The notes under the pieces were generated by a model, which did no database searches, was not told where the DNA came from, and worked only from the letters and a program-made list of their open reading frames with translations. Source: Firmicutes bacterium HGW-Firmicutes-15 (GTDB lineage: Bacteria; Bacillota; Syntrophomonadia; Syntrophomonadales; Syntrophomonadaceae). From it: a DNA stretch of 64,000 nucleotides. Positions 1 to 64,000 of this stretch are shown piece by piece (position 1 is the stretch's first letter; each line of letters opens with the position of its first letter). The DNA is taken from assembly GCA_002840245.1 (NCBI GenBank), contig PHAA01000008.1, positions 1-64,000 on the forward strand. The letters are read 5' to 3'. The position numbers and the translations under genes are program-made.

Positions 1-1
1 A

Positions 2-109
2 TATAAAGAGTTTGGTGATCCTAAATATCGTCCATGCCCCTTACTGGTCAAAATGGTACGTGCGGGCAAACTTGGACGCAAGAACGGCGAAGGCTTCTTC
101 GTATACTAA
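2..109 (+). CDS. 3-hydroxyacyl-CoA (3-hydroxybutyryl-CoA) dehydrogenase, C-terminal end only
   Basis: The window opens inside a reading frame whose last 35 residues end in [11 protein letters not shown] and a TAA stop. This tail, with the preceding segment on a basic hydrophobic helix, is the usual C-terminus of NAD-dependent 3-hydroxyacyl-CoA dehydrogenases of the butyrate/fatty-acid oxidation pathways. The Rossmann NAD-binding domain and the catalytic His lie outside the window, so substrate and start cannot be judged. A strong hairpin follows directly, so this is probably the last gene of its operon. Confidence 0.75.
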
Positions 110-130
110 GCCGATAAAAAATGAAAAACC

Positions 131-163
131 AAAGGGGGTCTCACCACTGGTGAGACCCCCTTT
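131..163. terminator. Strong bidirectional terminator hairpin
   Basis: A near-perfect inverted repeat with arms 131-145 and 149-163 (AAAGGGGGTCTCACC and its complement) sits between two convergent genes. The arms carry A and T at their outer ends, giving a short U tract in both directions. It can end the dehydrogenase gene on the plus strand and the peptidoglycan-binding-like gene on the minus strand. Confidence 0.85.
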
Positions 164-201
164 ATAATTACGTTTATTATAAATTCTTTTAATATAAGAT
201 T

Positions 202-723
202 TTAACGTCCCAAATGCCTGCTGGCATGGTTTATTGTGGTCTTTTTAATAAGAGCTCCCAGGGTCTGGGAATCCATGATGCCTGTAATCGTGAGAGTACT
301 CTTTTCTTGAAATTCACGTATGCGTTGGGTGTACTCCTGATCGGCTGATATTCCCACTGTGCTTAACATCATTTCAATATCTCTTTTTTCCGCCTGTGAT
401 AAAACTAGCAGTTTATTCCCATTCCCGTTTGCGGGGGCCGGGGCGGACGAAACGGCAGTGCTAGACTGAGTGGTTACAGAGGTCGTGGTATTTGTGGTTT
501 TTTGTGGTACATCTGGTGGTATATCCTTAGATGGAATCTTAACCTCTAACTGGCTGCTGGAAGGTTTATCCTGTGCAGTCGCTTCCAGTGCCTCCTGATT
601 GGAACGTTCCCTGAGTATTTGCTCGGAGATGTATTTATAATTCATTATAATCCCTAGAGTAGAACCGGCAACTACGGCTGCGGCAAGAATAAGAACAAAA
701 AACCAGTAATATTCCTTTTTCAA
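202..723 (-). CDS. Membrane-anchored protein with peptidoglycan-binding-like C-terminus
   Basis: I place the start at TTG 723 because GGGAGG lies 8 bases upstream; an earlier in-frame TTG at 741 lacks such a site. The product (about 173 residues) has one N-terminal membrane helix (FFVLILAAAVVAGSTLGII), a Ser/Thr/Pro-rich linker at about 45-100, and a C-terminal segment with the IREFQEK...GIMDSQTLGALI pattern of PG_binding_1 modules. The likely layout is an inner anchor with an extracytoplasmic domain touching the cell wall. No catalytic domain is present. The C-terminal match is short, so the domain call is moderate. Confidence 0.6.
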   Translation of the reverse strand: MKKEYYWFFVLILAAAVVAGSTLGIIMNYKYISEQILRERSNQEALEATAQDKPSSSQLEVKIPSKDIPPDVPQKTTNTTTSVTTQSSTAVSSAPAPANGNGNKLLVLSQAEKRDIEMMLSTVGISADQEYTQRIREFQEKSTLTITGIMDSQTLGALIKKTTINHASRHLGR

Positions 724-793
724 TCCCCTTGCCTCCCTCAACCTAGATACAAGTAATTTTAAAACATTTTAGGAAAAGTTTCAACATTATTAG

Positions 794-1030
794 CTAAAAG
801 CCATAATCTCGGCGAGGTTCTTTGGTATCTTTAATGAGAGTTACCGAGGTGGAATTAAACATAGCAAAAACCTCATCGCCCTCTTTCAAATGCATGTCAT
901 GAGCTGCACCTGCCGTAATTGTTGCGGTTACAGGTTGGTCTCCAACATCTACAATTATTTCTGTCATTTCTTGACCCGGCTTAATTCTCATAATATTGCC
1001 CACCAGTTTATTGGAATCACTAATCCGCAT
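794..1030 (-). CDS. mop: Molbindin-type molybdenum-pterin-binding protein (TOBE domain)
   Basis: This 78-residue protein is a single TOBE/Mop domain of about 68 residues (MRISDSNKLVGNIMRI...VTATITAGAAHDMHLKEGDEVFAMFNSTSV) plus a short charged tail. Molbindins bind molybdate or tungstate oxyanions as oligomers in the cytoplasm and are thought to store or buffer the metal. AAAGGAGG lies well placed before the ATG. It stands alone between an upstream minus-strand gene and a divergent plus-strand gene. No mod transporter genes are in the window. Confidence 0.85.
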   Translation of the reverse strand: MRISDSNKLVGNIMRIKPGQEMTEIIVDVGDQPVTATITAGAAHDMHLKEGDEVFAMFNSTSVTLIKDTKEPRRDYGF

Positions 1031-1185
1031 AGTTGTACCTCCTTTTTTCTCTTAGCTTATACTAAAGGGAAGTATTTTAAACTACAAATACTAGCAAATT
1101 TGCGATGCAAGGATTCACCTGCTACAATTAAGGCAATTAGCAGAAATCCAGATGAATATAAAGCTTTAAAGGAGCAAAGAAAGCT

Positions 1186-2247
1186 ATGTTTTTTATCTAT
1201 ATATATCGTATATATGAGACTGGTCGTGAATTCAATCTTGACCTTCTAGAAAGACAGCTCCCTCACGAGCATATGCCATCAAGGGCACGATTTTCTCGCG
1301 TCAAGACCAAGTCAATACAGATAGAAGCCCCGCCCTTACTCGTTAAATTAGGGAGCTTTACTTTAGACGAAAAACCGGATGCAGTTATTTTCACTGCCCA
1401 GGCAAAAATCTTTGACATTGGAGCTATTAGCATATGTCTTAGTTATGAACAAAGGAGTTCAGACAATAATGATCTCGAAGAAATAGGGCTTCGATTTTCT
1501 GGGCAGAGAGGACTTGATGGAATATATGACCAAACCCTGAAATACCTGCAGAAACTGTTGGAGCCAGGTCTAGACAGTCTTGAGATAGACCCTCACTTCT
1601 ATGAAGATTACACTATTTATCGAATCACTCACCCCGATCAGCTTCCAGATCCGGTACCCCTGCTGATGGGCGAGAGAATAGATTTTAGTGAACAGATGAG
1701 GGAACAGGTTTTAAAAAACCGGCTGAGCTACAGTCAAGGGGACTTTGCAATCATTACCTGGGATACTGCTCTAATCTGTGAATTAGAGGACCCAAGTGAT
1801 TTACGGGACTTAATAGAGTTTGCAAATGTACAGTTGCTAGAGTTGCGTTACTATGACAACGTGCTTAACAAGCAAATGGATAAAATGTACGACGATATAG
1901 AACTGGCCGAGACCAAGTCCCGCTATCGCAAAATGCGTCATTATCGGCAAATAATTGGCACCCGTATGCAGCTAATTGCCGATATAACCGAAGTAAGAGA
2001 AAAAATCGAAAACCTGATAAAAATAACCGAAGATATTTATTACGCTAGGGTCTATCAGACCACATTAAAAGTTCTGCGCAGTGATCAATGGACAGCAAGT
2101 CTAAACCGAAAGCTGGAGGTAATACAGCAGAACTATACCTTGCTTAGCAGCGAAGTCAATATCCAGCACTCCTACTACCTGGAGTGGATTATAATAGTGC
2201 TCATTGCTTTGGAATTCGGTTTCGCCATCCTGAATACGATTTTTTGA
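1186..2247 (+). CDS. RMD1/DUF155-like protein with C-terminal membrane anchor
   Basis: The 353-residue product starts at ATG 1186 with AAAGGAG nine bases upstream. The middle holds GDFAIITWDTALICELEDP, then a helical region rich in Glu, Arg and Tyr (about 215-320), and it ends in one hydrophobic helix (LEWIIIVLIALEFGFAILNTIF). The order of a mixed alpha/beta domain, coiled coil and a C-terminal LEWIIIxLIxxE helix is that of the RMD1/sporulation RMD1 (DUF155) family, whose bacterial role is unknown. The protein would be tail-anchored with most of it in the cytoplasm. Family assignment is from motif memory and moderately sure. Confidence 0.6.
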   Translation: MFFIYIYRIYETGREFNLDLLERQLPHEHMPSRARFSRVKTKSIQIEAPPLLVKLGSFTLDEKPDAVIFTAQAKIFDIGAISICLSYEQRSSDNNDLEEIGLRFSGQRGLDGIYDQTLKYLQKLLEPGLDSLEIDPHFYEDYTIYRITHPDQLPDPVPLLMGERIDFSEQMREQVLKNRLSYSQGDFAIITWDTALICELEDPSDLRDLIEFANVQLLELRYYDNVLNKQMDKMYDDIELAETKSRYRKMRHYRQIIGTRMQLIADITEVREKIENLIKITEDIYYARVYQTTLKVLRSDQWTASLNRKLEVIQQNYTLLSSEVNIQHSYYLEWIIIVLIALEFGFAILNTIF

Positions 2248-2291
2248 CAGGTGAACGTTCTAACTGTTTCTTCAGGGGAGACATTTGTTGG

Positions 2292-2510
2292 TTATACTGG
2301 TTCATCCGGTATATATTCTAGTAAGCTTTCCGGCCCTGCCTGGCAAGCAAACAGTTTACAGAGTTTATCTATTGTATAAAAATCAATTCTAGTTACATTT
2401 TCATGGTATAAGTTGGAGATTGTGTTTCTATTTAATCCGGTACGTTCATGAACTTCCTGTATGGTCATTTTATTAATTCCCATAAATTTTGATAAATTGA
2501 CCTTTATCAT
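2292..2510 (-). CDS. Small XRE/Cro-CI family transcriptional regulator
   Basis: The 72-residue protein is a single helix-turn-helix domain: MTIQEVHERTGLNRNTISNL gives helix 2, turn and recognition helix, followed by YTIDKLCKLFACQAGPESLLEYIP, the typical end of the HTH_26 subfamily. It should act as a DNA-binding dimer in the cytoplasm. The gene lies just downstream, in the same direction, of the candidate RNA gene at 2954-3200; a hairpin terminator at 2899-2940 separates the two. Targets cannot be told from the sequence. Confidence 0.85.
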   Translation of the reverse strand: MIKVNLSKFMGINKMTIQEVHERTGLNRNTISNLYHENVTRIDFYTIDKLCKLFACQAGPESLLEYIPDEPV

Positions 2511-2898
2511 TTGATGTCCCCCTTATCTAGATAATGCATAAATAGTAATGTAAAATGCTTAGGAAGTAAATCAGTTATCCCAATAAATGATTAACTACTT
2601 GTGTAATATGCTTAACAAAATAAGTAAGGATTAATAGCTCGTCAGATGCTTTCAAGCTTCGATTGTGGCCGCTATTTCCATGTTTAGCGAATATAATTAT
2701 GAGCTTTTAAGGTATTTTAACAGGTCAAGGATTTTCCCTTTGATTAGGGGTGGGGGGATCTGAAGCTTTATTGGGGACTACCTCAAAAGGCCATCAGGCC
2801 ACTTAATGGTCAAATGGTCAGACCGAGGGTAAATATTATTCCACATAGGAGAATAAGTAAAGACTTTGATATCTAATAAAAACAAACAATGAGCAAAG

Positions 2899-2940
2899 AA
2901 AAATGTCCTCTATTAGTTCTAAACTTAAGAGGACATTTTT
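2899..2940 (-). terminator. Hairpin terminator downstream of the candidate RNA gene
   Basis: Perfect 13-base arms at 2899-2911 (AAAAATGTCCTCT) and 2928-2940 enclose a 16-base loop. Read on the minus strand the second arm ends in five T. It sits 14 bases beyond the 3' arm of the 2954-3200 element, where a terminator of a minus-strand RNA would be expected. Because the arms start with A and end with T, it could also work on the plus strand. Confidence 0.7.
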
Positions 2941-2953
2941 TATGTTTATATAA

Positions 2954-3200
2954 GGTGGCGGAGAAAGACTTAGAATCTCTGATCAAAAGACTGATAACCT
3001 CTCCTTTAACCTGAAACGAACCGCCTGATTACTATACTGACATTTATTAGACGAACCTAAACCAGATTTAAATTTAACTGATCTAAACTAAATGCTTACG
3101 AGATTTACTACTCTTTGACTGATCTTTGATGGACTAGGAAACCAATAAACCTGTAATCCTATGATACTAGAACTGTGGGTACTATTATTTCTCCGCCACC
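2954..3200 (-). ncRNA. Candidate structured non-coding RNA closed by a perfect 13-bp helix
   Basis: A 950-base gap between the XRE gene and the SPRY/FN3 gene holds a 247-base unit whose two ends, 2954-2966 (GGTGGCGGAGAAA) and 3188-3200, are perfect inverted complements. On the minus strand it is preceded by a good -35/-10 promoter (3236-3209) that would start transcription at the first bases of the 5' arm, and it is followed by a hairpin terminator (2940-2899). No open frame of useful length or ribosome-binding site is evident inside. The layout fits an independent structured RNA. I could not match it to 6S, tmRNA, SRP or RNase P RNA by eye. Confidence 0.55.
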
Positions 3201-3208
3201 GTAATTTC

Positions 3209-3236
3209 ATTATAGTATAAAAGATTGAAAAAGCAA
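3209..3236 (-). promoter_or_regulatory. Sigma-A-like promoter of the candidate RNA gene
   Basis: On the minus strand TTGCTT (3236-3231) and a perfect TATAAT (3214-3209) are separated by 16 bases. The expected start point, 7 to 8 bases further, falls at 3200-3201, exactly where the 13-base terminal helix of the 2954-3200 unit begins. The -35 box matches only the first half of the consensus. Confidence 0.6.
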
Positions 3237-3462
3237 TAACCAAATAAAACCAACATTATAACCGATCCCTGGCCAGGATAAAGCTTCTTCGTCATATTAC
3301 TTTAATGTCAATTGGATATCCAGGATAGTGCCAGATCATTACTTCAAGGATCGAAGCATTCACTCCTCAGTGGATCTATTATCCTGAGAAAATTTAGGTT
3401 GAATAACAAATAACAGCTAGGTTCCTGTATAATTTAAAAAAATGTCAGAAGGAGTTGTCTTT

Positions 3463-4539
3463 ATGAAAAAGAAGAAAATTTTGTTATTTACATTGACGTT
3501 CCTAGTCCTTATTTTGGCATTAGAGGTGGGGAGTGCCAGCGCAGAAGATGTGACGTGGAATCCAAACGATAAAGGAGCAGCTATTGTTTTATCAAATGGC
3601 AATCTAACCGCAGTTTATAATAATAGTAATGGAAGTAATGTAAGAGCTTCAGAAGGCAAAACTCAAGGAAAATGGTATTGGGAGATAAAAGTAGATTCTG
3701 CTAATTCAGATGCTGCTGTAAATTTAGGTGTAGCACACCCATTACAGTCGATCTCCACTGATATTTATCCTAACTTTAATAATCAGGGATTCCTTGCCAG
3801 ATTTTACCCCCAAAATACTGGAGATATTTATGGTTTCAGTCTCGATATGGACTCCAAAATATTGCAAATTAGCAAAAATAATACCCTTGTTGCAACAAAA
3901 TCAAGTGTAGCCGGAGAAGTAAGGCCTATTTTGGGCGACAATAATACAAATTCAAGTGCTAGCTATACTGCTAATTTCGGTGCAACACCGTTTGTGTATT
4001 CTGTTCCAACTGGGTATCAGCCATATGATGGATCTCAGCAAAAAACTCAAGCACCAACCAACTTGGCAGCAACGTCTGGTGATGCCCAAGTGACTTTATC
4101 TTGGATAGCTGTAACTGATGCAACAAGTTATAAAATAAAACGCGCTGCAACCGCTGGTGGGCCATATAATGAAATTGAAGCGAACATAAAAGACACCAGC
4201 TATAAAGATACTCGCTTAACAAATGATAAGAAATATTTCTATGTAGTTAGTGCTGTTTCCTCTAGTGATGAGAGTGTTAACTCGACCGAAGTATCTGCAA
4301 CTCCGAAGGCAGCGTCAAATACTGGCAACGGAACCCTGATAGTAACATTTGAGAATGCTCCAGATAAGGTATTAAGTATAAGCATGGCACAAATTGAGGA
4401 ATTCATAAGTTGGTATAATGATCCTTCCAGGGTAGGAAATGCATATATGATAAAGAGCCCAGATACCGGACTCTTTAAAAGTATTAAGTACTATTTGGTA
4501 TTTGATAAGATCGTAGCCTGGGAAGTTAGACAATACTAA
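3463..4539 (+). CDS. Secreted SPRY domain plus fibronectin type III protein
   Basis: I choose ATG 3463, which has AGAAGGAG eight bases upstream, rather than the ATG at 3442. The product (358 residues) has a signal peptide (lysines, then LLFTLTFLVLILALEV, cut near SASA). Residues about 25-185 form a SPRY-like domain (GKWYWEIKVDS, later IYGFSLDMDSK), about 190-280 a fibronectin type III domain (APTNLAATSGDAQVTLSW...YFYVVSAVSS), and the last 70 residues an unrecognised domain with a WYND motif. SPRY and FN3 are protein- or sugar-binding modules, so an extracellular binding role is inferred. No sorting signal or SLH domain is present. Confidence 0.75.
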   Translation: MKKKKILLFTLTFLVLILALEVGSASAEDVTWNPNDKGAAIVLSNGNLTAVYNNSNGSNVRASEGKTQGKWYWEIKVDSANSDAAVNLGVAHPLQSISTDIYPNFNNQGFLARFYPQNTGDIYGFSLDMDSKILQISKNNTLVATKSSVAGEVRPILGDNNTNSSASYTANFGATPFVYSVPTGYQPYDGSQQKTQAPTNLAATSGDAQVTLSWIAVTDATSYKIKRAATAGGPYNEIEANIKDTSYKDTRLTNDKKYFYVVSAVSSSDESVNSTEVSATPKAASNTGNGTLIVTFENAPDKVLSISMAQIEEFISWYNDPSRVGNAYMIKSPDTGLFKSIKYYLVFDKIVAWEVRQY

Positions 4540-4655
4540 AAATTTAAGCATGGCAGAAGATGGGATAAATACGTCTTGGGAGACCGGAGTCTTGTTTGCA
4601 GGAAAACACTCCAATTTGTCGAAAGTATCTTTATCACTAATTGAATGAGGGAATT

Positions 4656-5159
4656 ATGAGCTTTTTACAAAAATATTTATTTAATAAGAGACTTAAACAG
4701 TTGGAGGAACTTCTTGAAGCATATAAAAAGGAACGAAATGAGGACTGTCAAACTAAGAAGACAACTAAAACGAAAAATGGGGCACCGATATATTTAGTAC
4801 ATTGCCCTTCATTGGAAGAAGGACAATTATTCGGAGGCTTTATTTACTTGTTAACGACTAAGGGTTTTGATGGATGTCTAAGCTATACAGTCTTAAGGGA
4901 TAAAGAACAGTGGATACATATTGATGACATTCATCACAAGATTTTAAATCAAGGTATAGGTACTCAGTTGCTAATGTACATTGATGAAATTTCCAGGGAA
5001 AGCAATATTAAAAGGATTATTGCATGGTTATCCCCTATAGATTTAGGGAGCCATAAAGAAAGGCTGCTACATTTCTATATGAAAAACGGATATCAAATTG
5101 CAGAGGGCAAAGATCCTGTTTGGACTAACCAGGGCTTAATTGCTACTAAATATTTATAA
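4656..5159 (+). CDS. GNAT-like acetyltransferase
   Basis: ATG 4656 follows GAGGG and is preferred to the in-frame ATG at 4641. The first 45 residues are a charged helix. The rest carries the GNAT pattern: a beta strand (WIHIDDIHHK), the acetyl-CoA pyrophosphate loop NQGIGTQLL (Q/R-x-x-G-x-G/A like), a helix, and the motif B region RLLHFYMKNGYQI. The substrate cannot be told. It lies downstream of the SPRY/FN3 gene but 116 bases away, so co-transcription is uncertain. The N-terminal half is more divergent than in typical GNATs. Confidence 0.65.
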   Translation: MSFLQKYLFNKRLKQLEELLEAYKKERNEDCQTKKTTKTKNGAPIYLVHCPSLEEGQLFGGFIYLLTTKGFDGCLSYTVLRDKEQWIHIDDIHHKILNQGIGTQLLMYIDEISRESNIKRIIAWLSPIDLGSHKERLLHFYMKNGYQIAEGKDPVWTNQGLIATKYL

Positions 5160-5217
5160 CAAGGCAGGAAGATACTTCCTTGCGCCGAATAAATGAAGGT
5201 GAAGGGGGAGTGAAAGT

Positions 5218-5472
5218 TTGCGCAAGCGTAATTATGGGATGTTTTTAGACTTAGTAAAACGTAGTTGCGGAGGTGACGCCTTTAACTTAGTTGACGTGTT
5301 ATCTGATAACTACTCACCACGGCAACGAGCGGAACAGGCAAAACAACTAGTGGAAGATGGATTTATAGAACTAAAACAATTAAATGCAACTGATACTACT
5401 ATTACAATAAAGGGAGTCTTTACAGAGAAAGGATTGGCACAGATTAAAGCTGGAAATTCTTTGGAAAGATAG
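5218..5472 (+). CDS. Small protein with winged-helix-like C-terminus
   Basis: The frame starts at TTG 5218 with AGGGGGAG eight bases upstream. The 84 residues contain two helices (FNLVDVLSDNY, RAEQAKQLVEDGFIELKQL) followed by a hairpin-like segment (TTITIKGVFTEKGLAQIK). Helix-helix-wing with 'LVEDGFIEL' and 'FTEKGL' is the pattern of small winged-helix proteins such as PadR/MarR-like domains, but it is too short for a sure call. It ends in a good terminator 13 bases after the stop, so it is an independent or last gene. Function unknown. Confidence 0.6.
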   Translation: MRKRNYGMFLDLVKRSCGGDAFNLVDVLSDNYSPRQRAEQAKQLVEDGFIELKQLNATDTTITIKGVFTEKGLAQIKAGNSLER

Positions 5473-5484
5473 AACTTGAGAACC

Positions 5485-5510
5485 AAGCCGTTCCTTTGGG
5501 AGCGGCTTTT
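5485..5510 (+). terminator. Rho-independent terminator
   Basis: Ten-base arms AAGCCGTTCC (5485-5494) and 5499-5508 pair with one G-U, around a TTTG loop, followed by TT and a further T. It ends the small gene at 5218-5472. Confidence 0.85.
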
Positions 5511-5650
5511 GTTATGTCGAGTAGATATAAACAAGGACTGACAGCAACTTCCTTCCGAAGTATTCTGAATAAAAAAGGGGATGTCCGAGGGTGATTTACA
5601 GCGGAAAAATAAAGATATGCAACACTAAACCCTAAAACTATAAATAGGCA

Positions 5651-5675
5651 AAAAAATAAAGGGCTTTAAAAGCCC
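5651..5675 (-). terminator. Terminator of tRNA-Leu(CAA)
   Basis: On the minus strand, arms 5675-5670 and 5666-5661 (GGGCTT/AAGCCC) with a three-base loop are followed by a run of T broken by one A (5660-5651). It lies 12 bases beyond the CCA end of the tRNA. Confidence 0.8.
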
Positions 5676-5686
5676 TACATTTCTAG

Positions 5687-5771
5687 TGGTGCCAGAGGTG
5701 GGACTCGAACCCACACGCCTCGCGGCACACGATTTTGAGTCGCGCTCGTCTGCCAATTCCGACACTCTGGC
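5687..5771 (-). tRNA. tRNA-Leu (anticodon CAA)
   Basis: The minus strand reads a class II tRNA of 85 bases with acceptor stem GCCAGAG/CTCTGGC, discriminator A and an encoded CCA. The anticodon loop CTCAAAA lies on a five-base stem, giving CAA for UUG codons. The T arm holds GGTTCGAGTCC and there is a long variable arm, as expected for tRNA-Leu. A consensus promoter and a terminator flank it. Confidence 0.95.
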
Positions 5772-5808
5772 TCAGGATACTAAGGTCACCATAGGTGACG
5801 CAAACATT

Positions 5809-5837
5809 ATTATACTGGGATGGATCATAGTTGTCAA
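5809..5837 (-). promoter_or_regulatory. Consensus promoter of tRNA-Leu(CAA)
   Basis: The minus strand has TTGACA (5837-5832), a 17-base spacer and TATAAT (5814-5809), both perfect. The expected start point near 5801 leaves about 30 bases of leader before the tRNA. Confidence 0.9.
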
Positions 5838-6014
5838 TACTTCATCTCATGCTCTTTATGAAAGCAAAAGTATTTTAAAGGGAAGTTGCAGGGGCTTTCA
5901 TAATATGCGGAGGTTTTATAAAAAGGGGAAAACACGCTATAATAAAACGGGGCAGGGAATTAGACCCTGCCTGCTGAATTTTACCAACGAGCTTATATAA
6001 GGGGGGATTTACTG

Positions 6015-8639
6015 ATGTTCGATAAAAAAATCATGCTAATAGATGGGAATAGCCTGCTATATAGGGCTTTCTATGCGCTGCCTCTCCTGCAAACCAGAGA
6101 GGGTATATATACAAATGGTGTATATGGTTTTCTAACCATGCTGAACCGTGCCACTAGAGAGTTGCAGCCGACTCATATTGTGGTGGCTTTTGACAAGGAC
6201 AGGAAAACGTTTCGCAATGATACCTACAGTGACTATAAGGCAAATCGGTCGGCTACTCCGGATGAACTTAGCGGGCAATTCCAAATTATACGCGAAGTTC
6301 TTGCGGCGCTTAACATCAACTATATAGAGATGCAGGGTTATGAAGCGGATGACATTATTGGTACCCTTAGCCTGAATGCCGAAGCGGCAGGGATGGAAAG
6401 TATTATTGTTACAGGAGACGGCGATTCGCTGCAGCTGGTATCAGAGCATACCCGGGTTTATATGACTAAGAAGGGTATCAGCGAGATAGAAGTTTATGAC
6501 CCGGCCAAGGTACTGGAAAAATGGGAAGTTAAGCCCGCTCAAATGATTGAGATTAAGGCTCTTATGGGGGATAGTTCAGATAATATTCCCGGTGTACCTG
6601 GGATAGGGCCCAAAACCGCAATTAAGTTAATTAAGGAATATGGGAATCTGGAGAAGCTCTATGAAAACCTGGATAAGATAAAAGGAAAAAAGCTGGTGGA
6701 GAATCTGGCAGAGCACAAAACACAGGCCTTTATGAGCCGTGAACTGGCGACGATTGTTAGGGATATGAATCTCGAAGGCCAGATGGATGACTACCAAGTC
6801 CAGGAAGCGAATCCGGCTGAACTTAGGCCCCTTTACCAGCGACTCCAGTTTAATAATTTTCTAAACGCTTTACAGGAGTCCCGTCCTACTTCCGATCTCG
6901 CTCTGGTTCTGAATCCAATCGAGGTTGGTCCTGATGCCAGGGAACTAAACAGCGAAGAAGAGCTGAAGATCGTGTTGCGGAGTTTTGAAGCAGTGGAGGG
7001 TGTAACTATTAATATAGAGACAGATTACCGCCATCCCATGTGGGGGAAAATCCAGAAAATATATTTAGCCTACCGGAAGGAAGTATTTTATCTGGATATG
7101 AGCGAAAAGGGCGGGTTTAAACTGGACTGGCTTAAGCCCCTGTTGGAGGACGAGGCCATCCCCAAATACCTGCATAACGCCAAGTTTGCTCAGGTAGTTC
7201 TGCTGCGGCATGGCATCCAACTGAGGGGCATAAAGGGAGATACACTGCTATTTACATATGTGTTGGATCCATCGTTTCAGAGTGAGGAGCTCAGGGCTAC
7301 CGTGGGGCACCATTTACAGGTGGACACTTCAAGCAGCAGCACAGCTTATCTGGTGTCGCAGATAAGGACAGTGTATACCCTGTTAGAGGCTCAAGGTGCT
7401 CCGGAATTAAAAAGCCTGCTGGATGATATCGAGTTACCGCTGTCGGATATCCTGGGGATGATGGAGTTCTGCGGGGTCAAGGTGGATAAAAAAATCCTGC
7501 TGTCTATCGCCGGAGAGTTAGGAGAGCGCATTGCCAGGGCAGAGATTAAAATCCAAGAACTGGCCGGGAGCAGCTTCAACATCAATTCACCCAAACAACT
7601 GGGGAAGGTACTTTTTGAAGATCTGGGTCTTAAGACGGCTAAGAAGACCAAAAGTGGATACTCCACAGGGCAGGAAGTTCTGGAAGGACTGTACGGAGAA
7701 CATGAGATTATTGCCTATATTATGGAACACCGCCAATTGAGTAAGCTGAAATCAACTTATGCTGATGCCCTGCAGAACTTGATTCAGCCTGATACTGGTC
7801 GGGTGCATACGATCTTCAAACAAGCTATAACTGCTACCGGTCGGCTTTCCAGTGTGGAGCCGAATCTGCAGAATATTCCAATTAGGATGGAGGAAGGGCG
7901 GAGAATTAGAAAGGCATTTGTGGCTGCGGATAAAGAGTGGCTTATCTTCTCTGCCGATTACTCACAGATTGATTTGCGGTCTTTGGCCCACATCAGCGGA
8001 GATGAGATCCTGATTGATACCTTTAAAAAGGGGATTGATATTCATACCCGCACTGCATCGGAGATATTTGATGTTCCTCTGGAAAAAGTGGACAACGAAT
8101 TGCGCCGCAGAGCCAAAGCAGTTAATTTTGGAATTATATACGGGATTAGTGATTTTGGTCTGGCCCGGGGTACGGGTGTAAGCCGCAAAGAGGCCGGCCG
8201 CTATATTCAGGAATACCTGGATTCCTATCCGGGTGTGAAGCAATACATGGAGGATGTAGTTCAGTTTGGTATAGAAAAGGGCTATGTGGAAACCATTTTA
8301 AAAAGACGTAGGTATTTACCTGATTTGCGTGCCAAGAATAAGATGGTACAATCATTTGCCAGGCGTATGGCTCTTAATACACCCATTCAGGGTACTTCGG
8401 CAGATATAATCAAGCTGGCCATGCTCAAGGTCGCCGCGGAACTCAAGGCGCGTCAGCTAAAATCCCGCCTGTTGTTGCAGGTGCATGACGATCTGGTACT
8501 CGAAGTACGCAAGGATGAATTGGAAGAAGTGGCCTATTTGGTGAAAAACTGCATGGAAAGTGCCTATACCTTGAAAGTGCCCTTGATTGTTTCCATGAAG
8601 GCGGGACCCAACTGGTATGACATGCAAAACTGGGAATAG
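6015..8639 (+). CDS. polA: DNA polymerase I
   Basis: The 874-residue protein has the full Pol I layout: 5'-nuclease with helix-hairpin-helix (about 1-290), a degenerate 3'-5' exonuclease region (about 300-460), and the family A polymerase domain. It fills gaps and removes primers in replication and repair. The exonuclease acids are lost (INIETD for FDTET; HNAKFAQ for the KYD motif), so proofreading is probably absent, as in many Firmicutes. Motif B (RRRAKAVNFGIIYG) is normal. Motif A reads DYSQIDLR, with Asp653 where Glu710 of E. coli is expected, and motif C reads VHDDLV, with Asp826 for Glu883. It heads the polA-mutM-ytaF-coaE-slt operon. Confidence 0.97.
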   Translation: MFDKKIMLIDGNSLLYRAFYALPLLQTREGIYTNGVYGFLTMLNRATRELQPTHIVVAFDKDRKTFRNDTYSDYKANRSATPDELSGQFQIIREVLAALNINYIEMQGYEADDIIGTLSLNAEAAGMESIIVTGDGDSLQLVSEHTRVYMTKKGISEIEVYDPAKVLEKWEVKPAQMIEIKALMGDSSDNIPGVPGIGPKTAIKLIKEYGNLEKLYENLDKIKGKKLVENLAEHKTQAFMSRELATIVRDMNLEGQMDDYQVQEANPAELRPLYQRLQFNNFLNALQESRPTSDLALVLNPIEVGPDARELNSEEELKIVLRSFEAVEGVTINIETDYRHPMWGKIQKIYLAYRKEVFYLDMSEKGGFKLDWLKPLLEDEAIPKYLHNAKFAQVVLLRHGIQLRGIKGDTLLFTYVLDPSFQSEELRATVGHHLQVDTSSSSTAYLVSQIRTVYTLLEAQGAPELKSLLDDIELPLSDILGMMEFCGVKVDKKILLSIAGELGERIARAEIKIQELAGSSFNINSPKQLGKVLFEDLGLKTAKKTKSGYSTGQEVLEGLYGEHEIIAYIMEHRQLSKLKSTYADALQNLIQPDTGRVHTIFKQAITATGRLSSVEPNLQNIPIRMEEGRRIRKAFVAADKEWLIFSADYSQIDLRSLAHISGDEILIDTFKKGIDIHTRTASEIFDVPLEKVDNELRRRAKAVNFGIIYGISDFGLARGTGVSRKEAGRYIQEYLDSYPGVKQYMEDVVQFGIEKGYVETILKRRRYLPDLRAKNKMVQSFARRMALNTPIQGTSADIIKLAMLKVAAELKARQLKSRLLLQVHDDLVLEVRKDELEEVAYLVKNCMESAYTLKVPLIVSMKAGPNWYDMQNWE

Positions 8640-8662
8640 AAACTGTAGACGAGGTGTTTTAA

Positions 8663-9469
8663 ATGCCGGAACTACCGGAGATAGAGACAATTAGGACTTC
8701 ACTGGCTATAAATATTGGAGCCTCCATAACCAGCATAGATGTTAAGCGGGACGATATTATGAGACGGGAAGACTTCCCGCCAGACGAGCTGTACGGCCAG
8801 CCTATAACTGAGATTAGGAGAAGGGGTAAATATCTGGCTTTTTTACTAGGTAACGGGCTTTATCTGGTAGTTCACCTGGGGATGAGCGGACGCTTTTATA
8901 TGCAGCCTGAAGCTGAAGAGATTTCAGCGCCTCATGTTCATTTTATAGTCTACTTGGACAATGGCCGCAAACTGCTTTACCAGGATGCTCGCCGTTTCGG
9001 AGGAATATGGTTGTGCCGTGATACGGAAAGGCTTTTTGCACTTATGGGCGTAGAACCGCTTTCAGGGAAGTTCACTACGGGCTACCTTGCGAAAATAGCC
9101 GAAAATCGTAAAGTAGCCATAAAAACCCTCTTGCTCAACCAGCAACTCATATCAGGTATCGGTAATATTTATGCGGATGAATCACTTTTTGCTGCTGGCA
9201 TCAGAGGCGATCGACCGGCGGGTTCCCTAACAGCTGCTGAGATCAAGCGACTGCATCGGGCCATCGTAAAGGTCTTAAAGAAAAGCATTCAGGAGCGAGG
9301 TACGACCTTTCGAGATTTCCGGGATGGTTTCAACCGGAGCGGGAATTTCCAAAACTCTCTGCAGGTATATGGAAAAGACAAGCAAGCCTGTACTGTATGT
9401 GGCGGTATAATTAAAAAAGAGAAGATAGGCGGCAGAAGCAGCCACTTCTGCGAACGCTGCCAGAAATAA
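8663..9469 (+). CDS. mutM: Formamidopyrimidine-DNA glycosylase
   Basis: The protein starts MPELPEIET, giving the catalytic Pro2 and Glu3, and has the essential Lys in RRGKYLAFLL, the intercalating loop region HLGMSGRF, and a C-terminal zinc finger (CTVCGG...FCERCQK, C-x2-C-x16-C-x2-C). At 268 residues it has family length. It removes 8-oxoguanine and formamidopyrimidines and cuts the abasic site. The gene follows polA after 23 bases and belongs to the same operon, as in Bacillus. Confidence 0.97.
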   Translation: MPELPEIETIRTSLAINIGASITSIDVKRDDIMRREDFPPDELYGQPITEIRRRGKYLAFLLGNGLYLVVHLGMSGRFYMQPEAEEISAPHVHFIVYLDNGRKLLYQDARRFGGIWLCRDTERLFALMGVEPLSGKFTTGYLAKIAENRKVAIKTLLLNQQLISGIGNIYADESLFAAGIRGDRPAGSLTAAEIKRLHRAIVKVLKKSIQERGTTFRDFRDGFNRSGNFQNSLQVYGKDKQACTVCGGIIKKEKIGGRSSHFCERCQK

Positions 9470-9561
9470 CTTGAATTGCCAATACTTCTATCAACTGCAC
9501 ACCTTTTTATTCACATTCATATAGTAGCTATATATCTAATATATGATTGGGAGTGGCTGTT

Positions 9562-10197
9562 TTGGAGTTGCTAGCGGTATTGTTGTTTGCATTGGCGGTT
9601 AGTTCTGATGGGTTTATGGTAGGGATAGCCTACGGGGTTAGGAAAATTAGAATGCCTTTTACGTCTCTGTTGGTTATATGTGTGGCCTCAGCGACTGCTG
9701 TGACCGTAGCTATGCTTTTGGGTAAGGGTTTGACCTGCTTTCTCAACCCGGTATTGGCCTCCCGCTTGGGAGCGATTACCATAATGTTTATCGGTCTTTT
9801 CTTTCTGGTACAGTCCTTCCGGCAGAAGCTAGGTGGCATGGAAGGAAATGAAGCAGATCCATTGCTGTCCATCAAGGTAAAACCCCTGGGGATAATAATA
9901 CAAATACTTAAGGAACCATCCAGTGCTGATTTTGACAGGTCGGGCGAAATTGGTATGAAGGAAGCATTTTTCTTAGGGTTGGCTCTGGCAATGGATGCCT
10001 TCGGGGCGGGGATAGGTATAGCTATGGCAGGATATAATATTTTATTTACAGCTCTCAGCGTGGGTATGCTAAAATTTATATTAGTCAGCAGCGGGCTAGT
10101 GCTGGGGCGGAGAGTGAAAAATGAACGCTGGCAGTATCTTTCCTCGGTTCTAACTGGTTTAATTCTGCTAGCTCTAGGCGTATCAGAGTTTATTTAA
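9562..10197 (+). CDS. ytaF: Sporulation membrane protein YtaF (MntP-like fold)
   Basis: The likely start is TTG 9562, eight bases after GGGAG; another in-frame TTG at 9547 overlaps that site. The product (about 211 residues) has six hydrophobic segments and two repeated halves with the motif SSDGFMVGIAYG near the N-terminus and AMDAFGAGIGIAMAG in the second half, as in YtaF and the related manganese exporter MntP. YtaF is a sporulation membrane protein in Bacillus. Its place between mutM and coaE is the same as in B. subtilis. Transport substrate is not established. Confidence 0.85.
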   Translation: MELLAVLLFALAVSSDGFMVGIAYGVRKIRMPFTSLLVICVASATAVTVAMLLGKGLTCFLNPVLASRLGAITIMFIGLFFLVQSFRQKLGGMEGNEADPLLSIKVKPLGIIIQILKEPSSADFDRSGEIGMKEAFFLGLALAMDAFGAGIGIAMAGYNILFTALSVGMLKFILVSSGLVLGRRVKNERWQYLSSVLTGLILLALGVSEFI

Positions 10198-10214
10198 AAG
10201 TGGTGATGGATTAA

Positions 10215-10808
10215 ATGATGGTTATCGGATTGACCGGCGGAATCGCCAGCGGTAAGAGCACGGTTGCTAAGACCCTGGCAAATCTGGGCGCCTTGATTAT
10301 TGATGGGGATGAGACTGCTCATCACCTCATGGAACCACATCAGGCGGCTTGGGAGGACATCGTACAAGCTTTCGGGAGAGAGATATTGAATCCTGATATG
10401 ACCATAAACCGTTTGAAACTAAGTGCCATGGTTTTTAATGATGATGGCCAGCTACAAGTACTTAACCGAATAACCCATCCGCTAGTATTTGGGAGCTTCA
10501 AAAGTCAAATCCAGCAAATAGAAGCTAGCCAGCCTGAAGCGGTAGTGATTATGGACGTTCCTCTGCTGTACGAAGCTCATATGGATCAATTGTGTGATCA
10601 GGTGTGGGTAGTGTGGGTAGACCGTGAAACCCAGATTAAGAGGTTAATGGAACGTAACGGATTTACCCGGCAAGAGGCTTTGAAGCGGATAAATTCTCAG
10701 ATGCCGCTGGATGAAAAGGCTAAACTGGCTGACGTGGTAATTGATAATAGCAAGAACCTTGAGGAAACAATTCGAACTGTAACCATATATTTCAAAGATA
10801 TTTTTTAG
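10215..10808 (+). CDS. coaE: Dephospho-CoA kinase
   Basis: This enzyme phosphorylates dephospho-CoA at the 3' hydroxyl with ATP, the last step of CoA synthesis. The P-loop GGIASGKST, the catalytic region IIDGDETAHHLM (Asp after the second strand), the lid segment RNGFTRQEALKRINSQMP and the end VVIDNSKN are all present, and 197 residues is the usual length. ATG occurs at both 10215 and 10218; either may be used. It follows ytaF after 17 bases. Confidence 0.96.
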   Translation: MMVIGLTGGIASGKSTVAKTLANLGALIIDGDETAHHLMEPHQAAWEDIVQAFGREILNPDMTINRLKLSAMVFNDDGQLQVLNRITHPLVFGSFKSQIQQIEASQPEAVVIMDVPLLYEAHMDQLCDQVWVVWVDRETQIKRLMERNGFTRQEALKRINSQMPLDEKAKLADVVIDNSKNLEETIRTVTIYFKDIF

Positions 10809-10865
10809 TAAAGTTATGTATTATGTAACAAGCAATAAGTTAAGTGAACCTATGGAGGTCTTCTT

Positions 10866-11438
10866 TTGACACAAGTGACGAAAAGCAAATTTTCCCTGCT
10901 AATGTGGGCAACCATACTCGTATTTCTGGTGGTAGTTATTTCTTTTCCTAAATGGATTACGGTTTTTTATCCTTTGCCCCACCGCGATATAGTATTTGCC
11001 ACTGCTCAAGAATATAATGTGGATCCGTACTTAGTTTTCGCCATCATCCGCGCTGAAAGTAAATATCAGACGGCAGCAGAATCTCCGGTAGGTGCCAAGG
11101 GTCTTATGCAGATCATGCCGGATACCGCTCAGTGGATCGCGGAACAGATGAAGGTAGAAGGTTTTAAAACAGATGATCTGCATAAGCCGGAAGTTAATAT
11201 TCGTTTTGGCTGCTGGTATATTAAGAATCTTAACACTGAATTTAAAGGAAGCCTTCCTTTGGAGGTTGCCGCATACAATGCTGGAAGCGGCAAGGTAAAA
11301 CAATGGGTTCAGGAAGCCAAATGGGATGGCAATCCTGGGAATATGGAGGGAATACCCTTTCCGGAAACTAAGCAATATGTAAAAAACGTACTAAAAAACT
11401 ACGAAGCATACAAAGCCATTTATGACCAAGTAATGTGA
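10866..11438 (+). CDS. Membrane-anchored soluble-type lytic transglycosylase
   Basis: The gene starts at TTG 10866 with GGAGGT six bases upstream. The 190-residue product has one N-terminal membrane helix (about 10-33) and an SLT domain: catalytic Glu in IIRAESKYQ, then GAKGLMQIMPDTA and VAAYNAGSGKVKQW. It should cut the glycan strand of peptidoglycan outside the membrane with anhydromuramic acid formation. It is the last gene of the polA operon, with a terminator 35 bases after its stop. This gene is also found next to coaE in other Clostridia. Confidence 0.93.
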   Translation: MTQVTKSKFSLLMWATILVFLVVVISFPKWITVFYPLPHRDIVFATAQEYNVDPYLVFAIIRAESKYQTAAESPVGAKGLMQIMPDTAQWIAEQMKVEGFKTDDLHKPEVNIRFGCWYIKNLNTEFKGSLPLEVAAYNAGSGKVKQWVQEAKWDGNPGNMEGIPFPETKQYVKNVLKNYEAYKAIYDQVM

Positions 11439-11472
11439 GTGAGAAGAGCCCCAAGGGAATAATTTATAAAAG

Positions 11473-11497
11473 TAACCGGGAAACCGGTTATTTTTTT
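11473..11497 (+). terminator. Terminator of the polA-slt operon
   Basis: Arms TAACCGG (11473-11479) and CCGGTTA (11484-11490) enclose a four-base loop and are followed by seven T. Confidence 0.9.
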
Positions 11498-11597
11498 GTG
11501 CGTTGATCTCGTAACCCCAGAGTCAGTAAAAAAGAATACCGGGACAGCCTGCCGCATATAATAGCCAAGGATAAGCTCAATAGAGGAGGTGCTGGCA

Positions 11598-13238
11598 TTG
11601 CGGATTAATTCCAGGAAAAGAGGTTACCGTTATCTCGGGAGTAGCTTTGGCTCTCCCATGCGGTCGCGCTTAATGTTCCTAGTAAGCCTGATGGGTGGAA
11701 TTTTGCTTTTACTAGGGGTTGCTTTATATCTGCAAAAGGCTATATTTGCATCTAACATGAGCGGCCGGCCTCTACAAATGGCAGTTGTAGACCCCGTGGA
11801 CACACTTGAGCCAGCCCAGATTCAAAACCACGCCCAGCAATTGATCGCTAGTGCTATTTATGAAGGCTTGTTTTCTTATGATGATAAAAGCCATGAGCTA
11901 AAACCAATGCTTGCCAAAAACTGGAGTTATGCTGATGATGGCAAAACAGTAAATATCCATATAAACAAGGGGATTAAGTTTAGCAACGGAAAGGAATTGA
12001 CTGCTGTTGACGTGAAAGCCTCCTGGGAGAAAAACCTGTCCCGGAACGATGAATGGTCTAATACCAGTATGTTTCTACCCATCATAGGGGCAATCGAGCG
12101 AATACAAGGAAAGAGCACGGACATAGCTGGTATCCAAGCCATTGATAGCCATACTCTGAAGATAGGGCTAACCAGACCAGATGCCGCCTTCATCTATACT
12201 CTTACCAGTCCCGTTTTCTGGGTAATGGACAGTCCAAAAGATGCACCGGCTTGTGGTACTGGTCCATTTATATTAAAAGAAAACAAACCGGAAGGCTTGC
12301 TCCTGCTTAGAAACGAAGAATACCATCGCGGTAAACCTCATCTTTCTGCGGTAAACGTTATACGTTATAAAGACGAAAACTTAGCTCTGGCCGCATATAG
12401 AGAAGGCAAAGTTGATTATCTGGACGTTTTCCCCCTCCAGGAACTGCCGGCTATTGGAACTAATCCGGAATACAAAGAACTATTCATTAGCAAACCAGTT
12501 ATGGAGGTTTATTGGTTAGGGTTTAATTTGAATCGCGAGCCCTACGCCAACAACTATCTTTTGCGGCGAGCGTTGAACTATGCGATTGACCGGGAATCCA
12601 TTATAAAGAACATCCTGGGCGATGCCTATTTGCCGGCTAAAGGAGTAATACCTATGGACTCCGCGGCTTATAATCCACAGATGCGTGGCTATGTTTACGA
12701 TCCCGAAAAAGCTGCCGAGCTGCTGTCCGAGGCTGGCTTTCCACAGGGAAAGGGGCTGAAACCATTGACCCTGACCTACAACCAAGATCCAGGACATAGC
12801 CAAATCGCTCAGGAGATTGCCCGGCAGTTAGCTTTACTAGGAGTTACAGTGCAAATCCAGGATAATGATTGGGATTATTACACCAAGCAGCTTAGCAATA
12901 TGCAACTCAGTTTCTTTCGACTGGGATGGCAGGCAGACTACCCAGATGCTGATAATTTCCTCTATACCTTATTTCGCAGTTCTGCGGCCGGGAGTAGTAA
13001 CCTGACCAGCTATCGTAATCCGCAGGTGGATCAATTGTTGGATTCTTCCCGCGCTGAATATAGTGATGAAAAGGCTAGGCTAAAGCTCCTAAAGCGAGCT
13101 GAGGAGATCATCGTTGATGATGCCCCCTGCTTATGGTTGTTCCAGAAAAAAGCAACAGTATTAATAGGGAAAGAGGTTCGGGATTTGAAGATAAACAGCA
13201 TGGAGATGATTGATTGGTATGAGTTAGGTTTAAGCTGA
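11598..13238 (+). CDS. Membrane-anchored peptide ABC-transporter substrate-binding protein
   Basis: I choose TTG 11598, seven bases after GAGGAGGT; the GTG at 11589 lies inside that site. The protein (546 residues) has a basic N-terminus and one membrane helix (LMFLVSLMGGILLLLGVALYL) instead of a lipobox, then a family 5 extracellular solute-binding domain: PVDTLEPAQIQNHAQQLI, AIYEGLFSY, LAKNWSYADDGKTV, and YWLGFNLNREPY...LRRALNYAIDRESI. It probably binds oligopeptides or a similar substrate at the cell surface. No permease or ATPase genes are adjacent, so it may serve a transporter encoded elsewhere. Confidence 0.9.
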   Translation: MRINSRKRGYRYLGSSFGSPMRSRLMFLVSLMGGILLLLGVALYLQKAIFASNMSGRPLQMAVVDPVDTLEPAQIQNHAQQLIASAIYEGLFSYDDKSHELKPMLAKNWSYADDGKTVNIHINKGIKFSNGKELTAVDVKASWEKNLSRNDEWSNTSMFLPIIGAIERIQGKSTDIAGIQAIDSHTLKIGLTRPDAAFIYTLTSPVFWVMDSPKDAPACGTGPFILKENKPEGLLLLRNEEYHRGKPHLSAVNVIRYKDENLALAAYREGKVDYLDVFPLQELPAIGTNPEYKELFISKPVMEVYWLGFNLNREPYANNYLLRRALNYAIDRESIIKNILGDAYLPAKGVIPMDSAAYNPQMRGYVYDPEKAAELLSEAGFPQGKGLKPLTLTYNQDPGHSQIAQEIARQLALLGVTVQIQDNDWDYYTKQLSNMQLSFFRLGWQADYPDADNFLYTLFRSSAAGSSNLTSYRNPQVDQLLDSSRAEYSDEKARLKLLKRAEEIIVDDAPCLWLFQKKATVLIGKEVRDLKINSMEMIDWYELGLS

Positions 13239-13322
13239 GCTGTACCACATTAATCGCCTTAAGCACCGCCACAAAAGCTTTTAACGTAGTCACCGCACAG
13301 GCCACCAGGAAGAAGCAGACAA

Positions 13323-13351
13323 TTGACAGAGGTACCTTCCTGTTGTATAAT
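13323..13351 (+). promoter_or_regulatory. Consensus promoter of tRNA-Leu(GAG)
   Basis: TTGACA (13323-13328), a 17-base spacer and TATAAT (13346-13351) form a perfect sigma-A promoter. The tRNA begins 61 bases downstream. Confidence 0.9.
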
Positions 13352-13412
13352 GTGCATGGTCGGGAAAAGGGAGCTTCCCAGTGATGCCCTCCTTTATCTG
13401 CAGACATAATGG

Positions 13413-13497
13413 GTCGGAGTGGTGGAACCGGCAGACACGTACGTTTGAGGGGCGTATGCTGAGAGGCGTAGGGGTTCAAGTCCCCTCTCCGACACCA
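13413..13497 (+). tRNA. tRNA-Leu (anticodon GAG)
   Basis: An 85-base class II tRNA with acceptor stem GTCGGAG/CTCCGAC, discriminator A and encoded CCA. The anticodon loop TTGAGGG on a TACGT/GCGTA stem gives GAG, reading CUC/CUU. The T arm holds GGTTCAAGTCC and there is a long variable arm. No terminator follows directly: the 3' end runs into the remnant of a serine recombinase gene on the other strand. Confidence 0.95.
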
Positions 13498-13645
13498 ATT
13501 CTATGCACTATGTTATCAGGGTAGAAAGTTACCCTGATTTCTTCTTTTTCTGGGTCCATCTCTAAACGTCTAACAAAGGTTCTAATGAGCTTTCTACGTT
13601 CGGGGCTAGTGGCATATTGAGCTTGAAAATACCGAAATTGTCCGT
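13476..13645 (-). pseudogene. C-terminal remnant of a large serine recombinase, abutting tRNA-Leu
   Basis: The minus strand reads ...ATSPERRKLIRTFVRRLEM, then a DPEKEEIRVTFYPDNIVHRI segment, closely matching the end of the recombinase at 32599-33876 (SIPERRKLIRTFIKCLEM, DPEKKEIRITLYPDSIVHSI). The frame continues through the 3' end of the tRNA gene in antisense (IGVGEGT) and stops at 13476. The catalytic, recombinase and zinc domains are missing, and no recognisable coding continues above about 13645. It marks an old integration at the tRNA-Leu 3' end. Confidence 0.85.
13488..13499 (+). other. Att-like core at the tRNA-Leu(GAG) 3' end
   Basis: TCCGACACCAAT forms the tRNA 3' end and first flanking bases. 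The core recurs at 14517-14529, 17208-17222, 32615-32628 and, less exactly, 52421-52432, and here and at 32615 it is joined to a serine recombinase 3' end. It is the probable attachment core of an integrating element. Confidence 0.6.
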
Positions 13646-14103
13646 ATCTAAGGCATAAGATGGAGCATTGAAGTATTCTTAAAAAGCTTCAAATCTAATT
13701 TTGAATCTAGGTTCAGAGTTCAAGGGCAGAAGATATCTTTTTTATATGCTCTGCGATGAAATACAGGATATGACTATGAAACTGCTATAAGGCAATTAAT
13801 GTTTTTCTTCACTAATATGCTTGGAAACTTGTCAAAAGAATTTTCCCAAGCCATTTTATGTCGAGTTATGATTGGATTGCTGCTCAACCCACATATATCC
13901 TTGCTTTGATGCCTGATTTATGCTGCGAAGTTTGAGTTACATTAACTAAAAAGGTTTCTTCGTGGTATAATTATATTAGCTATATGGGAAATTATCCAGC
14001 TTTTCAACATTTAGTCTTGCGAATAATTGTTTGTAAATGATAAGTGTAAATAACAATAAATGTAAATAAACATAAACAAGGGAAACTATAGAGAGGTGAA
14101 GAA
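13646..14103. other. Gene-free stretch downstream of the recombinase remnant
   Basis: This AT-rich stretch has no convincing frame on either strand. It lies between two att-like sites and is probably decayed element DNA. A TATAAT-like sequence near 13960-13980 and a good ribosome-binding site at 14090 belong to the small gene at 14104. Confidence 0.4.
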
Positions 14104-14337
14104 ATGATAAAACACATATCTTTGGCTGTGATGGTGCTTTTGCTGATAATGTGTTGTTTTTTATCGGGTATTGTAGCTTCTAGATCGTTTGATACTAAGG
14201 CAGATATAAAGACAAATGAAAAAGGTTTTCTTGATAAGAAGGAAATGAGGGATATAACTTCCAATAAAATACAATCAGAACTTAATCAGAAGGAATTGCC
14301 TAGTGACACACCCACAATAACTATTGGAAATGATTAA
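14104..14337 (+). CDS. Small exported protein of unknown function
   Basis: ATG 14104 is preceded by GAGAGGTGAAGAA. The 77 residues begin with a hydrophobic segment (LAVMVLLLIMCCFLSGIVA), either a signal peptide or an anchor, followed by a short hydrophilic tail rich in Lys, Asp and Glu. No family is recognised. It lies between two copies of the tRNA-Leu att-like core, so it may be cargo or debris of an integrated element. Confidence 0.5.
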   Translation: MIKHISLAVMVLLLIMCCFLSGIVASRSFDTKADIKTNEKGFLDKKEMRDITSNKIQSELNQKELPSDTPTITIGND

Positions 14338-14516
14338 ATCAATTGAAGGCTAACAATAATAAGAATAACAAGGTGCTGTTGTCTGGGAAGAGAACTCTGG
14401 TATAGAACCGTCCTGTGTATGCTGGGGTTCGGTTCCATCAGAGTAGGTTCTCCGATTTGATCAGATATGTATTGGAAAAATAGGAATTCAAATCAGTGCA
14501 AACAATACAAGTAGGA

Positions 14517-14529
14517 TCTCCGACACCAA
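14517..14529 (+). repeat. Second att-like copy of the tRNA-Leu 3' end
   Basis: TCTCCGACACCAA is identical to the acceptor-stem end of tRNA-Leu(GAG). Upstream, AGTGCAAA and TACAAGTA are shared with the 17208 copy but only loosely with the tRNA T arm. A terminator follows at once, as expected after a tRNA gene. Confidence 0.65.
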
Positions 14530-14543
14530 ACAAGTAATATTGG

Positions 14544-14572
14544 GCCGTGGGAATTTTCCCGCGGCTTTTTTT
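14544..14572 (+). terminator. Terminator after the second att-like copy
   Basis: Arms GCCGTGGG (14544-14551) and CCCGCGGC (14558-14565) with a six-base loop are followed by seven T. It may be the original terminator of tRNA-Leu, displaced by insertion. Confidence 0.85.
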
Positions 14573-14628
14573 GCATTTCTGAGCATTGTAGATAGTGGCA
14601 GAACATGAGAAGTTAGAATTTTAGTTCT

Positions 14629-16860
14629 TCATAATATATCTTTAATCTTTTTAACTAAACTGGGATCAAATTGTGTACCAGAACACCTTTCTATTTCCAC
14701 CCAAACCTCTGTTTTATCTAACGCTCTTTTATAAGTTCGTCCATTGATCATAACATCATAGGCATCTGCTAATGCAATTATGCGAGATATAAGCGGTATA
14801 TTTTCACCCTTAAGCCCAAAAGGATAACCCGTACCATCCCAGTGCTCATGGTGATATAGTATAGTTTCAGCTATAGGTGCTAATTCAGGTGAACTTAAGG
14901 CAATACGATAGCCAATCTCGGGATGCTTTTTAATTAATTCCCATTCTTCTGCAGATAGTTCACCAGGTTTATTAAGAATACTGTTAGGGATAGCTATCTT
15001 GCCTATATCATGCAATCTAGTAATCAGTTTTAAGTTATTCATTTCAATACCATTCAGATTAATTATCTTTCCAATTTTCTGTGCCATCTTAAGCATTCGC
15101 TGGCAATGTTCTTCTGTTTCGTGGCTTCTGGTCCAGAGAGTTTTCTCCAGAGACGTTATAAAAGAACTACGGGCGCTTCTGCTTTCCATTAGCTTATTAC
15201 GATACATGTTATCCTCTGCTTCTTTTATTACGTTTTTTACGTCCATATTGGCAGAAGTTTTACTGGCCATACCCAGTGAAATACTTGCTTGTATTGATGC
15301 TTCATTAATATTCAGGTTGCCTTTATTAATTCGTTCAAAAATTTTAGAAGCAGCCTCATAATCACAGCTGGGTAAAAGAATGATAAACTCATCTCCACCC
15401 CAACGAGCTACAATATCATCCTGGCGGCATAAATCAGTTAATATTTTGGCTGCAGAAACTAAAAGCTTATCCCCTTCATAGTGTCCGAAAGCGTCGTTTA
15501 TTATTTTTAAACCGTTAACATCCCCCATAATAATACTTAGTGGTATATGGCGCTCATTATCAAGGCGTTTTAGTTCTTCTTCAAAAAAAGCACGATTAAA
15601 TAAGCCGGTTAGTTTGTCGTGAAAGCTCAAATATTTAATATTGTCTTCTGCTATTCTACTTTCTGTAATGTCTAATGCAATCGATAAAATGGCTTGTTGC
15701 CCATTAAACTGAATTATACTAGCCGATCTGTCAACCCAAAAATCTTCGTTATTATTGCCAATCATTTTAAACTGAATACGGTCTGGCCCTTTTATGTCAG
15801 CTAAAAGCAATTCCGCCGAGCACTTGATTACCATATCTCGGTAATCTGGATGTATGAAATCCAACCCTTTAGATTTCATACATTGCTCATAACTAAGACT
15901 ACAAGCTTGAAGATAAGTAGTATTTGCATATAGAAATCTGTGATTGCTATCAACCACAGATATTAATACCGGAGCTGTATTAGCTAAGGTGCGAAAATTA
16001 GACTCGCTTTCTAGTAAAGCAGCTTCAATTCTTTTGCGGTCAGAAATGTCTTTTGATATAACGATTACATATTTTTCTCCATCAATTTCAATAAGCTCTG
16101 CTGAAAATATAGAGGTCTTCAATTCACCGGACTTCATTTTAGAAACAATTTCAAAATTACGCATATACCCTTGAGCAAGTATCATATTTGCCATTAAATC
16201 AAGACTTTCAATGTCCATTAATCCTAACTCCACACAATTATGACCTAATGCTTCTTCTCTGGTATAACCTGAATATTCAACCCAGGCATCATTTACTTCG
16301 ACCATATATCCTTGTATATTTTCTGTGATAACTATGGGATCAGGTCCCAAATAAAAGACCTTATTGAACTTTTGTTCTGATTCCCGCAGTGCTCTTTCCA
16401 TATTCTTTCGTTTACTGATATCTCGTGCTACACAATGAATAGCATATACCAGATTGTTTTTATATATTTGTCTAAGGTTTACTTCCAGGTAAACTAAAAC
16501 CTTATCTTTAGTCTGTAATTCAAGTTCATAGCTAACGGTAGCACCAGGAGTAATCTCCGCTCTAATTTCCTGCATTATTTTTTGATACTCTTCTTGAGAA
16601 ATCAATTCTAGTATTGAGGTGATTTTATCCAAACCGGTAATATAGTTAAACATCTGTTCTGCGGCTTTATTTACATTTATGATTTTACCTTCCATATCAT
16701 GAATGTAGATTATATCCATGGCATTATAGAATAAATCCCTGTATTCATCTAATATCTGCAAGGATTCATCAATTTGGTTTTGTAGTTTTTTATTAACCTG
16801 ATGCAAATCGTGTAGTTCACTTATTATTTGCTCTTTGGTCCTGTCTTCTTCATATCTCAT
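14629..16860 (-). CDS. PAS-PAS-PAS-GGDEF-HD-GYP cyclic-di-GMP enzyme
   Basis: ATG 16860 has GGAGGT seven bases upstream and is preferred to TTG 16875. The 743-residue product has an N-terminal coiled coil, three PAS domains (about 40-150, 160-280, 290-405), a GGDEF domain and a C-terminal HD-GYP domain. The cyclase motif is intact (RWGGDEFIILL) with the inhibitory I-site RQDD five residues before it. The phosphodiesterase motifs HDIGKIAIP, HPEIG, HHEHWDGTGYP are also intact. It may both make and break cyclic di-GMP under PAS control. No membrane segment is seen. It lies between two att-like repeats. Confidence 0.93.
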   Translation of the reverse strand: MRYEEDRTKEQIISELHDLHQVNKKLQNQIDESLQILDEYRDLFYNAMDIIYIHDMEGKIINVNKAAEQMFNYITGLDKITSILELISQEEYQKIMQEIRAEITPGATVSYELELQTKDKVLVYLEVNLRQIYKNNLVYAIHCVARDISKRKNMERALRESEQKFNKVFYLGPDPIVITENIQGYMVEVNDAWVEYSGYTREEALGHNCVELGLMDIESLDLMANMILAQGYMRNFEIVSKMKSGELKTSIFSAELIEIDGEKYVIVISKDISDRKRIEAALLESESNFRTLANTAPVLISVVDSNHRFLYANTTYLQACSLSYEQCMKSKGLDFIHPDYRDMVIKCSAELLLADIKGPDRIQFKMIGNNNEDFWVDRSASIIQFNGQQAILSIALDITESRIAEDNIKYLSFHDKLTGLFNRAFFEEELKRLDNERHIPLSIIMGDVNGLKIINDAFGHYEGDKLLVSAAKILTDLCRQDDIVARWGGDEFIILLPSCDYEAASKIFERINKGNLNINEASIQASISLGMASKTSANMDVKNVIKEAEDNMYRNKLMESRSARSSFITSLEKTLWTRSHETEEHCQRMLKMAQKIGKIINLNGIEMNNLKLITRLHDIGKIAIPNSILNKPGELSAEEWELIKKHPEIGYRIALSSPELAPIAETILYHHEHWDGTGYPFGLKGENIPLISRIIALADAYDVMINGRTYKRALDKTEVWVEIERCSGTQFDPSLVKKIKDIL

Positions 16861-16875
16861 AAGCACGACCTCCAA

Positions 16876-17207
16876 TATTAAAAAAAATCAATGGATTACT
16901 TCTGTACTCATTTATACATATAAGAACAAGAAACGACAGTTTATAGTCCAATCTTGTAAAATTATTTCACATATGTCAATAAATTTATATACTGAAACAA
17001 GGAACTTCACAATATACTATGTAGGATTAGGTATGTACCAGAATTAGTACTGAAAATATGTGTAGAATATTCAACACAAACAAAAATCGCCCCCTAACTC
17101 ATTGCGCTCGGACAGGACGTGAAACAAAAGTACAGCTTGTTGACGAGTAAAGCTCAAATAAGAGAGTTCATCAAGTATGAGAATTAGTGCAAAATATACA
17201 AGTATGA
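16876..17207. other. Gene-free region upstream of the GGDEF/HD-GYP gene
   Basis: No convincing gene is seen. The left part should hold the minus-strand promoter of the GGDEF/HD-GYP gene; the right part leads into the third att-like copy at 17208. Confidence 0.4.
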
Positions 17208-17222
17208 TCTCCGACACCAATT
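17208..17222 (+). repeat. Third att-like copy of the tRNA-Leu 3' end
   Basis: TCTCCGACACCAATT repeats the tRNA-Leu(GAG) 3' end with two flanking bases. Upstream it shares AGTGCAAA and ACAAGTA with the 14517 copy. A small GC-rich hairpin follows. Confidence 0.65.
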
Positions 17223-17230
17223 GAAATGTT

Positions 17231-17258
17231 ACGCGGAACAATGTTCCCGCGTTTTGTT
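17231..17258 (+). terminator. Terminator-like hairpin after the third att-like copy
   Basis: ACGCGG-AAC pairs with GTTCCCGCGT with one bulged base, followed by TTTTGTTGTTT. Its place mirrors the hairpin after the 14517 copy. Confidence 0.65.
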
Positions 17259-17451
17259 GTTTCTGCCGGGATCTATTTTAGTGATGATCTTGTCCGGACA
17301 GAATGGCACCTTCTATAAAGTAGGTTATCTAGCACTCCTGTCTAGAGAGATAGTCGTATTGTGTTTGGCAAATAACTTCTAATAATGCAACATTCACCAT
17401 TAATTGTAATACAGCATATTTTAATATAAAAAGCGGTAGGAGGAGTATTTT

Positions 17452-18543
17452 ATGTCTGCGTACAATGAAAATGAAGTGTTTGTAAAACCACCGGGGATAA
17501 TTGTAGGGAGTAAACTGGATCAAGAAATTACCGAATTATTGAGGAAGAAATTACTGGCAGTAAAAGCCGGGGAAAAAGAGATCCCGCAGGGAGAATCTAG
17601 CAGAAATAGGCATCATAGACACGGTCATAAGCCGCTGGCTTATGTTGCCAATTTTATTGATAATACTGTTTCGGTGGTAGAGATACGGACAGGACGGAAA
17701 GTAATTGATATACCAGTTGGCGGCTGTCCTTATGGCATCGACATAAGTCCCGACCATAAATATGTCTACGCAGCCAATATGAATGATGCAACCCTGTCGG
17801 TCATTTCTACTCGCAAGAACCGGGTGATTAATACTATTGATCTGAATAAAAATCCGTTCTCAGCTGATAGCCCCATTGGAGTTAAGGTCTCTCCCAATGG
17901 GAAATTTATTTATGTGGCTGGCTTTGAAAGTAACAATTTATTAGTAATTAGCGCTCATCTCCAACAAGTGGTGGCTGAGGTTCCCCTTCCGGAGGGAACG
18001 GCTCCATACGATTTAGATATTACGGCTGATGGTAGGCTGGCCTATGTAACGCTATTATATGTGGGAAAGGTTGCCGCAGTAGACCTAAACGTAAACCTAC
18101 CCGTAAAATTTATAGATGTCGAGAATTGGCCAATTGGAATAGCTATTGCCAAGAGAAAGTCCCTGGCAATGGTAGCAAATCAAGAAAGTAAAAACCTTAG
18201 CGCCATCAACACTGTCATTGCCGAAGCTTCTCCCAATACTATTGCCGTAAATGGTCCTGGTGATGTTGTTTTGTCTACCCGAGGGAATATCGCTTATGTC
18301 AGCAATTGGGATGATAGTAGTATAGGGATTATAGATGTTTTTTTCCACCAACAAATAGGAAACATCCCACTTGCCGATCGTCCTGATAGGCTTGCCTTAA
18401 CTGCCGATGATAAATTTCTTGTAGTCTCCAATAAATTGAGCAATACGGTATCAATAATCGATACCAGGATACGTGAGGTTACAGCCACAGCGACTGTAGG
18501 ATATCATCCAGCCTTTATTGCTATATTAAATAAATGTCATTAA
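17452..18543 (+). CDS. YVTN-family beta-propeller protein without signal peptide
   Basis: ATG 17452 follows GGTAGGAGGAG. After about 55 residues with a basic His-rich patch (RNRHHRHGHK) come seven or so repeats of the YVTN type (AYVANFIDNTVSVVEIRTGR, YVYAANMNDATLSVIS, AYVSNWDDSSIGIID, LVVSNKLSNTVSIID), forming a seven-blade propeller. Such propellers bind proteins or surfaces and usually have no enzyme activity. There is no signal peptide or anchor, so it is either cytoplasmic or deposited on the spore. The His patch could bind metal. Confidence 0.85.
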   Translation: MSAYNENEVFVKPPGIIVGSKLDQEITELLRKKLLAVKAGEKEIPQGESSRNRHHRHGHKPLAYVANFIDNTVSVVEIRTGRKVIDIPVGGCPYGIDISPDHKYVYAANMNDATLSVISTRKNRVINTIDLNKNPFSADSPIGVKVSPNGKFIYVAGFESNNLLVISAHLQQVVAEVPLPEGTAPYDLDITADGRLAYVTLLYVGKVAAVDLNVNLPVKFIDVENWPIGIAIAKRKSLAMVANQESKNLSAINTVIAEASPNTIAVNGPGDVVLSTRGNIAYVSNWDDSSIGIIDVFFHQQIGNIPLADRPDRLALTADDKFLVVSNKLSNTVSIIDTRIREVTATATVGYHPAFIAILNKCH

Positions 18544-18559
18544 ACAAGGAGGTTTGCTC

Positions 18560-18631
18560 ATAAGCAACAGGATACTGGAAATAACAACTGCTAACTATGT
18601 TAGGGGCTGTCCGTATGAGATTAATGGGTAG
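18560..18631 (+). other. Very short frame with SD and AUA as possible start
   Basis: AAGGAGG (18546-18552) lies seven bases before an ATA codon that opens 23 codons (ISNRILEITTANYVRGC...) and a TAG stop. It may be a gene relic whose start codon changed, or chance. Listed because another AUA start with identical spacing occurs at 43725. Confidence 0.15.
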
Positions 18632-18739
18632 ATTTATTAATCGTGTAACTAATACTTAAAGTTACATAGTAATAAACAATATCCAGAAATAGTGTAAACT
18701 ATATGTGTATAAACACCGACGTCAAAACAGCTAATATAT

Positions 18740-19014
18740 TTGGCTTTGGCAGATTTGCATTATTGTAAATACGCAAGAGCTTTTCTATTTGGACCTGCTC
18801 ATGGTGCGTATCCTGACCATTTCCATAGAAGATTCCTTAAAAACTCAATGCTACCGTCAATACTCAATAAGCCCTGCCTAATCACTTTCTAGGTCCCTTT
18901 ATAAAGGTGTCATCCAGCCATAGCAGGTATTGACAATCGTCTTCGGTTGGGTTATTTTTAAAATGTCTTTTAATAAATCTTAAAGTAAGGGATGAATGTA
19001 TGTCCGGGGTAGTT
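18740..19014 (-). pseudogene. Decayed coding sequence of unknown, possibly mobile, origin
   Basis: The minus strand gives protein-like segments interrupted by stops and a frameshift: MNYPGHTFIPYF, then in another frame LRFIKRHFKNNPTEDDCQYL followed by LWLDDTFIKGPRK and a stop, then IEFLRNLLWKWSGYAP-stop-AGPNRKALAYLQ. The composition and the short, broken frames suggest a relic, perhaps of a transposase or other element gene. I could not name the family. Confidence 0.3.
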
Positions 19015-19086
19015 CATAACTAACCATAATTTGATATGGACCTTGATTCGTAATTAGATGTGCCATGATTTAGGGCGCTATTTTGT

Positions 19087-19283
19087 GTACTATCAGAAGA
19101 TATAATGTTTTTGTAGATAGTATAAGTGCAACCACGGCTTCCGACGTCCAAGGATGGACTAGTGTCGCGGTGCTATGGATGGCAAGGAGCGACTGCTTTC
19201 GACAAAGGCTCACCCTTCGGGTACCACTGGTGGTCCCGTTGGTCGCTATTAATGTTGAAGCACAAGCCGGGTTTTCTTTATTG
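19087..19283 (+). repeat. Dispersed repeat, copy A
   Basis: This segment aligns with 52490-52744 over most of its length: both start with GTACTATC and GATAGTATAAGTGCAACC as inverted ends of a short stem, continue with TAGTGTCGCGGTG and ATGGATGGCAAGGAGCGA, and end in CAAGCCGGGTTTTCTTTATTG. A partial inverted copy lies at 37018-37140. The frame across it is not conserved between copies, so it is probably non-coding. Copy A lies upstream of the MutS2-like gene. Confidence 0.8.
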
Positions 19284-19402
19284 CGAATGAAGGAGTATGA
19301 ACACTGGCGGCATATTAATAAAATTGTTACGATGAGTGCCGTGCTCTGTGCACGGTATTTTTGTACCCTTTTACAGGGGATATAGCAGTTTATTAGCTTT
19401 TG

Positions 19403-19447
19403 GGGCTGTGAAAGAGTCACCGTGTTCTTTCACAGCCCTTATTTTTA
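19403..19447 (+). terminator. Strong terminator upstream of the MutS2-like gene
   Basis: Perfect 12-base arms GGGCTGTGAAAG (19403-19414) and CTTTCACAGCCC (19427-19438) enclose 12 bases and are followed by TTATTTTTA. It ends 22 bases before the TTG start of the next gene, so it ends whatever is transcribed across repeat A, or acts as a leader attenuator. Confidence 0.85.
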
Positions 19448-19468
19448 TAAAAATAGGAGTGAAATAGA

Positions 19469-21436
19469 TTGAATCAATATACGATGAACATCCTTGAATT
19501 CAATAAAGTGATAGAGGAAATTAAAAAGTATACACTAACTGAAAAGGCCCGGCAGAAGATTGCTGTGCTTCAACCGTGCAATGATATCGACATTATAAAT
19601 ATTTGGATGACTGAAACTACTGAGGCTGCTGCCATGCTATCAATCAATTCCAGTGTACCCCTGATTTCAATGGAAGGTATAGAAGCGGGCATTGTCAAAG
19701 CAGAGAAGGAAATGGTCCTTACCCCCCAGGAAATTAGCTCCTTTCAGAACTTGCTGGAGGGGGTGAAGCGTGTCAGGAAGTACATGGACAGCATGCAATC
19801 GATTGGTCCCAGGATTACTGCTTATGCCTGGTCCATGTATGAATTAAAAGAGCTGGTAGAGGAAATTCGCCGCTGTATCGTCAATGGGCAGGTTGATGAC
19901 CGGGCCACGACTGAGCTGGCTCGAATTCGCAAAAGGATTTTGATTGTAGAGGATCGGATCAAGCAAAAATTAAATGAAATTCTGCGTTCCCCTGTCTACA
20001 AGGGTATGCTACAGGATTCCATTGTTAGCAGCCGGAGTGGCCGATATGTGGTGCCTGTGCGGCGGCAGGATATGAAGAAATTCCCCGGTCAGGTACTGGA
20101 TATGTCCTCAACCGGTTCAACGGTGTTCATGGAGCCGGCTGTAATCACGAAGCTGCACGCAGAATTAAATCTATTGCAAATGGAGGAAAGCAATGAAGTC
20201 TACCGGATATTAGCTGATCTATCCGGGCAGGTAGCTGAGTATCGCCAGGAGCTTTCTATCAATATGGAGGCGATGGTCCATTATGATTTTGTATTCGCAA
20301 AGGCCAAATATAGCTGCAGTATGGATATGAAGGCAGTTAGTCTGAATCGTTCAAATGAGATTAAGATTTGTCATGGCCGTCATCCGCTGTTGGGTCAGAT
20401 GGCAGTTCCTCTTGATTTCAGTATCGGCCAGGATTATCGAGCTTTGATAATTACTGGTCCTAATACCGGAGGGAAAACCGTCGCTTTAAAGACGGTCGGC
20501 TTATTGACCTTGATGGTGCAGAGCGGTCTCCATGTGCCGGTAGCAGAAGGCAGCCAGTTTGCCGTTTTCTCTGACATACTGGCCGATATTGGCGATGGAC
20601 AGAGCATTGAGCAATCCCTAAGTACGTTTTCATCACATGTGAAAAACATTCAAATGATTATTAAGACTTGCAGCTCTTCCACATTGGTTATTATGGATGA
20701 GTTGGGAGCAGGCACAGACCCAGGGGAGGGGCGTGGCTTTGCAATTGCTGTGCTGGAGGAGATTTTTAATAGGGGAACTACTATTGTAGCGACCACCCAC
20801 TTTGGAGAGATAAAAGAATATGCGCTGAATACATCAGGTTTTGAAAATGGATGTATGGCTTTTGATATTAGAAGCCTCCGCCCGCTATATCAACTGCACA
20901 TTGGTAACTGGGGAGACAGCAATGCCTTTCTTATAGCACTGAGGTTAGGGATGGGTCGGCATATCATAGAGAGGGCACATGAAATTACCTATGGGGAAAG
21001 GATCAGCTACGAGGACGATTATGATCAATATGTGGACAGCATCGTAGATCAAAAGGAGATTCAGACACAGCTGGAAGGCAAACGCAGGATGGAAGAAAGC
21101 CATAAGGAAAAGGAGAAGCGAGAGCGGAGTGAGGGTTATGTTAAGAAAGATCTTAAACTGGGCGACCGTGTCTATATCAGCACTATGCAGCGTACCGGCA
21201 TCATATGTGAGGAACAGAATGGGCGGGGGGATCTGGTGGTGTTGGTAATGGGCAAGAAATATGTTATTAACAACAAACGCCTCACCCTACATATAGACCG
21301 AAAGGACCTGTATCCTGAAAACTATGATTTGGATATCATTTTTGAAACCAAAGAGAACCGAAAAAAACGAAAAATCATGAGCAAGCGCCATGTGGAGGGC
21401 ATGGTTATAGAACAAGACAATGAAAGCAAGGATTAA
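19469..21436 (+). CDS. MutS2-like ATPase lacking the Smr nuclease domain
   Basis: The frame starts at TTG 19469 (TAGGAG upstream); ATG 19484 is an alternative. The 655-residue product has MutS2 core and clamp helices (about 1-310) and the ABC-type ATPase domain: Walker A GPNTGGKT, the STFSSHVKN signature region, Walker B LVIMDELGAGTDP and the switch THFGEIK. MutS2 proteins are normally near 780 residues and end in a Smr endonuclease domain; here the end is a basic segment (RKKRKIMSKRHVEGMVIEQD). A role in DNA or ribosome rescue is possible, but nuclease activity is not expected. It may be a paralog of a full MutS2 elsewhere. Confidence 0.85.
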   Translation: MNQYTMNILEFNKVIEEIKKYTLTEKARQKIAVLQPCNDIDIINIWMTETTEAAAMLSINSSVPLISMEGIEAGIVKAEKEMVLTPQEISSFQNLLEGVKRVRKYMDSMQSIGPRITAYAWSMYELKELVEEIRRCIVNGQVDDRATTELARIRKRILIVEDRIKQKLNEILRSPVYKGMLQDSIVSSRSGRYVVPVRRQDMKKFPGQVLDMSSTGSTVFMEPAVITKLHAELNLLQMEESNEVYRILADLSGQVAEYRQELSINMEAMVHYDFVFAKAKYSCSMDMKAVSLNRSNEIKICHGRHPLLGQMAVPLDFSIGQDYRALIITGPNTGGKTVALKTVGLLTLMVQSGLHVPVAEGSQFAVFSDILADIGDGQSIEQSLSTFSSHVKNIQMIIKTCSSSTLVIMDELGAGTDPGEGRGFAIAVLEEIFNRGTTIVATTHFGEIKEYALNTSGFENGCMAFDIRSLRPLYQLHIGNWGDSNAFLIALRLGMGRHIIERAHEITYGERISYEDDYDQYVDSIVDQKEIQTQLEGKRRMEESHKEKEKRERSEGYVKKDLKLGDRVYISTMQRTGIICEEQNGRGDLVVLVMGKKYVINNKRLTLHIDRKDLYPENYDLDIIFETKENRKKRKIMSKRHVEGMVIEQDNESKD

Positions 21437-21531
21437 GAAAACAACATTTTCATAATTAGATGCATCCTTCATAAACTAACATCTATCCAAAATTGTTTTT
21501 TATTAAATGGAAAAATAAAGGGGAAATAAAC

Positions 21532-21690
21532 ATGGTAATCAAATGTGAGAACTGTAAATGGAGAGCGTCGGCAGAGAAAAATCCATGTGCCTTAATGAGT
21601 AAGCTGTGGTATTGGCATACAAAATGGTGCCCGGGATGGAAAGCCTATCAAAGAGAAAAACAAGCCGCAGAAAAAGAAGTCAAGATATAG
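21532..21690 (+). CDS. Small Cys-rich protein, possible zinc ribbon
   Basis: ATG 21532 follows AAAGGGGAAATAAAC, better placed than ATG 21493. The 52 residues have CENC near the start and two more cysteines (NPCALM, KWCPGW), with several tryptophans and a Lys/Glu tail. Four cysteines could bind one zinc. No family is recognised. It lies 95 bases after the MutS2-like gene in the same direction. Confidence 0.55.
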   Translation: MVIKCENCKWRASAEKNPCALMSKLWYWHTKWCPGWKAYQREKQAAEKEVKI

Positions 21691-21702
21691 GGAGGGCTTA
21701 AT

Positions 21703-21810
21703 GTGGGGATCGCTAACACCTTGGGAATGACCGCATGTGAGCATAAACTGGTATTTCCGTGCGATAAAATGATGAAAGACTATGATCCGGCCTGTGCCCT
21801 CTACCGGTAA
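21703..21810 (+). CDS. Very small Cys-containing protein
   Basis: GTG 21703 lies seven bases after GGAGGG and opens 35 codons ending in TAA: MGIANTLGMTACEHKLVFPC and then DKMMKDYDPACALYR. Three cysteines and ordinary codon use suggest a real gene, and it follows the small Cys-rich gene by 12 bases, so the two may form a pair. It may instead be a relic of a longer gene. Function unknown. Confidence 0.4.
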   Translation: MGIANTLGMTACEHKLVFPCDKMMKDYDPACALYR

Positions 21811-21922
21811 CGTTTACGATTAGTGCAAGCTATATGTGTCTAATAACGAACGCAAACAGAGAACATTTCCTGAAAGACAAGGGTTGAAGTATTAATTAGA
21901 GGGCAATCTCGGTATACATGTT

Positions 21923-22300
21923 TTATCTTGTTGTTCCAAAAACTGCACCGGTGATCATCGGAATTAACCAAATAGCCCAAACTACAATACTGAATTTATG
22001 AAAATTAATGATTAATAACTCATTTTTTCTAATTAATACTATAGTAGCCCAAACAGCATGAATAAGCATAATCAATATTGCGGCTAAACCAGTTATTCCA
22101 TGAAAGTTGAATTGCAGCAAACTACCTACCATCATGCTCATCGCCCCAGTTCCTATCGAATCGCATACTAAGCCAGCATAAAACGTTCCTACATGCCACC
22201 ACATTAGTTGGCCTTGAAATCGTTCACTCCACACACCAACAGTATAAATTATCATAGCCAAGCTAATAAATACTAGTCCAACAAGTCCATAGGTAGTCAT
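21923..22300 (-). CDS. HsmA-family (TIGR03987-like) small membrane protein
   Basis: The 125-residue product has four membrane helices with conserved-looking polar residues (WWHVGTFYAGLVCDSIGTGAMSM, FHGITGLAAILIMLIHAVWA, NFHKFSIVVWAIWLIPMI). The pattern of HxGTFxxGLxxDxxGT, FHGxTG and HxxWA is that of the HsmA/TIGR03987 family of unknown function. The histidines placed in the helices could bind haem or metal. Single-gene unit; AGGAGG-like site (GGGGAGGATT) upstream of the ATG. Confidence 0.7.
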   Translation of the reverse strand: MTTYGLVGLVFISLAMIIYTVGVWSERFQGQLMWWHVGTFYAGLVCDSIGTGAMSMMVGSLLQFNFHGITGLAAILIMLIHAVWATIVLIRKNELLIINFHKFSIVVWAIWLIPMITGAVFGTTR

Positions 22301-22756
22301 AATTCAAATCCTCCCCGGTTTGCAAGTAACTCATTTCAAAACTCTAGTCTAAAGTAAATGCTACTGCAAAATTCTTCTCAGCATATTCAATACTTTTAAT
22401 TATGCTTTACAATTTTAGCTTTATCTTTTTGTGACATTCGTATTCCTTTTATAATCTCTTATATTACCGGACATTATATACCCTATTTAAATATTTCCAT
22501 TGTTAGCTTTTGGGGCTTAATTAAATGATTCATAAATAATTCTTATAAGATAAGCTCGACTATGCCTGGGGCGAATATTTTTTAATAATATCTCCACATT
22601 GCTTGACTGAATTTAATTATTGTCAGAAAAGCAGGAAAAATGTAACAATTGACGAAATAATAGTTAATGTTGCTTATATAGAAATTGACTTACGTACGGA
22701 TTAATGGAGAAATCCATTGAAGAATATTTAAATATTGAGATAGGAGAGATTAATTA
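22301..22756. other. Gene-free AT-rich region
   Basis: A divergent promoter region between the HsmA-family gene and the lipoprotein gene. A possible -35 (TTGACG near 22652) with a poor -10 faces the lipoprotein. No frame, hairpin or repeat stands out. Confidence 0.4.
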
Positions 22757-23506
22757 ATGAAGAGGTTTTTTATTATGTTAGTTTTACTACTGTCTGTAGT
22801 AATAAGCGGGTGTTCAGATAAAATAGCACCGAAAGATTTAAGCCCTGCCACGATCACCATTGAAGATAAGGCGAGTACCTCTGCAAATGATAGATACGAG
22901 ATAGAAAAAGCCAGCTATACGGAAAAGAATGTAAAAATAACCTATCCTCAATTAAATAAATTAGGTGACACCAGTAAACAGAATAAAATCAACCAATTAA
23001 TACAGACAGAAGCTTTGGGAGTCTTGGATAACTATAAAGACAACATAAGTAATTTGGATTTGAATATGGAATTTGAGATCAAATACCAGGGCACAGATTA
23101 TCTAAGTATTCAATACCGGGGATTGGCCGTAGTGAAAGCAGTTGCCTATCCGGTCCACCTGCTTCATACCACCAATATTGACCTGGCCAAAGAAAAAAGT
23201 CTTGCTTTAAGTGATGTTGTGACTGTTAACAACAGCTTCATTGAAAAATTCAAGGCAAGTAAATACAGAACCTACAGTTCGGATTTGAACCTGGAGTCTG
23301 CCGGAGCATTAAATGACGTATTGAATAGCTTGGGTAGCAATAACCTTATGGATAGCTTTAAACAGCGGACGGCAGAGTTTTATTTCACGAAAGATTCGCT
23401 GGGAGTGAGCGTTGAAGTGGTACATGCTGTAGGTGATCATATGGAAATGGAGATGGCTTATAAGGATTTGACCGGCTTACTTCAGTTAAAACCTGATCTA
23501 AAATAG
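22757..23506 (+). CDS. Lipoprotein with DUF4163/RsiV-like domain
   Basis: The signal sequence FFIMLVLLLSVVISGC ends in a lipobox (ISGC), so the mature protein starts at Cys19 as a lipoprotein. Residues about 55-130 (ASYTEKNVKITYPQL, INQLIQTEAL, FEIKYQGTDYLSIQYRGLAVV) look like DUF4163, and the rest (IDLAKEKSLALSDVV...EFYFTKDSLGVSVEVVHAVGD) looks like DUF3298, as in the extracellular part of RsiV-type proteins. The pair is found in Firmicute surface proteins and may sense or bind a wall ligand. A zinc-ribbon/MORN gene follows after 26 bases. Confidence 0.75.
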   Translation: MKRFFIMLVLLLSVVISGCSDKIAPKDLSPATITIEDKASTSANDRYEIEKASYTEKNVKITYPQLNKLGDTSKQNKINQLIQTEALGVLDNYKDNISNLDLNMEFEIKYQGTDYLSIQYRGLAVVKAVAYPVHLLHTTNIDLAKEKSLALSDVVTVNNSFIEKFKASKYRTYSSDLNLESAGALNDVLNSLGSNNLMDSFKQRTAEFYFTKDSLGVSVEVVHAVGDHMEMEMAYKDLTGLLQLKPDLK

Positions 23507-23532
23507 GCATAAATATTGAAAGGGGAAAAGGG

Positions 23533-24558
23533 ATGAATTGCAAAAGGTGTAATACAGAAATCCAGGAGGATTCGGTTTTCTGCCCGAAATGCGGATTGAA
23601 TGTGGGGGGAGCGCAAATAGCAGACAGTGCTAATACAAACATCGTTGGAAAATTTAATAATCTAAGCACTCTGAAAAAGATTTTGACAATAGGCATGGCG
23701 GCTATAGTGCTTTTTGTTGTGTATGCCGTTGCCAGTCCTGATGACACTGCTACAACGACCAAATCCACTAATAATCAGACTGTCCCAGCTACAACCGCAG
23801 ATCAAAATGCACCCAAAAAAGCGACTACGCAACCTGAACAAAAAGATACAGGAACGCAAACAACACAAACCGATACAGCAGGGCAATCTGCAGAAAAACA
23901 ACCAACGAATGAGGTAAAGAATGGCTTTTATAAAGTTACCTATAGTGACGGATCATATTATGAAGGAAATTTTGTTAATGGTAAGAAGCAAGGAAAGGGA
24001 ACCTTTGTTTCTGCAAAAGGAATCAAGTATGTAGGAGATTTCACAGATAACCAGATAACAGGTCAGGAGGCTGTTACCTATACAAACGGTGACCATTATG
24101 AAGGAGCAATGGTTAAGGGGTCGAGAGAAGGAAGCGGTAAATATTCCTTTGCCACCGGTGAATACTACGACGGAATGTGGAGTGCGGGTAAGCGGCATGG
24201 CTATGGGACTAATTATTATGCCAATGGAAACGTTTACGAAGGCTCCTATATTAACGGCCTCCGTCAGGATTCCCAGGGCAAGTATACTTATTCAAATGGC
24301 GTCATCTATCAGGGCGCATTTAACAGTGATAAAATGACCGGACAGGGAACGAAGTATTATTCCAATGGTATTTATCGTGGTTCCTTCGTAGATGGCATAC
24401 GTGATGGCTATGGCCAGTATCAGTGGGAATCGAGCAGCGTATACGATGGATATTGGAAAAACGATAAGAGGAATGGTCAGGGTACATTTTATAATGGCAA
24501 CACTGGCGTTACGGATTTCGGGACATGGCAGGACGATGTCCTGGTAGCCAAGGGTTAA
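23533..24558 (+). CDS. Zinc-ribbon, single-helix membrane protein with MORN repeats
   Basis: The N-terminus is a zinc ribbon (CKRCNTEI...FCPKCGLNVGG). A membrane helix follows at about 55-72 (TIGMAAIVLFVVYAVASP), then a Thr/Gln/Lys-rich linker, and about nine MORN repeats to the end (YSDGSYYEGNFVNGKKQGKG, YYDGMWSAGKRHGYGT, VYDGYWKNDKRNGQGT). The zinc ribbon would be cytoplasmic and the MORN fan outside. MORN repeats bind lipids or proteins; bacterial roles are mostly unknown. Probably co-transcribed with the upstream lipoprotein. Confidence 0.85.
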   Translation: MNCKRCNTEIQEDSVFCPKCGLNVGGAQIADSANTNIVGKFNNLSTLKKILTIGMAAIVLFVVYAVASPDDTATTTKSTNNQTVPATTADQNAPKKATTQPEQKDTGTQTTQTDTAGQSAEKQPTNEVKNGFYKVTYSDGSYYEGNFVNGKKQGKGTFVSAKGIKYVGDFTDNQITGQEAVTYTNGDHYEGAMVKGSREGSGKYSFATGEYYDGMWSAGKRHGYGTNYYANGNVYEGSYINGLRQDSQGKYTYSNGVIYQGAFNSDKMTGQGTKYYSNGIYRGSFVDGIRDGYGQYQWESSSVYDGYWKNDKRNGQGTFYNGNTGVTDFGTWQDDVLVAKG

Positions 24559-24683
24559 ACTCCTTCCTAATCGGTAACGGTTAAATCTAAGTTGCTCCCG
24601 TTGGTCGATGGGATGAAATGCTGTAAACAACTGGCGATCCCCTCATTAATAAATGGATATATTTTACAACATAGGAGGAAGTT

Positions 24684-25526
24684 ATGAAGAAGAAATTGGC
24701 TAGTTTGATCCTAACAGTGATGATGCTTTCTATCTTTTGTGTACCTGTACAGGCAGAAGACCCTCTAAAGGTTTTCGTTGATAGACGGGTACTGTCTTTT
24801 GAGGTGGATCCAATAATAGACAATGGACGGGTTCTAGTTCCTATGAAGGCCATTTTTGAAGCCCTGGGAGCTCTGGTTAGCTGGGATTCCGAGACCAGCA
24901 CGGCTACCGGAGTGAAAGATGGAATTACGGTTAGACTCCCGGTAGGATCTATTTTTCCAACCATTAATGGCGAGGCCAAAACCCTGGATGTACCCGCACA
25001 AATTGTAAATGGGCGCATACTGGCACCGGTGCGCTTTGTAGGTGAGGCATTTGGGGGCAGCGTTTCCTGGAATCCTAACACTCGATCAGTCACCATCAAT
25101 TCTGGGATTGTTAGCGTCATCGAATATGAGACCTACACCAACACCAAGTATGGTTATTCTCTGCCGTATCCAAACATTTATGATGCCACCGTGGAAAGCG
25201 ATAATGGCGACGGAGTATCCATGGAAACTGCTGGAGGGTTATATAGGTTGAAGATGTGGGGAGCTTACAACATTAATAATAGTTCGGGCCAGGACTTGTT
25301 GGCCGAAGCCAAAAACCGGGTGTCCCACATAAGTGCCCAATCTGCAAATCAAAATTCCTATGATATTGAATACTTGGGAGGTGGGGACGGTCAGGAACTG
25401 GTCTTCTCTGAGCACGGGTTTTTGGCGGGAGACAAAATAATTGGTTTAATAATCATGTATCCCAGCCAGGATAAAGACAAATTTGCAGAAGTGATTGCCC
25501 ATATAACTGCTGGGTTAAGAGACTAG
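24684..25526 (+). CDS. Secreted stalk-domain (copper amine oxidase N-like) protein
   Basis: ATG 24684 follows ATAGGAGGAAG. A signal peptide ends near VQAEDP. Residues about 27-135 form a stalk domain with its two half-repeats (VLVPMKAIFEALGALVSWD and ILAPVRFVGEAFGGSVSWN). The remaining 140 residues (TKYGYSLPYPNIYDATVESD...) resemble a PsbP/DUF-like lipid- or ligand-binding fold but are not firmly recognised. Stalk domains are frequent on the surface of spore-forming Clostridia, where they probably act as spacers or wall-binding parts. A terminator follows about 200 bases on. Confidence 0.8.
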   Translation: MKKKLASLILTVMMLSIFCVPVQAEDPLKVFVDRRVLSFEVDPIIDNGRVLVPMKAIFEALGALVSWDSETSTATGVKDGITVRLPVGSIFPTINGEAKTLDVPAQIVNGRILAPVRFVGEAFGGSVSWNPNTRSVTINSGIVSVIEYETYTNTKYGYSLPYPNIYDATVESDNGDGVSMETAGGLYRLKMWGAYNINNSSGQDLLAEAKNRVSHISAQSANQNSYDIEYLGGGDGQELVFSEHGFLAGDKIIGLIIMYPSQDKDKFAEVIAHITAGLRD

Positions 25527-25733
25527 TACTTAACTGCTCAGGCTATAGTAAAAGAGCAGGATTATATGTTTATGATAAAGGCAGTTTGCCTGAGCGAGTC
25601 ATTGCTGAGCCGGTTCCCCCTGATGGTAACAGCCAGGATCCAATTCGCCAAATCTAGCATTATCAGCGTATCCTGGATATAAACAAGGTTGTACTGGGGC
25701 GTTTGCTCCAACTATGCGAAACTTTAATAAAGT

Positions 25734-25772
25734 GAAGCCATACGTACCATGAGGCAACGTGTGGCTTCTTTT
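25734..25772 (+). terminator. Terminator hairpin in the gap before the AbrB-like gene
   Basis: GAAGCCATACGT (25734-25745) pairs with 25757-25768 with one G-U, followed by TTTT. The region 25527-25733 before it holds no clear gene. Confidence 0.75.
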
Positions 25773-25939
25773 CATGTGGTTTCGTATCAGCGCTGCCTAC
25801 GTTCCAGTGGCGGATTTCTCATTTCCGATCAACTGCATAATCCTATACTATTAGCCCCTTCAGGACTACTTGATTAGAACTACCTATAATGATCGCCATA
25901 GGGTTAATTAATTTCCGTAAGAGAAAATAGCTGGTTCCA

Positions 25940-25968
25940 TTGACTAAAAATGGCATTAATAGTATAAT
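25940..25968 (+). promoter_or_regulatory. Promoter of the AbrB-like gene
   Basis: TTGACT (25940-25945), a 17-base spacer and perfect TATAAT (25963-25968) lie 46 bases before the start codon. Confidence 0.8.
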
Positions 25969-26014
25969 AAAGTCGGTAAATGTCGAATTATAATATAAAA
26001 GGGGGGATTCATGA

Positions 26015-26266
26015 ATGATGAAATCAACTGGAGTAGTTCGGAAAATTGATGCTCTGGGTAGAATTGTTCTTCCTGTTGAGCTTAGAAGGACTATGGGAAT
26101 TGATGAAAAGGATGCACTAGAAATCTATGTTGATAGCGATAGAATAATCTTAAAGAAATACGAGCCAGCTTGTATATTCTGTGGTAACGCTGAAGATGTA
26201 GTCAATTATCAAGGTAAAAATATTTGCAAGGAATGTTTTGGAGAACTGGCTAAACAAGCAGTGTAA
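26015..26266 (+). CDS. AbrB/SpoVT-family regulator with C-terminal zinc-binding motif
   Basis: The 83-residue protein begins with the swapped-hairpin AbrB fold (STGVVRKIDALGRIVLPVEL, RRTMGIDEKDALEIYVD), which binds DNA as a dimer or tetramer, and ends in CIFCGN...NICKECFGEL, a C-x2-C...C-x2-C motif likely to bind zinc. Such proteins are transition-state or sporulation regulators in Firmicutes. The gene has its own strong promoter and terminator. ATG 26015 and ATG 26018 are both possible starts after GGGGGGATTC. Confidence 0.92.
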   Translation: MMKSTGVVRKIDALGRIVLPVELRRTMGIDEKDALEIYVDSDRIILKKYEPACIFCGNAEDVVNYQGKNICKECFGELAKQAV

Positions 26267-26307
26267 ATATAGTTTGAATTCATGCATATCAAAATAGTGC
26301 TTTATTG

Positions 26308-26332
26308 ACGCCTTTTAAGGCGTTATTTTTTT
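26308..26332 (+). terminator. Terminator of the AbrB-like gene
   Basis: Arms ACGCCTT (26308-26314) and AAGGCGT (26317-26323), then A and a run of eight or more T. Confidence 0.88.
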
Positions 26333-26470
26333 GTGGTAATGGTAGAAATGGTGACATCCATTCGATCATTTATTTTACTAGGAGAGGACATTATCTCATA
26401 ATGTCCAGTATTGATGTATAATAAAATCACGAACAACTCCGCCCGAACTAGAGGAGAGAGGGGTAATGCT

Positions 26471-27868
26471 ATGAAGGAATTGGTTGAATTAATTGAAGCA
26501 AACCAAACATTTTTAATTAGAAGGACTTTAGAATATGCGAAATTACACAATTACACTAAATACACCTCTACTCTTGAAGAAGCCTGGCAAGTTTCAATAA
26601 ATGGATTAACCGAGGCTTTGCTTTCAGCACTCAGATACTATGGATTGGTACCTGAACTGAATGTGGATGAAGATTATTCTACTGATCGAATCGGGATTTT
26701 CGGGGTATTGGAGGCACAGCTTCATCGCAGCCGCGGAGTAACTTTGGAAATGTTCCTGGGATTGATGAAATATTATCGTCAATCTTATCTGGACTTGGTG
26801 ATGGAAGCTAACTGGGATAAGAACATAGAGCGTAAGTACCTATTGTTTATTAACCGCTTCTTTGATCGTGTGGAGCTGGCTTTTTGCAGCGAGTGGACCA
26901 GAGATACTAAAGAAGTGCTATTTCAGAACCTCCAGGATACCAATCGCACTATCATCAACGAAAAGAATAAATATTTAACCATATTTGAAAGTATTCCTAC
27001 TCCTGCTATCATTCTTGACAGCGATAATATGATTGATAACATGAACAAGGCTGCTATTGATTTCCTTAAGTATACTGGTATTATGGGAACATCTTATTAT
27101 TCCGGTAACAGGAACGTGAAAAATGTATCTCAATTATTACCCTGGCTGGTGGAGGAATTCAATTCCTTCATAGAAGGCAGCGATATTGAAGCAACCATTG
27201 AAAAAAATTTGGAGTTGTTCGGAATGGAAGCCAGGAATGTGGTAATTAAATTTCACCGTATGTTGGATGTAAGCGAAAGATACAAAGGTACCGTAATAAT
27301 ATTGACGGATTTGACTTATAGAAAACAAATAGAAGATAAGTTAAGATTTATAAGTTTTCACGATGATTTTACTGGATTGTACAACCGAGCTTTTTTTCAG
27401 GAGGAATTAATAAGACTGGACTCGGGTAGGTTCGATCCCGTAGCAATTATTGTTTGTGATGTTGATGGGCTCAAGGTGGTTAACGATACCCTGGGACATC
27501 AAGCCGGTGATATTCTACTCAAAACGACCGCTGCAATTCTTTGCCAGTCATTTCGAGAAGGCGATGTCGCGGCCCGGGTAGGTGGCGATGAATTTGCTAT
27601 AGCCCTGCCGTCCAGCTCACCCGAAGGCCTGGAAGAATCCTGTGAGAGAATCCGAACAGCACTTGCAAAACACAATACAGAAAATCCTATGGTACCTCTG
27701 AGTTTTTCCATTGGGGCGGCTTTAGGAGACACCCGCAATATCAGTATTGGTGAGATTTACAGGAATGCTGATTTTGAAATGTATCTGGAAAAACCGGACA
27801 ACCGGGAGAAATACCGCTTATTGTTCAGCTCATTGTACGCCATGTATGGAAACAAGCTATTTAGATAA
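26471..27868 (+). CDS. Diguanylate cyclase with N-terminal helical sensor and PAS domain
   Basis: ATG 26471 follows GAGAGAGGGG; the ATG at 26411 lies before that site. The 465-residue product has a helical N-terminal domain (about 1-155, with EEAWQVSINGLTEALLSALR and VLEAQLHRSRGVTLEMFLGL) like RsbR-type or kinase sensor domains, a PAS domain (about 160-290) and a GGDEF domain. The active site is intact (RVGGDEFAIALP) and an I-site REGD precedes it by five residues, so product inhibition is expected. It is cytoplasmic. A perfect palindrome follows the stop. Confidence 0.92.
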   Translation: MKELVELIEANQTFLIRRTLEYAKLHNYTKYTSTLEEAWQVSINGLTEALLSALRYYGLVPELNVDEDYSTDRIGIFGVLEAQLHRSRGVTLEMFLGLMKYYRQSYLDLVMEANWDKNIERKYLLFINRFFDRVELAFCSEWTRDTKEVLFQNLQDTNRTIINEKNKYLTIFESIPTPAIILDSDNMIDNMNKAAIDFLKYTGIMGTSYYSGNRNVKNVSQLLPWLVEEFNSFIEGSDIEATIEKNLELFGMEARNVVIKFHRMLDVSERYKGTVIILTDLTYRKQIEDKLRFISFHDDFTGLYNRAFFQEELIRLDSGRFDPVAIIVCDVDGLKVVNDTLGHQAGDILLKTTAAILCQSFREGDVAARVGGDEFAIALPSSSPEGLEESCERIRTALAKHNTENPMVPLSFSIGAALGDTRNISIGEIYRNADFEMYLEKPDNREKYRLLFSSLYAMYGNKLFR

Positions 27869-27923
27869 GTAAATCAGGTTCTACTGAGCCATGGATTTTT
27901 ACCAATTTCAGATCCTCAAACGC

Positions 27924-27955
27924 ACGCAAACTGCTACTACAGTAGCAGTTTGCGT
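27924..27955. terminator. Perfect 15-bp palindrome between convergent genes
   Basis: ACGCAAACTGCTACT (27924-27938) and its exact complement (27941-27955) have a two-base centre. There is no clear U tract on either strand, so it may be a weak bidirectional terminator for the cyclase gene and the SLH-FecR gene. Confidence 0.5.
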
Positions 27956-28013
27956 AATCTAGCCTATACAATTATCGGTATAACATTTCTTCATTTTCAG
28001 CTGGTGCTAATGA

Positions 28014-29780
28014 TTATTTATCATGGCCGTGGCCATTGCTGTTACCATTACCATTGCTGTTACCATTACCATTACCATTGGCATTGCTACTGCCGTTGCC
28101 GTTGCTACTGCTGTTGTCGTTGCCGTTGTTACTGCTGCTGCCACTGTTATTGCTATTGCCATTGCCATTGACACCGCTGTTGTCGTTTCCGTTTGGACTA
28201 TTATTGCCATGGCCGTTATAGTTATTGCCTTCATTCTTATCGCTTTGACCTATATTATTTTGGTTACTAAACGCATCGTCTATGACCTCTACGGTTGTGG
28301 GTGGGGGGATTGTGGGCGGATCTATTAAGGTTTCCTGGTTCTGGTCTATGATCTGGGCCGTCTGATTAATCCAGCTCTTTTCTGAAACGAAATACTGCAC
28401 TTCACCAGATGAATCAGATGTTATTGATGTCGGTGGTGATCCTTCTTGGGTTATCTGAGTGCTCTGGTTTTCACCTAAGGTAATTGTTACTCCTCCGCTA
28501 GTTACTTGTACGTCTCCGGTCAAACAATTTACGATGGATTGTCCATTTGGCAATACTGTTATTTTTACAAAGGTTCCACGTATGGAAGCAACACCCCAGG
28601 GCATATCTACTTTGATTTTTACTTTTTTATCCTTGTTGGCCACATACCAAGGTGCCTGCTGTTGGGCTGCTGCCGCGAACAAGTCCCAGCCCCCTAAGCT
28701 GGCCAGTAGTTGGTTACTCAGTTTGTTTAGGCCAGTTTTTTGATTTTCTGCTGATGGCGGGGTCTTGGTGGTTTCGTGTTTGGTAGCTAAGGCATAAAAT
28801 ACAGTACCTTGTTTTAGTTTAGTATCCAACCAATCTATAGCTATTCCTTCGTTGCCATCAGCCTTGACATATTTTCTGCCCTTGAATTCAGCTACGGTCA
28901 GCTGGGTATTTTCTTCTAACAGCATTCGGCTTCCATCAGGATAGTTGATTTCTGCACTGCTTTTTACTCCTGTTTTTATGATGTCTCCTGCTTTTACCGT
29001 GATTTCGTTTCCGATTATTATTTCAATCTCCCTCTGGCTTCCGGTTGACAGTACGGTTGTATTTCCTTCGAGGGGTTTAAGTTTGCCTTCTAAGGCAGCG
29101 GTATATAGATCCGGAGCCTGAGTTAGGAATGTCCCCAGGGCATGGGCAAAATCGATTCTGGTGATGGGGGAATCGGGTAAATATTGTTTATCTCCGTCAA
29201 TTATTCTTACCATACTGGAGGCAATACCTATCGCGATTGAAGGAGTTGCCCAGTGGCTAGAATTGATATCGGTCAGAGATGTTGGGAGCTTGGCGCCAGT
29301 AATGGGTTGTTTGGATAGACGCAGGATTAGGCTTATGGCCTGAGCGCGAGTAAGTTGTTCATCGGGATGGTAGCTGCCATCTGGAAAACCTGATACATAT
29401 AATGCATTAGCAGCGGTTGCTATGTAGTCTTTAGCCCAGTGGGTTTCACTTACATCACTAAAGGGAATTGTTAGTGCCGAATCTACGGATAGCCCAGTAG
29501 CTTTGACTATGAAAACAGCGGCCTGAGCTCGTGTAAGTGGTTCACTTGGATGAAAGCCTCCATCAGCTAAGGTGTCAATGATTCCTTTTTTGAAGAGATA
29601 ATTGGCGAAGGAACTATCTGGGTCTGCTGAGGTCATGTCAGTAAAGGTTGTTGCAGCAGGAGAAGGGGGATCTGCGGATTGTAACGGCTGGTTCATAGTA
29701 AATGTTATAAAACCACACATTAACAGTAATATGAATCCGAATATTAATAAATATTTTGGAGTTCTATTTGATGTTATCAA
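28014..29780 (-). CDS. S-layer-homology and FecR-domain surface protein with Asn/Gly/Ser-rich tail
   Basis: The 588-residue protein has an N-terminal membrane segment or signal (YLLIFGFILLLMCGFITFTM), three SLH repeats (about 45-220; TRAQAAVFIVKATGL, TRAQAISLILRLS, TRIDFAHALGTFL), and a FecR-like domain (about 240-330; VKAGDIIKTGVKSSAEINYP, DGSRMLLEENTQL), with a second related beta part ending near residue 450. SLH repeats bind pyruvylated wall polymer. The last 75 residues are almost only Asn, Gly, Ser with a few His and Asp, ending NGHGHDK. It is probably attached to the wall and exposed. GGAGAG precedes the ATG. Confidence 0.88.
   Translation of the reverse strand: MITSNRTPKYLLIFGFILLLMCGFITFTMNQPLQSADPPSPAATTFTDMTSADPDSSFANYLFKKGIIDTLADGGFHPSEPLTRAQAAVFIVKATGLSVDSALTIPFSDVSETHWAKDYIATAANALYVSGFPDGSYHPDEQLTRAQAISLILRLSKQPITGAKLPTSLTDINSSHWATPSIAIGIASSMVRIIDGDKQYLPDSPITRIDFAHALGTFLTQAPDLYTAALEGKLKPLEGNTTVLSTGSQREIEIIIGNEITVKAGDIIKTGVKSSAEINYPDGSRMLLEENTQLTVAEFKGRKYVKADGNEGIAIDWLDTKLKQGTVFYALATKHETTKTPPSAENQKTGLNKLSNQLLASLGGWDLFAAAAQQQAPWYVANKDKKVKIKVDMPWGVASIRGTFVKITVLPNGQSIVNCLTGDVQVTSGGVTITLGENQSTQITQEGSPPTSITSDSSGEVQYFVSEKSWINQTAQIIDQNQETLIDPPTIPPPTTVEVIDDAFSNQNNIGQSDKNEGNNYNGHGNNSPNGNDNSGVNGNGNSNNSGSSSNNGNDNSSSNGNGSSNANGNGNGNSNGNGNSNGHGHDK
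28017..28235 (-). repeat. Low-complexity triplet repeat coding for the Asn/Gly/Ser tail
   Basis: The end of the SLH-FecR gene is a run of imperfect 6- and 12-base units (AATGGTAATGGT-like on the coding strand). It produces long false open frames on the other strand. Such tracts can gain or lose units by slippage without breaking the frame. Confidence 0.85.
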
Positions 29781-30123
29781 TTAGTTTTCTCTCCTTTCCT
29801 TTTTTATTTCTTCTCCATTTCAATTATTATCCACATGTAATTATGGTTTGCCGGCCTTAGTACTGGGCCTTTTCCATTGTTATAGCAGTATTTCAGGGTA
29901 TCTTCAGAGAAACCATTATAAATATCCTTAATAGCTACTGTTTAGCGGATGCTAAATGATTTGTCCCTCAATTTCTATTATATACCAATATCTTCACCTA
30001 AGAAACTGTTCAATAAATCATAATATAATAAATTTGTCAAAATAATATGATGAAAAGAGGAAATTGCGAAATAGTCTCGAAACAGTGCATTATTGAACCG
30101 TTACAAGGGAGGAAGAAATATAG
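29781..30123. other. Divergent promoter region
   Basis: The stretch between the divergent SLH-FecR and cyclophilin genes holds their ribosome-binding sites (GGAAAGGAGAG on minus; AAGGGAGGAAG on plus) and AT-rich promoter-like sequence. No further gene is seen. Confidence 0.5.
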
Positions 30124-31113
30124 ATGAGAAAAATTGCCTTAGTTTTTATACTTGGAATTATCTTAACAATTGCATCTGTATCGGTGAGTCTTGCCAGTAC
30201 CGTGAATGTAATTGTGAACGGAAATCCTGTTGATTTCCCAGATGTAGAACCTTATGTTAACGAAGAAAGCAGGACGATGGTACCAGTTCGTTTTATAAGT
30301 GAGCAACTTGGTGCTGATGTTAGTTGGGATCAGCTTAATCAAACTGTCAATGTTTCCTATAATCAAAAAAGGATATCCATTCCAATCGACAGTAAGTTTG
30401 CAGATGTTGATGGTAACGAAATTAAGTTGGATACAAATGCTGTAATTAATAATAACCGCACCATGGTTCCGTTAAGATTCGTTAGCGAAGCCTTGGGGGC
30501 TAGAGTATTATGGAGTAGTGCTGCTCCCGTAGTACGCATTAGTAACAGCAACTATGATTTAAGCACAACCCAGAGCCGGCATAATAAATACAAGTTACCT
30601 CCTATAATAACGATTGATTCTAAAAAACATTATACTGCTATGATTAATACCAACCGCGGCAACTTTAGAATTGAATTATTTGCTTCCCAGGCTCCGACCA
30701 CGGTAAATAATTTTGTCTTTTTAGCCCGGGATGGATATTTTGATGGAATCAGTTTTCATCGAATTATAAAAGATTTTATGATCCAAACAGGCGATCCATT
30801 AGGGAGCGGTAGAGGTGGTCCTGGTTATACTTTTGCTGATGAATTACCGCCAGTAAAAGCATATGCACCTGGAATTGTTGCTATGGCTAACAGTGGGCCT
30901 AATACTAACGGTAGTCAGTTTTTTATCTGTAATGGTAGTGGGGCGAGTCAATTAAATAGCCAAGCAAACTATACCGTGTTTGGTCAGGTAATTGATGGAA
31001 TGGATGTTATTTTAAAAATATCTGATACTCCTTTAGAAAATAATCTGTCCGGGGAAATTAGCAAGCCAATGGAAGATGTTTTCATCCAGAAGGTTACTAT
31101 TGAAGAGAATTAA
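30124..31113 (+). CDS. Secreted stalk-domain cyclophilin (peptidyl-prolyl isomerase)
   Basis: A signal peptide (IALVFILGIILTIASVSVSLAS) is followed by a stalk domain (about 25-130; TMVPVRFISEQLGADVSWD and TMVPLRFVSEALGARVLWS) and a cyclophilin domain (about 165-325). The isomerase motifs FHRIIKDFMIQTGDP, GGPGYTFADE, AMANSGPNTNGSQFFI are intact, including the catalytic Arg of FHR. It should speed proline isomerisation in exported proteins outside the membrane. The stalk plus cyclophilin fusion is less common than the lipoprotein PrsA type foldases of Firmicutes. A terminator follows. Confidence 0.93.
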   Translation: MRKIALVFILGIILTIASVSVSLASTVNVIVNGNPVDFPDVEPYVNEESRTMVPVRFISEQLGADVSWDQLNQTVNVSYNQKRISIPIDSKFADVDGNEIKLDTNAVINNNRTMVPLRFVSEALGARVLWSSAAPVVRISNSNYDLSTTQSRHNKYKLPPIITIDSKKHYTAMINTNRGNFRIELFASQAPTTVNNFVFLARDGYFDGISFHRIIKDFMIQTGDPLGSGRGGPGYTFADELPPVKAYAPGIVAMANSGPNTNGSQFFICNGSGASQLNSQANYTVFGQVIDGMDVILKISDTPLENNLSGEISKPMEDVFIQKVTIEEN

Positions 31114-31200
31114 ATATTTGGATGTGGTTTTAATCCACTCGAATATTGTGTTTAATTGAATTTGCATAATTCAAGACTCTGGTGAAAATGAGCAATTCTT

Positions 31201-31241
31201 AAGCCCCTCCTAGATGTCAAATCTAACGGATGGGCTTTTTT
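31201..31241 (+). terminator. Terminator of the cyclophilin gene
   Basis: AAGCCCCTCC (31201-31210) pairs with GGATGGGCTT (31228-31237) with one mismatch; the inner TAGAT/ATCTA extends the stem. Six T follow. Confidence 0.8.
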
Positions 31242-31299
31242 GTCAGTATGACTGGCTAACTTTAGTTAAACAATAGAATAAACGAAAGGAGTTGCAATT

Positions 31300-31425
31300 A
31301 TGATGAAACCCAGTACTATGAAATGTTTATGGTTTTATGGATGTATCTTACTTGTTGCAGCTTGGAAAATGGGAAAAGTTCATGAGCAAATGGTCGGGTC
31401 ATCAAAGGATTGTTGTAGAAGATAA
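31300..31425 (+). CDS. Small single-helix membrane protein
   Basis: AAAGGAG lies eight bases before ATG 31300 (a second ATG follows at 31303). The 41 codons give MMKPSTMKCLWFYGCILLVA then AWKMGKVHEQMVGS and end SKDCCRR. One hydrophobic helix with a basic, Cys-rich tail suggests a small membrane protein. A terminator-like hairpin lies just after the stop. The good ribosome-binding site is the main support; no family is known. Confidence 0.5.
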   Translation: MMKPSTMKCLWFYGCILLVAAWKMGKVHEQMVGSSKDCCRR

Positions 31426-31430
31426 AAAAA

Positions 31431-31456
31431 GAAACGCCGCAAATTTGCGGCGTTTC
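31431..31456 (-). terminator. Terminator of the 3D-domain protein gene
   Basis: Perfect palindrome GAAACGCCGCAAA/TTTGCGGCGTTTC; on the minus strand it is followed by seven T. It lies nine bases from the minus-strand stop and also six bases from the plus-strand small gene. Confidence 0.88.
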
Positions 31457-31465
31457 CCTCACTAC

Positions 31466-32194
31466 CTACAGAATTGTAACCTTTACGGTTTTAATTCCCC
31501 AACTCAATCCTTGCTGATGACTGTCAAAGAAGAGGTCGATTCTATTGCCCTTGATGGCGTTACCCTGATCGGCAGCTATGGCTTCTCCATAACCTTCAAC
31601 ATAGAGCCTAGTTCCCATAGGAATAACCTTTGGATCTACGGCAACGATTCCTCTCCTCAAGGGAAGCCCAATATATGATGGCTGCCCATAGTATGGTTTA
31701 TTGCACTCATAACAACCGTCATAACCGGTTGCTACCATTGTTATTACCCGTTTTCCCTGATAGTCACTAGAACTACCTCTAGATACTGTTGGGGCGGGTT
31801 TCGATACTGGCTTTGTGACTGACGCTGAAGTTGGCAATGAAGCCGGCTCTGCAACTGCCGTTGATTCTGGTGTTATAGCTGGTGTCGAAGAAGTGACAGT
31901 TGATAAACCTAGGGCTTGTCTGATTCTAAGTCCAACTATACCATCAGCAACAAGGTTAGCTTTTATTTGGAAACTAACAACCGACTGGTATGATTCGGAA
32001 TTCAAAATACCATCCACTGCGCCGCACCAGTACCCCTGGGTATTCAAGGTTTCCTGCAATTGTACGGCTTCAGTGCTCCTTGAGCCCTCAGAAGGGTTAG
32101 AGGCTGCCATAGCAGCATCATTTCTAGCCAAGAACAGACCCGTAAACAAGAATAAAAATATGAAAACTGGAATTATAATCTTTTTACTTAACAT
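31466..32194 (-). CDS. Secreted peptidoglycan-binding and 3D-domain cell-wall protein
   Basis: The 242-residue product has a signal peptide (IIIPVFIFLFLFTGLFLARN, cut near MAAS), a PG_binding_1 module (about 40-95; LQETLNTQGYWCGAVDGILN, VSFQIKANLVADGIVG), a Pro/Thr/Ser linker, and a C-terminal 3D domain (VITMVATGYDG...IVAVDPKVIPMGTRLYVEGYGEAIAADQG...RIDLFFDS), whose three Asp residues are present. 3D domains of the YuiC/Sps type are lytic transglycosylases that act on the wall in sporulation or germination. GAGGAG lies before the ATG. Confidence 0.92.
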   Translation of the reverse strand: MLSKKIIIPVFIFLFLFTGLFLARNDAAMAASNPSEGSRSTEAVQLQETLNTQGYWCGAVDGILNSESYQSVVSFQIKANLVADGIVGLRIRQALGLSTVTSSTPAITPESTAVAEPASLPTSASVTKPVSKPAPTVSRGSSSDYQGKRVITMVATGYDGCYECNKPYYGQPSYIGLPLRRGIVAVDPKVIPMGTRLYVEGYGEAIAADQGNAIKGNRIDLFFDSHQQGLSWGIKTVKVTIL

Positions 32195-32268
32195 CTGTTA
32201 ACTCCTCTCTAAACTGTTATTCAGTTCTCTAAGAACGATAAAAGCTTCAATCGTTTAACGAAGCCCTT

Positions 32269-32431
32269 AGGGCTTGTCACGGACTAAATGTGTCATCTGA
32301 TGCCTGAGCAGATTTTTCGTCATGCGAGGCGGCAGGAGGCGCAGATACTAGATTGTATCTAAGCCGACGACAACAAAGAATGGCGGAAAATCTGCCGGCA
32401 TGCTTGATACGGTTAGTACGTGGCAAGCCCT
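32269..32431. repeat. Fold-back (MITE-like) element with nested inverted repeats
   Basis: Ends AGGGCTTGTCACG (32269-32281) and 32419-32431 are inverted complements with one mismatch. Inside, GCAGATTTTTCGTCAT and ATGGCGGAAAATCTGC form a second nested arm pair, and AGATAC/GTATCT a central hairpin. The 163-base unit codes for nothing evident and fills the gap between the 3D-domain gene and the recombinase gene. Confidence 0.7.
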
Positions 32432-32598
32432 TAAGGTAGTACTGGTATATAGTTTAAGGCATGGACTATTATTGTTCAAACTGGCTATAAGCTCTCTGAA
32501 ATGGACAAGTCCAGCTACGATTGGAAGTTCTCGGGGATTTTGTCCAATTCTAAGATCTCTTAAGATATGCTAGGTGGTGGGATATCATGTCAGATATA

Positions 32599-33876
32599 TT
32601 AGATTTTCATAAAATCACCGACACCAATGCTATGCACTATGCTATCCGGGTATAAAGTTATCCTGATTTCCTTTTTCTCTGGATCCATTTCTAAACATTT
32701 TATAAAGGTTCTAATAAGTTTTCTGCGTTCAGGAATGCTGGCATTATTAAAGGTGGTCGAGAACTTGGTGGAGAATCGGACAATTTTATTATTTTCATGG
32801 GCCAGATCTCGGGGAGGATTACTTTTCAGGGATTTCATTTTTAATTCCAAATTATTAATGTTTATTTGAAGATGGGTAGTTTCTTTGGCGATATCATCTG
32901 GGTGATAGCCAGTCTTACCAATATCCATTAACTCCTGTTGTTGTGTTGCTAGGTTTGTCCTCACCCTGGACAGGTTATTAAGCACATCATGATAGCCTTT
33001 ATAAACAGCATTAAGATCCTTATGAACCTGCTCAGTTATTTCATTTAGTTGCTCCGGAGTTGAATATCTTTTATCGATTACATCAACAATTGTATTTTCG
33101 AGCCATTCCTGGTTAACCATAAATTTATATGGGCAAGCAGCTTCGCCTTTATAACGAGAAGGGCCACAGATGTATTTTTTCCAATTCGTGGAACTGGAAC
33201 GGTAGCCAATAATATTACCACCACAAGCTGCACAAACGAACATAGGTTGATCTTCTAAATTATGTCCGGTAAATAGATAGGGGCTTCTAGTGGTTTTTCC
33301 TGTACTAGCATTGTTTTGGGCTCTCGTTTTCCGATATAACAAATTCTCTAATTCCTGGGGGCTTATAATAGCCGGATGTGCATTTTCAACTTTAATCCAT
33401 TCTTCTTTCGGATTGAAACGTCCTATGGTATGCCTATTTTCTTTATTCCAATACGCTATACCGGCATATTGTTCTAGACGGTTATCTCTTAGCATTTCAA
33501 CTATTGTAGGGCTTGTCCAGGGCTTACCCGTTGGACAAGGGACATTTCCTTCATTAAGGTAATCACGAATACCCTTATATGACATTTCTTGATTTAAATA
33601 CAGGTCTATGATGATCATCCTGGCGCGTTTAGCATTTTCGGGATGTAGTTCCCAGATGCTTTTAGTTATTGGCCTACCTTTAGAATTGGTACCCCTGTCA
33701 AGGTGGATTATTTGATAGCCATATGCTGGTCTACCGCCATTTTTATAACACCAACCAGTTTTCTGGTCGCGGTTTTTTATATTGATACTCATACCTTGGA
33801 AAATTTTACGTGAAGGGTTATTAATTTGAGTGTTATCATTAGTTTCCTTTATGCCTTCCAAGCCAGTTTTCATCAT
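32599..33876 (-). CDS. Large serine recombinase lacking the catalytic domain
   Basis: ATG 33876 has AAAGGTGGG upstream. The 425-residue product has a Recombinase domain (GGRPAYGY...NEGNVPCPTGKPWTSPTI, LRDNRLEQYAGIAYWN), a zinc ribbon (FVCAACGGNIIGY...YICGP, ACPYKF), a long coiled coil (about 265-375) and the usual C-terminal part. The N-terminal resolvase domain of about 150 residues, with the nucleophile Ser, is absent; the frame starts just at the domain border. It could bind att DNA but not cut it alone. It is either truncated or works with a separate catalytic subunit. Its 3' end overlaps an att-like core. Confidence 0.85.
   Translation of the reverse strand: MMKTGLEGIKETNDNTQINNPSRKIFQGMSINIKNRDQKTGWCYKNGGRPAYGYQIIHLDRGTNSKGRPITKSIWELHPENAKRARMIIIDLYLNQEMSYKGIRDYLNEGNVPCPTGKPWTSPTIVEMLRDNRLEQYAGIAYWNKENRHTIGRFNPKEEWIKVENAHPAIISPQELENLLYRKTRAQNNASTGKTTRSPYLFTGHNLEDQPMFVCAACGGNIIGYRSSSTNWKKYICGPSRYKGEAACPYKFMVNQEWLENTIVDVIDKRYSTPEQLNEITEQVHKDLNAVYKGYHDVLNNLSRVRTNLATQQQELMDIGKTGYHPDDIAKETTHLQININNLELKMKSLKSNPPRDLAHENNKIVRFSTKFSTTFNNASIPERRKLIRTFIKCLEMDPEKKEIRITLYPDSIVHSIGVGDFMKI
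32615..32628 (+). other. Att-like core inside the recombinase 3' end
   Basis: TCACCGACACCAAT codes in antisense for the IGVGD of the recombinase C-terminus and matches the tRNA-Leu 3' end (TCTCCGACACCAAT). The flank on the other side is not tRNA-like, so this may be an element joined to a different site or an attP half. Confidence 0.5.
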
Positions 33877-34018
33877 ATCACCCACCTTTTATATACTTGT
33901 ACCAATTTATTCGGGCCTTAAGATAATTTTACTATAAATACCAGAAGATGAGTTAAACATTTATTCTCGTTTATCCGGCATACATATCATCTACGCTGGT
34001 AACAATCAATTAATGAGC

Positions 34019-34885
34019 TTATAAATTCACTTCGAATTGGTGTCCATGAAATAGGGAATCAAGTATACTAAGGGATATTTGCCGATCAACTTCCCAGTAA
34101 CTAGCCCCGGAATAGGAATCTATATAGGAATATCCGGGTAATGTTTGGGTTACGATGTTGCTGTCATCTATTTTCAATATTAGGTTAGCTAGATAAAGCA
34201 TATTACTAGCAGAAATATTAGTTTGCACATTCTCCTGTACCGCAGGTATTAAATCGGGAATTTTGGCTATAGTATCTTTTTGTAGGATTTGTTTTATTAA
34301 TGCTCTCAATAAGTTTTGCTGGCGTTGGGTTCTCCCGATATCTCCATCCGTTTTTCCTCTATAACGCGCATATTTAAGGGCTTCTTTACCGCTTAAGCAT
34401 TTATATCCTTTGGTCAGGTATACATTTGAGGAAGGACTAGATAAATTAATATCTACGTCCATGTACACACCTCCTAATATATCTATTGCTCTTTCAAATC
34501 CGGAAAAGTTGGTAAGAATGTAATAGTCAACAGTAGTACCTAATAGTTTTTCAACTTCCTGGCAGCTTGCGTTCGGCCCTTGGAGCTGGTTGACCATGTT
34601 AATTTTCTGACTTTTATTTGGTGATGATATTCTTGTATCACGGGGTATCCATACTAAAACAGCTTTATTTATATTATGGTTAATACTGACTAGTATAATG
34701 GTATCACTTCGAGCGTTGACTTCGTCCGGGCGGGCATCTATCCCCAATAACAAAATATTTATGGGCTCACCACTTTTTATAATGTCCTTAATTGATAAAG
34801 GAAAAGCTTTATCAATGTCGGTATTCAGGAGGGTAATAATTATTATTAACAGGAGAATTATTGACGGATCTCTAAATTTTTTCAC
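34019..34885 (-). CDS. LytR-CpsA-Psr (LCP) family cell-wall polymer transferase
   Basis: The frame starts at GTG 34885 with AGAGGT upstream. The 288-residue product has one N-terminal membrane helix (IILLLIIIITLLN) and an LCP domain: NILLLGIDARP, ARSDTIILVSIN, VLVWIPRDTRI, GVYMDVDINL, LSGKEALKYARYRGKTDGDIGRTQRQQ. The Arg and Asp residues that bind pyrophosphate lipids and magnesium are present. LCP enzymes move wall teichoic acid or other polymers from undecaprenyl carriers to peptidoglycan outside the cell. Monocistronic in this window. Confidence 0.93.
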   Translation of the reverse strand: MKKFRDPSIILLLIIIITLLNTDIDKAFPLSIKDIIKSGEPINILLLGIDARPDEVNARSDTIILVSINHNINKAVLVWIPRDTRISSPNKSQKINMVNQLQGPNASCQEVEKLLGTTVDYYILTNFSGFERAIDILGGVYMDVDINLSSPSSNVYLTKGYKCLSGKEALKYARYRGKTDGDIGRTQRQQNLLRALIKQILQKDTIAKIPDLIPAVQENVQTNISASNMLYLANLILKIDDSNIVTQTLPGYSYIDSYSGASYWEVDRQISLSILDSLFHGHQFEVNL

Positions 34886-35051
34886 GCAATATACCTCTTT
34901 TGAAAAAAAGCTATTAATAGCTATGTTTATACTGATTTAGGTCTATATATTACTGCTATATATTGACTATTAAGCACCCTTTAATAATACGAACATATTT
35001 TAAAATAAATACTCCTAATTATGGGGTAATTAAATAGGGGAGACGTTATAT

Positions 35052-35297
35052 TTGATTTCATTTGAAACAGCCCGAAGATTAATGGATAAGGGAATTGACC
35101 CGGATTCAAGTTTTGAGGATTTTATATGTAGGATGGAAAACCTTGGTTACCACGGTATTTATTTGTCTCGCTCTTTAAATGGTTTTAAAATCACAATTAT
35201 GTATCAAGGAAATACTTATGTTCACATAAAAATATTAGCAGATAATCGTAAAGAGGCCGTTGCCCTTGCCCTTCTAATAAGTGAGTTTCTGGAATAA
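35052..35297 (+). CDS. Small protein of unknown function
   Basis: The frame starts at TTG 35052 with AGGGGAG ten bases upstream. The 81 residues are alpha/beta (FETARRLMDKGIDPDSSFED, GFKITIMYQGNTYVHIKILADNRKEAVALALLISEFLE) without membrane segment or Cys. The end 'EAVALALLI' looks like a packing helix. No family is recognised. It lies between the divergent LCP gene and a membrane protein gene. Confidence 0.55.
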   Translation: MISFETARRLMDKGIDPDSSFEDFICRMENLGYHGIYLSRSLNGFKITIMYQGNTYVHIKILADNRKEAVALALLISEFLE

Positions 35298-35554
35298 TCC
35301 TCAATTCATGAAAGGAGGGTGATTAATTTTCAGTGACTAATAATAAGAATCTGAAGGGTTGGTTATACTAAACCAATTTTCTTTTCATTTACTCTAACAA
35401 AATTGTCTAGTAAGTATAAAATAAGGTGTCTCGTACAGCAAATGTTCCTCAATTATTAGCAAAAAGTCAAAAGAAGAATGAGATAATTAATTAAAGGAAT
35501 TATGTCCCTTATGACGAACTATATATTACTGGAATCGGTAGGGAGGAATGTATA

Positions 35555-36043
35555 ATGCTAGGGTATACAGTAGGAGGCACACTCGTATTATCTTGCTTGT
35601 TAGCAATTATATCTCTGATAAGGATTTTTAACGGAAAACGCGCTGGAGGCTGGGGAAAGGCGACAGGTGCATTCTTAATCCTATTTACTTGCGCTTTCGT
35701 CCTGTGGGTAACAATAGAGATTCCAACATACGAGAGACAGCAGGCGAAGATTAATTATCAAAAGGGCCAGGAATATTTGAGAACTAATGATTATGATCAA
35801 GCAGTTAACAGTTTTGCCAAAATATCAAAGCTTGACAAACAAACCTATGCAGAAGTTCAGCCCTTGCTTCAGGATCTCAAATTAAAGCTGGCTCAAACTC
35901 AACTAGAACAAGCCCAATTATTGTTTGTCAAACAGCAATACCCCGAAGCATTGTTGGGGCTTAATAGAAGCTTACAATACACCGAACTAGAGGATGCTAA
36001 AGCTTTGTTGCCAATTTATCAGGCAGCAGCAGGGAAAAAATAG
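35555..36043 (+). CDS. Membrane protein with TPR-like C-terminal domain
   Basis: GGTAGGGAGGAATGTATA precedes ATG 35555. Two membrane helices (LVLSCLLAIISLIRIF and AFLILFTCAFVLWVTI) are followed by a helical soluble part with a TPR-like unit (YQKGQEYLRTNDYDQAVNSFAKISKLD) and a related second unit (EQAQLLFVKQQYPEALLGLNRSLQY). A protein-binding role at the membrane is inferred. It may be co-transcribed with the next two genes. Confidence 0.7.
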   Translation: MLGYTVGGTLVLSCLLAIISLIRIFNGKRAGGWGKATGAFLILFTCAFVLWVTIEIPTYERQQAKINYQKGQEYLRTNDYDQAVNSFAKISKLDKQTYAEVQPLLQDLKLKLAQTQLEQAQLLFVKQQYPEALLGLNRSLQYTELEDAKALLPIYQAAAGKK

Positions 36044-36076
36044 TATTTTATTAGAGCTTGAGAGGTAGATGCTTAA

Positions 36077-36478
36077 ATGAGCTTTGAGATTAATAATGGA
36101 AAGTTTATGGAGAGGTTCTATACCGTAATAGCAATAATTGTAGGAATAATCTTTCTAATTGGACTTTTAGGACAGGAGATTATGATTGGCAAGAATATGC
36201 CGCCTAACATTATATTGTATGTGGACGAAACTACTAATACTTATTATGCTCCACCGTATATCGACGGAAAAAAGTACCCCAGTAATTTAAGCTTAAATAG
36301 TCTAAAAAGAAAGACTTTTTCCGAAGTCAAAATAAACAAATATAAGGCTGATAGCAACTGCGTTGAGTTGGGATATTTTGATGAAAAAACCACTTTGACT
36401 AATAACATCTTAGTGAGATTGGGCTGGGTGAAACCGAATCCGAGCAGATGGAATCCAGATGGGTCTTGGAATTGGTAA
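36077..36478 (+). CDS. Membrane-anchored protein of unknown function
   Basis: The 133 residues start with a cytoplasmic stub and one membrane helix (YTVIAIIVGIIFLIGLLGQEI), followed by an outside part with aromatic-rich segments (YYAPPYIDGKKYPSNLS) and ending WNPDGSWNW. No domain is recognised. It follows the TPR-like gene by 33 bases with a weak site (GAGAGGTAGATGC) before the ATG. Confidence 0.6.
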   Translation: MSFEINNGKFMERFYTVIAIIVGIIFLIGLLGQEIMIGKNMPPNIILYVDETTNTYYAPPYIDGKKYPSNLSLNSLKRKTFSEVKINKYKADSNCVELGYFDEKTTLTNNILVRLGWVKPNPSRWNPDGSWNW

Positions 36479-36532
36479 AATGGTATATAAATTCAATGTA
36501 ATGATATAAAAATATTATGGAGATGATGCATA

Positions 36533-36931
36533 GTGGTACGGATCGCGGACCTGGAAACAGGTCCTTACTGGAAGCATATGAACATGAAAACGGTAGCCAG
36601 TGATGATGGGAAAATTCGGCTTGTAATGGATATCACTGAGAATTTAAAACAATTTTATGGAAATATTCACGGAGGTGTTATTGCCAGCCTGCTTGATTCA
36701 ACCATTGCGGTTGCTGTCAACCAACAGTTAGATCCTGGGGAAGGTGCTTCGACGGTGGAAATTAAATTAAACTACTTCCGTCCGGTTAGTGAAGGACAAC
36801 TCTGGGGTGAAGGAAAAGTCATTCAAAAAGGCAAAAAGATTATTGTTGGACAAGGCGAAATTAAGGATGATGCGGGTCGAATGGTAGCATTTGGTACGGC
36901 AACATTTATGGTTGTTAAAGTGGACCGGTAG
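36533..36931 (+). CDS. PaaI-type hotdog thioesterase
   Basis: The frame starts at GTG 36533 with GGAGATG upstream. The 132-residue hotdog protein has the PaaI/DUF4442-like signature NIHGGVIASLLDSTIAVAVN, with the catalytic Asp in the central helix, then VEIKLNYFRPVSEG and the strand GRMVAFGTATFMVV. Such enzymes hydrolyse acyl-CoA thioesters, often aromatic or short-chain, as tetramers in the cytoplasm. A weak terminator follows near 36964-36990. Confidence 0.9.
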   Translation: MVRIADLETGPYWKHMNMKTVASDDGKIRLVMDITENLKQFYGNIHGGVIASLLDSTIAVAVNQQLDPGEGASTVEIKLNYFRPVSEGQLWGEGKVIQKGKKIIVGQGEIKDDAGRMVAFGTATFMVVKVDR

Positions 36932-37017
36932 TCCTTATTATTACGGTTGGAGTACTATTTACTGAACAGGCTGTTATTTGGCCCGTTTTTTTATTTAGCT
37001 GCTATCCAGGAGTAAAT

Positions 37018-37140
37018 GGTCGCTTCTTGCCATCCACGGCAACGGCAGCTCTTTGCCATCCATGGCAACGCTGCACTAGTCCTTCCGTGGACGTCGCGAC
37101 ATTAGTCTATCATTGGACGTCACTAGTGATAGTTCCTCAA
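37018..37140 (-). repeat. Dispersed repeat, partial inverted copy C
   Basis: On the minus strand this stretch reads GACGTCCACGGAAGGACTAG, TTGCCATGGATGGCAA and GAAGCGACCATT, resembling the inner part of repeats A (19087) and B (52490). The TGCCATCC-AC/TGGCAACG unit occurs twice in tandem. It lies in the gap beyond the thioesterase gene and touches the last bases of the next minus-strand gene. Confidence 0.55.
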
Positions 37141-37925
37141 ATGAGTTCAAAGCGGTTGACGGGACCGTTTAGGGCGTTAGGCCACTCCTTTTTGCCACAA
37201 AAAAGTTCGTATGGGCGAGCATAAAGCTGGTCGGTTTTTATATTGCGGTAGATAACCATGGGACTCAGAGTTTCAGTGTTTTCTACCAGATCGATCACGA
37301 TTTCAAAGACTTCTCCGCTGAAATGTTTATATTTCTGTCCTGGCTTTATGTCCTTTTCCAGGGCTTGTGAATTAATTTCTTTCTTAACGATACCGATTAA
37401 CTGATCGGTGGCGTCAGCAATTGATGAAATGTTGTAAACTACGTGATCGCAGGTAGGAAGGTCGTGCATCTCCAGTTTGGCCATTTCAAAGCGCTGGCCA
37501 GCTTCGGAGCTGCTAATATTGAGATCATTGATGGTTTTTAGAATCGCTGAGAGATCACGATAGATAAAAATACTAATTACCTTCTGATATCCAACATTCT
37601 GTTTGAGTATACGGATTCCTTCTAATGTCATAATAGCAATACCATTTTTGCCGGTATTTTCTACTCGTTTTAATTCGTTACGAGTAACTCCATACATATA
37701 ATCCAGGTACTTAATTTGTTCTACAATTTGATCGGCTTTTTGCAGCGCCAGATACTGGTCACTAGAAATGAAATAATAGTCCTTGCCATAACGTTCACCA
37801 CTTCTGGGTGGGCGGGTGGTAAAGGAGATGATTGGTTCCAAGAAATCATCGTTATTGTGAAGCAGGAAATCCAATAATACAGTTTTTCCCGCAGCGCTAG
37901 GACCATTTAGGATAAAATATTTCAC
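37137..37925 (-). CDS. Guanylate-kinase-like domain fused to DUF1653
   Basis: The 262-residue protein has a guanylate-kinase-like part (about 1-185): P-loop NGPSAAGKTVLLDFLL, the GMP-binding-like SFTTRPPRSGERYGKDYYFIS, and EYLDYMYGVTRNEL-type region (here YLDYMYGVTRNEL). The last 75 residues (PGQKYKHFSGEVFEIVIDLVENTETLSPMVIYRN...YARPYELFCGKKEW) are a DUF1653 module. The P-loop has AAGKT for the usual GAGKGT. True GMP kinase activity is plausible but not certain; the fusion suggests a regulatory or nucleotide-signal role. Confidence 0.85.
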   Translation of the reverse strand: MKYFILNGPSAAGKTVLLDFLLHNNDDFLEPIISFTTRPPRSGERYGKDYYFISSDQYLALQKADQIVEQIKYLDYMYGVTRNELKRVENTGKNGIAIMTLEGIRILKQNVGYQKVISIFIYRDLSAILKTINDLNISSSEAGQRFEMAKLEMHDLPTCDHVVYNISSIADATDQLIGIVKKEINSQALEKDIKPGQKYKHFSGEVFEIVIDLVENTETLSPMVIYRNIKTDQLYARPYELFCGKKEWPNALNGPVNRFELI

Positions 37926-38203
37926 GGCAAAATCTCCCTCCGAATATTTGCGTTAGTTTGTTCCAATAAAAGGCAGTATGCATTTATTATCGAATAAGGT
38001 ATTAAATTGTTTTAGTTATTTTTTGTATTTATGATTTTAATGTTTGTATAGTACGCATATTGTGATCTGCACCCAAAGTTTCTTTGGTTGGAGCAGAAAA
38101 AAATAATAGATATTTTATTGCTATTAAAAGGGTTTAGGAGATTGGTGTCGAAAATTTGATAATAATTAGTTATGGAGGAAATATTATTTATAGGGGTGTT
38201 GAT

Positions 38204-39031
38204 ATGGCAAGTTGGATTATGGACAATCTACCACAGGTAATAGGAAACATGGTAAAAGTCTTACCCCATGATTTTGTGTTTTATTCAACCAATCTTACAG
38301 AATTTACATTTAAGGATGAGACCAATTTTGCTGTGCCATTCGTAGTGGTTGGGCAGGAATTTGCCAAAGGGGGAGCAGCTGATAAAGTTATTCAAACCAA
38401 ACAGTCATTAGTAATGGAACTTGATGCAAGCTTATATGGAATACCTCTTAAAGTTACGAATAACCCAGTTTTTGATGATGATGACCACAACCAGATAGTG
38501 GGTACAATAGGCGTTGCTATAAGGCGAGACAACGCATTTAGTCTTCGTACTATGGCAGATACCTATCAGAAAGGGATGCATGAGATATCCGCGGCTATAC
38601 AACAAACTGCTGCTGCAGCCAGTGATATTAATACGAGTGAACAGAAACTACATGAAGAAATTATGTCCATTCGTGAGACTTCTAACAAGATAGTAAAAAT
38701 ACTTGATTATATTCGAACTATTGCTGATGAAACCAAGATGCTAGGCCTCAATGCCGCAATTGAAGCTGCCAGGGCTGGTGAGGTAGGAAGAGGATTTGGC
38801 GTAGTGGCGGAAGAGATTCGTAAGCTTTCTGAAGTGTCCAAAGAAACGGCTAATCAGATAAAAGTGCTTACCAAACAAATAGAGGGTAATATTTCTGTGG
38901 CCATGAAGGGGTCGCAAGTTACACTGAATGCCAGTCAAGAGCAGGCAGCAGCGGCTCAAGAGATAACTGCCAGTGTTGAGGAATTGACCAGCATGCTCGA
39001 AGAACTGCATAGAATTGCGTATTCTATTTAG
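38204..39031 (+). CDS. Soluble methyl-accepting chemotaxis-like protein (YfmS type)
   Basis: I prefer ATG 38204 (AGGGGTG upstream) to 38156. The 275 residues have no membrane helix. Residues 1-120 form a small sensor part ([40 protein letters not shown]), followed by a short coiled-coil signalling domain with the hairpin tip [20 protein letters not shown] then [15 protein letters not shown]. It should control CheA in the cytoplasm. The protein resembles YfmS of Bacillus. It converges on, and overlaps by eight bases, the next minus-strand gene. Confidence 0.88.
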
Positions 39032-39386
39032 TGAAAATCCGAGACAAGTAGATTATATAAGCTATACATATTACAGCTTCTACTATACGAACTGATATGG
39101 CAATAAGTGTATAAGCATATAAATCTGAAAAACTCATATGTTTAGGCTTATTAGCTATATTTGCGGGAATACCTTTAACGGTAAAAAAAATATATACCAA
39201 TAATGTGCTAAGACTAACGAATATTAAAAATACCACAACTACTGCTAATATCATTAGAGGGGTGTCTATACTAGTGCGCGTAGCTAGATATCCAATAAAG
39301 GCAGTAGCCAATCCAAAACCTATAATATTCTTAATTGAAGCTAATACTATTTTCCAAAAAACCTTTTTCTGCTCACTGCTGTTCAT
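39024..39386 (-). CDS. Small membrane protein of unknown function
   Basis: The 120-residue product has about three membrane helices ([60 protein letters not shown]) with a short basic loop. AGGAGGAAG precedes the ATG. No family is recognised. It lies 32 bases downstream of the histidine kinase gene and may be the last gene of the two-component operon. Confidence 0.6.
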
Positions 39387-39418
39387 ATCTTCCTCCTGTT
39401 GCCAATATTTAAAGCATT

Positions 39419-40924
39419 TTATCTTGAAACGGGTATATCTAATGTAGGTAAGCTAATAATAATTTTTGTGCCTTTGTTTTTAGTGCTTTCAACATTGATG
39501 TTACCCTGGTGTTGTTCTATAATCCACTTAGCAATTGAGAGTCCGAGGCCGGCACCTCCGCTTTCTCGGGTTCTGGACTTATCAGATTTATAGAAACGAT
39601 TGAAGATATAAGGCAAATCTTCTTCAGATATTCCTATTCCGGTATCTTCAATAATCATTAAAGCTTTATTAACTCTAAGGCTGCTATTTATGGTTATTGA
39701 GCCGCCAGCCGGGGTATATTTTATGCTGTTATCTACAAATATTCTTAAGGCTTGCTTGATTAACCCCCTGTCCCCATTAACAACAATTATTTCATTTGTC
39801 GCACTGCTAATAATGTGAATAGAATCAATTAGACCGGTTTCTTTTATTACTTCATCAATGAGTTCATTCAATGCGAATGGGCTTGCTTCCAGTCTGTGGC
39901 TTTTCTTATCGGCACTCGCCAGGAATAGAAGCTTTTCTACCAAATCCTTCATATAATTAGATTCACTTATTATAGCATCAATGGATTCTAGTAGCACTTC
40001 TTTATCTTCTTTGCCCCATCGCTTAAGAAGGTTTGCATAACCCTGGATTACGGCTATAGGGGTTCTGAGCTCGTGGGAGGCATCGGAAACAAAAATATTT
40101 TGCTTCTCAAAGGATGTTTGGATGCGATCTAGCATATCATTGAAGGTTAGAGCCAGCTCCTTTAGTTCATCATGAGAATCTACCAGATCCAAACGGGTAT
40201 TTAGATTCCCTACAGCAATAGACCTGGCTGTCCGGGTCATATTATCAATGGGTTTTAACATTTTACGACTGGCTCTGGAGCCTATTATAATAGTTAATAT
40301 AATGGCTAAAAAAAAGCTTATGCTAATAGCTGTTATTAAGCTTGCTAGATAGACTTTTTCATTAGATAAATATTTGGAGACTTCAATTTTGCGAGTGCCA
40401 TTAGTTGTTTTAACCGGGGTTTCGAAATGTAAATACTCCAAATTCTGATCCAGGGAGCTGTTAGGAGACAGCTTGGTTCGGTAGGTTAAGTTTTCTTTTT
40501 GACTGGCCTGGGCAGTGCTATAAATGGTATTGCTTTCTTCATCGAATAGGGTAACAGAAATAACTTCAATATCAGCGTAGTTTTTAATCTGTTCTTTGGG
40601 GATATCAGAACTTTCGCTGATTAAATTCATTATAACCAGACTATTCTTTTCCAGTGATTGATTAGATTCGTATAGAAGGAAAAAACCAAAGACGCCAGTG
40701 AGTAAGGTACCCAATATCAGAAGTATTTTTGAAAAAAGCAGGGTATAAGTGCTGGTAGTTTTAAAAGTAATAGAGAAGCGCAGGCGTTTGTTTATTGCCT
40801 TAATGACTTCACTAAATATGCGGGGCAAAAGATTCAAGGTGAGTTTTAGAATAGCCGAAATTATTATTAAAATACTTTTTACAATGTATTTTAATATCTT
40901 AGCGAAACCTCCTGCTTTACTCAT
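39419..40924 (-). CDS. Sensor histidine kinase (HAMP-HisKA-HATPase)
   Basis: The 501-residue kinase has two membrane helices (about 60-82 and 195-218), an outside sensor of about 110 residues, a HAMP domain, HisKA with phospho-His in SDASHELRTPIAVIQGY, and HATPase_c with the N box (DNSIKYTP), G1 (EDTGIGI) and G2 (GGAGLGLSIAKW). Its first codons overlap the end of the response regulator gene (ATGAGTAA region), so they are co-translated. The signal is unknown. The adjacent UBA-like gene could be in the same unit. Confidence 0.94.
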   Translation of the reverse strand: MSKAGGFAKILKYIVKSILIIISAILKLTLNLLPRIFSEVIKAINKRLRFSITFKTTSTYTLLFSKILLILGTLLTGVFGFFLLYESNQSLEKNSLVIMNLISESSDIPKEQIKNYADIEVISVTLFDEESNTIYSTAQASQKENLTYRTKLSPNSSLDQNLEYLHFETPVKTTNGTRKIEVSKYLSNEKVYLASLITAISISFFLAIILTIIIGSRASRKMLKPIDNMTRTARSIAVGNLNTRLDLVDSHDELKELALTFNDMLDRIQTSFEKQNIFVSDASHELRTPIAVIQGYANLLKRWGKEDKEVLLESIDAIISESNYMKDLVEKLLFLASADKKSHRLEASPFALNELIDEVIKETGLIDSIHIISSATNEIIVVNGDRGLIKQALRIFVDNSIKYTPAGGSITINSSLRVNKALMIIEDTGIGISEEDLPYIFNRFYKSDKSRTRESGGAGLGLSIAKWIIEQHQGNINVESTKNKGTKIIISLPTLDIPVSR

Positions 40925-41600
40925 GTTTTAATACATAACCCACCCCGCGTACAGTGTGAATGAGTTTTATGTGATACTTATCATCAATTTTGCTTCGCAA
41001 ATATCTTATGTAAACATCTACTGCATTTGTGTCGCCATAGTAGGCATAGCCCCAGACATTTTGCAGGATTTTTTCTCTGCTAAGAACTAAATGTTCATTT
41101 TCTGCCAGATATTTAAGCAAATCGTATTCCTTTTTGGTAAGGTCAACGGATTCATTATTATAAAGAACGGAGTGTTTGCTAAGGTCTATTATTAAGGGGC
41201 CTAAAACAATTGTTTTAGCTTCCTCAGAATGGATTTTCTTCCGTTTCAGCGATACCCGTATCCTGGCCAATAGTTCTTCAATGGCAAAGGGCTTGGTCAT
41301 ATAATCATCGGCACCGATGTCAAGCCCCATTACTATGTCGGTAACGTCATCTTTGGCAGTTAGCATGATTACCGGCGTCTCCGAAGACTGTCGAAGACGC
41401 CTTAACACTTCCATGCCATTTAGAGAAGGCAACATCACGTCGAGTATCACCAGGTCAAACATGCCACTCACAGCTCTTTCCAGTCCTTCGCGGCCATCAT
41501 GTGCTTGTTCAACCCAATACCCTTCATGGGTAAGCTCCAAATTCAAAAATCGTGCGATCTTTACTTCATCTTCAATGATTAATATTTTCTCAGCAACCAT
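40917..41600 (-). CDS. OmpR-type response regulator
   Basis: The 227-residue regulator has a receiver domain with Asp in LVILDVMLPSLNG, the switch residues (MLTAKD, TKPFAIEELLARI) and a winged-helix effector domain (VDLTKKEYDLLKYLAENEH, NAVDVYIRYLRSKID, IHTVRGVGYVLK). It pairs with the kinase at 39419-40924, whose start overlaps its stop by eight bases. It lies 12 bases downstream of the UBA/DUF4342 gene. Confidence 0.95.
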   Translation of the reverse strand: MVAEKILIIEDEVKIARFLNLELTHEGYWVEQAHDGREGLERAVSGMFDLVILDVMLPSLNGMEVLRRLRQSSETPVIMLTAKDDVTDIVMGLDIGADDYMTKPFAIEELLARIRVSLKRKKIHSEEAKTIVLGPLIIDLSKHSVLYNNESVDLTKKEYDLLKYLAENEHLVLSREKILQNVWGYAYYGDTNAVDVYIRYLRSKIDDKYHIKLIHTVRGVGYVLKHE

Positions 41601-41612
41601 ATAAACACAATC

Positions 41613-42077
41613 CTATTTTTTATTTATGGCATCCACCACTTGCTCGCTGACCTTAGATGCAGCAGATGATATATTATCCAATGTCTGGTTAATTTTCATA
41701 TTTTCACAACCAGGTTTTTCCAAACGAATTTTGTGGTTAGTAAATATTGCAGCTAATAGGCCTATGACGGTTAATGGAGGCATTATTATAGTTGCTAATA
41801 TTACAACAGTTAGAGGTAAATCGATAATGGTGTTACCATTTTTACTAATTATAAACTTGGTTATATTGCAGGTCTTAACGATCTTTTTGACTGTCGCCCA
41901 AAAACCGGACTTGCAGCAGGTTTCATTTTGGGGCGCTTTTATTTTATCCTGTTTTTCCAGATAAATTAGCGCTTCCAGAACATCATTATTGCATTTTTCC
42001 AGGGCTTCCTTGGCCTCCTCATAACTAATATTGGCTCTCTCTCTTAGGATTTCTATCATTTCTAAACTAACAGCCAT
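41613..42077 (-). CDS. UBA-like/DUF4342 protein with membrane segment
   Basis: ATG 42077 lies seven bases after GGAGG and is preferred to upstream in-frame starts. The 154-residue product has an N-terminal UBA-like three-helix domain of the elongation-factor-Ts type (EILRERANISYEEAKEALEKCNNDVLEALIYLEK) and a DUF4342-like part with a hydrophobic double segment (IDLPLTVVILATIIMPPLTVIGLLAAIF). DUF4342 proteins often lie beside two-component systems; the gene here directly precedes a regulator and kinase. Exact function is unknown. Confidence 0.8.
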   Translation of the reverse strand: MAVSLEMIEILRERANISYEEAKEALEKCNNDVLEALIYLEKQDKIKAPQNETCCKSGFWATVKKIVKTCNITKFIISKNGNTIIDLPLTVVILATIIMPPLTVIGLLAAIFTNHKIRLEKPGCENMKINQTLDNISSAASKVSEQVVDAINKK

Positions 42078-42164
42078 GTTCATTCCTCCTATATATTTTT
42101 GTAACATCGTTAGTATAGAACCAATGAATTAGAGGATTCTTAGACAAAGATTAGAATTAGATTA

Positions 42165-42189
42165 AAAAACGAGTGGGTCTAAACCCCAC
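42165..42189 (-). terminator. Terminator of the HesB-like selenoprotein gene
   Basis: On the minus strand CGGGTGGG and CCCACTCG pair with one G-U around a small loop (about 42191-42171) and are followed by six T (42170-42165). It lies about 35 bases after the stop at 42228. Confidence 0.85.
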
Positions 42190-42227
42190 CCGTTCGTCAT
42201 AAATTATAGCCTATAACATATGCAATT

Positions 42228-42557
42228 TTAGCCGCAGGAGGAACAAGAAGAGCATCCACCGGTGTCGGCAGCTTCTTTCTCGGGAAGAATCTTAAAGTAG
42301 GTCTGTCCCTCTTGTTGGAAAGAACTGATTGTGAACCCTTTGCTCATTTCCAAGAGATTATCTTCTACTACAAAATGGAGGCCGTCATGTTCTTCAACCT
42401 TATCATTTTTAACTGGTTCATCCAGAACCAGATTATAAGACATGCCTCCTCAGCCAACACTCGCATTAATTCGTAAATACATGGTGTCCAGCTTTCTTTC
42501 CTTCAAGATTTCTTTTATATCCTGAACGGCTTCGGTTGATATTCTTACCATTTCCAT
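42228..42557 (-). CDS. HesB/IscA-like selenoprotein (in-frame UGA read as selenocysteine)
   Basis: From ATG 42557 the minus strand reads MEMVRISTEAVQDIKEILKE, then RKLDTMYLRINASVG, then TGA (42452-42450), then GGMSYNLVLDEPVKND... to the real stop at 42228, giving 109 residues. The TGA stands exactly where IscA/HesB proteins have the first ligand Cys (GGC-x-GxSY), and the frame stays intact on both sides, so the codon is read as selenocysteine rather than being a mutation. HesB-like selenoproteins are known. The C-terminus CSSCSSCG gives the other metal ligands. A bacterial SECIS-like hairpin lies 18 bases past the TGA. An iron-sulfur carrier or redox role is likely. Confidence 0.88.
42413..42431 (-). 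promoter_or_regulatory. Candidate bacterial SECIS hairpin
   Basis: On the minus strand CTGGTTC (42431-42425) and GAACCAG (42419-42413) form a perfect seven-base stem with a five-base loop TGGAT. It begins 18 bases after the TGA and has G in the second loop position. Both features match what is known of bacterial SECIS elements bound by SelB. It lies within the coding sequence, as expected. Confidence 0.75.
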
Positions 42558-42729
42558 ATTCACACACCCTTTTAAAAATATTTGGACTACTATTGGCAAT
42601 TAATTGTTCTTAGTATACCCAGAAAAAATTCTTGTCAATTACCCCCTAAGGGTATTTTAGATCAGTCTTTGTTATTTGACAAGGGGATATTGAATTTTAT
42701 CATTAACAGAAACAATTTTAAATGTAATT

Positions 42730-43725
42730 TCACTGCAGTGCAAAGCAAAAACCCTTGTTATGAAACAATTCAAGGCAGACTGCTACCACATTCCGGTCAT
42801 AAAGTATACCGGCATTTGACGATATTTCTTCCAATGCTGCCTCAATGCCCAACGCTGGACGATAAGGACGATGTGAAGAAATAGCTTCAACTACATCCGC
42901 CACGGTAATAATGCGAGCTTCCAGCAAAATATCGCTGCCTTTCAGACCGCCAGGATAACCGCTGCCATCGCATTTTTCATGGTGTTGTTGGATAATGCGC
43001 GCAATGGGAGAATCGAAGTCAATGGACTTCAGCATTTCATAGGCTATCTGCGGATGAGCTTTTATTATTGTGAATTCTACCGGATCAAGTGTGCCCGGTT
43101 TACTCAAGTACTCTGCTGGAATTGATATTTTGCCGATATCATGGAGTATAGAGGCTATATAAATGCCGGTTTTGTCCTTCTCATTTAGATTCATCTCGTC
43201 TGCTATAGCACAGGCCAACTGGCAGACTTTTTTCTGATGGCCTGAGGTATAGGGATCGCGCTTTTCGACCATTAGGGATAAACTTTCCACCGTTTGCAAC
43301 AGAACCTGCTGCAGTTTAATTTCGGCTTTACGGCGAGCTATAATGTGCTCCCACTCTCTGAGCGCACGTACTACAAAATCCGGCATATTAGCAAAGGTCT
43401 CCGGGGACTTTACTATGTAATCCAACGCTCCAGCTTTCATGGCTCCGACTGCCAATTCCTCATTACCATGACTGGTGATAAGAACCAGCGGAAATAGAGA
43501 GTTCTCTCGGTTAGAAGGGAGCAATTCTATGCCTTTACCATCGGGTAGCAGCCAATCGCACAATACTATATCAGGAATGTTGTTGTGCAGGTAATAGCGG
43601 GATGCAGCTAGACTAGACCTGATAGACAGATTAAAACTAGCCCTATGAGCGTCAAAGGCACGTTGTATCAACTCTATATGAGCTTCATCATCATCGACAA
43701 TTAATACGTTAAATGACTTCTCTAT
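42730..43725 (-). CDS. Response regulator with HD-GYP cyclic-di-GMP phosphodiesterase domain
   Basis: The receiver needs the segment (M)EKSFNVLIVDDDEAHIEL, which begins at ATA 43725, seven bases after AGGAGGG. An in-frame TAG lies just before, and no ATG, GTG or TTG occurs in frame before the acidic DDD, so AUA is probably the start (332 codons incl. stop). Residues 1-130 are the receiver (phospho-Asp in IVLCDWLLPDGKG), about 150-330 the HD-GYP domain (LHDIGKISIP, HPQIAYEML, HHEKCDGSGYPGGLKG). It should lower cyclic di-GMP when phosphorylated. It is third in the operon with the PAS kinase and small receiver. Confidence 0.88.
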   Translation of the reverse strand: MEKSFNVLIVDDDEAHIELIQRAFDAHRASFNLSIRSSLAASRYYLHNNIPDIVLCDWLLPDGKGIELLPSNRENSLFPLVLITSHGNEELAVGAMKAGALDYIVKSPETFANMPDFVVRALREWEHIIARRKAEIKLQQVLLQTVESLSLMVEKRDPYTSGHQKKVCQLACAIADEMNLNEKDKTGIYIASILHDIGKISIPAEYLSKPGTLDPVEFTIIKAHPQIAYEMLKSIDFDSPIARIIQQHHEKCDGSGYPGGLKGSDILLEARIITVADVVEAISSHRPYRPALGIEAALEEISSNAGILYDRNVVAVCLELFHNKGFCFALQ

Positions 43726-43752
43726 GTTCTGTCCCTCCTAGATGCAAATATA

Positions 43753-44193
43753 TTAATAAGGTTTGGCATTCCATCCCAACCAGTACATGCCTAATTCGTC
43801 CATTAGTGTGGAAAATTTCGTGAAGTCAATAGGTTTAACCAGGAAACTATTGACATGATTGCGATAGGCAGCGCAAATATCATTTTCCGATTCTGATGAT
43901 GTAAGCACAACCGTTGGGATAACCTTTAAATGTTCCGAATTTTTGATTTCACCTAGAACAGTCAAACCATCCATCTTGGGTAGACGTAGATCCAATAATA
44001 TCAAATTAGGCAAAGGATTATCCAGGGCTCGGGTGTATTTGCCCCGACGAAATAAATAATCTAGAGCATCTTCACCATCAGAGCAATGTATAATGCGGTT
44101 AGCAATGCGTTGAGCTTGAAAGTTGCGTTTGACCATTTCGGCATGGTCCTCATTATCTTCTACCAGCAGAATTATCAGAGCTTCTCCGTTCAT
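43753..44193 (-). CDS. Single-domain response regulator (Rcp1/CheY-like)
   Basis: The 146-residue protein is one receiver domain: ILLVEDNEDHAEMVKRNF, phospho-Asp in LILLDLRLPKMDGL, VVLTSSE and the Lys of FLVKPIDF. The acidic pocket, the 'NPLPNLILLDL' segment and the insertion before it are like Rcp1, the partner of phytochrome-like kinases. Its start overlaps the kinase stop by four bases (ATGA), so the two are translationally coupled. It probably passes phosphate between the kinase and the receiver-HD-GYP protein. Confidence 0.94.
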   Translation of the reverse strand: MNGEALIILLVEDNEDHAEMVKRNFQAQRIANRIIHCSDGEDALDYLFRRGKYTRALDNPLPNLILLDLRLPKMDGLTVLGEIKNSEHLKVIPTVVLTSSESENDICAAYRNHVNSFLVKPIDFTKFSTLMDELGMYWLGWNAKPY

Positions 44194-47100
44194 AAATACA
44201 CCGTCCTTTCAATTGAATTAGTAGTTTGGGGTAGGGAAAAATAAAAAGTTGAGCCCATTCCTGGACCCGCAGATTCTACCCATAGCCGACCCTGGTGGTA
44301 TTCAATAATCCTCTTTACCAGTGACAAACCGATACCAGTTCCCTCACAGTTAGGGTCGAGCTTGTTAAACAGGCCGAAAATACTGTCGTGATAACGAGCT
44401 TCTATGCCAATTCCATTGTCACGTACGAAGAAAGTCCATTCGCCGGGAGTGTCTAGAGAACCAATTTCAATCTGCGGATGGGCCTGATTCCCCATGAATT
44501 TAACCGCATTTTCTACCAGGTTTTGCAATACTTCACGAATTCGAGCATGGTCTGCCAGAACCTCAGGCATTTCAGAGTCAATGATTAGCTTGACTCCACG
44601 CTCATTTAGTCTGCCAGTGAGCAGTTCATCTACTTCTATAGCGAGCTTGCTCATAGAGAAGCAACTGAAGGTATTAAGCAAACGGCCGATGCGTGACAGC
44701 TCAAGTAAATCATGCAGTAAATCATCCATTTTTCCCGCAGCGTTTATAATTCGCTGTAGATCATTTTCCAAACGGGAATGATTACCTTGTTTTAGATCAT
44801 CCAGCAGTAATCCGGCAAAACCCTTGATGGTGATAAGAGGGCTGCGCAGGTCGTGAGATACAGTGTAGGTGAATCGTTCCATCTCAGCGTTTTTGGCCTC
44901 CAATTCCTTTAGTTGCTCGCTTATAATTTGTTCAGTCTTTTTGCGATCACTAATGTCAGAATACATAACATAAAAACCGTAACTGGTAATAGGCACTGAA
45001 TTAATCATAACATTGAACATGCTGCCGTTTTTATGCTTGCGAACGGTTTCTTTTTGGATTAACTCTCCATTAAAAACAAAACGTTGATTTGCTTTAAATT
45101 CCTCAAGGTACCCTGAGGGGACTATCAATTCATCCAGTCGCTTGTGCTGGCATTCTTCGAGCTTGTAACCAAATAGATTGAAAAACTGAGGGTTGACGTT
45201 AATAATCTCTTGCTCCAGGTTGCATAAGACAACAGCATCGTGTGAATTAAAAAAAAGTGCCTGTAGATTTTGCCTTTGTTGTAATAATTCAGCCTCAGCC
45301 TGCTGACGCTCGCTCAAATCGCGAATAGCTGCGGCTCTGATTCTACGTCCTTTATATTCAAACATGCGTCCCTGTATTTCTACAGGCAGACGCGATCCGT
45401 CCCTGCGCATTGCAATTCCCTCGTAGGGGAGTTCATAACCAGTAGCTATATGACTTTCAACTATTGCGCGTGATTCAGGAACTGCTAAGTCAATGGCATG
45501 CATACCTATCATTTTCTGGTGATCATAGCCAAACATCTCCGCCGCTTTCTGGTTAACCTCGATACATATTCCATTTTCAGTGAGAATAATGCCTTCAAAG
45601 CTCGCATCGGATAAGGCTTTGAAACGTGCTTCCCCAACTCTCAGCGATTCTTCCACCTGCTTTTGCCAGGTCATATCCCATAAAGAAATAATGGTGCGTT
45701 GATCCGGCAGCTCAATGCCATGAAATTCTATATCCCGTACCTGTCCGTCTTTACAGTGTACCCGGGCATTTCCCCTAGCTCTTTGCTTAAGCCGAAGCTG
45801 CTGGTACCAATCTTCCATCAAAGCATTACGTGAGTTTACTTTGGGGTAAGCCTTTTGCAGCCAAACTTCCATGGTAGGAATGTCTTCAAGAGTATAGCCA
45901 GTTATTTCAGTAACTCGAGAATTCAGAAAGACAAAACGATTACAATTATCAACAATAGCGGTTCCTGTGGGTGAATGCTCCAGGGTCATCCTTAATGATT
46001 CACTCTGGTTAATAAGTTCGTTTTCCATTTGCTTGCGGTAGGTAATATCGCGAATTGATTCGATAGCTCCGGTGATTTCTCCATTAGTATTATAAAGGGG
46101 AGTAGCCATTCCCCACAGATATGCTCCTTCATTACCGAAGTTGGGAACAAATAGTTCTACGGTTAGCTTATTGTCGATATGTGTTACATACGGGTATTGA
46201 TGCTTGGTAACCTCATCTGCTTTCATAACCATGTCGATTAAAATAGGCCGACGCTCTCCATAAAAGGGGAGAGCGTATTCATAATTGCTCTTCCCCAACA
46301 TTTCTGTTGCAGATAGGCCGGTCATTTTTTCCATAGCATGATTCCAGGCTAGAACCTGTCCATGAGAATCGATGACTAGGGTAGCATCAGGCAAGAAATC
46401 AATGATATTGTTCAGCAGCATTTTTGATTCCTGCAAGGCTTCTTGGCCATGTTTAAGCTCGGTGATGTCAATGGCTGAAGCCATAACTGCCGGCTCTCCA
46501 TCATAAACAATTCGACTGCCGGTTAGATAAATCCAAACTGAATCAGTATTTTTGCTCAGTAGTTTAAGCTCATAGGTAGTAGTCACATCCGTACCTTTTT
46601 GTCGGCTTAGACCTCTTTCACGGGCTATTTTACGATATTCCGGGTGTACCACATCCCAGAAATTCATCTTGAGAAGCTCTTCTTCACTGTAAGCAGTAAG
46701 TCTCATTAGAGCCGGATTGACATAGACGAAACGATCGCCTTTTATAATGTATACAATGGCGGTGCTGTCTTCGGCCAGGGTGCGAAACTTTTGTTCGCTT
46801 GCTTCTAATGCTTCCCGGATCATTTTTTGTTCAGTGATATCACGCCCTGCTCCCTGAATAGCAAGTGGATGTTTACCAGCAAATATTAACCTTGTATGCA
46901 GTTCGATGCATAGCTTTTTTCCTTGGCGGTCGAAGACTTCTATATCATAGGTGGTGATGTCAATTCCCTTTAATTTTTCAGCAATTTTGGACTGGACAAG
47001 ATTCCGATATTCCGGAAGCACTATGTCAATAAATGTCATGCCTAGAATTTCTTCAGGACGATAACCTAAATGAAACAGACCGTATTGGTTGAGACTTAAA

Positions 47101-47231
47101 AAACGCCCCTCTAAATCGGTTGTAAAAAGCATAATAGCGGCGTTATGAAAGAGGTCGCGGTACATTTTTTCGCTTGCTTGCAGAGCTTGCTCCGAATGTT
47201 CCAGGTCTACTCGAGAAGAGGGATAATCCAT
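44190..47231 (-). CDS. Six-PAS sensor histidine kinase, cytoplasmic
   Basis: The 1013-residue kinase has six PAS domains in a row (starting near residues 25, 145, 270, 395, 520 and 645; several with PAC ends such as AIRDLSERQ, ASAIDITELK), then HisKA with the His in YTVSHDLRSPLITIKGF and HATPase_c (NLVENAVKF, RDNGIGIEARY, GTGIGLSLVKRI). There is no membrane helix, so it senses internal cues. The end is like phytochrome/Rcp1-type kinases. It begins the operon with the Rcp1-like receiver and the receiver-HD-GYP protein. GGAGGTTAAC precedes the ATG. Confidence 0.95.
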   Translation of the reverse strand: MDYPSSRVDLEHSEQALQASEKMYRDLFHNAAIMLFTTDLEGRFLSLNQYGLFHLGYRPEEILGMTFIDIVLPEYRNLVQSKIAEKLKGIDITTYDIEVFDRQGKKLCIELHTRLIFAGKHPLAIQGAGRDITEQKMIREALEASEQKFRTLAEDSTAIVYIIKGDRFVYVNPALMRLTAYSEEELLKMNFWDVVHPEYRKIARERGLSRQKGTDVTTTYELKLLSKNTDSVWIYLTGSRIVYDGEPAVMASAIDITELKHGQEALQESKMLLNNIIDFLPDATLVIDSHGQVLAWNHAMEKMTGLSATEMLGKSNYEYALPFYGERRPILIDMVMKADEVTKHQYPYVTHIDNKLTVELFVPNFGNEGAYLWGMATPLYNTNGEITGAIESIRDITYRKQMENELINQSESLRMTLEHSPTGTAIVDNCNRFVFLNSRVTEITGYTLEDIPTMEVWLQKAYPKVNSRNALMEDWYQQLRLKQRARGNARVHCKDGQVRDIEFHGIELPDQRTIISLWDMTWQKQVEESLRVGEARFKALSDASFEGIILTENGICIEVNQKAAEMFGYDHQKMIGMHAIDLAVPESRAIVESHIATGYELPYEGIAMRRDGSRLPVEIQGRMFEYKGRRIRAAAIRDLSERQQAEAELLQQRQNLQALFFNSHDAVVLCNLEQEIINVNPQFFNLFGYKLEECQHKRLDELIVPSGYLEEFKANQRFVFNGELIQKETVRKHKNGSMFNVMINSVPITSYGFYVMYSDISDRKKTEQIISEQLKELEAKNAEMERFTYTVSHDLRSPLITIKGFAGLLLDDLKQGNHSRLENDLQRIINAAGKMDDLLHDLLELSRIGRLLNTFSCFSMSKLAIEVDELLTGRLNERGVKLIIDSEMPEVLADHARIREVLQNLVENAVKFMGNQAHPQIEIGSLDTPGEWTFFVRDNGIGIEARYHDSIFGLFNKLDPNCEGTGIGLSLVKRIIEYHQGRLWVESAGPGMGSTFYFSLPQTTNSIERTVYL

Positions 47232-47504
47232 GTTAACCTCCTATATGAATGTGTTTTTGCACGCTATGTAATCAAACCGCTTACGAACGTTTTCGTTTCT
47301 GTAGGGATAGATAAATAGTGAAAAGCAATAGGAAGTGCAAAAATTTGACATTAAGGGTTAATTATTCTTAAAATTCAACAATATCATGCAAAACTCCTTT
47401 AATGTGAAAACAATCACTAACTCTGTTATTTTAATAATTAATTTGCGATGCGAAACGTAGCGGCAGGTGATTATCTAGTTCGGAATGGATGTGAGCACGG
47501 GGAA

Positions 47505-47540
47505 GAGGCGAGCCTATAATCTGGTAATTCAGCTCGCCTC
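47505..47540. terminator. Hairpin in the gap between protease and kinase genes
   Basis: GAGGCGAGC (47505-47513) and its complement (47532-47540) enclose 18 bases. The stem is strong but only plus-strand A follows and no T run follows on the minus strand, so its use as a terminator of the protease gene is uncertain. The rest of 47232-47566 shows no gene. Confidence 0.5.
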
Positions 47541-47566
47541 AAAAATATGTTCATGTAAGTTAGTAA

Positions 47567-48619
47567 TTAATTCAGTCTAGAAATAATTATCTTATGGGCA
47601 TCCCCATCAACTTTGTACCCCATCTTCTCGGCTATTGCTTTCATAGGCAGCAGTGGGTTTGCGACTTTGCTTAAAATGACGGGTTGGTTTAGGGCGACAC
47701 GCTTGCCATCAACTTTCATAAATTTCATCCCAGGAGTGATTTCTATATGTGCCGCTAGTTTAGGGAGTGTGATATCTGTAGCAGTCCAGGCTTCAAGCAC
47801 ACACCATCTCATATTACTCATCCTGCTTATCCATTCATACGGCAGGTATGCGTATCCTTTGTCACCCCAGTCGGCACCCCAGGAATTTCTAAGAATCAAA
47901 CAGCCTCTGTTAGGCAGGTCACCGACTATTCCAACGGCATGCCCACCCCTAACCGAACCTTCTGGAAGTGGGAGAAAGTTATTTTCATCTGGCTCGAAAT
48001 TATCGTAGACGAGCAAAGCTATCATAAAAGGTCCTTCTCTTTTTAAGGCCTGCCGCATAGCATTTAAAACCTGATCGCGGTTCAAATCATAGGATGAGCA
48101 AAGCTGGGCATAGGTTTCAATTCGAAAAACTGCCGCTGCATCCAGAGCCTTACCTGAAACATTCGGAACCAGGGGGGCAGGTAGATCTGTCAAGGTGGAA
48201 TAAGGCATAGTATTCTCGGGGCAAACCCCATACTTTTGTAATACCTTCATGGCAGTTTTGGGCTGAGTCCCTTCCTCAGACGGCATGCCATCGTTTTGCT
48301 TACACAGGCTATATAGAAACGCGGCCGAAAGTCCGTCAGCAGGATAATCACCCTGTTTGATTTCTTCATAGGCTTTAATAGTCCATATAGATGCACAAGC
48401 TACACAACTTCCACGCTGTTCTTGATCGAAAACCGGGGGGAGGTTCGGCCTATAGTCAATGGAGACGGCAGGTTCGTCCGCTGCTGCACCGATAAGGTTG
48501 GTGTATATATAGTCTCTGGGGTCATAGGGTGAAGGAAAATACCGCAGCGGGTAGCCATTATGTTCTTTCGGCAGGTTCTCAAAAAACCTGCGTAGTTGGT
48601 AGACTATTTCAAATGACAT
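47567..48619 (-). CDS. Papain-family (C1) cysteine protease with C-terminal stalk domain
   Basis: ATG 48619 has AAAGGAGG upstream. The 350-residue protein starts with YFPSPYDPRDYIY, typical of bacterial C1 proteases, and has the catalytic set: oxyanion Gln and Cys in FDQEQRGSCVACAS, His in RGGHAVGIVG, Asn in LRNSWGADWGDKGYAYLPY. The last 60 residues (VDGKRVALNQPVILSKVANPLLPMKAIAEKMGY...) are one half of a stalk domain. No signal peptide is visible, so it may be released on mother-cell lysis, placed on spores, or exported another way. Confidence 0.9.
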   Translation of the reverse strand: MSFEIVYQLRRFFENLPKEHNGYPLRYFPSPYDPRDYIYTNLIGAAADEPAVSIDYRPNLPPVFDQEQRGSCVACASIWTIKAYEEIKQGDYPADGLSAAFLYSLCKQNDGMPSEEGTQPKTAMKVLQKYGVCPENTMPYSTLTDLPAPLVPNVSGKALDAAAVFRIETYAQLCSSYDLNRDQVLNAMRQALKREGPFMIALLVYDNFEPDENNFLPLPEGSVRGGHAVGIVGDLPNRGCLILRNSWGADWGDKGYAYLPYEWISRMSNMRWCVLEAWTATDITLPKLAAHIEITPGMKFMKVDGKRVALNQPVILSKVANPLLPMKAIAEKMGYKVDGDAHKIIISRLN

Positions 48620-48881
48620 CAAATTTTGCCTCCTTTACGCTTTTCAGAACAGACACCATAAAGTTTAACGATTCCATCCTTAAGTGCTAAGGGACTCCCG
48701 AAGTCCAAATTGAAAATAGATTGAATTGTTGTCTGTCACAATGTATGCTGAAAAAGGAATTTGCATGCCAGCGATTGGGGAGGCTAACAGACCATGAATT
48801 GTTAAGAAATCTTCACATTTTGCAAATATCATTTTAACAATATACTGCTATCATTAAACGTCAGGTAAAAAGTGCCAAGGG

Positions 48882-48953
48882 CAAACAAGGGGACGGTTCT
48901 CCTGTTGGGCAGCCCTAATACTAGGCCAAACAGGAGAACCGTCCCCTTGTTTG
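48882..48953. repeat. Perfect 25-bp REP-like palindrome
   Basis: Arms 48882-48906 (CAAACAAGGGGACGGTTCTC...) and 48929-48953 are exact inverted complements around 22 bases. The motif GGGGACGGTTCTCCTGTT is known to me as a frequent palindromic repeat in Clostridia and related bacteria, often tied to REP-type (IS200/Y1) transposases. It fills the divergent gap 48623-49075, in which no gene is seen. Confidence 0.8.
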
Positions 48954-49075
48954 GCTTATTTGGTGTAATATAATTCCAATTGATAGAAAATGAGCAGAAA
49001 CAATTTTTCTGCAAAATAATTAGTCATTAGCCCGAGCCGGGCTAAAAATTATAACTTATGAGGGGGATTGAAGAA

Positions 49076-50431
49076 ATGGCAGGGAATGATACCGAATTAA
49101 TAAATGCAGCGGTGACTAGAAAGAGTTGGCCGAAGCCAGTTAAAATCATTCTAATAATTATGCTGCTAGTAGGGGTAGGCGTCGGTGCATATTATACATA
49201 CAAATCATTTAACAAGAAGGACCCCGTCAATTTGACCATGCCAGTTACCACCGGTGCCATCGTAGACCAAATTCAGGCTACTGGGACTGTAAAACCGCTC
49301 CATGAAGTAGACCTGTTTTTTAGACAGCAGGCAACTTTGCAAGCTCTGAACGCTCGCAGTGGTGATTCAGTGAAAGAAGGCCAAGTTCTGGCTATGCAAG
49401 ATGATTCAAGTTTACAGGCACAGGTACAGTTGGCTAAGAGCGAATTGCAGCAGGCACAATATAAGCTTCAACAGACCCAGCTTAATTATGAAAAAGTCAA
49501 TGCTGCGGCTATCCGACAGGATGAGTTATACAAGCAAGGCGCGATAACCAAGGTTGATTGGGAGCAAGCTAAACGCGATAACGATACTGAGGCTATTAAC
49601 ATTAAGACGTCTCAGGTTGCCATAGAGAATTCAAAGGCTAAGTTAGTAATCGCTGAGACTAATCTAAAGAACGCACAACTAACAGCTCCATTTTCTGGAG
49701 TAGCTGCGACTGTTAACGGTGAGGTTGGGCAGGAAACAGGTAATTCTTCATCACCTATGTTTCACCTGATCAGCAACGAGCTAAAGATATTAGCCATGGT
49801 AAACGAAGTTGATATTGGTCGTGTTAAATTAAATCAGGAAGTAGTTTTTACTGTCACCACTTATCCGGGGCAGTTGTTTAAGGGAACAGTTGCTAGGATA
49901 AGTCCTCAGTCCACGACCGTAAGCAATGTGCAGCTCTATGAGGTGGACATTGCTACTACAGATTTATCTAAACAGCTGCGGGCCGGTATGTCGGTAACAG
50001 CTAAAATTATTATTGATAAACGGGATAATGTGACCATGGTACCTAATATAGCATTTTCTTATACGCAGACTTACCTGAAAAACAATAGTCAGAGTTCGAA
50101 AGCGAATTCAAGCGGCCAAGTAAATCAAAGCGCCGATGGTACACAAGGATCTGCAAAAACTGCTGAAAAATCCGCTGTGAACCCTGATAAGAAGGTACAA
50201 CGGGTGGTAGTTTTACAGGAGGGCAAACCGGTCGTGAAGCAAATTACAGTCGGGTTAAGCGATGGGCAAAACACTGAAGTTATCGAAGGCTTGAATCCAG
50301 GCGATCAAGTGGTAGTTGGCACCAGTGCAGCTACTCAGACTACCTCGTCAGGAAATAGCACTGGTCAACAATCCGGTGGCCAACAGCAGAGATCTCCGGG
50401 TGGTGGAGGTATCGGGGGCGCGCTACACTAG
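49076..50431 (+). CDS. MacA/HlyD-like periplasmic-adaptor-type efflux subunit
   Basis: ATG 49076 (or ATG 49058, overlapping the GAGGGGG site) starts a protein of about 450 residues with one membrane helix (VKIILIIMLLVGVGVGAYYTY), an adaptor domain with lipoyl-like halves (QIQATGTVKPLHEVDLFF, ARSGDSVKEGQVLAM, LTAPFSGVAATV), a coiled coil (about 120-190) and a Gly/Gln/Ser-rich tail. It is the adaptor of a MacAB/YknXYZ-like export system. It is first of three genes with an ATPase and a permease. Confidence 0.93.
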   Translation: MAGNDTELINAAVTRKSWPKPVKIILIIMLLVGVGVGAYYTYKSFNKKDPVNLTMPVTTGAIVDQIQATGTVKPLHEVDLFFRQQATLQALNARSGDSVKEGQVLAMQDDSSLQAQVQLAKSELQQAQYKLQQTQLNYEKVNAAAIRQDELYKQGAITKVDWEQAKRDNDTEAINIKTSQVAIENSKAKLVIAETNLKNAQLTAPFSGVAATVNGEVGQETGNSSSPMFHLISNELKILAMVNEVDIGRVKLNQEVVFTVTTYPGQLFKGTVARISPQSTTVSNVQLYEVDIATTDLSKQLRAGMSVTAKIIIDKRDNVTMVPNIAFSYTQTYLKNNSQSSKANSSGQVNQSADGTQGSAKTAEKSAVNPDKKVQRVVVLQEGKPVVKQITVGLSDGQNTEVIEGLNPGDQVVVGTSAATQTTSSGNSTGQQSGGQQQRSPGGGGIGGALH

Positions 50432-50470
50432 TATTGTGGTGCCCCAAGAGGAAGGGTGTACAGTTAGATT

Positions 50471-51151
50471 ATGGGAAACATTAATGTAAGACTCGAACAA
50501 ATAACCAAGACCTATTATGGAACAGATACGCCAGTCCATGCTTTGCAGGGAATTTCTCTAGTCTTAGATAAGCCTGAGATGGTAGCCATTATGGGGCAAT
50601 CGGGTTCTGGCAAATCTACTCTGATGAACATTTTAGGCTGCCTGGATAAACCGGACGGTGGTACCTATACATTTGCCGGTTTCGATGTTATGCAAATGGA
50701 TAGAGATCAGTTGGCTTACCTGCGTAATCGCCGTATTGGTTTCGTTTTTCAAAACTTTAACCTGCTGGCCCGCACTTCGGCACTTGAAAACGTTTGTTTG
50801 CCGCTCAGCTATGCAGGGGTGCGTGGCCCAGAGGCGGAAAAACGTGCTAAGGATATGCTGGGTTTGGTGGGTTTGGCCGGGCGTGAACAGCATCGCTCCA
50901 CCCAGATGTCAGGAGGACAGCAACAGCGGGTGGCGATTGCTAGAGCTTTAGTTAATGATCCCGATTTATTGTTGGCAGATGAGCCAACTGGTGCCCTTGA
51001 TAGCCAGACCGGCAAGGAAATTATGACTTTACTGCAGCAGTTGAATCAGGAACAATCCTTGAGCATAGTGATAGTAACTCATGATCCGGAAATTGCTGAG
51101 TATTGTAATCGTGTTATTCGGCTCAGAGACGGGCTTGTTATAGATGGATAG
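50471..51151 (+). CDS. MacB/LolD-type ABC transporter ATP-binding protein
   Basis: The 226-residue ATPase has Walker [10 protein letters not shown], the signature [14 protein letters not shown], Walker [14 protein letters not shown] and the switch His in VIVTHDP. The MacB/LolD subfamily is shown by [16 protein letters not shown] and by the flanking adaptor and FtsX-type permease. It lies 39 bases after the adaptor gene. Confidence 0.95.
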
Positions 51152-51208
51152 ACATATAAATCGGATGATGGACGGATACATCAATAGTCGACGAAGGAGG
51201 CTAACTGG

Positions 51209-52408
51209 ATGGATCTTTTAACAATATTTCGTACTGCTTGGCGCAGCCTGACGGTTAATAAAATGCGTTCCGTGCTTACGGCATTGGGTATTATTATTGG
51301 AGTAGCATCTGTAATCATGATGGTCTCCTTGAGCCAAGGAGCAACCGCCGGAATTACTCAGCGCATTTCCAGCATGGGTACCAATATTATTCAGATATCT
51401 CCCAGCGGGGGTCGCGCAGTAGGCGGTGCTGGCGTTTTGAGGCTTGAGGATGCCCAGGCACTTGTTCAGTTGCCCTATGTAAAAAATGTTGCTCCATCTA
51501 TTGATAGCAATGTCACCGCTGCGGTAGGAAGCGTCACCTGGAACGCAACAGTCAGCGGTACTACTCCTGAAATGGAAAATATCAAAGCTTGGCAAATAAC
51601 TGCTGGCGGGTTTTTCACCCAGGAAGATGTAGACAATATGTCCATGGTGGCGGTAATAGGACGCACGGTTGCAGATAACCTGTTTCCCGGCGCTGAAGTG
51701 CCGATTGGCACGGGTGTCCGCATTAATGGACTTTCATTTACGATCATTGGGGTGCTTCCCTTGCAAGGGGGCGGGGGTATGGGCGGCGATTCAGATAACA
51801 CGATATACATCCCCCTGACCACGGCCCAACAGCGGCTGGTGGGGGGGCAGAATCTACGCCAGATTATCGTCCAGGCTAGCGAGCAGGATGCCCTTTCGTT
51901 TGTACAGAGTGCTGTTACTTCAGTATTACGTGAGCGTCATCGCTTAGCTGCGAGTGCAGATAATGATTTTCGCATCATGGATATGGCTCAGCTTTTAGCA
52001 ACTGTAGAAGATACTACTCGCATATTAACCCTGCTTTTGGGTGGAATTGCTGCAGTATCTCTGATTGTAGGTGGAATAGGCGTGATGAATATCATGCTGG
52101 TTTCGGTTACCGAGCGTACTCGGGAAATTGGGATACGTATGGCTGTGGGAGCCACTACTCGTGATATTTTGAACCAATTTATGATAGAGGCAATTTTACT
52201 TTGCATAATAGGGGGTGCCCTTGGGACTACTTTGGGGTATGGGCTATCCAGCTTGTTTGGGTCCTTATCCGGTTGGAATATGCAGGTGTCACCTTGGGCA
52301 GCAGTAATCGCTATCGGTTTTTCATCCGTGATAGGTGTGGTCTTTGGATTCTATCCTGCTCGCAAAGCCGCAGAAGCCGATCCCATCGAAGCTTTGCGTT
52401 ACGAATAG
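51209..52408 (+). CDS. MacB-like FtsX-type permease
   Basis: GAAGGAGG precedes ATG 51209. The 399-residue product has an N-terminal membrane helix (SVLTALGIIIGVASVIMMVS), an outside MacB_PCD domain (about 45-270) and three C-terminal helices of FtsX type with the motif GIGVMNIMLVSVTERTREIGIR and MAVGATTRDIL. It forms the membrane part of the exporter with the two genes upstream. Substrates of this group include peptides and toxic compounds; none can be named here. Confidence 0.95.
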   Translation: MDLLTIFRTAWRSLTVNKMRSVLTALGIIIGVASVIMMVSLSQGATAGITQRISSMGTNIIQISPSGGRAVGGAGVLRLEDAQALVQLPYVKNVAPSIDSNVTAAVGSVTWNATVSGTTPEMENIKAWQITAGGFFTQEDVDNMSMVAVIGRTVADNLFPGAEVPIGTGVRINGLSFTIIGVLPLQGGGGMGGDSDNTIYIPLTTAQQRLVGGQNLRQIIVQASEQDALSFVQSAVTSVLRERHRLAASADNDFRIMDMAQLLATVEDTTRILTLLLGGIAAVSLIVGGIGVMNIMLVSVTERTREIGIRMAVGATTRDILNQFMIEAILLCIIGGALGTTLGYGLSSLFGSLSGWNMQVSPWAAVIAIGFSSVIGVVFGFYPARKAAEADPIEALRYE

Positions 52409-52420
52409 AAATACCCCATT

Positions 52421-52432
52421 TCTGACACCAAT
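52421..52432 (+). other. Imperfect att-like core after the exporter operon
   Basis: TCTGACACCAAT differs by one base from the tRNA-Leu end TCCGACACCAAT and, like the 14517 and 17208 copies, is followed closely by a terminator. It may be chance. Confidence 0.3.
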
Positions 52433-52446
52433 AAATGACTTTAGTA

Positions 52447-52491
52447 GGGCTTAGATATTTTGTGAGAAACAAAATACCTAAGCCCTTTTTT
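52447..52491 (+). terminator. Terminator of the exporter operon
   Basis: GGGCTTAGATATTTTG (52447-52462) pairs with 52470-52485 with one mismatch around a seven-base loop; a run of six or more T follows. Confidence 0.9.
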
Positions 52492-52744
52492 GTACTATCA
52501 AAAGGTTTAACAATTTGAATGATGATAGTATAAGTGCAACCTGACTTCCGACGACCAAGGATGGTTTAGTGTCGCGGTGCCATGGATGGCAAGGAGCGAC
52601 CACTTTCTCCAGAGGCTCACCCTTCACCCTCCGGGTACTTCCCCCTGCGGGGACTACTGATGTGAACTTAGTTCACGATTAATGTTGCTGATGTTCCCGC
52701 TGGTCACTATTAATATAGCGGCGCAAGCCGGGTTTTCTTTATTG
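52490..52744 (+). repeat. Dispersed repeat, copy B
   Basis: Homolog of 19087-19283 with the same ends and core (TAGTGTCGCGGTGCCATGG, ATGGCAAGGAGCGACC, CAAGCCGGGTTTTCTTTATTG). It holds about 55 extra bases in the middle, including CCCCCTGCGGGG-like and GTGAACTTAGTTCAC inverted repeats. No frame is shared with copy A. Confidence 0.8.
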
Positions 52745-52888
52745 GGATGTATGCATGGTGCGCAGGGGATAAATACATATTTGTTTCATGCTAATTTGGA
52801 CTAAAGTTTATTTAAAAAAAGTGATAAACCAAAATCATTAAATATTAATATAGTATTGTAAAAATTAAGTGTTGAGAGGTTGGGTAAT

Positions 52889-53551
52889 ATGGCGGGAAAA
52901 GTGAAAAAAAGTAAGCCGGTGGGTAAAAAAACCAGACCTAAAGAGGTGGTCAGCCTGCCAGTTTCATTAGAAAAATCGATTGAGGGGAAGTATTTTGTTG
53001 GGCAAAGCGAGACGGTCATATTTGGAGGAGATTTAAATGCCTGGGGAGCTTTGATTAATCCTTGGAATTCAGCAGTGAATCTATATGTTAATGTATTTAC
53101 CATTACAAATATAACAGATTTATCTTTTTCAGCTCAGATATGGTTTAACTCCAATCCTCCTGGAGCCGGTATTAAATCTGATAAAATAACCCCAGCAAAT
53201 ACCACCCTGCGTCCATTAAGGGTTCCCAGGACAGAGTTAAAATATCAAGGTGCTACTAATGGAGTGCCTCAAGGTGGAGTCAATGGTTACAATAGAGAAG
53301 TACCCCCATTTGCCACTGTGGTAGGTGAAGAAGACGGCAAGTTTATTATTCCACCCGGGGGTTCATATCTTATTTTCCTGCCATCCCCGGGCTCTAGGTT
53401 AATAACTGCAAAATTCGCATTTGGATGGTGGGAGGAGAAAATAAAATGCAATGCGACAGCAAAAACCATCCCTCCTATGGATAGAATCAAGTATCGTGAG
53501 CTTGAGCTTATGAAAATTAAGACGGCTGGTGCTAGGCACATAAATGGCTAA
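52889..53551 (+). CDS. DUF6143 family protein
   Basis: ATG 52889 has GAGAGGTTGGG upstream. The 220-residue product starts with a basic segment (KVKKSKPVGKKTRPKEV) and continues SIEGKYFVGQSETVIFGGDL, NAWGALINPWNSAVNLYVNV, FTITNITDLSFSAQIWFNSN. This pattern is that of DUF6143, found in spore-forming Firmicutes, with no known activity. There is no signal peptide, so a mother-cell or spore-surface location is plausible. It lies at the head of the glycosylation locus. Confidence 0.75.
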   Translation: MAGKVKKSKPVGKKTRPKEVVSLPVSLEKSIEGKYFVGQSETVIFGGDLNAWGALINPWNSAVNLYVNVFTITNITDLSFSAQIWFNSNPPGAGIKSDKITPANTTLRPLRVPRTELKYQGATNGVPQGGVNGYNREVPPFATVVGEEDGKFIIPPGGSYLIFLPSPGSRLITAKFAFGWWEEKIKCNATAKTIPPMDRIKYRELELMKIKTAGARHING

Positions 53552-53680
53552 AATTTTTTATTGAAATAAAACACACAAGCCTTTTGGGGGTGGGAAGTAT
53601 GCATGGTGCAAAGTATCACCTTTTAATGCTTGACAACATACAATAAAATATATTGATTTAAATAAACAAAGGGGAAAAAT

Positions 53681-54649
53681 ATGAAGGTTTTATTTACTAA
53701 TGAAGCTCCATTAATAAAATACGGGCTGGCTGCGGGTTTTCAACAGGCAGGACATGAGGTTAAGGTCATTCAAGGGGAATATGAAAGGTTGTGGGGACAA
53801 GCGGTTCCAGAGCAGATAAGGCGACTGACCGAGGCTATTAACATCTTCAAACCTGATTTTATGTTCACCGAAGGACATTCGGGTTTTGATATATACAGTA
53901 TATGCCAGGTTGCACGTAAGCTGGGTGTTCCTCACTTATACTGGGCGATTGAGGATCCAATCTGTACGCAATCGCTCTCCAGGGCTTATGCGCCTCTGGT
54001 CGAATATATATTTACCACTACTGCAGAATGCATACCTCAATACGAAGCGATGGGTAAGAAAGCCGAGTTGCTATTGTTCGGGTGTAATCCTGAATTTCAT
54101 TACAACACCGGACCTAAAAGGGAATATACACATGATATAGTTCTGGTAGCCAGTAACTATTCGTCGCGCTATGCGGAAGCCCAGTGGTTTATCTTACCCC
54201 TAATTGAGCAAGGGTACGACATTAAGATCTGGGGAATATGGTGGGATGACCCGGCTCGACCAATCAACCTGCTGAACTACCCGGATATATACGGGGGAGT
54301 ACTACCTTATGAGGAACTCACCAGCGTATATAGTTCGGCCAAAATTATCCTGGGCATGAACTGTGACGATAGCTCCAGTACTCAGACTTCTATGCGGCCC
54401 TATGAAGCATTGGCTTGTGGAGGGGGGATTTACTTAGGTCATTATACCCAAGCCCAGCAGAACTATTTCGCAGACTTTATATTCCAGGCGCGAAACGAGG
54501 AAGAAACGATTAAGCAGGTAGAGACTATTCTGCATATGGATGAAAGAGAGAGAAAAGAGATTGCCTACCGGGCACAACAGGAAGTATATATGAAACATAG
54601 CTACCGTCTGCGCGCGGAACAGATTATACAAGCTTTCGTTCGCTTATAA
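53681..54649 (+). CDS. CgeB-like spore glycosyltransferase
   Basis: The 322-residue protein is of the CgeB group: N-terminal Rossmann half (VLFTNEAPLIKYGLAAGFQQAGHEV...INIFKPDFMFTEGHSG), YWAIEDPICTQSLSRAYAPL, and a GT-B second half (MRPYEALACGGGIYLGHYTQ). In Bacillus CgeB takes part in maturation of the outermost spore layer and is a likely sugar transferase. Here it is followed by two more GT genes and a methyltransferase on the same strand. Confidence 0.85.
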   Translation: MKVLFTNEAPLIKYGLAAGFQQAGHEVKVIQGEYERLWGQAVPEQIRRLTEAINIFKPDFMFTEGHSGFDIYSICQVARKLGVPHLYWAIEDPICTQSLSRAYAPLVEYIFTTTAECIPQYEAMGKKAELLLFGCNPEFHYNTGPKREYTHDIVLVASNYSSRYAEAQWFILPLIEQGYDIKIWGIWWDDPARPINLLNYPDIYGGVLPYEELTSVYSSAKIILGMNCDDSSSTQTSMRPYEALACGGGIYLGHYTQAQQNYFADFIFQARNEEETIKQVETILHMDERERKEIAYRAQQEVYMKHSYRLRAEQIIQAFVRL

Positions 54650-54702
54650 CTTGGAGGAATTGAAGCATGGAATGAGTTTCAGTGCAAAGGGGAGGTAATT
54701 AA

Positions 54703-55791
54703 ATGAAGATAGCAATTTATGCGGATCGACTTGAATCGGGGGGAGGTTTGGAGACCCATGTAATTACCCAAGTGAATGAGTTATTACAGAGGGGACACCA
54801 AGTATTCCTTAGTGCAAACGCAATCGTCCCCTATTTTTTAGAAGCAATAAAAAACGATGGCAGCAATTTTATTTTTGCCCTATTCTCGGATGACCCATTA
54901 AATGACTTGGCGGAATTTAAGCCAGATTTAGTACATGCGCACCCGTTCTCGGCCATTTTCAGAGGCTATAAAGTAGCTTGCGATTTAAACATACCGCTAT
55001 TTATCACCATACATGGGCCATATGATTTCGGCGTAGATCGCTCTCCTACTGGTTACCTGGTGGCCAGCAAAGCCAACAAAATTATTGCTGTCGATGATAC
55101 GATTGAGAGTATGTTGAGACGCTGTGTTGATTTTCCCGAAAAGATTGTAACTGTATACAATGGGATCAACCGGAATGATTTTTACCCTGCCTCGCCGGAT
55201 CTGACGTTAATGAAGGAATTAGATGTCAATGCTAGCTGGAGAACCATCGTAGTTGTGAGCAGATTAGAAGATGATAAAGAAAAACCGGTGTTTCAGCTTA
55301 TGGATTGTGCTCCATTATTAGCGGAAAGGCTGGGCGGTCTGAATTTGCTTATCGTGGGTGATGGAGCCTATCGGGATGAGGTCTGGGAGAGGAATCGCGC
55401 CCAGATAGAGAACTGCAGTAATCTGAGGGTTTTCCGATTGGGAAGGAGAACCGACATATCCAAGCTTCACCATATTGCAGATCTGACCATAGCCTGTGGG
55501 AGAGCTGCCCTGGAAGCAATGGCCTGTAAACGGCCGGTGTTTGCTGCAGGGAGTAAAGGATTTGCAGGGATCATTACCTATAGCAATATAAGTTGTATGA
55601 CAGGTCGGGAGGGCTATCACTGTTGGAACGACCTGGAGTTGTTGGAAAACCTGTATCATAGCTTGGCAGATGAAATGCTGTTAGAAAAAGCTATCATGGA
55701 GGGCTATAAACTGGTAGAAAAATATTTCGATATCCAGAAAAATACAGATAAAGTTGAAAGTTTATATAGGGAGGCATTAGAGGATCGGTGA
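54703..55791 (+). CDS. GT4-family glycosyltransferase, copy 1
   Basis: GGGGAGG precedes ATG 54703. The 362-residue GT-B enzyme starts MKIAIYADRLESGGGLETHV, has the linker TIHGPYDFGVDRSP, a second half starting TIVVVSRLEDDKEKP and the GT4 donor-binding segment ALEAMACKRPVFA. It should move a nucleotide-activated sugar with retention. It is closely related (most residues identical by eye) to the gene at 59777-60871, so the locus holds a duplicated module. Confidence 0.93.
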   Translation: MKIAIYADRLESGGGLETHVITQVNELLQRGHQVFLSANAIVPYFLEAIKNDGSNFIFALFSDDPLNDLAEFKPDLVHAHPFSAIFRGYKVACDLNIPLFITIHGPYDFGVDRSPTGYLVASKANKIIAVDDTIESMLRRCVDFPEKIVTVYNGINRNDFYPASPDLTLMKELDVNASWRTIVVVSRLEDDKEKPVFQLMDCAPLLAERLGGLNLLIVGDGAYRDEVWERNRAQIENCSNLRVFRLGRRTDISKLHHIADLTIACGRAALEAMACKRPVFAAGSKGFAGIITYSNISCMTGREGYHCWNDLELLENLYHSLADEMLLEKAIMEGYKLVEKYFDIQKNTDKVESLYREALEDR

Positions 55792-55842
55792 AAAAGTTCG
55801 TCGGGCACTGCCTATTCTGAAAATTGAGAGGAGATTCGCTGC

Positions 55843-57021
55843 ATGACCCCTAAAATCGATCTGCTATGTCTGTCATCTACCCGCTGGGACTATATCTGGC
55901 AGCGCCCCCAGCAGATGATGTCACGTATCGCCAGGGAACACCGGGTTATATATATAGACCACGTATATCCTATCGCCCGCCAGGAAATATTTCAATTATT
56001 AAACAATCTGCCATTATTGAAAAATCGGATGGAGCAAATTAGTGAAAACCTAATCAGATTTTCACTGGTCGAATTTAGTTCGGATGCCTTCGGAAGCAAT
56101 TTAGACCCCGCTAGTATGAATGAATTAAATCGTTTGGTGAAGACCATTTTTATCAAGGCAGTATTAAAGGAATTAAATATTGAGGAACCGGTTATATGGA
56201 CTTGCCTACCCAATTCACGGGCTATGGTGGAAAAGATTCCCCACCGATTGGTTTGTTATGATTGTGTCGATGATTTTGCCAGCTTCAGCTGGTGGCCACC
56301 AGAAACTAAAGTTGAAGAAATAGAATTAATCGAAGCAGCCGATATTGTATTTGCAACCGCGAATAGTCTATTTGAACGCTGTCAGACGCATAATATTTCA
56401 ACGTACCTGGTCCCTAATGCCGCAGATTATGAACACTTCTCCTGTCTCCCAGAGCCAAAAAGCGATCTTATAAAAGCATTTCCCAAACCAATAATAGGTT
56501 ATATTGGGGCTTTTTATGAATGGATAGATGTCGAACTTTTGTTGAAAATTGCTAAGGCTCATCCGGAATGGTCCCTGGTTATTATCGGCCCGATCCACGG
56601 GATTGACACTGCCTTGTTTTCTAATTGTCCCAATGTTTATATTATGGGCCCTAGGGATTACCTGGATCTGCCCCAATATTTGGACGTCATTGATGTGTGT
56701 ATGATTCCGTTTATCCTAAACGAATTAACTTTTAATACCAACCCTATCAAAATGTATGAATATCTTGCTGCGGGCAAACCGGTGGTTTCCACTGATCTCC
56801 CCGAAGTAAGACGCTATGACGGAATAATAAAAGTTGCACGAAGCCATAACGAATTTATCGCTAAGCTAGAAGAAGCCTTAAGGGAGAATCGTAAAACTAC
56901 GCCCATTAAACAGAAGAACATTGATGAGCGTAAGCAGGTTGCGCGGGAAAACAACTGGGATATACGTTGTGCGCAAAGTCTAGCCATTATCCAAGAATAC
57001 TTGTCTATGCTTCAGGTATAG
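55843..57021 (+). CDS. GT-B glycosyltransferase (TuaH-like), copy 1
   Basis: The 392-residue protein starts LLCLSSTRWDYIWQRPQQMM, has CYDCVDDFASFSWWPPET, LVPNAADYEHF, and ends with the GT4 motif NPIKMYEYLAAGKPVVSTDLPEV. It resembles TuaH of the teichuronic acid pathway and many cluster GTs of Clostridia. It follows copy 1 of the GT4 pair by 51 bases; a distant paralog lies at 60884 after copy 2, in the same order. Confidence 0.9.
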   Translation: MTPKIDLLCLSSTRWDYIWQRPQQMMSRIAREHRVIYIDHVYPIARQEIFQLLNNLPLLKNRMEQISENLIRFSLVEFSSDAFGSNLDPASMNELNRLVKTIFIKAVLKELNIEEPVIWTCLPNSRAMVEKIPHRLVCYDCVDDFASFSWWPPETKVEEIELIEAADIVFATANSLFERCQTHNISTYLVPNAADYEHFSCLPEPKSDLIKAFPKPIIGYIGAFYEWIDVELLLKIAKAHPEWSLVIIGPIHGIDTALFSNCPNVYIMGPRDYLDLPQYLDVIDVCMIPFILNELTFNTNPIKMYEYLAAGKPVVSTDLPEVRRYDGIIKVARSHNEFIAKLEEALRENRKTTPIKQKNIDERKQVARENNWDIRCAQSLAIIQEYLSMLQV

Positions 57022-57074
57022 GGGTTGTTATTAATTGATGTTATTCAGATTTTGGATGAGGGAGTTGATTGGGG

Positions 57075-57668
57075 ATGGAAGTGAATTGGGTGGCTCATCA
57101 CCAACTTTTATCGAGCGCTGCGAGCCAGCTTAAACAGGTAAAAGTGGTCCTCGATATTGGTTGCGGGATAATACCTCAAAACCTGGTGAAGCCAGCGGTG
57201 CATATTTGTTTAGAGCCATTTCACCAGTACATTCAGGTACTGCAAAAAAAAACCGTCAATGCTTTGGATAGAGTTTATATAATTCTTAATGCTACTTGGG
57301 CAGAAGCAATAAAAATACTCCCGGAGCGTTCGGTTGATACGGTGTTCCTATTAGATGTAATTGAGCATTTGGAGAAAGAAGAAGCCAAGATTTTGTTAAA
57401 AGCAACTGAAAATATTGCCAGAGAGCAAATTGTCATCTTTACACCTCTGGGCTTTTTACCCCAGGAACATCCAGATGGCAAAGATGCTTGGGGTTTCGAT
57501 GGCGGTAAGTGGCAGGAACATAAATCTGGTTGGCAACCTGAAGATTTCGATGATTCGTATAATATATACGCAAGCAAGGCAGTTCACATAGTTGATAGTA
57601 TGGGAAGGGCGTTTGATAAACCGTTCGGAGCATTTTGGGCAATAAAGAACATAAGGAATGAGACTTAG
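57075..57668 (+). CDS. Class I SAM-dependent methyltransferase
   Basis: ATG 57075 is preferred to TTG 57069. The 197-residue product has motif I VVLDIGCGIIPQNL, acidic loop CLEPFH, motif IV region VDTVFLLDVIEHLEK and a C-terminal segment VHIVDSMGRAFDKPFGAFWAIK. It most likely methylates a sugar or glycan end in this locus. It is the last plus-strand gene of module 1 and faces a convergent glycosyltransferase gene. Confidence 0.85.
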   Translation: MEVNWVAHHQLLSSAASQLKQVKVVLDIGCGIIPQNLVKPAVHICLEPFHQYIQVLQKKTVNALDRVYIILNATWAEAIKILPERSVDTVFLLDVIEHLEKEEAKILLKATENIAREQIVIFTPLGFLPQEHPDGKDAWGFDGGKWQEHKSGWQPEDFDDSYNIYASKAVHIVDSMGRAFDKPFGAFWAIKNIRNET

Positions 57669-57707
57669 CGCTTAGTGAATTATAACAGGCAGAAAAAGAT
57701 AGGCAAA

Positions 57708-57742
57708 CGGGAGTAGGGTATCTATAGTATGCCCCACTCCCG
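57708..57742. terminator. Hairpin between convergent genes
   Basis: CGGGAGT (57708-57714) and ACTCCCG (57736-57742) pair, with GGG/CCC inside. The second arm is part of the last codons of the minus-strand GT gene, so it probably serves the plus-strand methyltransferase gene; ATTTTGATT follows. Confidence 0.6.
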
Positions 57743-58492
57743 ATTTTGATTGCGTACAATTTGATTGCGTCTTTCCAGGTACAACTTTTCATTAAAAGCA
57801 ATGGACTCATACATATTTTTGCCCTGAAAAATATTTCGTTGATGATAAAGGTGTACGGTCTTAGCCTCGGTTCGCCAGTAGGTGCAGCCATTTTTCACTA
57901 ACCTGTCTACTAGGTCATTATCGTCAAAGGATATACCAGTAAAGTCTTCATCATATCCACCGATAGCCATAAATTCAGCTCGACTTATGGAAAGCAAGAA
58001 GGGTAGGTAGGTATTTAGCGTAGGATATTGGGTAGGCATACTTTCGGCACTAATATTTCCACCCGTATCTATAACGTATTTTAAGAAAGAACCATCTTGA
58101 TCATCCATTCCTAAGGGCATTGCTAATAATTTATTATCAGCTAACAAGGGTTTAGTTAACATGGGAATAGAGTTATTTATATGGAACATCTCGGCACAGG
58201 ATAATATCAGTATCTCGCCACAGGATAATTTGGCACCAATATTGTAGGCAAAACCAGGAACACGCCATGTTATTTCTCCTCCCAGGTTTCTGTGCCCGGT
58301 AAAGACATATTTCAGGTTAAGACAGTCCTCGTATTCTTTACAGATGCTCTCAGTTTCATCGGGGATTCCATCATTAAGAACGATAGTTTCAAAAGGGAAA
58401 GGAATATCCTGTTGGGTCAGAGAATAAAGATTCCACTCAAGTAGGTTTGCCCGCTGCATGGACGCTATTATTATGGTAACTTTAAAATCCAT
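57722..58492 (-). CDS. GT2-family (GT-A) glycosyltransferase
   Basis: The 256-residue GT-A enzyme starts KVTIIIASMQRANLLEWNLYSL, has the nucleotide-binding TIVLNDGIPDETE, a second acidic motif and the region LLSISRAEFMAIGGYDEDFTGISFDDNDLVDRL, the usual acceptor-side EDND-like motif of GT2. It starts directly after the stop of the methyltransferase gene (TAA immediately before ATG), so the two are coupled. It is oriented against the rest of the locus. Confidence 0.9.
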   Translation of the reverse strand: MDFKVTIIIASMQRANLLEWNLYSLTQQDIPFPFETIVLNDGIPDETESICKEYEDCLNLKYVFTGHRNLGGEITWRVPGFAYNIGAKLSCGEILILSCAEMFHINNSIPMLTKPLLADNKLLAMPLGMDDQDGSFLKYVIDTGGNISAESMPTQYPTLNTYLPFLLSISRAEFMAIGGYDEDFTGISFDDNDLVDRLVKNGCTYWRTEAKTVHLYHQRNIFQGKNMYESIAFNEKLYLERRNQIVRNQNREWGIL

Positions 58493-59206
58493 TTATTTAC
58501 CCTCCAGCCCTATGTCTTCTGTCCATGCAGGCAAGGGAAAATTTAATGTGGTATCACTGATTCGGGTTAAATCAGGATGACTGCATACACAAATGATCAT
58601 ATTAGCACACCGGGGGTTTTTATTAATATCATAAACGCTCCCCCCAAGGTCTTGGTAGAATATTTCTGCTTCTGGAAAACCTGCAAAAGATTCTTCGTTA
58701 ATATTACTGATTAAATGATGAGGATTTCTACCCTTGGGTTCATTATAGGGAACATCAAATATCAGTCTGGAAGTCCATTTGCTTGATAGAATCAAATTTA
58801 TACCATTGTCTATATGTTCGAAGGCACCACGTGACACAATATAGTCAAATTCAGGCATGGATAGAACATAGTCTTCTAAATTAGCAAGTTGGTAGCTGAT
58901 ATTAGGACTGGAGTAGTGAACTCCAGCATACTCCAGAGTGGGTTGAGAAATGTCTACACCTACTACCTCTGAATTTGGAAGCCGAGACAACATGTGGCAG
59001 CCATGACCAACTCCACATCCTAGGTCAACAATTCGTATAACTTTGTTGCTGTTACGCCTTTGATTTAGATCATATTTAATAATCCGGTAAAAAAATAAAT
59101 AGGAACTTTTATGGCGCACCAGCTCATCCCGAGCATGGGTTACATTAGGGATAAGCCGCTCTCCATTATTATAAATAAGTGTTTCTAAATCACTAAGCTG
59201 GGGCAA
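58493..59206 (-). CDS. Class I SAM-dependent methyltransferase
   Basis: The start is TTG 59206 with AAAGGAG eight bases upstream; the frame is open to 59497, but that extension looks random. The 237-residue product has motif I IVDLGCGVGHGCHMLSRLPN, the post I acid VVGVDISQPTLEYA, motif II EFDYIVSRGAFEHIDNG and a C-terminal part with NEPKGRNPHHLISN. It probably methylates a sugar or lipid-bound glycan. It is the first gene of a two-gene minus-strand unit with the GT2 gene. Confidence 0.87.
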   Translation of the reverse strand: MPQLSDLETLIYNNGERLIPNVTHARDELVRHKSSYLFFYRIIKYDLNQRRNSNKVIRIVDLGCGVGHGCHMLSRLPNSEVVGVDISQPTLEYAGVHYSSPNISYQLANLEDYVLSMPEFDYIVSRGAFEHIDNGINLILSSKWTSRLIFDVPYNEPKGRNPHHLISNINEESFAGFPEAEIFYQDLGGSVYDINKNPRCANMIICVCSHPDLTRISDTTLNFPLPAWTEDIGLEGK

Positions 59207-59371
59207 GAAAACATCTCCTTTCGATACTACCAGTATTTTAGCGAGCATCGGTTTTATGGCAAAATATTTACCCTTATTACTCTGCCCTAAGGGAAGGCAC
59301 GAAGAACTTACAGAATATGATATGCGTGTAAATAACAGGGGGTGAATATCTAAGCAAGCAGATATGGTGCT

Positions 59372-59644
59372 TTGGGAGGCTGGGGAACGGAGCTGTTGTA
59401 CGAAAAACTTGGGGTGAAGGTGCCGGGTACGGTAGAAATTAATAATTATGAAGAAATAGATAGGTGCCTGAAAGAGATGACTCAGATTCCTCATCAATGG
59501 TCACTGGTGTCGGCCGGTGTAAATGCGGTGATCATTGCTGCGACTATGGCGAATAAATGGGGAAAAGTCTCCATCGACTTTGGCCATGCGCCTGATAATG
59601 TAATGGCACCTAATTATCCGGATTATTGGCTTGCACCGGTATAA
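59372..59644 (+). pseudogene. Truncated GT-D-fold glycosyltransferase fragment
   Basis: The 90-residue frame (TTG start with no good site) reads GGWGTELLYEKLGVKVPGTV and then WSLVSAGVNAVIIAATMANKWGKVSIDFGHAPDN. The strand-helix-strand with SIDFGH is like the C-terminal end of GT-D-fold (DUF1792-like) glycosyltransferases, whose N-terminal catalytic part is missing here. It is probably the relic of a gene cut by rearrangement at the junction between the two GT modules. Confidence 0.5.
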
Positions 59645-59776
59645 ACATTAAAGGAGTTAGGTATGAACACTTTTTAGTTAACGACATATAATAATTTAGA
59701 TTAGGTTTGAACACAACAGCCAAAGAGCTATAGATTCTGATCTGGAATACATTCCAATATTAAGGGGTGGTCATTA

Positions 59777-60871
59777 GTGAAAATAGCAATTTATGCGGAT
59801 AGATTGGAATCGGGCGGGGGATTGGAGACCCACGTAATTACCCAGGTCAATGAGTTATTACGGAGAGGACATAGCATATTCCTGACTGCGAACGCGGCCG
59901 CATCCGATTTTCTAAAAATGGTTAATGGAGAAGGCAGGAAATTTCGTTTCGAACTTTATTCTAACGATCCGTTGGAAGACCTGGCGGAATTTAAGCCTGA
60001 CCTGATACATGCTCATCCTTTTACTGCTATTCTCAGAGGTCATAAGGTGGCCTGTGCTTTAAATGTACCACTTTTCATAACCATTCATGGACTGTATAGC
60101 TTCGGAGTCGATCGTTCTTTTAACGGTTACTCGGTAGCCAAGAAAGCAAGCAAAATCATTGCGGTAGACGACGTGGTAGAGGATTTATTGAGGAAAAGTG
60201 TAGCTTTTCCTGAAAAAATTTTTACCATATATAATGGGATTAACCGGAATGAGTTTTACCCTGACGCGGCGGATATGGAATTGGTGAAAGAATTAAAAAT
60301 TGATTGTACTTGGAAGACCATTGTAGTAGTGAGCCGGTTAGAAGATAGTAAAGAAAAGCCAGTGATCCAGCTTATGGATGGTGCTCCCTTATTGGCGGAA
60401 CGATTAAATGGTCTAAACCTGGTGATTGTAGGGGATGGAGCCTATAGAGATATGGTCTGGGCGAGAAATAGAGCCGAAATAGAAAATTGCCATAACCTGA
60501 GAGTTTGTCGGATGGGTAGAAGAATCGATATACCGAGGTTCCTAAGTATCGCTGATTTGGTAATGGCTTGCAGCAGGGCTGCTATAGAAGCGATGGCCTG
60601 TAAACGGCCAGTTTTTGCGATGGGAGATGGGGGCTTTGCAGGGATCATTAATCGTAGTAAAAAAGGAGTAATAGCCGGTCGGGAAGGTTATAGATGGGTA
60701 AGTAACCAGGAGCTTTTGGAGGATCTGTATAATACTCTTTTAGATGAACCGCAACAGGAGAAGGCTATTCAGGATGGTTATGAAATGATAGAAGAATACT
60801 ATGACATCCAGAAAGTAACGGATAAACTGGAAAGCTTATACCAGCAAGTTTTAGAAGCCAGCAATTTTTAG
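59777..60871 (+). CDS. GT4-family glycosyltransferase, copy 2
   Basis: The gene starts at GTG 59777 (AAGGGGTGG upstream). The 364-residue product is a close paralog of the gene at 54703-55791: same start (KIAIYADRLESGGGLETHV), TIHGLYSFGVDRSF, TIVVVSRLEDSKEKPVIQL and AIEAMACKRPVFAMG. Differences cluster in the acceptor half (SYSVAKKASK versus GYLVASKANK regions and the C-terminus), which suggests altered acceptor choice. It starts module 2 of the locus. Confidence 0.93.
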   Translation: MKIAIYADRLESGGGLETHVITQVNELLRRGHSIFLTANAAASDFLKMVNGEGRKFRFELYSNDPLEDLAEFKPDLIHAHPFTAILRGHKVACALNVPLFITIHGLYSFGVDRSFNGYSVAKKASKIIAVDDVVEDLLRKSVAFPEKIFTIYNGINRNEFYPDAADMELVKELKIDCTWKTIVVVSRLEDSKEKPVIQLMDGAPLLAERLNGLNLVIVGDGAYRDMVWARNRAEIENCHNLRVCRMGRRIDIPRFLSIADLVMACSRAAIEAMACKRPVFAMGDGGFAGIINRSKKGVIAGREGYRWVSNQELLEDLYNTLLDEPQQEKAIQDGYEMIEEYYDIQKVTDKLESLYQQVLEASNF

Positions 60872-60883
60872 GAGGCTACCCAA

Positions 60884-62035
60884 ATGTCCCGAATAAGCTG
60901 TATATTATGCCCGCCCAGCCTTGATTTTTATTATATGTTTCAACGTCCCCACCAGCTAATGCAAAGCTTTTCTGAATTACAGATACGCAGTTATTTTATG
61001 AATCGCCCTTACCTTTTTCATCCGGAAGCTGGCATCAAACAGCTTAATCCTTACTTTTACATATTAAACCAGATGGACATTCGCCCATATTTAAATGATG
61101 TCCGACCGGTAATCTATTTCACATCACCTGATGAGATTGAGAGGCTGGATCAATATAACCCTGCGCTGGTAGTCTTTGATAGTGTTGATGAGCCCAGCGG
61201 AGAGTTTGCGTCCTGGAACAAAAACTATCGTCGGGCGTTGCGTCGAGCGGATGTAGTTCTGGCCAGTTCCGAAAATTTGTATAAGATGGCTCTAGGTGTC
61301 AACCCCAATACCCATTTGGTACCCAATGCCTGTGATTATGATTTTTTTTGTCAAGCTGTGCCTAAAAACCTGTCCATTCCGAAGGATATGCAAGATATCC
61401 ATGGTCCTATAATCGCTTATAGCGGGGCAATCGCTACTTGGTGTGACCTGCAACTAGTTGAACGGCTAGCGGATAGTTTTTCGCATTGCAGTATTGTAAT
61501 GATTGGACCTTTGTATAATGTTAGCCAGGTTCCGTCTCGTCCTAATATCCATTGGTTAGGTATGAAACCCTACCAACAACTACCCTCTTATTTCCAACAA
61601 TTCGATGTCGGTATCATACCATTTAAAATATCCAGCATGGTAGAAGCAGTGAACCCTATCAAGATGTGGGAATATCTGGCGGCAGGTATTCCGGTAGTAA
61701 CAACAGCAATTCCCGAAGCTGGAAAATATTCTGGGTTAGTTCTATTTTCCGAAAACGAGCAGGCCTTTATGGATAATGTAAAGGCAGCGCTTTATCACGA
61801 CAATCCTGCCATTAAATTACAGCGTATGGATTTAGCCCGGAATAATTCATGGACCGCCCGAGCCCGGCAAATAATTGCTATTATGGAGGAGAACCTAGCT
61901 CGAAAAGGTGTATATCCCGAGCATCAGTTGCCTATCTCCCTTCCCACAATATCCCGGAGGTCATCACGTCTCCATTGTATTGATATAGGTGTAAAACGAT
62001 CAATTAATATTGACCTGAGACCGGACAGGAGGTAA
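60884..62035 (+). CDS. GT-B glycosyltransferase (TuaH-like), copy 2
   Basis: AGGAGG precedes ATG 60884. The 383-residue product starts CILCPPSLDFYYMFQRPHQL, has VVFDSVDEPSGEFASWNKNY, LVPNACDYDFF and NPIKMWEYLAAGIPVVTTAIPEA. It is a distant paralog of 55843-57021 in the same position after a GT4 gene. The C-terminus has an extra tail of about 40 residues (HQLPISLPTISRRSSRLHCI...). It starts 12 bases after the stop of copy 2 of the GT4 pair. Confidence 0.9.
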   Translation: MSRISCILCPPSLDFYYMFQRPHQLMQSFSELQIRSYFMNRPYLFHPEAGIKQLNPYFYILNQMDIRPYLNDVRPVIYFTSPDEIERLDQYNPALVVFDSVDEPSGEFASWNKNYRRALRRADVVLASSENLYKMALGVNPNTHLVPNACDYDFFCQAVPKNLSIPKDMQDIHGPIIAYSGAIATWCDLQLVERLADSFSHCSIVMIGPLYNVSQVPSRPNIHWLGMKPYQQLPSYFQQFDVGIIPFKISSMVEAVNPIKMWEYLAAGIPVVTTAIPEAGKYSGLVLFSENEQAFMDNVKAALYHDNPAIKLQRMDLARNNSWTARARQIIAIMEENLARKGVYPEHQLPISLPTISRRSSRLHCIDIGVKRSINIDLRPDRR

Positions 62036-62037
62036 TA

Positions 62038-62733
62038 GTGCTAAAAAAGATAATGATAGGCTGTCCGGTACGCAACCGCGCCTGGATATTACCCCGCTAT
62101 CTTAAAAGTATTAGTGATCTGGAGTATCCCACCGAATATTTGTGCTATTGCTTTATTATTAATGATTGTATTGACTCGACCCCGAACCTACTAGCGGATT
62201 TCGCCCGGGAGCGACCGGGTCAGGTTAAGATCATAGTTCAGAACTTGGGAAGGCGCCAGAGCAGGAGTCATTTGCGCGGATATTATCATTTTGCTCATCT
62301 GGCCCTGCTTCGAAATACCCTCTTGTTAGCTTTTCAGAAGTCAGATTGCGACTATCTATTCTCCGTAGATAGCGATATACTGTTGCCCCCTTACGCCTTA
62401 AACTGCTTGTTGGAAGACGATTGTGCCATTATATCAGCATTGGTTTGTAATGGCCATGAATTAGGTGACCCTAGTATTTATAATATTCTAAGGCATGACG
62501 ACCAGGGCGGGTGGAGAGCTATACGAGACTTTCCTCGGAATAGGGTTTTCGAGGTAGACTGCACTGGGGCAGCATATTTACTAAAAAGAGAAGTTGTCGA
62601 CAAGTATGGAGTGCGTTATTCGGCGACTTATGGTGCGGAAGATATTGGATTTTGCCAGGATGCCACTTCCAAAGGGCTGAAGATATTTTGTGATGGTAGG
62701 GTTGAAGGTGAACACCACATGGGAGAAAGATAG
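62038..62733 (+). CDS. GT-A (GT2-like) glycosyltransferase
   Basis: The start is GTG 62038, with AGGAGG seven bases upstream and two bases after the previous stop. The 231-residue GT-A enzyme has IMIGCPVRNRAWILPRYLKS, FIINDCIDSTPNL, the metal-binding FSVDSDILLPPYAL and the acceptor-side end YGAEDIGFCQDATSKGLKIF with EHHMGER. It is last of the three-gene module 2. Confidence 0.9.
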   Translation: MLKKIMIGCPVRNRAWILPRYLKSISDLEYPTEYLCYCFIINDCIDSTPNLLADFARERPGQVKIIVQNLGRRQSRSHLRGYYHFAHLALLRNTLLLAFQKSDCDYLFSVDSDILLPPYALNCLLEDDCAIISALVCNGHELGDPSIYNILRHDDQGGWRAIRDFPRNRVFEVDCTGAAYLLKREVVDKYGVRYSATYGAEDIGFCQDATSKGLKIFCDGRVEGEHHMGER

Positions 62734-62866
62734 TAAAAAGATGGGGCGGGTACTCACATTTTGCAGGCCTTTTTAATATAATACTTTAGTTACTAAATAT
62801 AGATAACCTGGTGTGGAGTGAAGCTAACTGCCAGGAATAATAAGAGATGAAAAGAGGGGCAGTATT

Positions 62867-63424
62867 ATGGCAAACCTAAAATGTGAATACCCTGATGATT
62901 GTATGTTGAATCTTGAAGCTAAGGTAATTATAACCCGGTATATTGAAAGACAGGTAAAAATCTTGGACATAAATTTTGTTGTGCCAGCGTCTCAGGTAGG
63001 CGGCAAAATAACCAGCATTAAGAATATTATGGTAAATGTTTTAGCAACTCAGGGAGTAATTAATTCCGTAGAAATATTTATTGAATACCAAATAATAATG
63101 ACAGTTGCTGTAGGAAGAGAATTCCAGGTGGTAACGATAGACGATATTTATGAACAGGTAATTGACTCACAGGATTTTGATCCCCCGCTTAGTCCCCAAG
63201 AACTAAGAACGGAGGTTCAAGGTACCGAAATAATACTTTCAAATTGGAACTTTAGCTATGATATTTTAGGCAATAGTGAGGATGAGTCCAATCCCTGCAA
63301 TCTGACCTCACCCATTGTGGGAACCTGTATTAATCTTCAGGTATATGTGGACATAACCGTTTTACTGGATAGGGTTAATGACATAATCATATTCGGAGAA
63401 TTGGATCCAGAAACAGAGTTTTGA
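62867..63424 (+). CDS. DUF3794-like probable spore-surface protein
   Basis: The 185-residue product has segments ITRYIERQVKILDINFVVPA, FIEYQIIMTVAVGREFQVVT, and LQVYVDITVLLDRVNDIIIF, two beta-rich halves that resemble the DUF3794 (SipL/spore coat) pattern of repeated hydrophobic strands. No signal peptide or anchor is seen. The match is by pattern only, so the family call is weak. A terminator follows. Confidence 0.5.
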   Translation: MANLKCEYPDDCMLNLEAKVIITRYIERQVKILDINFVVPASQVGGKITSIKNIMVNVLATQGVINSVEIFIEYQIIMTVAVGREFQVVTIDDIYEQVIDSQDFDPPLSPQELRTEVQGTEIILSNWNFSYDILGNSEDESNPCNLTSPIVGTCINLQVYVDITVLLDRVNDIIIFGELDPETEF

Positions 63425-63453
63425 TTGCTGTAAACTCGTGCTTGTTGAACTAT

Positions 63454-63480
63454 GCTGGGCTCGCCCGGCTCTTTTCTTTT
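63454..63480 (+). terminator. Terminator
   Basis: GCTGGG (63454-63459) and CCCGGC (63464-63469) pair with one G-U over CTCG, followed by TCTTTTCTTTTTC. Confidence 0.75.
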
Positions 63481-63704
63481 TCTGTGCTTAGCAAAGTCGA
63501 ATTTGATGAAGTGTAAATCCCTAGTCTGGTATTGGGTAATCTAGTCACCAAAGTATCTGGAATAGATGGAACCTATCATTAAGCTATAACGTATTATACC
63601 AATGAAAAGGCTTCAAATAGATATGAGCCTCTGAGCAAAAACATCAGAGCGGAGAAGGCAGATAATGAGCAATCCCTTTAAGTTCCAACGAGAGGAGGTT
63701 ATTT

Positions 63705-64000
63705 ATGAGCAGGAAATATAATTGGACTACTGGTCCTGTGCGCAGCAGTTTGGGTTATGACAGTACCTTGATTGTACTGTCAAACGATTCTTCCAAGACC
63801 CAGAAAGTGGAGGTACGGTTCTATGATCTTGGTTATACACCCAAGAAGAGAATATTGAGCAAAAGTATAACCCTGGAGTTAGAGGATACCAAAAGCGTAG
63901 ATACTCGGAGGCCAGAAGTTGCATGCTGGGAAGTGCAAATAAGTGCTGACAGCAAAGATGTGCGCGCCTGGATTGGAGGTAGAAGGCTCAATTCCAACCT
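63705..64000 (+). CDS. Probable surface protein, N-terminal part only
   Basis: GAGAGGAGG precedes ATG 63705, and the frame stays open to the window end (98 codons). The product starts MSRKYNWTTGPVRSSLGYDS and continues with a beta-rich sequence (LIVLSNDSSKTQKVEVRFYD, CWEVQISADSKDVRAWIGG). No signal peptide is seen. It lies in the spore-glycosylation locus, and an Ig-like or exosporium-type fold is possible, but the family is not recognised. Confidence 0.55.
   Translation, partial: MSRKYNWTTGPVRSSLGYDSTLIVLSNDSSKTQKVEVRFYDLGYTPKKRILSKSITLELEDTKSVDTRRPEVACWEVQISADSKDVRAWIGGRRLNSN

Follow-up and report, generated by a model that had tools for sequence, protein, structure and literature searches.

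The window, by which we mean the whole 64,000-nt stretch of contig PHAA01000008.1 of Firmicutes bacterium HGW-Firmicutes-15 that was analysed, contains a perfect 13-bp inverted repeat (arms 2954-2966 and 3188-3200) closing a minus-strand unit of 247 nt. Is this unit a gene for an RNA, and what could such an RNA do? An earlier note on the same letters had called it an independent non-coding RNA that, by eye, matched no familiar class. Judging from sequence comparison, it is very probably a real, previously unassigned stand-alone small RNA gene of the Syntrophomonadaceae.

The RNA gene in the window

The following features were located in the window.

2899..3201, minus strand: whole transcription unit; primary transcript of ~300 nt predicted from promoter and terminator, with a putative start
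3231..3236, minus strand: -35-like element TTGCTT, 16-bp spacer to TATAAT
3209..3214, minus strand: -10 box TATAAT, 8 bp upstream of the 5' arm
3188..3200, minus strand: 5' arm of the closing helix, GGUGGCGGAGAAA, its first 10 nt being the conserved core
2967..3187, minus strand: interior of 221 nt, fast-evolving, with an anti-structure dinucleotide order and ten RGUU
2954..2966, minus strand: 3' arm of the closing helix, UUUCUCCGCCACC, reverse complement of the 5' arm
2899..2940, minus strand: intrinsic terminator, a 13-bp hairpin with a 16-nt loop and a T-rich tail

The coordinates of the closed unit were re-derived, and its arms are exact reverse complements. The minus strand thus reads TTGCTT, 16 bp, TATAAT, 8 bp, GGTGGCGGAGAAA, the interior, TTTCTCCGCCACC, 13 nt and the terminator hairpin, whose own arms (2899-2911 and 2928-2940) are both perfect and lie outside the second helix arm. 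The TATAAT box with a partial -35 element ahead of the 5' arm and the hairpin terminator past the 3' arm, both described in the earlier note, are therefore in place. A consensus promoter and terminator scanner missed the two signals because of its limits on the -35 element and on loop size. When the minus strand of 2899-3236 was folded, z was -4.75, and none of 100 shuffles was equally stable. No second exact copy of the arm exists within the 64 kb. The claim that the unit holds no reading frame also stood: the longest ORF of the window RNA is 17 aa, and no frame is conserved among its homologues, where the longest ORFs range from 9 to 61 aa.

Homologues of the RNA in Syntrophomonadaceae

Homologues were collected by a DNA search of relatives, a paired-arm scan of the loci found, and then pattern and covariance-model searches. 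The DNA matches in relatives cluster at both ends of the unit. In total 44 copies were collected, every one in Syntrophomonadaceae. At least 33 of the 54 family genomes have a covariance-model match; the 9 genomes taken from elsewhere in the class have none, and neither has any genome outside the family among 249 sampled from the phylum. One carrier is the cultured Syntrophomonas zehnderi OL-4 (contig NZ_CGIH01000020.1, locus L075, 7379-7579, minus strand). Two copies occur in 11 genomes, often one long and one short; the second copy in the window's genome is 188 nt long and lies on contig C9 (model match 15014-15215). The RNA was undetected in 21 of the 54 family genomes, the complete genome G026 among these, and therefore the lineage can do without it; these 21 are not proven negatives, since many MAGs are incomplete and weak copies may escape. 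In 14 genomes, the majority of which lack a model match, the fabG locus was inspected; the RNA was present only in G015, where it was already known. G026 has neither a model match nor a candidate copy at its fabG locus. Many phyla are represented among the listed matches of a scan for arm plus promoter. Those that also have the 3' arm, again among the matches listed, are Syntrophomonadaceae or Syntrophomonas records, plus one Bacillota MAG (L139) that belongs to the family genomes searched here. Two out-of-family matches, in G122 and G179, were regarded as coincidental; with the covariance model there was no match beyond the family. No description of such an RNA was found in the literature searched.

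Transcription signals accompany the copies. A -10-like box lies 5-9 bp ahead of the helix in 43 of the 44, and a TTG stands 16-19 bp from it in 37 (chance ~0.11 each). Terminators that are unrelated in sequence follow the 3' arm at the equivalent place in nearly all homologues. The homologues thus have a promoter and a terminator of their own in varied gene surroundings. This, together with the compensatory changes described below, bears out the reading as an independent non-coding RNA.

Gene context

The genes downstream vary: a fabG-like gene follows at 14 loci, SIR2 at 3, and the others are mostly single. At the 14 fabG loci the gene is on the same strand as the RNA and a terminator intervenes. 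This recurrent arrangement speaks for a role in cis, with the unit as leader or attenuator for the gene behind it (fabG, sir2 or XRE). Such a role is nevertheless very unlikely, because the downstream genes differ by locus and at 8 of 34 loci the next gene lies on the opposite strand, convergent and within ~300-460 nt of the RNA start. With convergent genes at about a quarter of the loci, the RNA is better described as a stand-alone gene than as a leader. The unit is therefore independent, and the XRE gene of the window lies outside it. This gene (2292-2510, downstream of the RNA) is real (HTH_26, E 9.5e-18), as the earlier note had said, but its adjacency is peculiar to the window locus. Least credible of all is that the inverted repeat works as DNA, as the ends of a mobile element or as paired protein-binding sites. 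A variable interior between perfect inverted arms, and two copies in several genomes, would suit this idea, but in nearly all members the promoter lies outside the first arm at a fixed distance and the terminator outside the second. Moreover, there is no transposase-sized frame inside, synteny at fabG is conserved, and the composition of the interior is strand-specific.

The closing helix

The 10-nt arms are letter-identical in 36 of the 44 copies, as compared with a mean column identity of 36% for the alignment. Compensatory changes were found at 4 of the 10 helix pairs, in four genera. Pair 1 changes from G-C to A-U in both arms in G014, pair 4 from G-C to A-U in both arms in G015, and pair 6 from C-G to U-A in both arms in G024; pair 2 changes from G-C to A-U in G042 and G008, with loss of pair 1. 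The imperfections are a U-G wobble in one copy, a bulge in one and a mismatch in one. The diverged copies came from the model search and were left out of model building. In the model alignment of 38 sequences, 100% of the counted cells are paired, three pairs are double-changed, and none of 500 shuffles equals this. The direct reading of the arms is the better evidence, because the alignment is fitted to the helix. Helix stability is ~ -24 kcal/mol (cofold), and the arm sequence is conserved beyond the needs of pairing alone. Compensating changes had been named in the earlier note as a check on the helix; the double changes were seen, and free mutation of the arms did not occur. On this comparison, the closing helix is under selection as a helix.

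The interior of the RNA

Between the 12-nt ends, the interior of the 44 copies is 123-289 nt long. RNAalifold recovers the outer helix alone, with no conserved inner helices. Pairing of ACCAC with GGUGGU is present in some subgroups and was rejected as a general feature. Judged by the alignment, the outer helix is the only conserved structure in the RNA proper, the terminator being separate. Thus, of the structured RNA first proposed, the outer helix and the separate terminator stand, and a conserved fold of the interior does not.

The interior folds poorly. Its composition-shuffle z averages +1.26 (n=44) versus -1.13 for intergenic DNA of the same genomes (p = 7.5e-12, a value inflated by the relatedness of the copies, as are all cross-member statistics here). 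With dinucleotide shuffling the mean z is +0.60, with spread. The window interior is an exception, having a dinucleotide-shuffle z of -2.46 (better folding) and a composition-shuffle z of +0.5. Even so, the prediction has roughly half of the interior paired. Dinucleotide order accounts for much of the poor folding: the GC dinucleotide occurs at 0.40 of expectation, versus 1.35 in intergenic DNA, and AT at 0.67; the steps AG, GU, UC and CA make up 64%, versus 36% for their reverse complements. This strand-specific signature has its maximum in the 64-kb window exactly at the RNA. The interior is biased against self-pairing and is apparently kept unfolded by selection.

Short motifs are abundant. 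RGUU averages 8.3 per RNA where 4.9 would be expected; 43 of the 44 copies exceed their expectation, and the excess goes beyond dinucleotide order. These sites are predicted to be no more unpaired than the remainder (0.39 vs 0.44), and no periodic spacing of motifs was found in the interior. Near the 3' end there are anchored short motifs, GGYGG in 26 of 44 copies and GAGAGG-like in 20, and the CC dinucleotide is over-used although the RNA is C-poor. In the long copies of G047, G027 and G040 (L042, L050 and L216), near-tandem interior units of 14-15 nt occur, such as CAAGTTAGTTAATTC, which suggests expansion by repeat slippage within one genus.

Comparison with known RNA classes

A covariance search of the segment against Rfam 15 gave no family, in agreement with the earlier note: at the gathering threshold there was no match at the window locus or in 20 homologue-bearing sources, and with E up to 10 the window locus gave nothing of note (best E 1.1, far under the cut-off). 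6S RNA (RF00013) resembles the new RNA in being stand-alone and about as long, and in having a promoter of its own and a stem that closes it. It was rejected, since RF00013 does not match the new RNA and the 6S of the same genome is encoded separately (C30:19753-19929, E 2.2e-20); 6S was found in 48 of the 54 family genomes. The CsrB, CsrC and RsmZ RNAs are likewise stand-alone, often two per genome, fast-evolving, with a repeated short motif and their own terminator. In contrast to them, the new RNA has a conserved outer helix, and its repeated motif is RGUU; the CsrA motif GGA is scarce, at 0-3 per member and two in the window RNA. CsrA is encoded in 34 of the 54 genomes, including the window's, and is missing in many RNA-positive and present in many RNA-negative ones. 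GGA scarcity and the failure of CsrA to track the RNA speak against a CsrB or RsmZ identity. A Shine-Dalgarno decoy was rejected as well: complementarity to the 16S tail is not in excess (z 0.16), and there is no clear avoidance of start codons. No reverse transcriptase, as in a retron, was seen when those shared neighbour clusters with sequence to hand were inspected by eye; annotation covered part of the neighbours.

Possible function of the RNA

The conservation of the helix sequence beyond pairing suggests that a protein reads the helix, and multivalent binding is suggested by the long interior, which folds poorly and repeats short motifs. The clamp, the conserved helix sequence and the poorly folding, motif-rich interior together make a sponge or scaffold RNA our first choice; we place an antisense sRNA next and a Y-like particle with another protein third. 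In this proposal the RNA would be made in quantity. The helix, which begins at the putative transcription start or beside it, would clamp the two ends and shield them from 5' and 3' exonucleases, and a protein would probably also recognise it. A stable clamp with its first base in such a position has the design of a 5' stabiliser, and 5'-dependent mRNA decay operates in Firmicutes. The interior would display many copies of a short motif as predicted single-stranded sites, and an RNA-binding protein or partner RNAs would gather there, with the RNA as their sponge or scaffold. We put forward the whole statement, a trans-acting RNA gene with an end clamp and an interior acting as sponge or scaffold, as quite possible and short of probable. 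The predicted sponge or scaffold mechanism by itself is held with slightly more reserve.

An antisense sRNA of the Hfq type, whose unfolded interior would show seeds to mRNAs while the clamp stabilises it, is unlikely but deserves serious attention. Like Hfq-dependent sRNAs, the new RNA is stand-alone, with its own promoter, an intrinsic terminator and unfolded segments; Hfq is encoded in 49 of the 54 family genomes, and the C-rich UUUCCUACCAC or the anchored GGYGGUUC are candidate seeds. The anchored 3'-end motifs and the over-used CC would also fit. However, the interior diverges rapidly and no seed is common to all members, Hfq is found both in RNA-positive and in RNA-negative genomes, and a conserved 10-bp outer helix at the transcription start sets this RNA apart. 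Rather improbable is a Y-RNA-like particle, in which a protein would hold the end helix and the single-stranded loop would gate an enzyme such as a nuclease. The anatomy is that of the animal Y RNAs and bacterial YrlA, with 5' and 3' ends in a conserved stem and a large variable loop, and the arm sequence is kept beyond what pairing requires. Nevertheless, Y RNA with Ro itself was rejected: Ro/TROVE was found in none of the 54 genomes, with Deinobacterium chartae positive as a control, so a different protein would be required. The loop is also longer and biased against folding, and Rfam gave no match. Thus, the absence of TROVE, the distribution of CsrA with the scarcity of GGA, and the lack of anti-Shine-Dalgarno affinity argue against the obvious named versions of these mechanisms.

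To return to the sponge or scaffold reading, the conservation pattern is one that suggests a platform for binding more than a machine that folds. With due caution, we suggest that this may be a bacterial RNA of a new class, one that has to lack internal structure in order to work: a helix-clamped loop of ~125-290 nt serving as a multi-site protein-binding platform. Its letters would be ordered A before G and U before C, so that self-pairing is poor. The RNA adds a family to those of syntrophic anaerobes. Its pattern of conservation is unusual, in that one helix is retained and a long interior is apparently selected against folding. Structured-RNA discovery that rewards conserved internal helices could overlook such RNAs, and strand-specific dinucleotide order could serve to find more of them.

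Other observations

Divergent from the RNA gene, the window encodes a predicted secreted protein of 365 aa (3442-4539, plus strand) that matches fibronectin type III weakly. A tRNA gene lies at 5690-5771 on the minus strand (Rfam score 51.5), and the ORFs 5625-5765 and 5686-6000 that overlap it are probably not genes. In G034 the Hfq match (C12:50190-50375) is broken by a TAA stop. At the RNA locus of the complete genome G009 (L035), plus-strand units of ~155 nt with 21-bp arms GGCTGAGCAAACATGTTTATC lie near 7097-7251 and 9794-9947; two such units in the 12 kb around the RNA look like a mobile repeat. On contig C9 of the window's genome (L032), a MITE-like unit of 170 nt (7177-7346) with 25-bp inverted arms TTTTAGGGACTGTAGAGGAATAAAT lies ~1 kb from the second RNA copy.

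Follow-up and report, generated by a model that had tools for sequence, protein, structure and literature searches.

HesB-like selenoproteins were catalogued already in 2006, in a list that holds no HesB-like entry for Syntrophomonas wolfei (PMC1794560), and a 2026 review gives their motif as UxGP (PMC13188914). The HesB-like selenoprotein MMJJ_08070 of Methanococcus maripaludis was found by mutagenesis and 75Se labelling, and its function is unclear (PMC11097638). MMJJ_08070 is of the same kind as the gene analyzed here but archaeal, and the two are likened by their descriptions. The archaeal SECIS is located in the UTR.

With the HesB-like selenoproteins modelled by TIGR01911 and NF038090 our gene shares the HesB/IscA domain, a predicted Sec at the first ligand Cys and a SECIS-like hairpin just downstream; its relatives, however, carry U-G-G-[MAVTIS] instead of UxGP, form a separate clade and score under both cut-offs. 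With the A-type carriers IscA, SufA and ErpA (PF01521, TIGR00049) it shares the predicted fold (Z 11.4–12.3 for IscA and SufA) and the ligand position. These proteins have a Cys and a CGCG tail, whereas the window protein would have Sec and has the tail GCSSCSSCG, and PF01521 does not reach it. A further protein with the A-type carrier fold is DsrR (2k4z), with Z 11.3 to the window protein. DsrR is not known to have the Fe–S cysteines, and in that respect it is closer to the Sec-less paralogs L101 and L102 described below. No paper describing the clade of the window gene was found in the open-access literature. The gene is thus a divergent and apparently new member of the HesB-like selenoproteins, a kind already known.

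The reading frame and its TGA codon

The window, that is, the whole stretch of 64,000 nucleotides that was analyzed, belongs to contig C25 of a 3.47-Mb assembly (G000) which is 99.7% complete. The features relevant for the following are:

42228–42557, minus strand: predicted HesB/IscA-like selenoprotein gene, complete, 109 aa with Sec36 (TGA) and TAA stop (frame reading; full-length homologs)
42450–42452, minus strand: in-frame TGA, in all probability read as Sec, matching the IscA Cys35 ligand position (homolog alignment; TGA kept in 26 of 54 family genomes)
42413–42431, minus strand: putative bSECIS hairpin, stem CTGGTTC/GAACCAG, loop TGGAT (RNA UGGAU), 18 nt past the TGA (scan, recoding test, covariation)
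42228–42443, minus strand: shortened 71-aa ORF from standard calling without recoding, start ATG 42443
42231–42257, minus strand: Cys-rich tail GCSSCSSCG, candidate extra metal ligands, C99/C101-like region (alignment, two Cys invariant; low pLDDT)
42167–42195, minus strand: intrinsic-terminator-like hairpin 3′ of the selenoprotein gene, before the DUF4342 gene (41613–42107)

The sequence-only reading had proposed that a single HesB-type frame is split by a TGA at the metal-ligand position, that this codon specifies selenocysteine and that automatic annotation would cut the gene short at ATG 42443. Coordinates and letters proved exact: the frame of 109 codons runs on the minus strand from ATG 42557 through one in-frame TGA (42452–42450) to the TAA at 42230–42228, and an ORF caller indeed returned only the 71 aa. 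With the TGA taken as a residue the translation is MEMVRISTEAVQDIKEILKERKLDTMYLRINASVG-U-GGMSYNLVLDEP...GGCSSCSSCG.

Cys homologs could be aligned at the TGA, as had been anticipated, and have a Cys there within the motif GCSG. The sequence relatives in the PDB (AQ_1857, IscA, HI1723, SufA) likewise place the ligand Cys of GC[GS]G in register with the TGA, which in IscA is Cys35; at this site the residue would ligate a metal. An AlphaFold model (pLDDT 86) predicts the IscA fold, with 1x0g IscA found by Foldseek (E 1.2e-6; VIA: Z 12.3, rmsd 2.0, 97 residues). The first member of the ligand triad C35/C99/C101 would be Sec, and the tail has a CxxCxxC pattern with two invariant Cys, in a part of the model with low pLDDT.

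The organism had been expected to carry selA, selB, selC and selD, and all four are present on contig C79. Three of them are clustered: selA (44276–45379, E 2e-147), selB (42306–44180, 372 bits at a cut-off of 242) and selC, the tRNA-Sec (42009–42103, 73 bits at a cut-off of 47), whose anticodon UCA is legible as TCA in the sequence. The selD gene lies at 30910–31833 (366 bits). We observed that this selD (G000:C79:30910-31833, L036) is itself a Sec gene with an in-frame TGA near its start. Within the family selA was found in 24 of the 26 genomes with the selenoprotein gene versus 24 of the 28 without it; the two exceptions with the gene, G004 and G298, in which selA was not found, are fragmented assemblies. 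Being nearly universal (48/54 genomes), selA discriminates little by its presence.

The hairpin downstream of the TGA

A perfect 7-bp hairpin with a G in the loop had been noticed 18 bases 3′ of the TGA, and CTGGTTC-TGGAT-GAACCAG stands at 42431–42413 exactly so; a purpose-made scan of the bSECIS type also finds this SECIS-like hairpin, which covaries among the relatives. Its presence exceeds what chance would give: comparable hairpins with at least 7 perfect pairs follow only 18 of the 2167 TGA trinucleotides of the window, and 0.8% of the synonymous recodings of the gene reach one. The fold energy is unexceptional, 6.5% of the synonymous recodings being equally stable; in most genes the comparison of fold energies with synonymous recodings was not decisive, and stem length together with covariation was. 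An Rfam scan of the locus gave chance matches only.

The stem is kept at equal distance in all examined Sec genes of the clade. Among 26 distinct Sec genes 94.5% of the cells are paired compared to 82.6% after shuffling, and six of the seven stem pairs show double changes (30 double-change cells versus 10.8 shuffled, 26 distinct sequences). The covariation score is 0.48 versus 0.25 for shuffled and at most 0.14 for slid alignments, a slide of 0 being best by far. The hairpin is absent from 15 Cys homologs when their Cys codon is aligned with the TGA (40/105 cells paired, none of the sequences with at least 6 of the 7 pairs). In one stem pair the partners are the second base of a codon for Val, Ala or Thr and the silent third base of Glu codon 12; the silent base fits its partner in 36 of the 36 distinct genes that have this Glu (GAA with T, GAG with C; Fisher p 2e-10, uncorrected for kinship). 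That a silent base tracks its partner is, as far as these alignments tell, not explained by protein conservation alone. Bacterial selenoprotein hairpins are expected to have a G early in the loop and to covary, and both are found here.

Taken together, the intact frame, the conserved TGA, the covarying hairpin, the sel genes, the Cys homologs and the IscA fold argue for a selenoprotein. The hairpin directly after the UGA would recruit SelB with Sec-tRNA(Sec), and the UGA would then be decoded as Sec36, giving the 109-aa protein. On this evidence decoding of the UGA as Sec36, as the sequence-only reading had it, appears almost certain, and that the gene encodes a selenoprotein of the HesB-like kind with a HesB/IscA (A-type carrier-like) fold is very probable.

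Other readings of the TGA have to be weighed against this. Automatic ORF calling yields nothing but a 71-aa fragment, as it would for a pseudogene or a sequencing error, with the TGA as a real or artefactual nonsense mutation; the identical TGA in independent genomes, the conserved frame on either side and the covarying hairpin make this explanation exceedingly improbable. Just as improbable is an altered genetic code or simple read-through that would place Trp or some other standard residue at the TGA. Translation with TGA=W would give an open frame of the same appearance, but TGA terminates 7 of the 31 open stretches of at least 250 aa in the window and thus serves as an ordinary stop; moreover homologs have Cys at the site, tRNA-Sec and SelB are present and the hairpin occurs in the TGA genes only. 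Finally, the in-frame ATG 42443 after the TGA could start a separate functional protein of 71 aa. This is very improbable, too: the Met is unconserved (A, V, T, I or S in relatives), so that many relatives are unable to start there, and a protein beginning at this ATG would, according to the model, lack the first strands of the fold.

A Sec-only clade within the Syntrophomonadaceae

Decoding as Sec36 being preferred, we turn to the distribution of the gene. The closest named match is from a Syntrophomonas sp. MAG (72% identity), and a single-protein scan of genome contigs gave just one close relative. A copy with one TGA (best copy) is present in 26 of 54 Syntrophomonadaceae genomes, and 28 of the 54 are without the gene. 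Wherever a copy was read the TGA has the identical position with the frame conserved on both sides, and homologs with an identity of only about 41% still retain it. The clade, inside which no Cys homologs were found, is Sec-only; its motif is GUGG-[MAVTIS]. In a tree of 63 rows and 111 alignment columns, rooted at the midpoint, the clade and three rows of Sec-less paralogs form a group of their own (support 100/99). Among the genomes sampled it is limited to its own GTDB family, Syntrophomonadaceae: outside the family the best score of the clade profile, at least 100 bits within it, does not exceed about 60 bits, and the genes read there encode either selenoproteins of the UGGP/USGP type or Cys proteins with GCSG.

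The best two NCBIfam matches of the window protein, NF038090 (IscA_HesB_Se, 57.4 bits) and TIGR01911 (HesB_rel_seleno, 52.7 bits), remain below the cut-offs of 85 and 66.35 bits, respectively, and none of 249 sampled genomes of the phylum passes the cut-off of NF038090. The TIGR01911 cut-off is likewise missed by further Se-HesB proteins whose genes have a SECIS hairpin, so it is narrower than the kind. At the gathering score PF01521 (Fe-S_biosyn) gives no match. This is a divergent, family-specific Sec-only branch of the HesB-like selenoproteins that is missed by curated models and truncated by gene callers.

The Sec-less paralogs of the clade, L101 and L102/L015 (G296, G010), lack both Sec and Cys at this position (GFGDIPEGF, IDLDGDKIGRGF); they group at 100/99, and their host genomes also retain a Sec copy. 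In the same genus there is in addition a second HesB-like TGA gene with a shortened tail (L016, L017 and L018 in G002, G004 and G005; G001:C112:2811-3062), which is of the UGGP type in the three read (L016, L017, L018) and was not found in the genome of the window. L017 also has a further GUGGPR motif and hairpin.

Possible function and genomic surroundings

Sec36 would replace the first cluster-ligating Cys of the A-type carriers and, together with the tail GCSSCSSCG, may bind Fe, an Fe–S cluster or a different soft metal; the cell also has a scaffold of the NifU/IscU type (NifU_N is found in the genome). We lean slightly towards such an Fe–S or metal-carrier function. The fold and the ligand position, which match those of A-type Fe–S carriers, speak against a selenoprotein that is no Fe–S carrier and in which Sec36 serves as a redox-active selenol or binds persulfide or a soft metal other than iron. 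Yet the classical CGCG tail is replaced by GCSSCSSCG, there are no isc/suf neighbours, and the absence of the gene from 28 of the 54 family genomes argues that it is not essential for Fe–S assembly; this alternative is therefore a serious one, if somewhat improbable.

Conserved neighbours were sought in nine relatives and are shared only between close ones, with no isc, suf or nif genes among them, so an Fe–S role is without support from genomic context. The gene stands alone, followed by the terminator-like hairpin and with neighbours that vary among relatives. By profile and protein searches it is the sole HesB/IscA-fold gene found in its genome. PF01521 proteins were not found there; Cys proteins of this family were found in none of the 54 family genomes, the four genomes matched carrying UGA copies only. 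Since PF01521 misses the window protein too, the absence of carriers is somewhat weak. The selenoprotein could have replaced all Cys A-type carriers in the lineage and become a Sec-only Fe–S (or metal) carrier serving a specialised target of its own, L101 and L102 being a further branching into cluster-free roles; we consider this scenario unlikely. Since the searches of the family genomes turned up no Cys A-type carrier, the question why a cluster-ligand position employs selenium can be asked cleanly in this group.

The downstream gene (41613–42107) combines a DUF4342 domain with an N-terminal part that looks UBA-like and precedes a two-component system (39419–41600). About 85 nt upstream of the selenoprotein gene, at 42640–42654, there is a short inverted repeat, TACCCCCTAAGGGTA, possibly an operator or a terminator.
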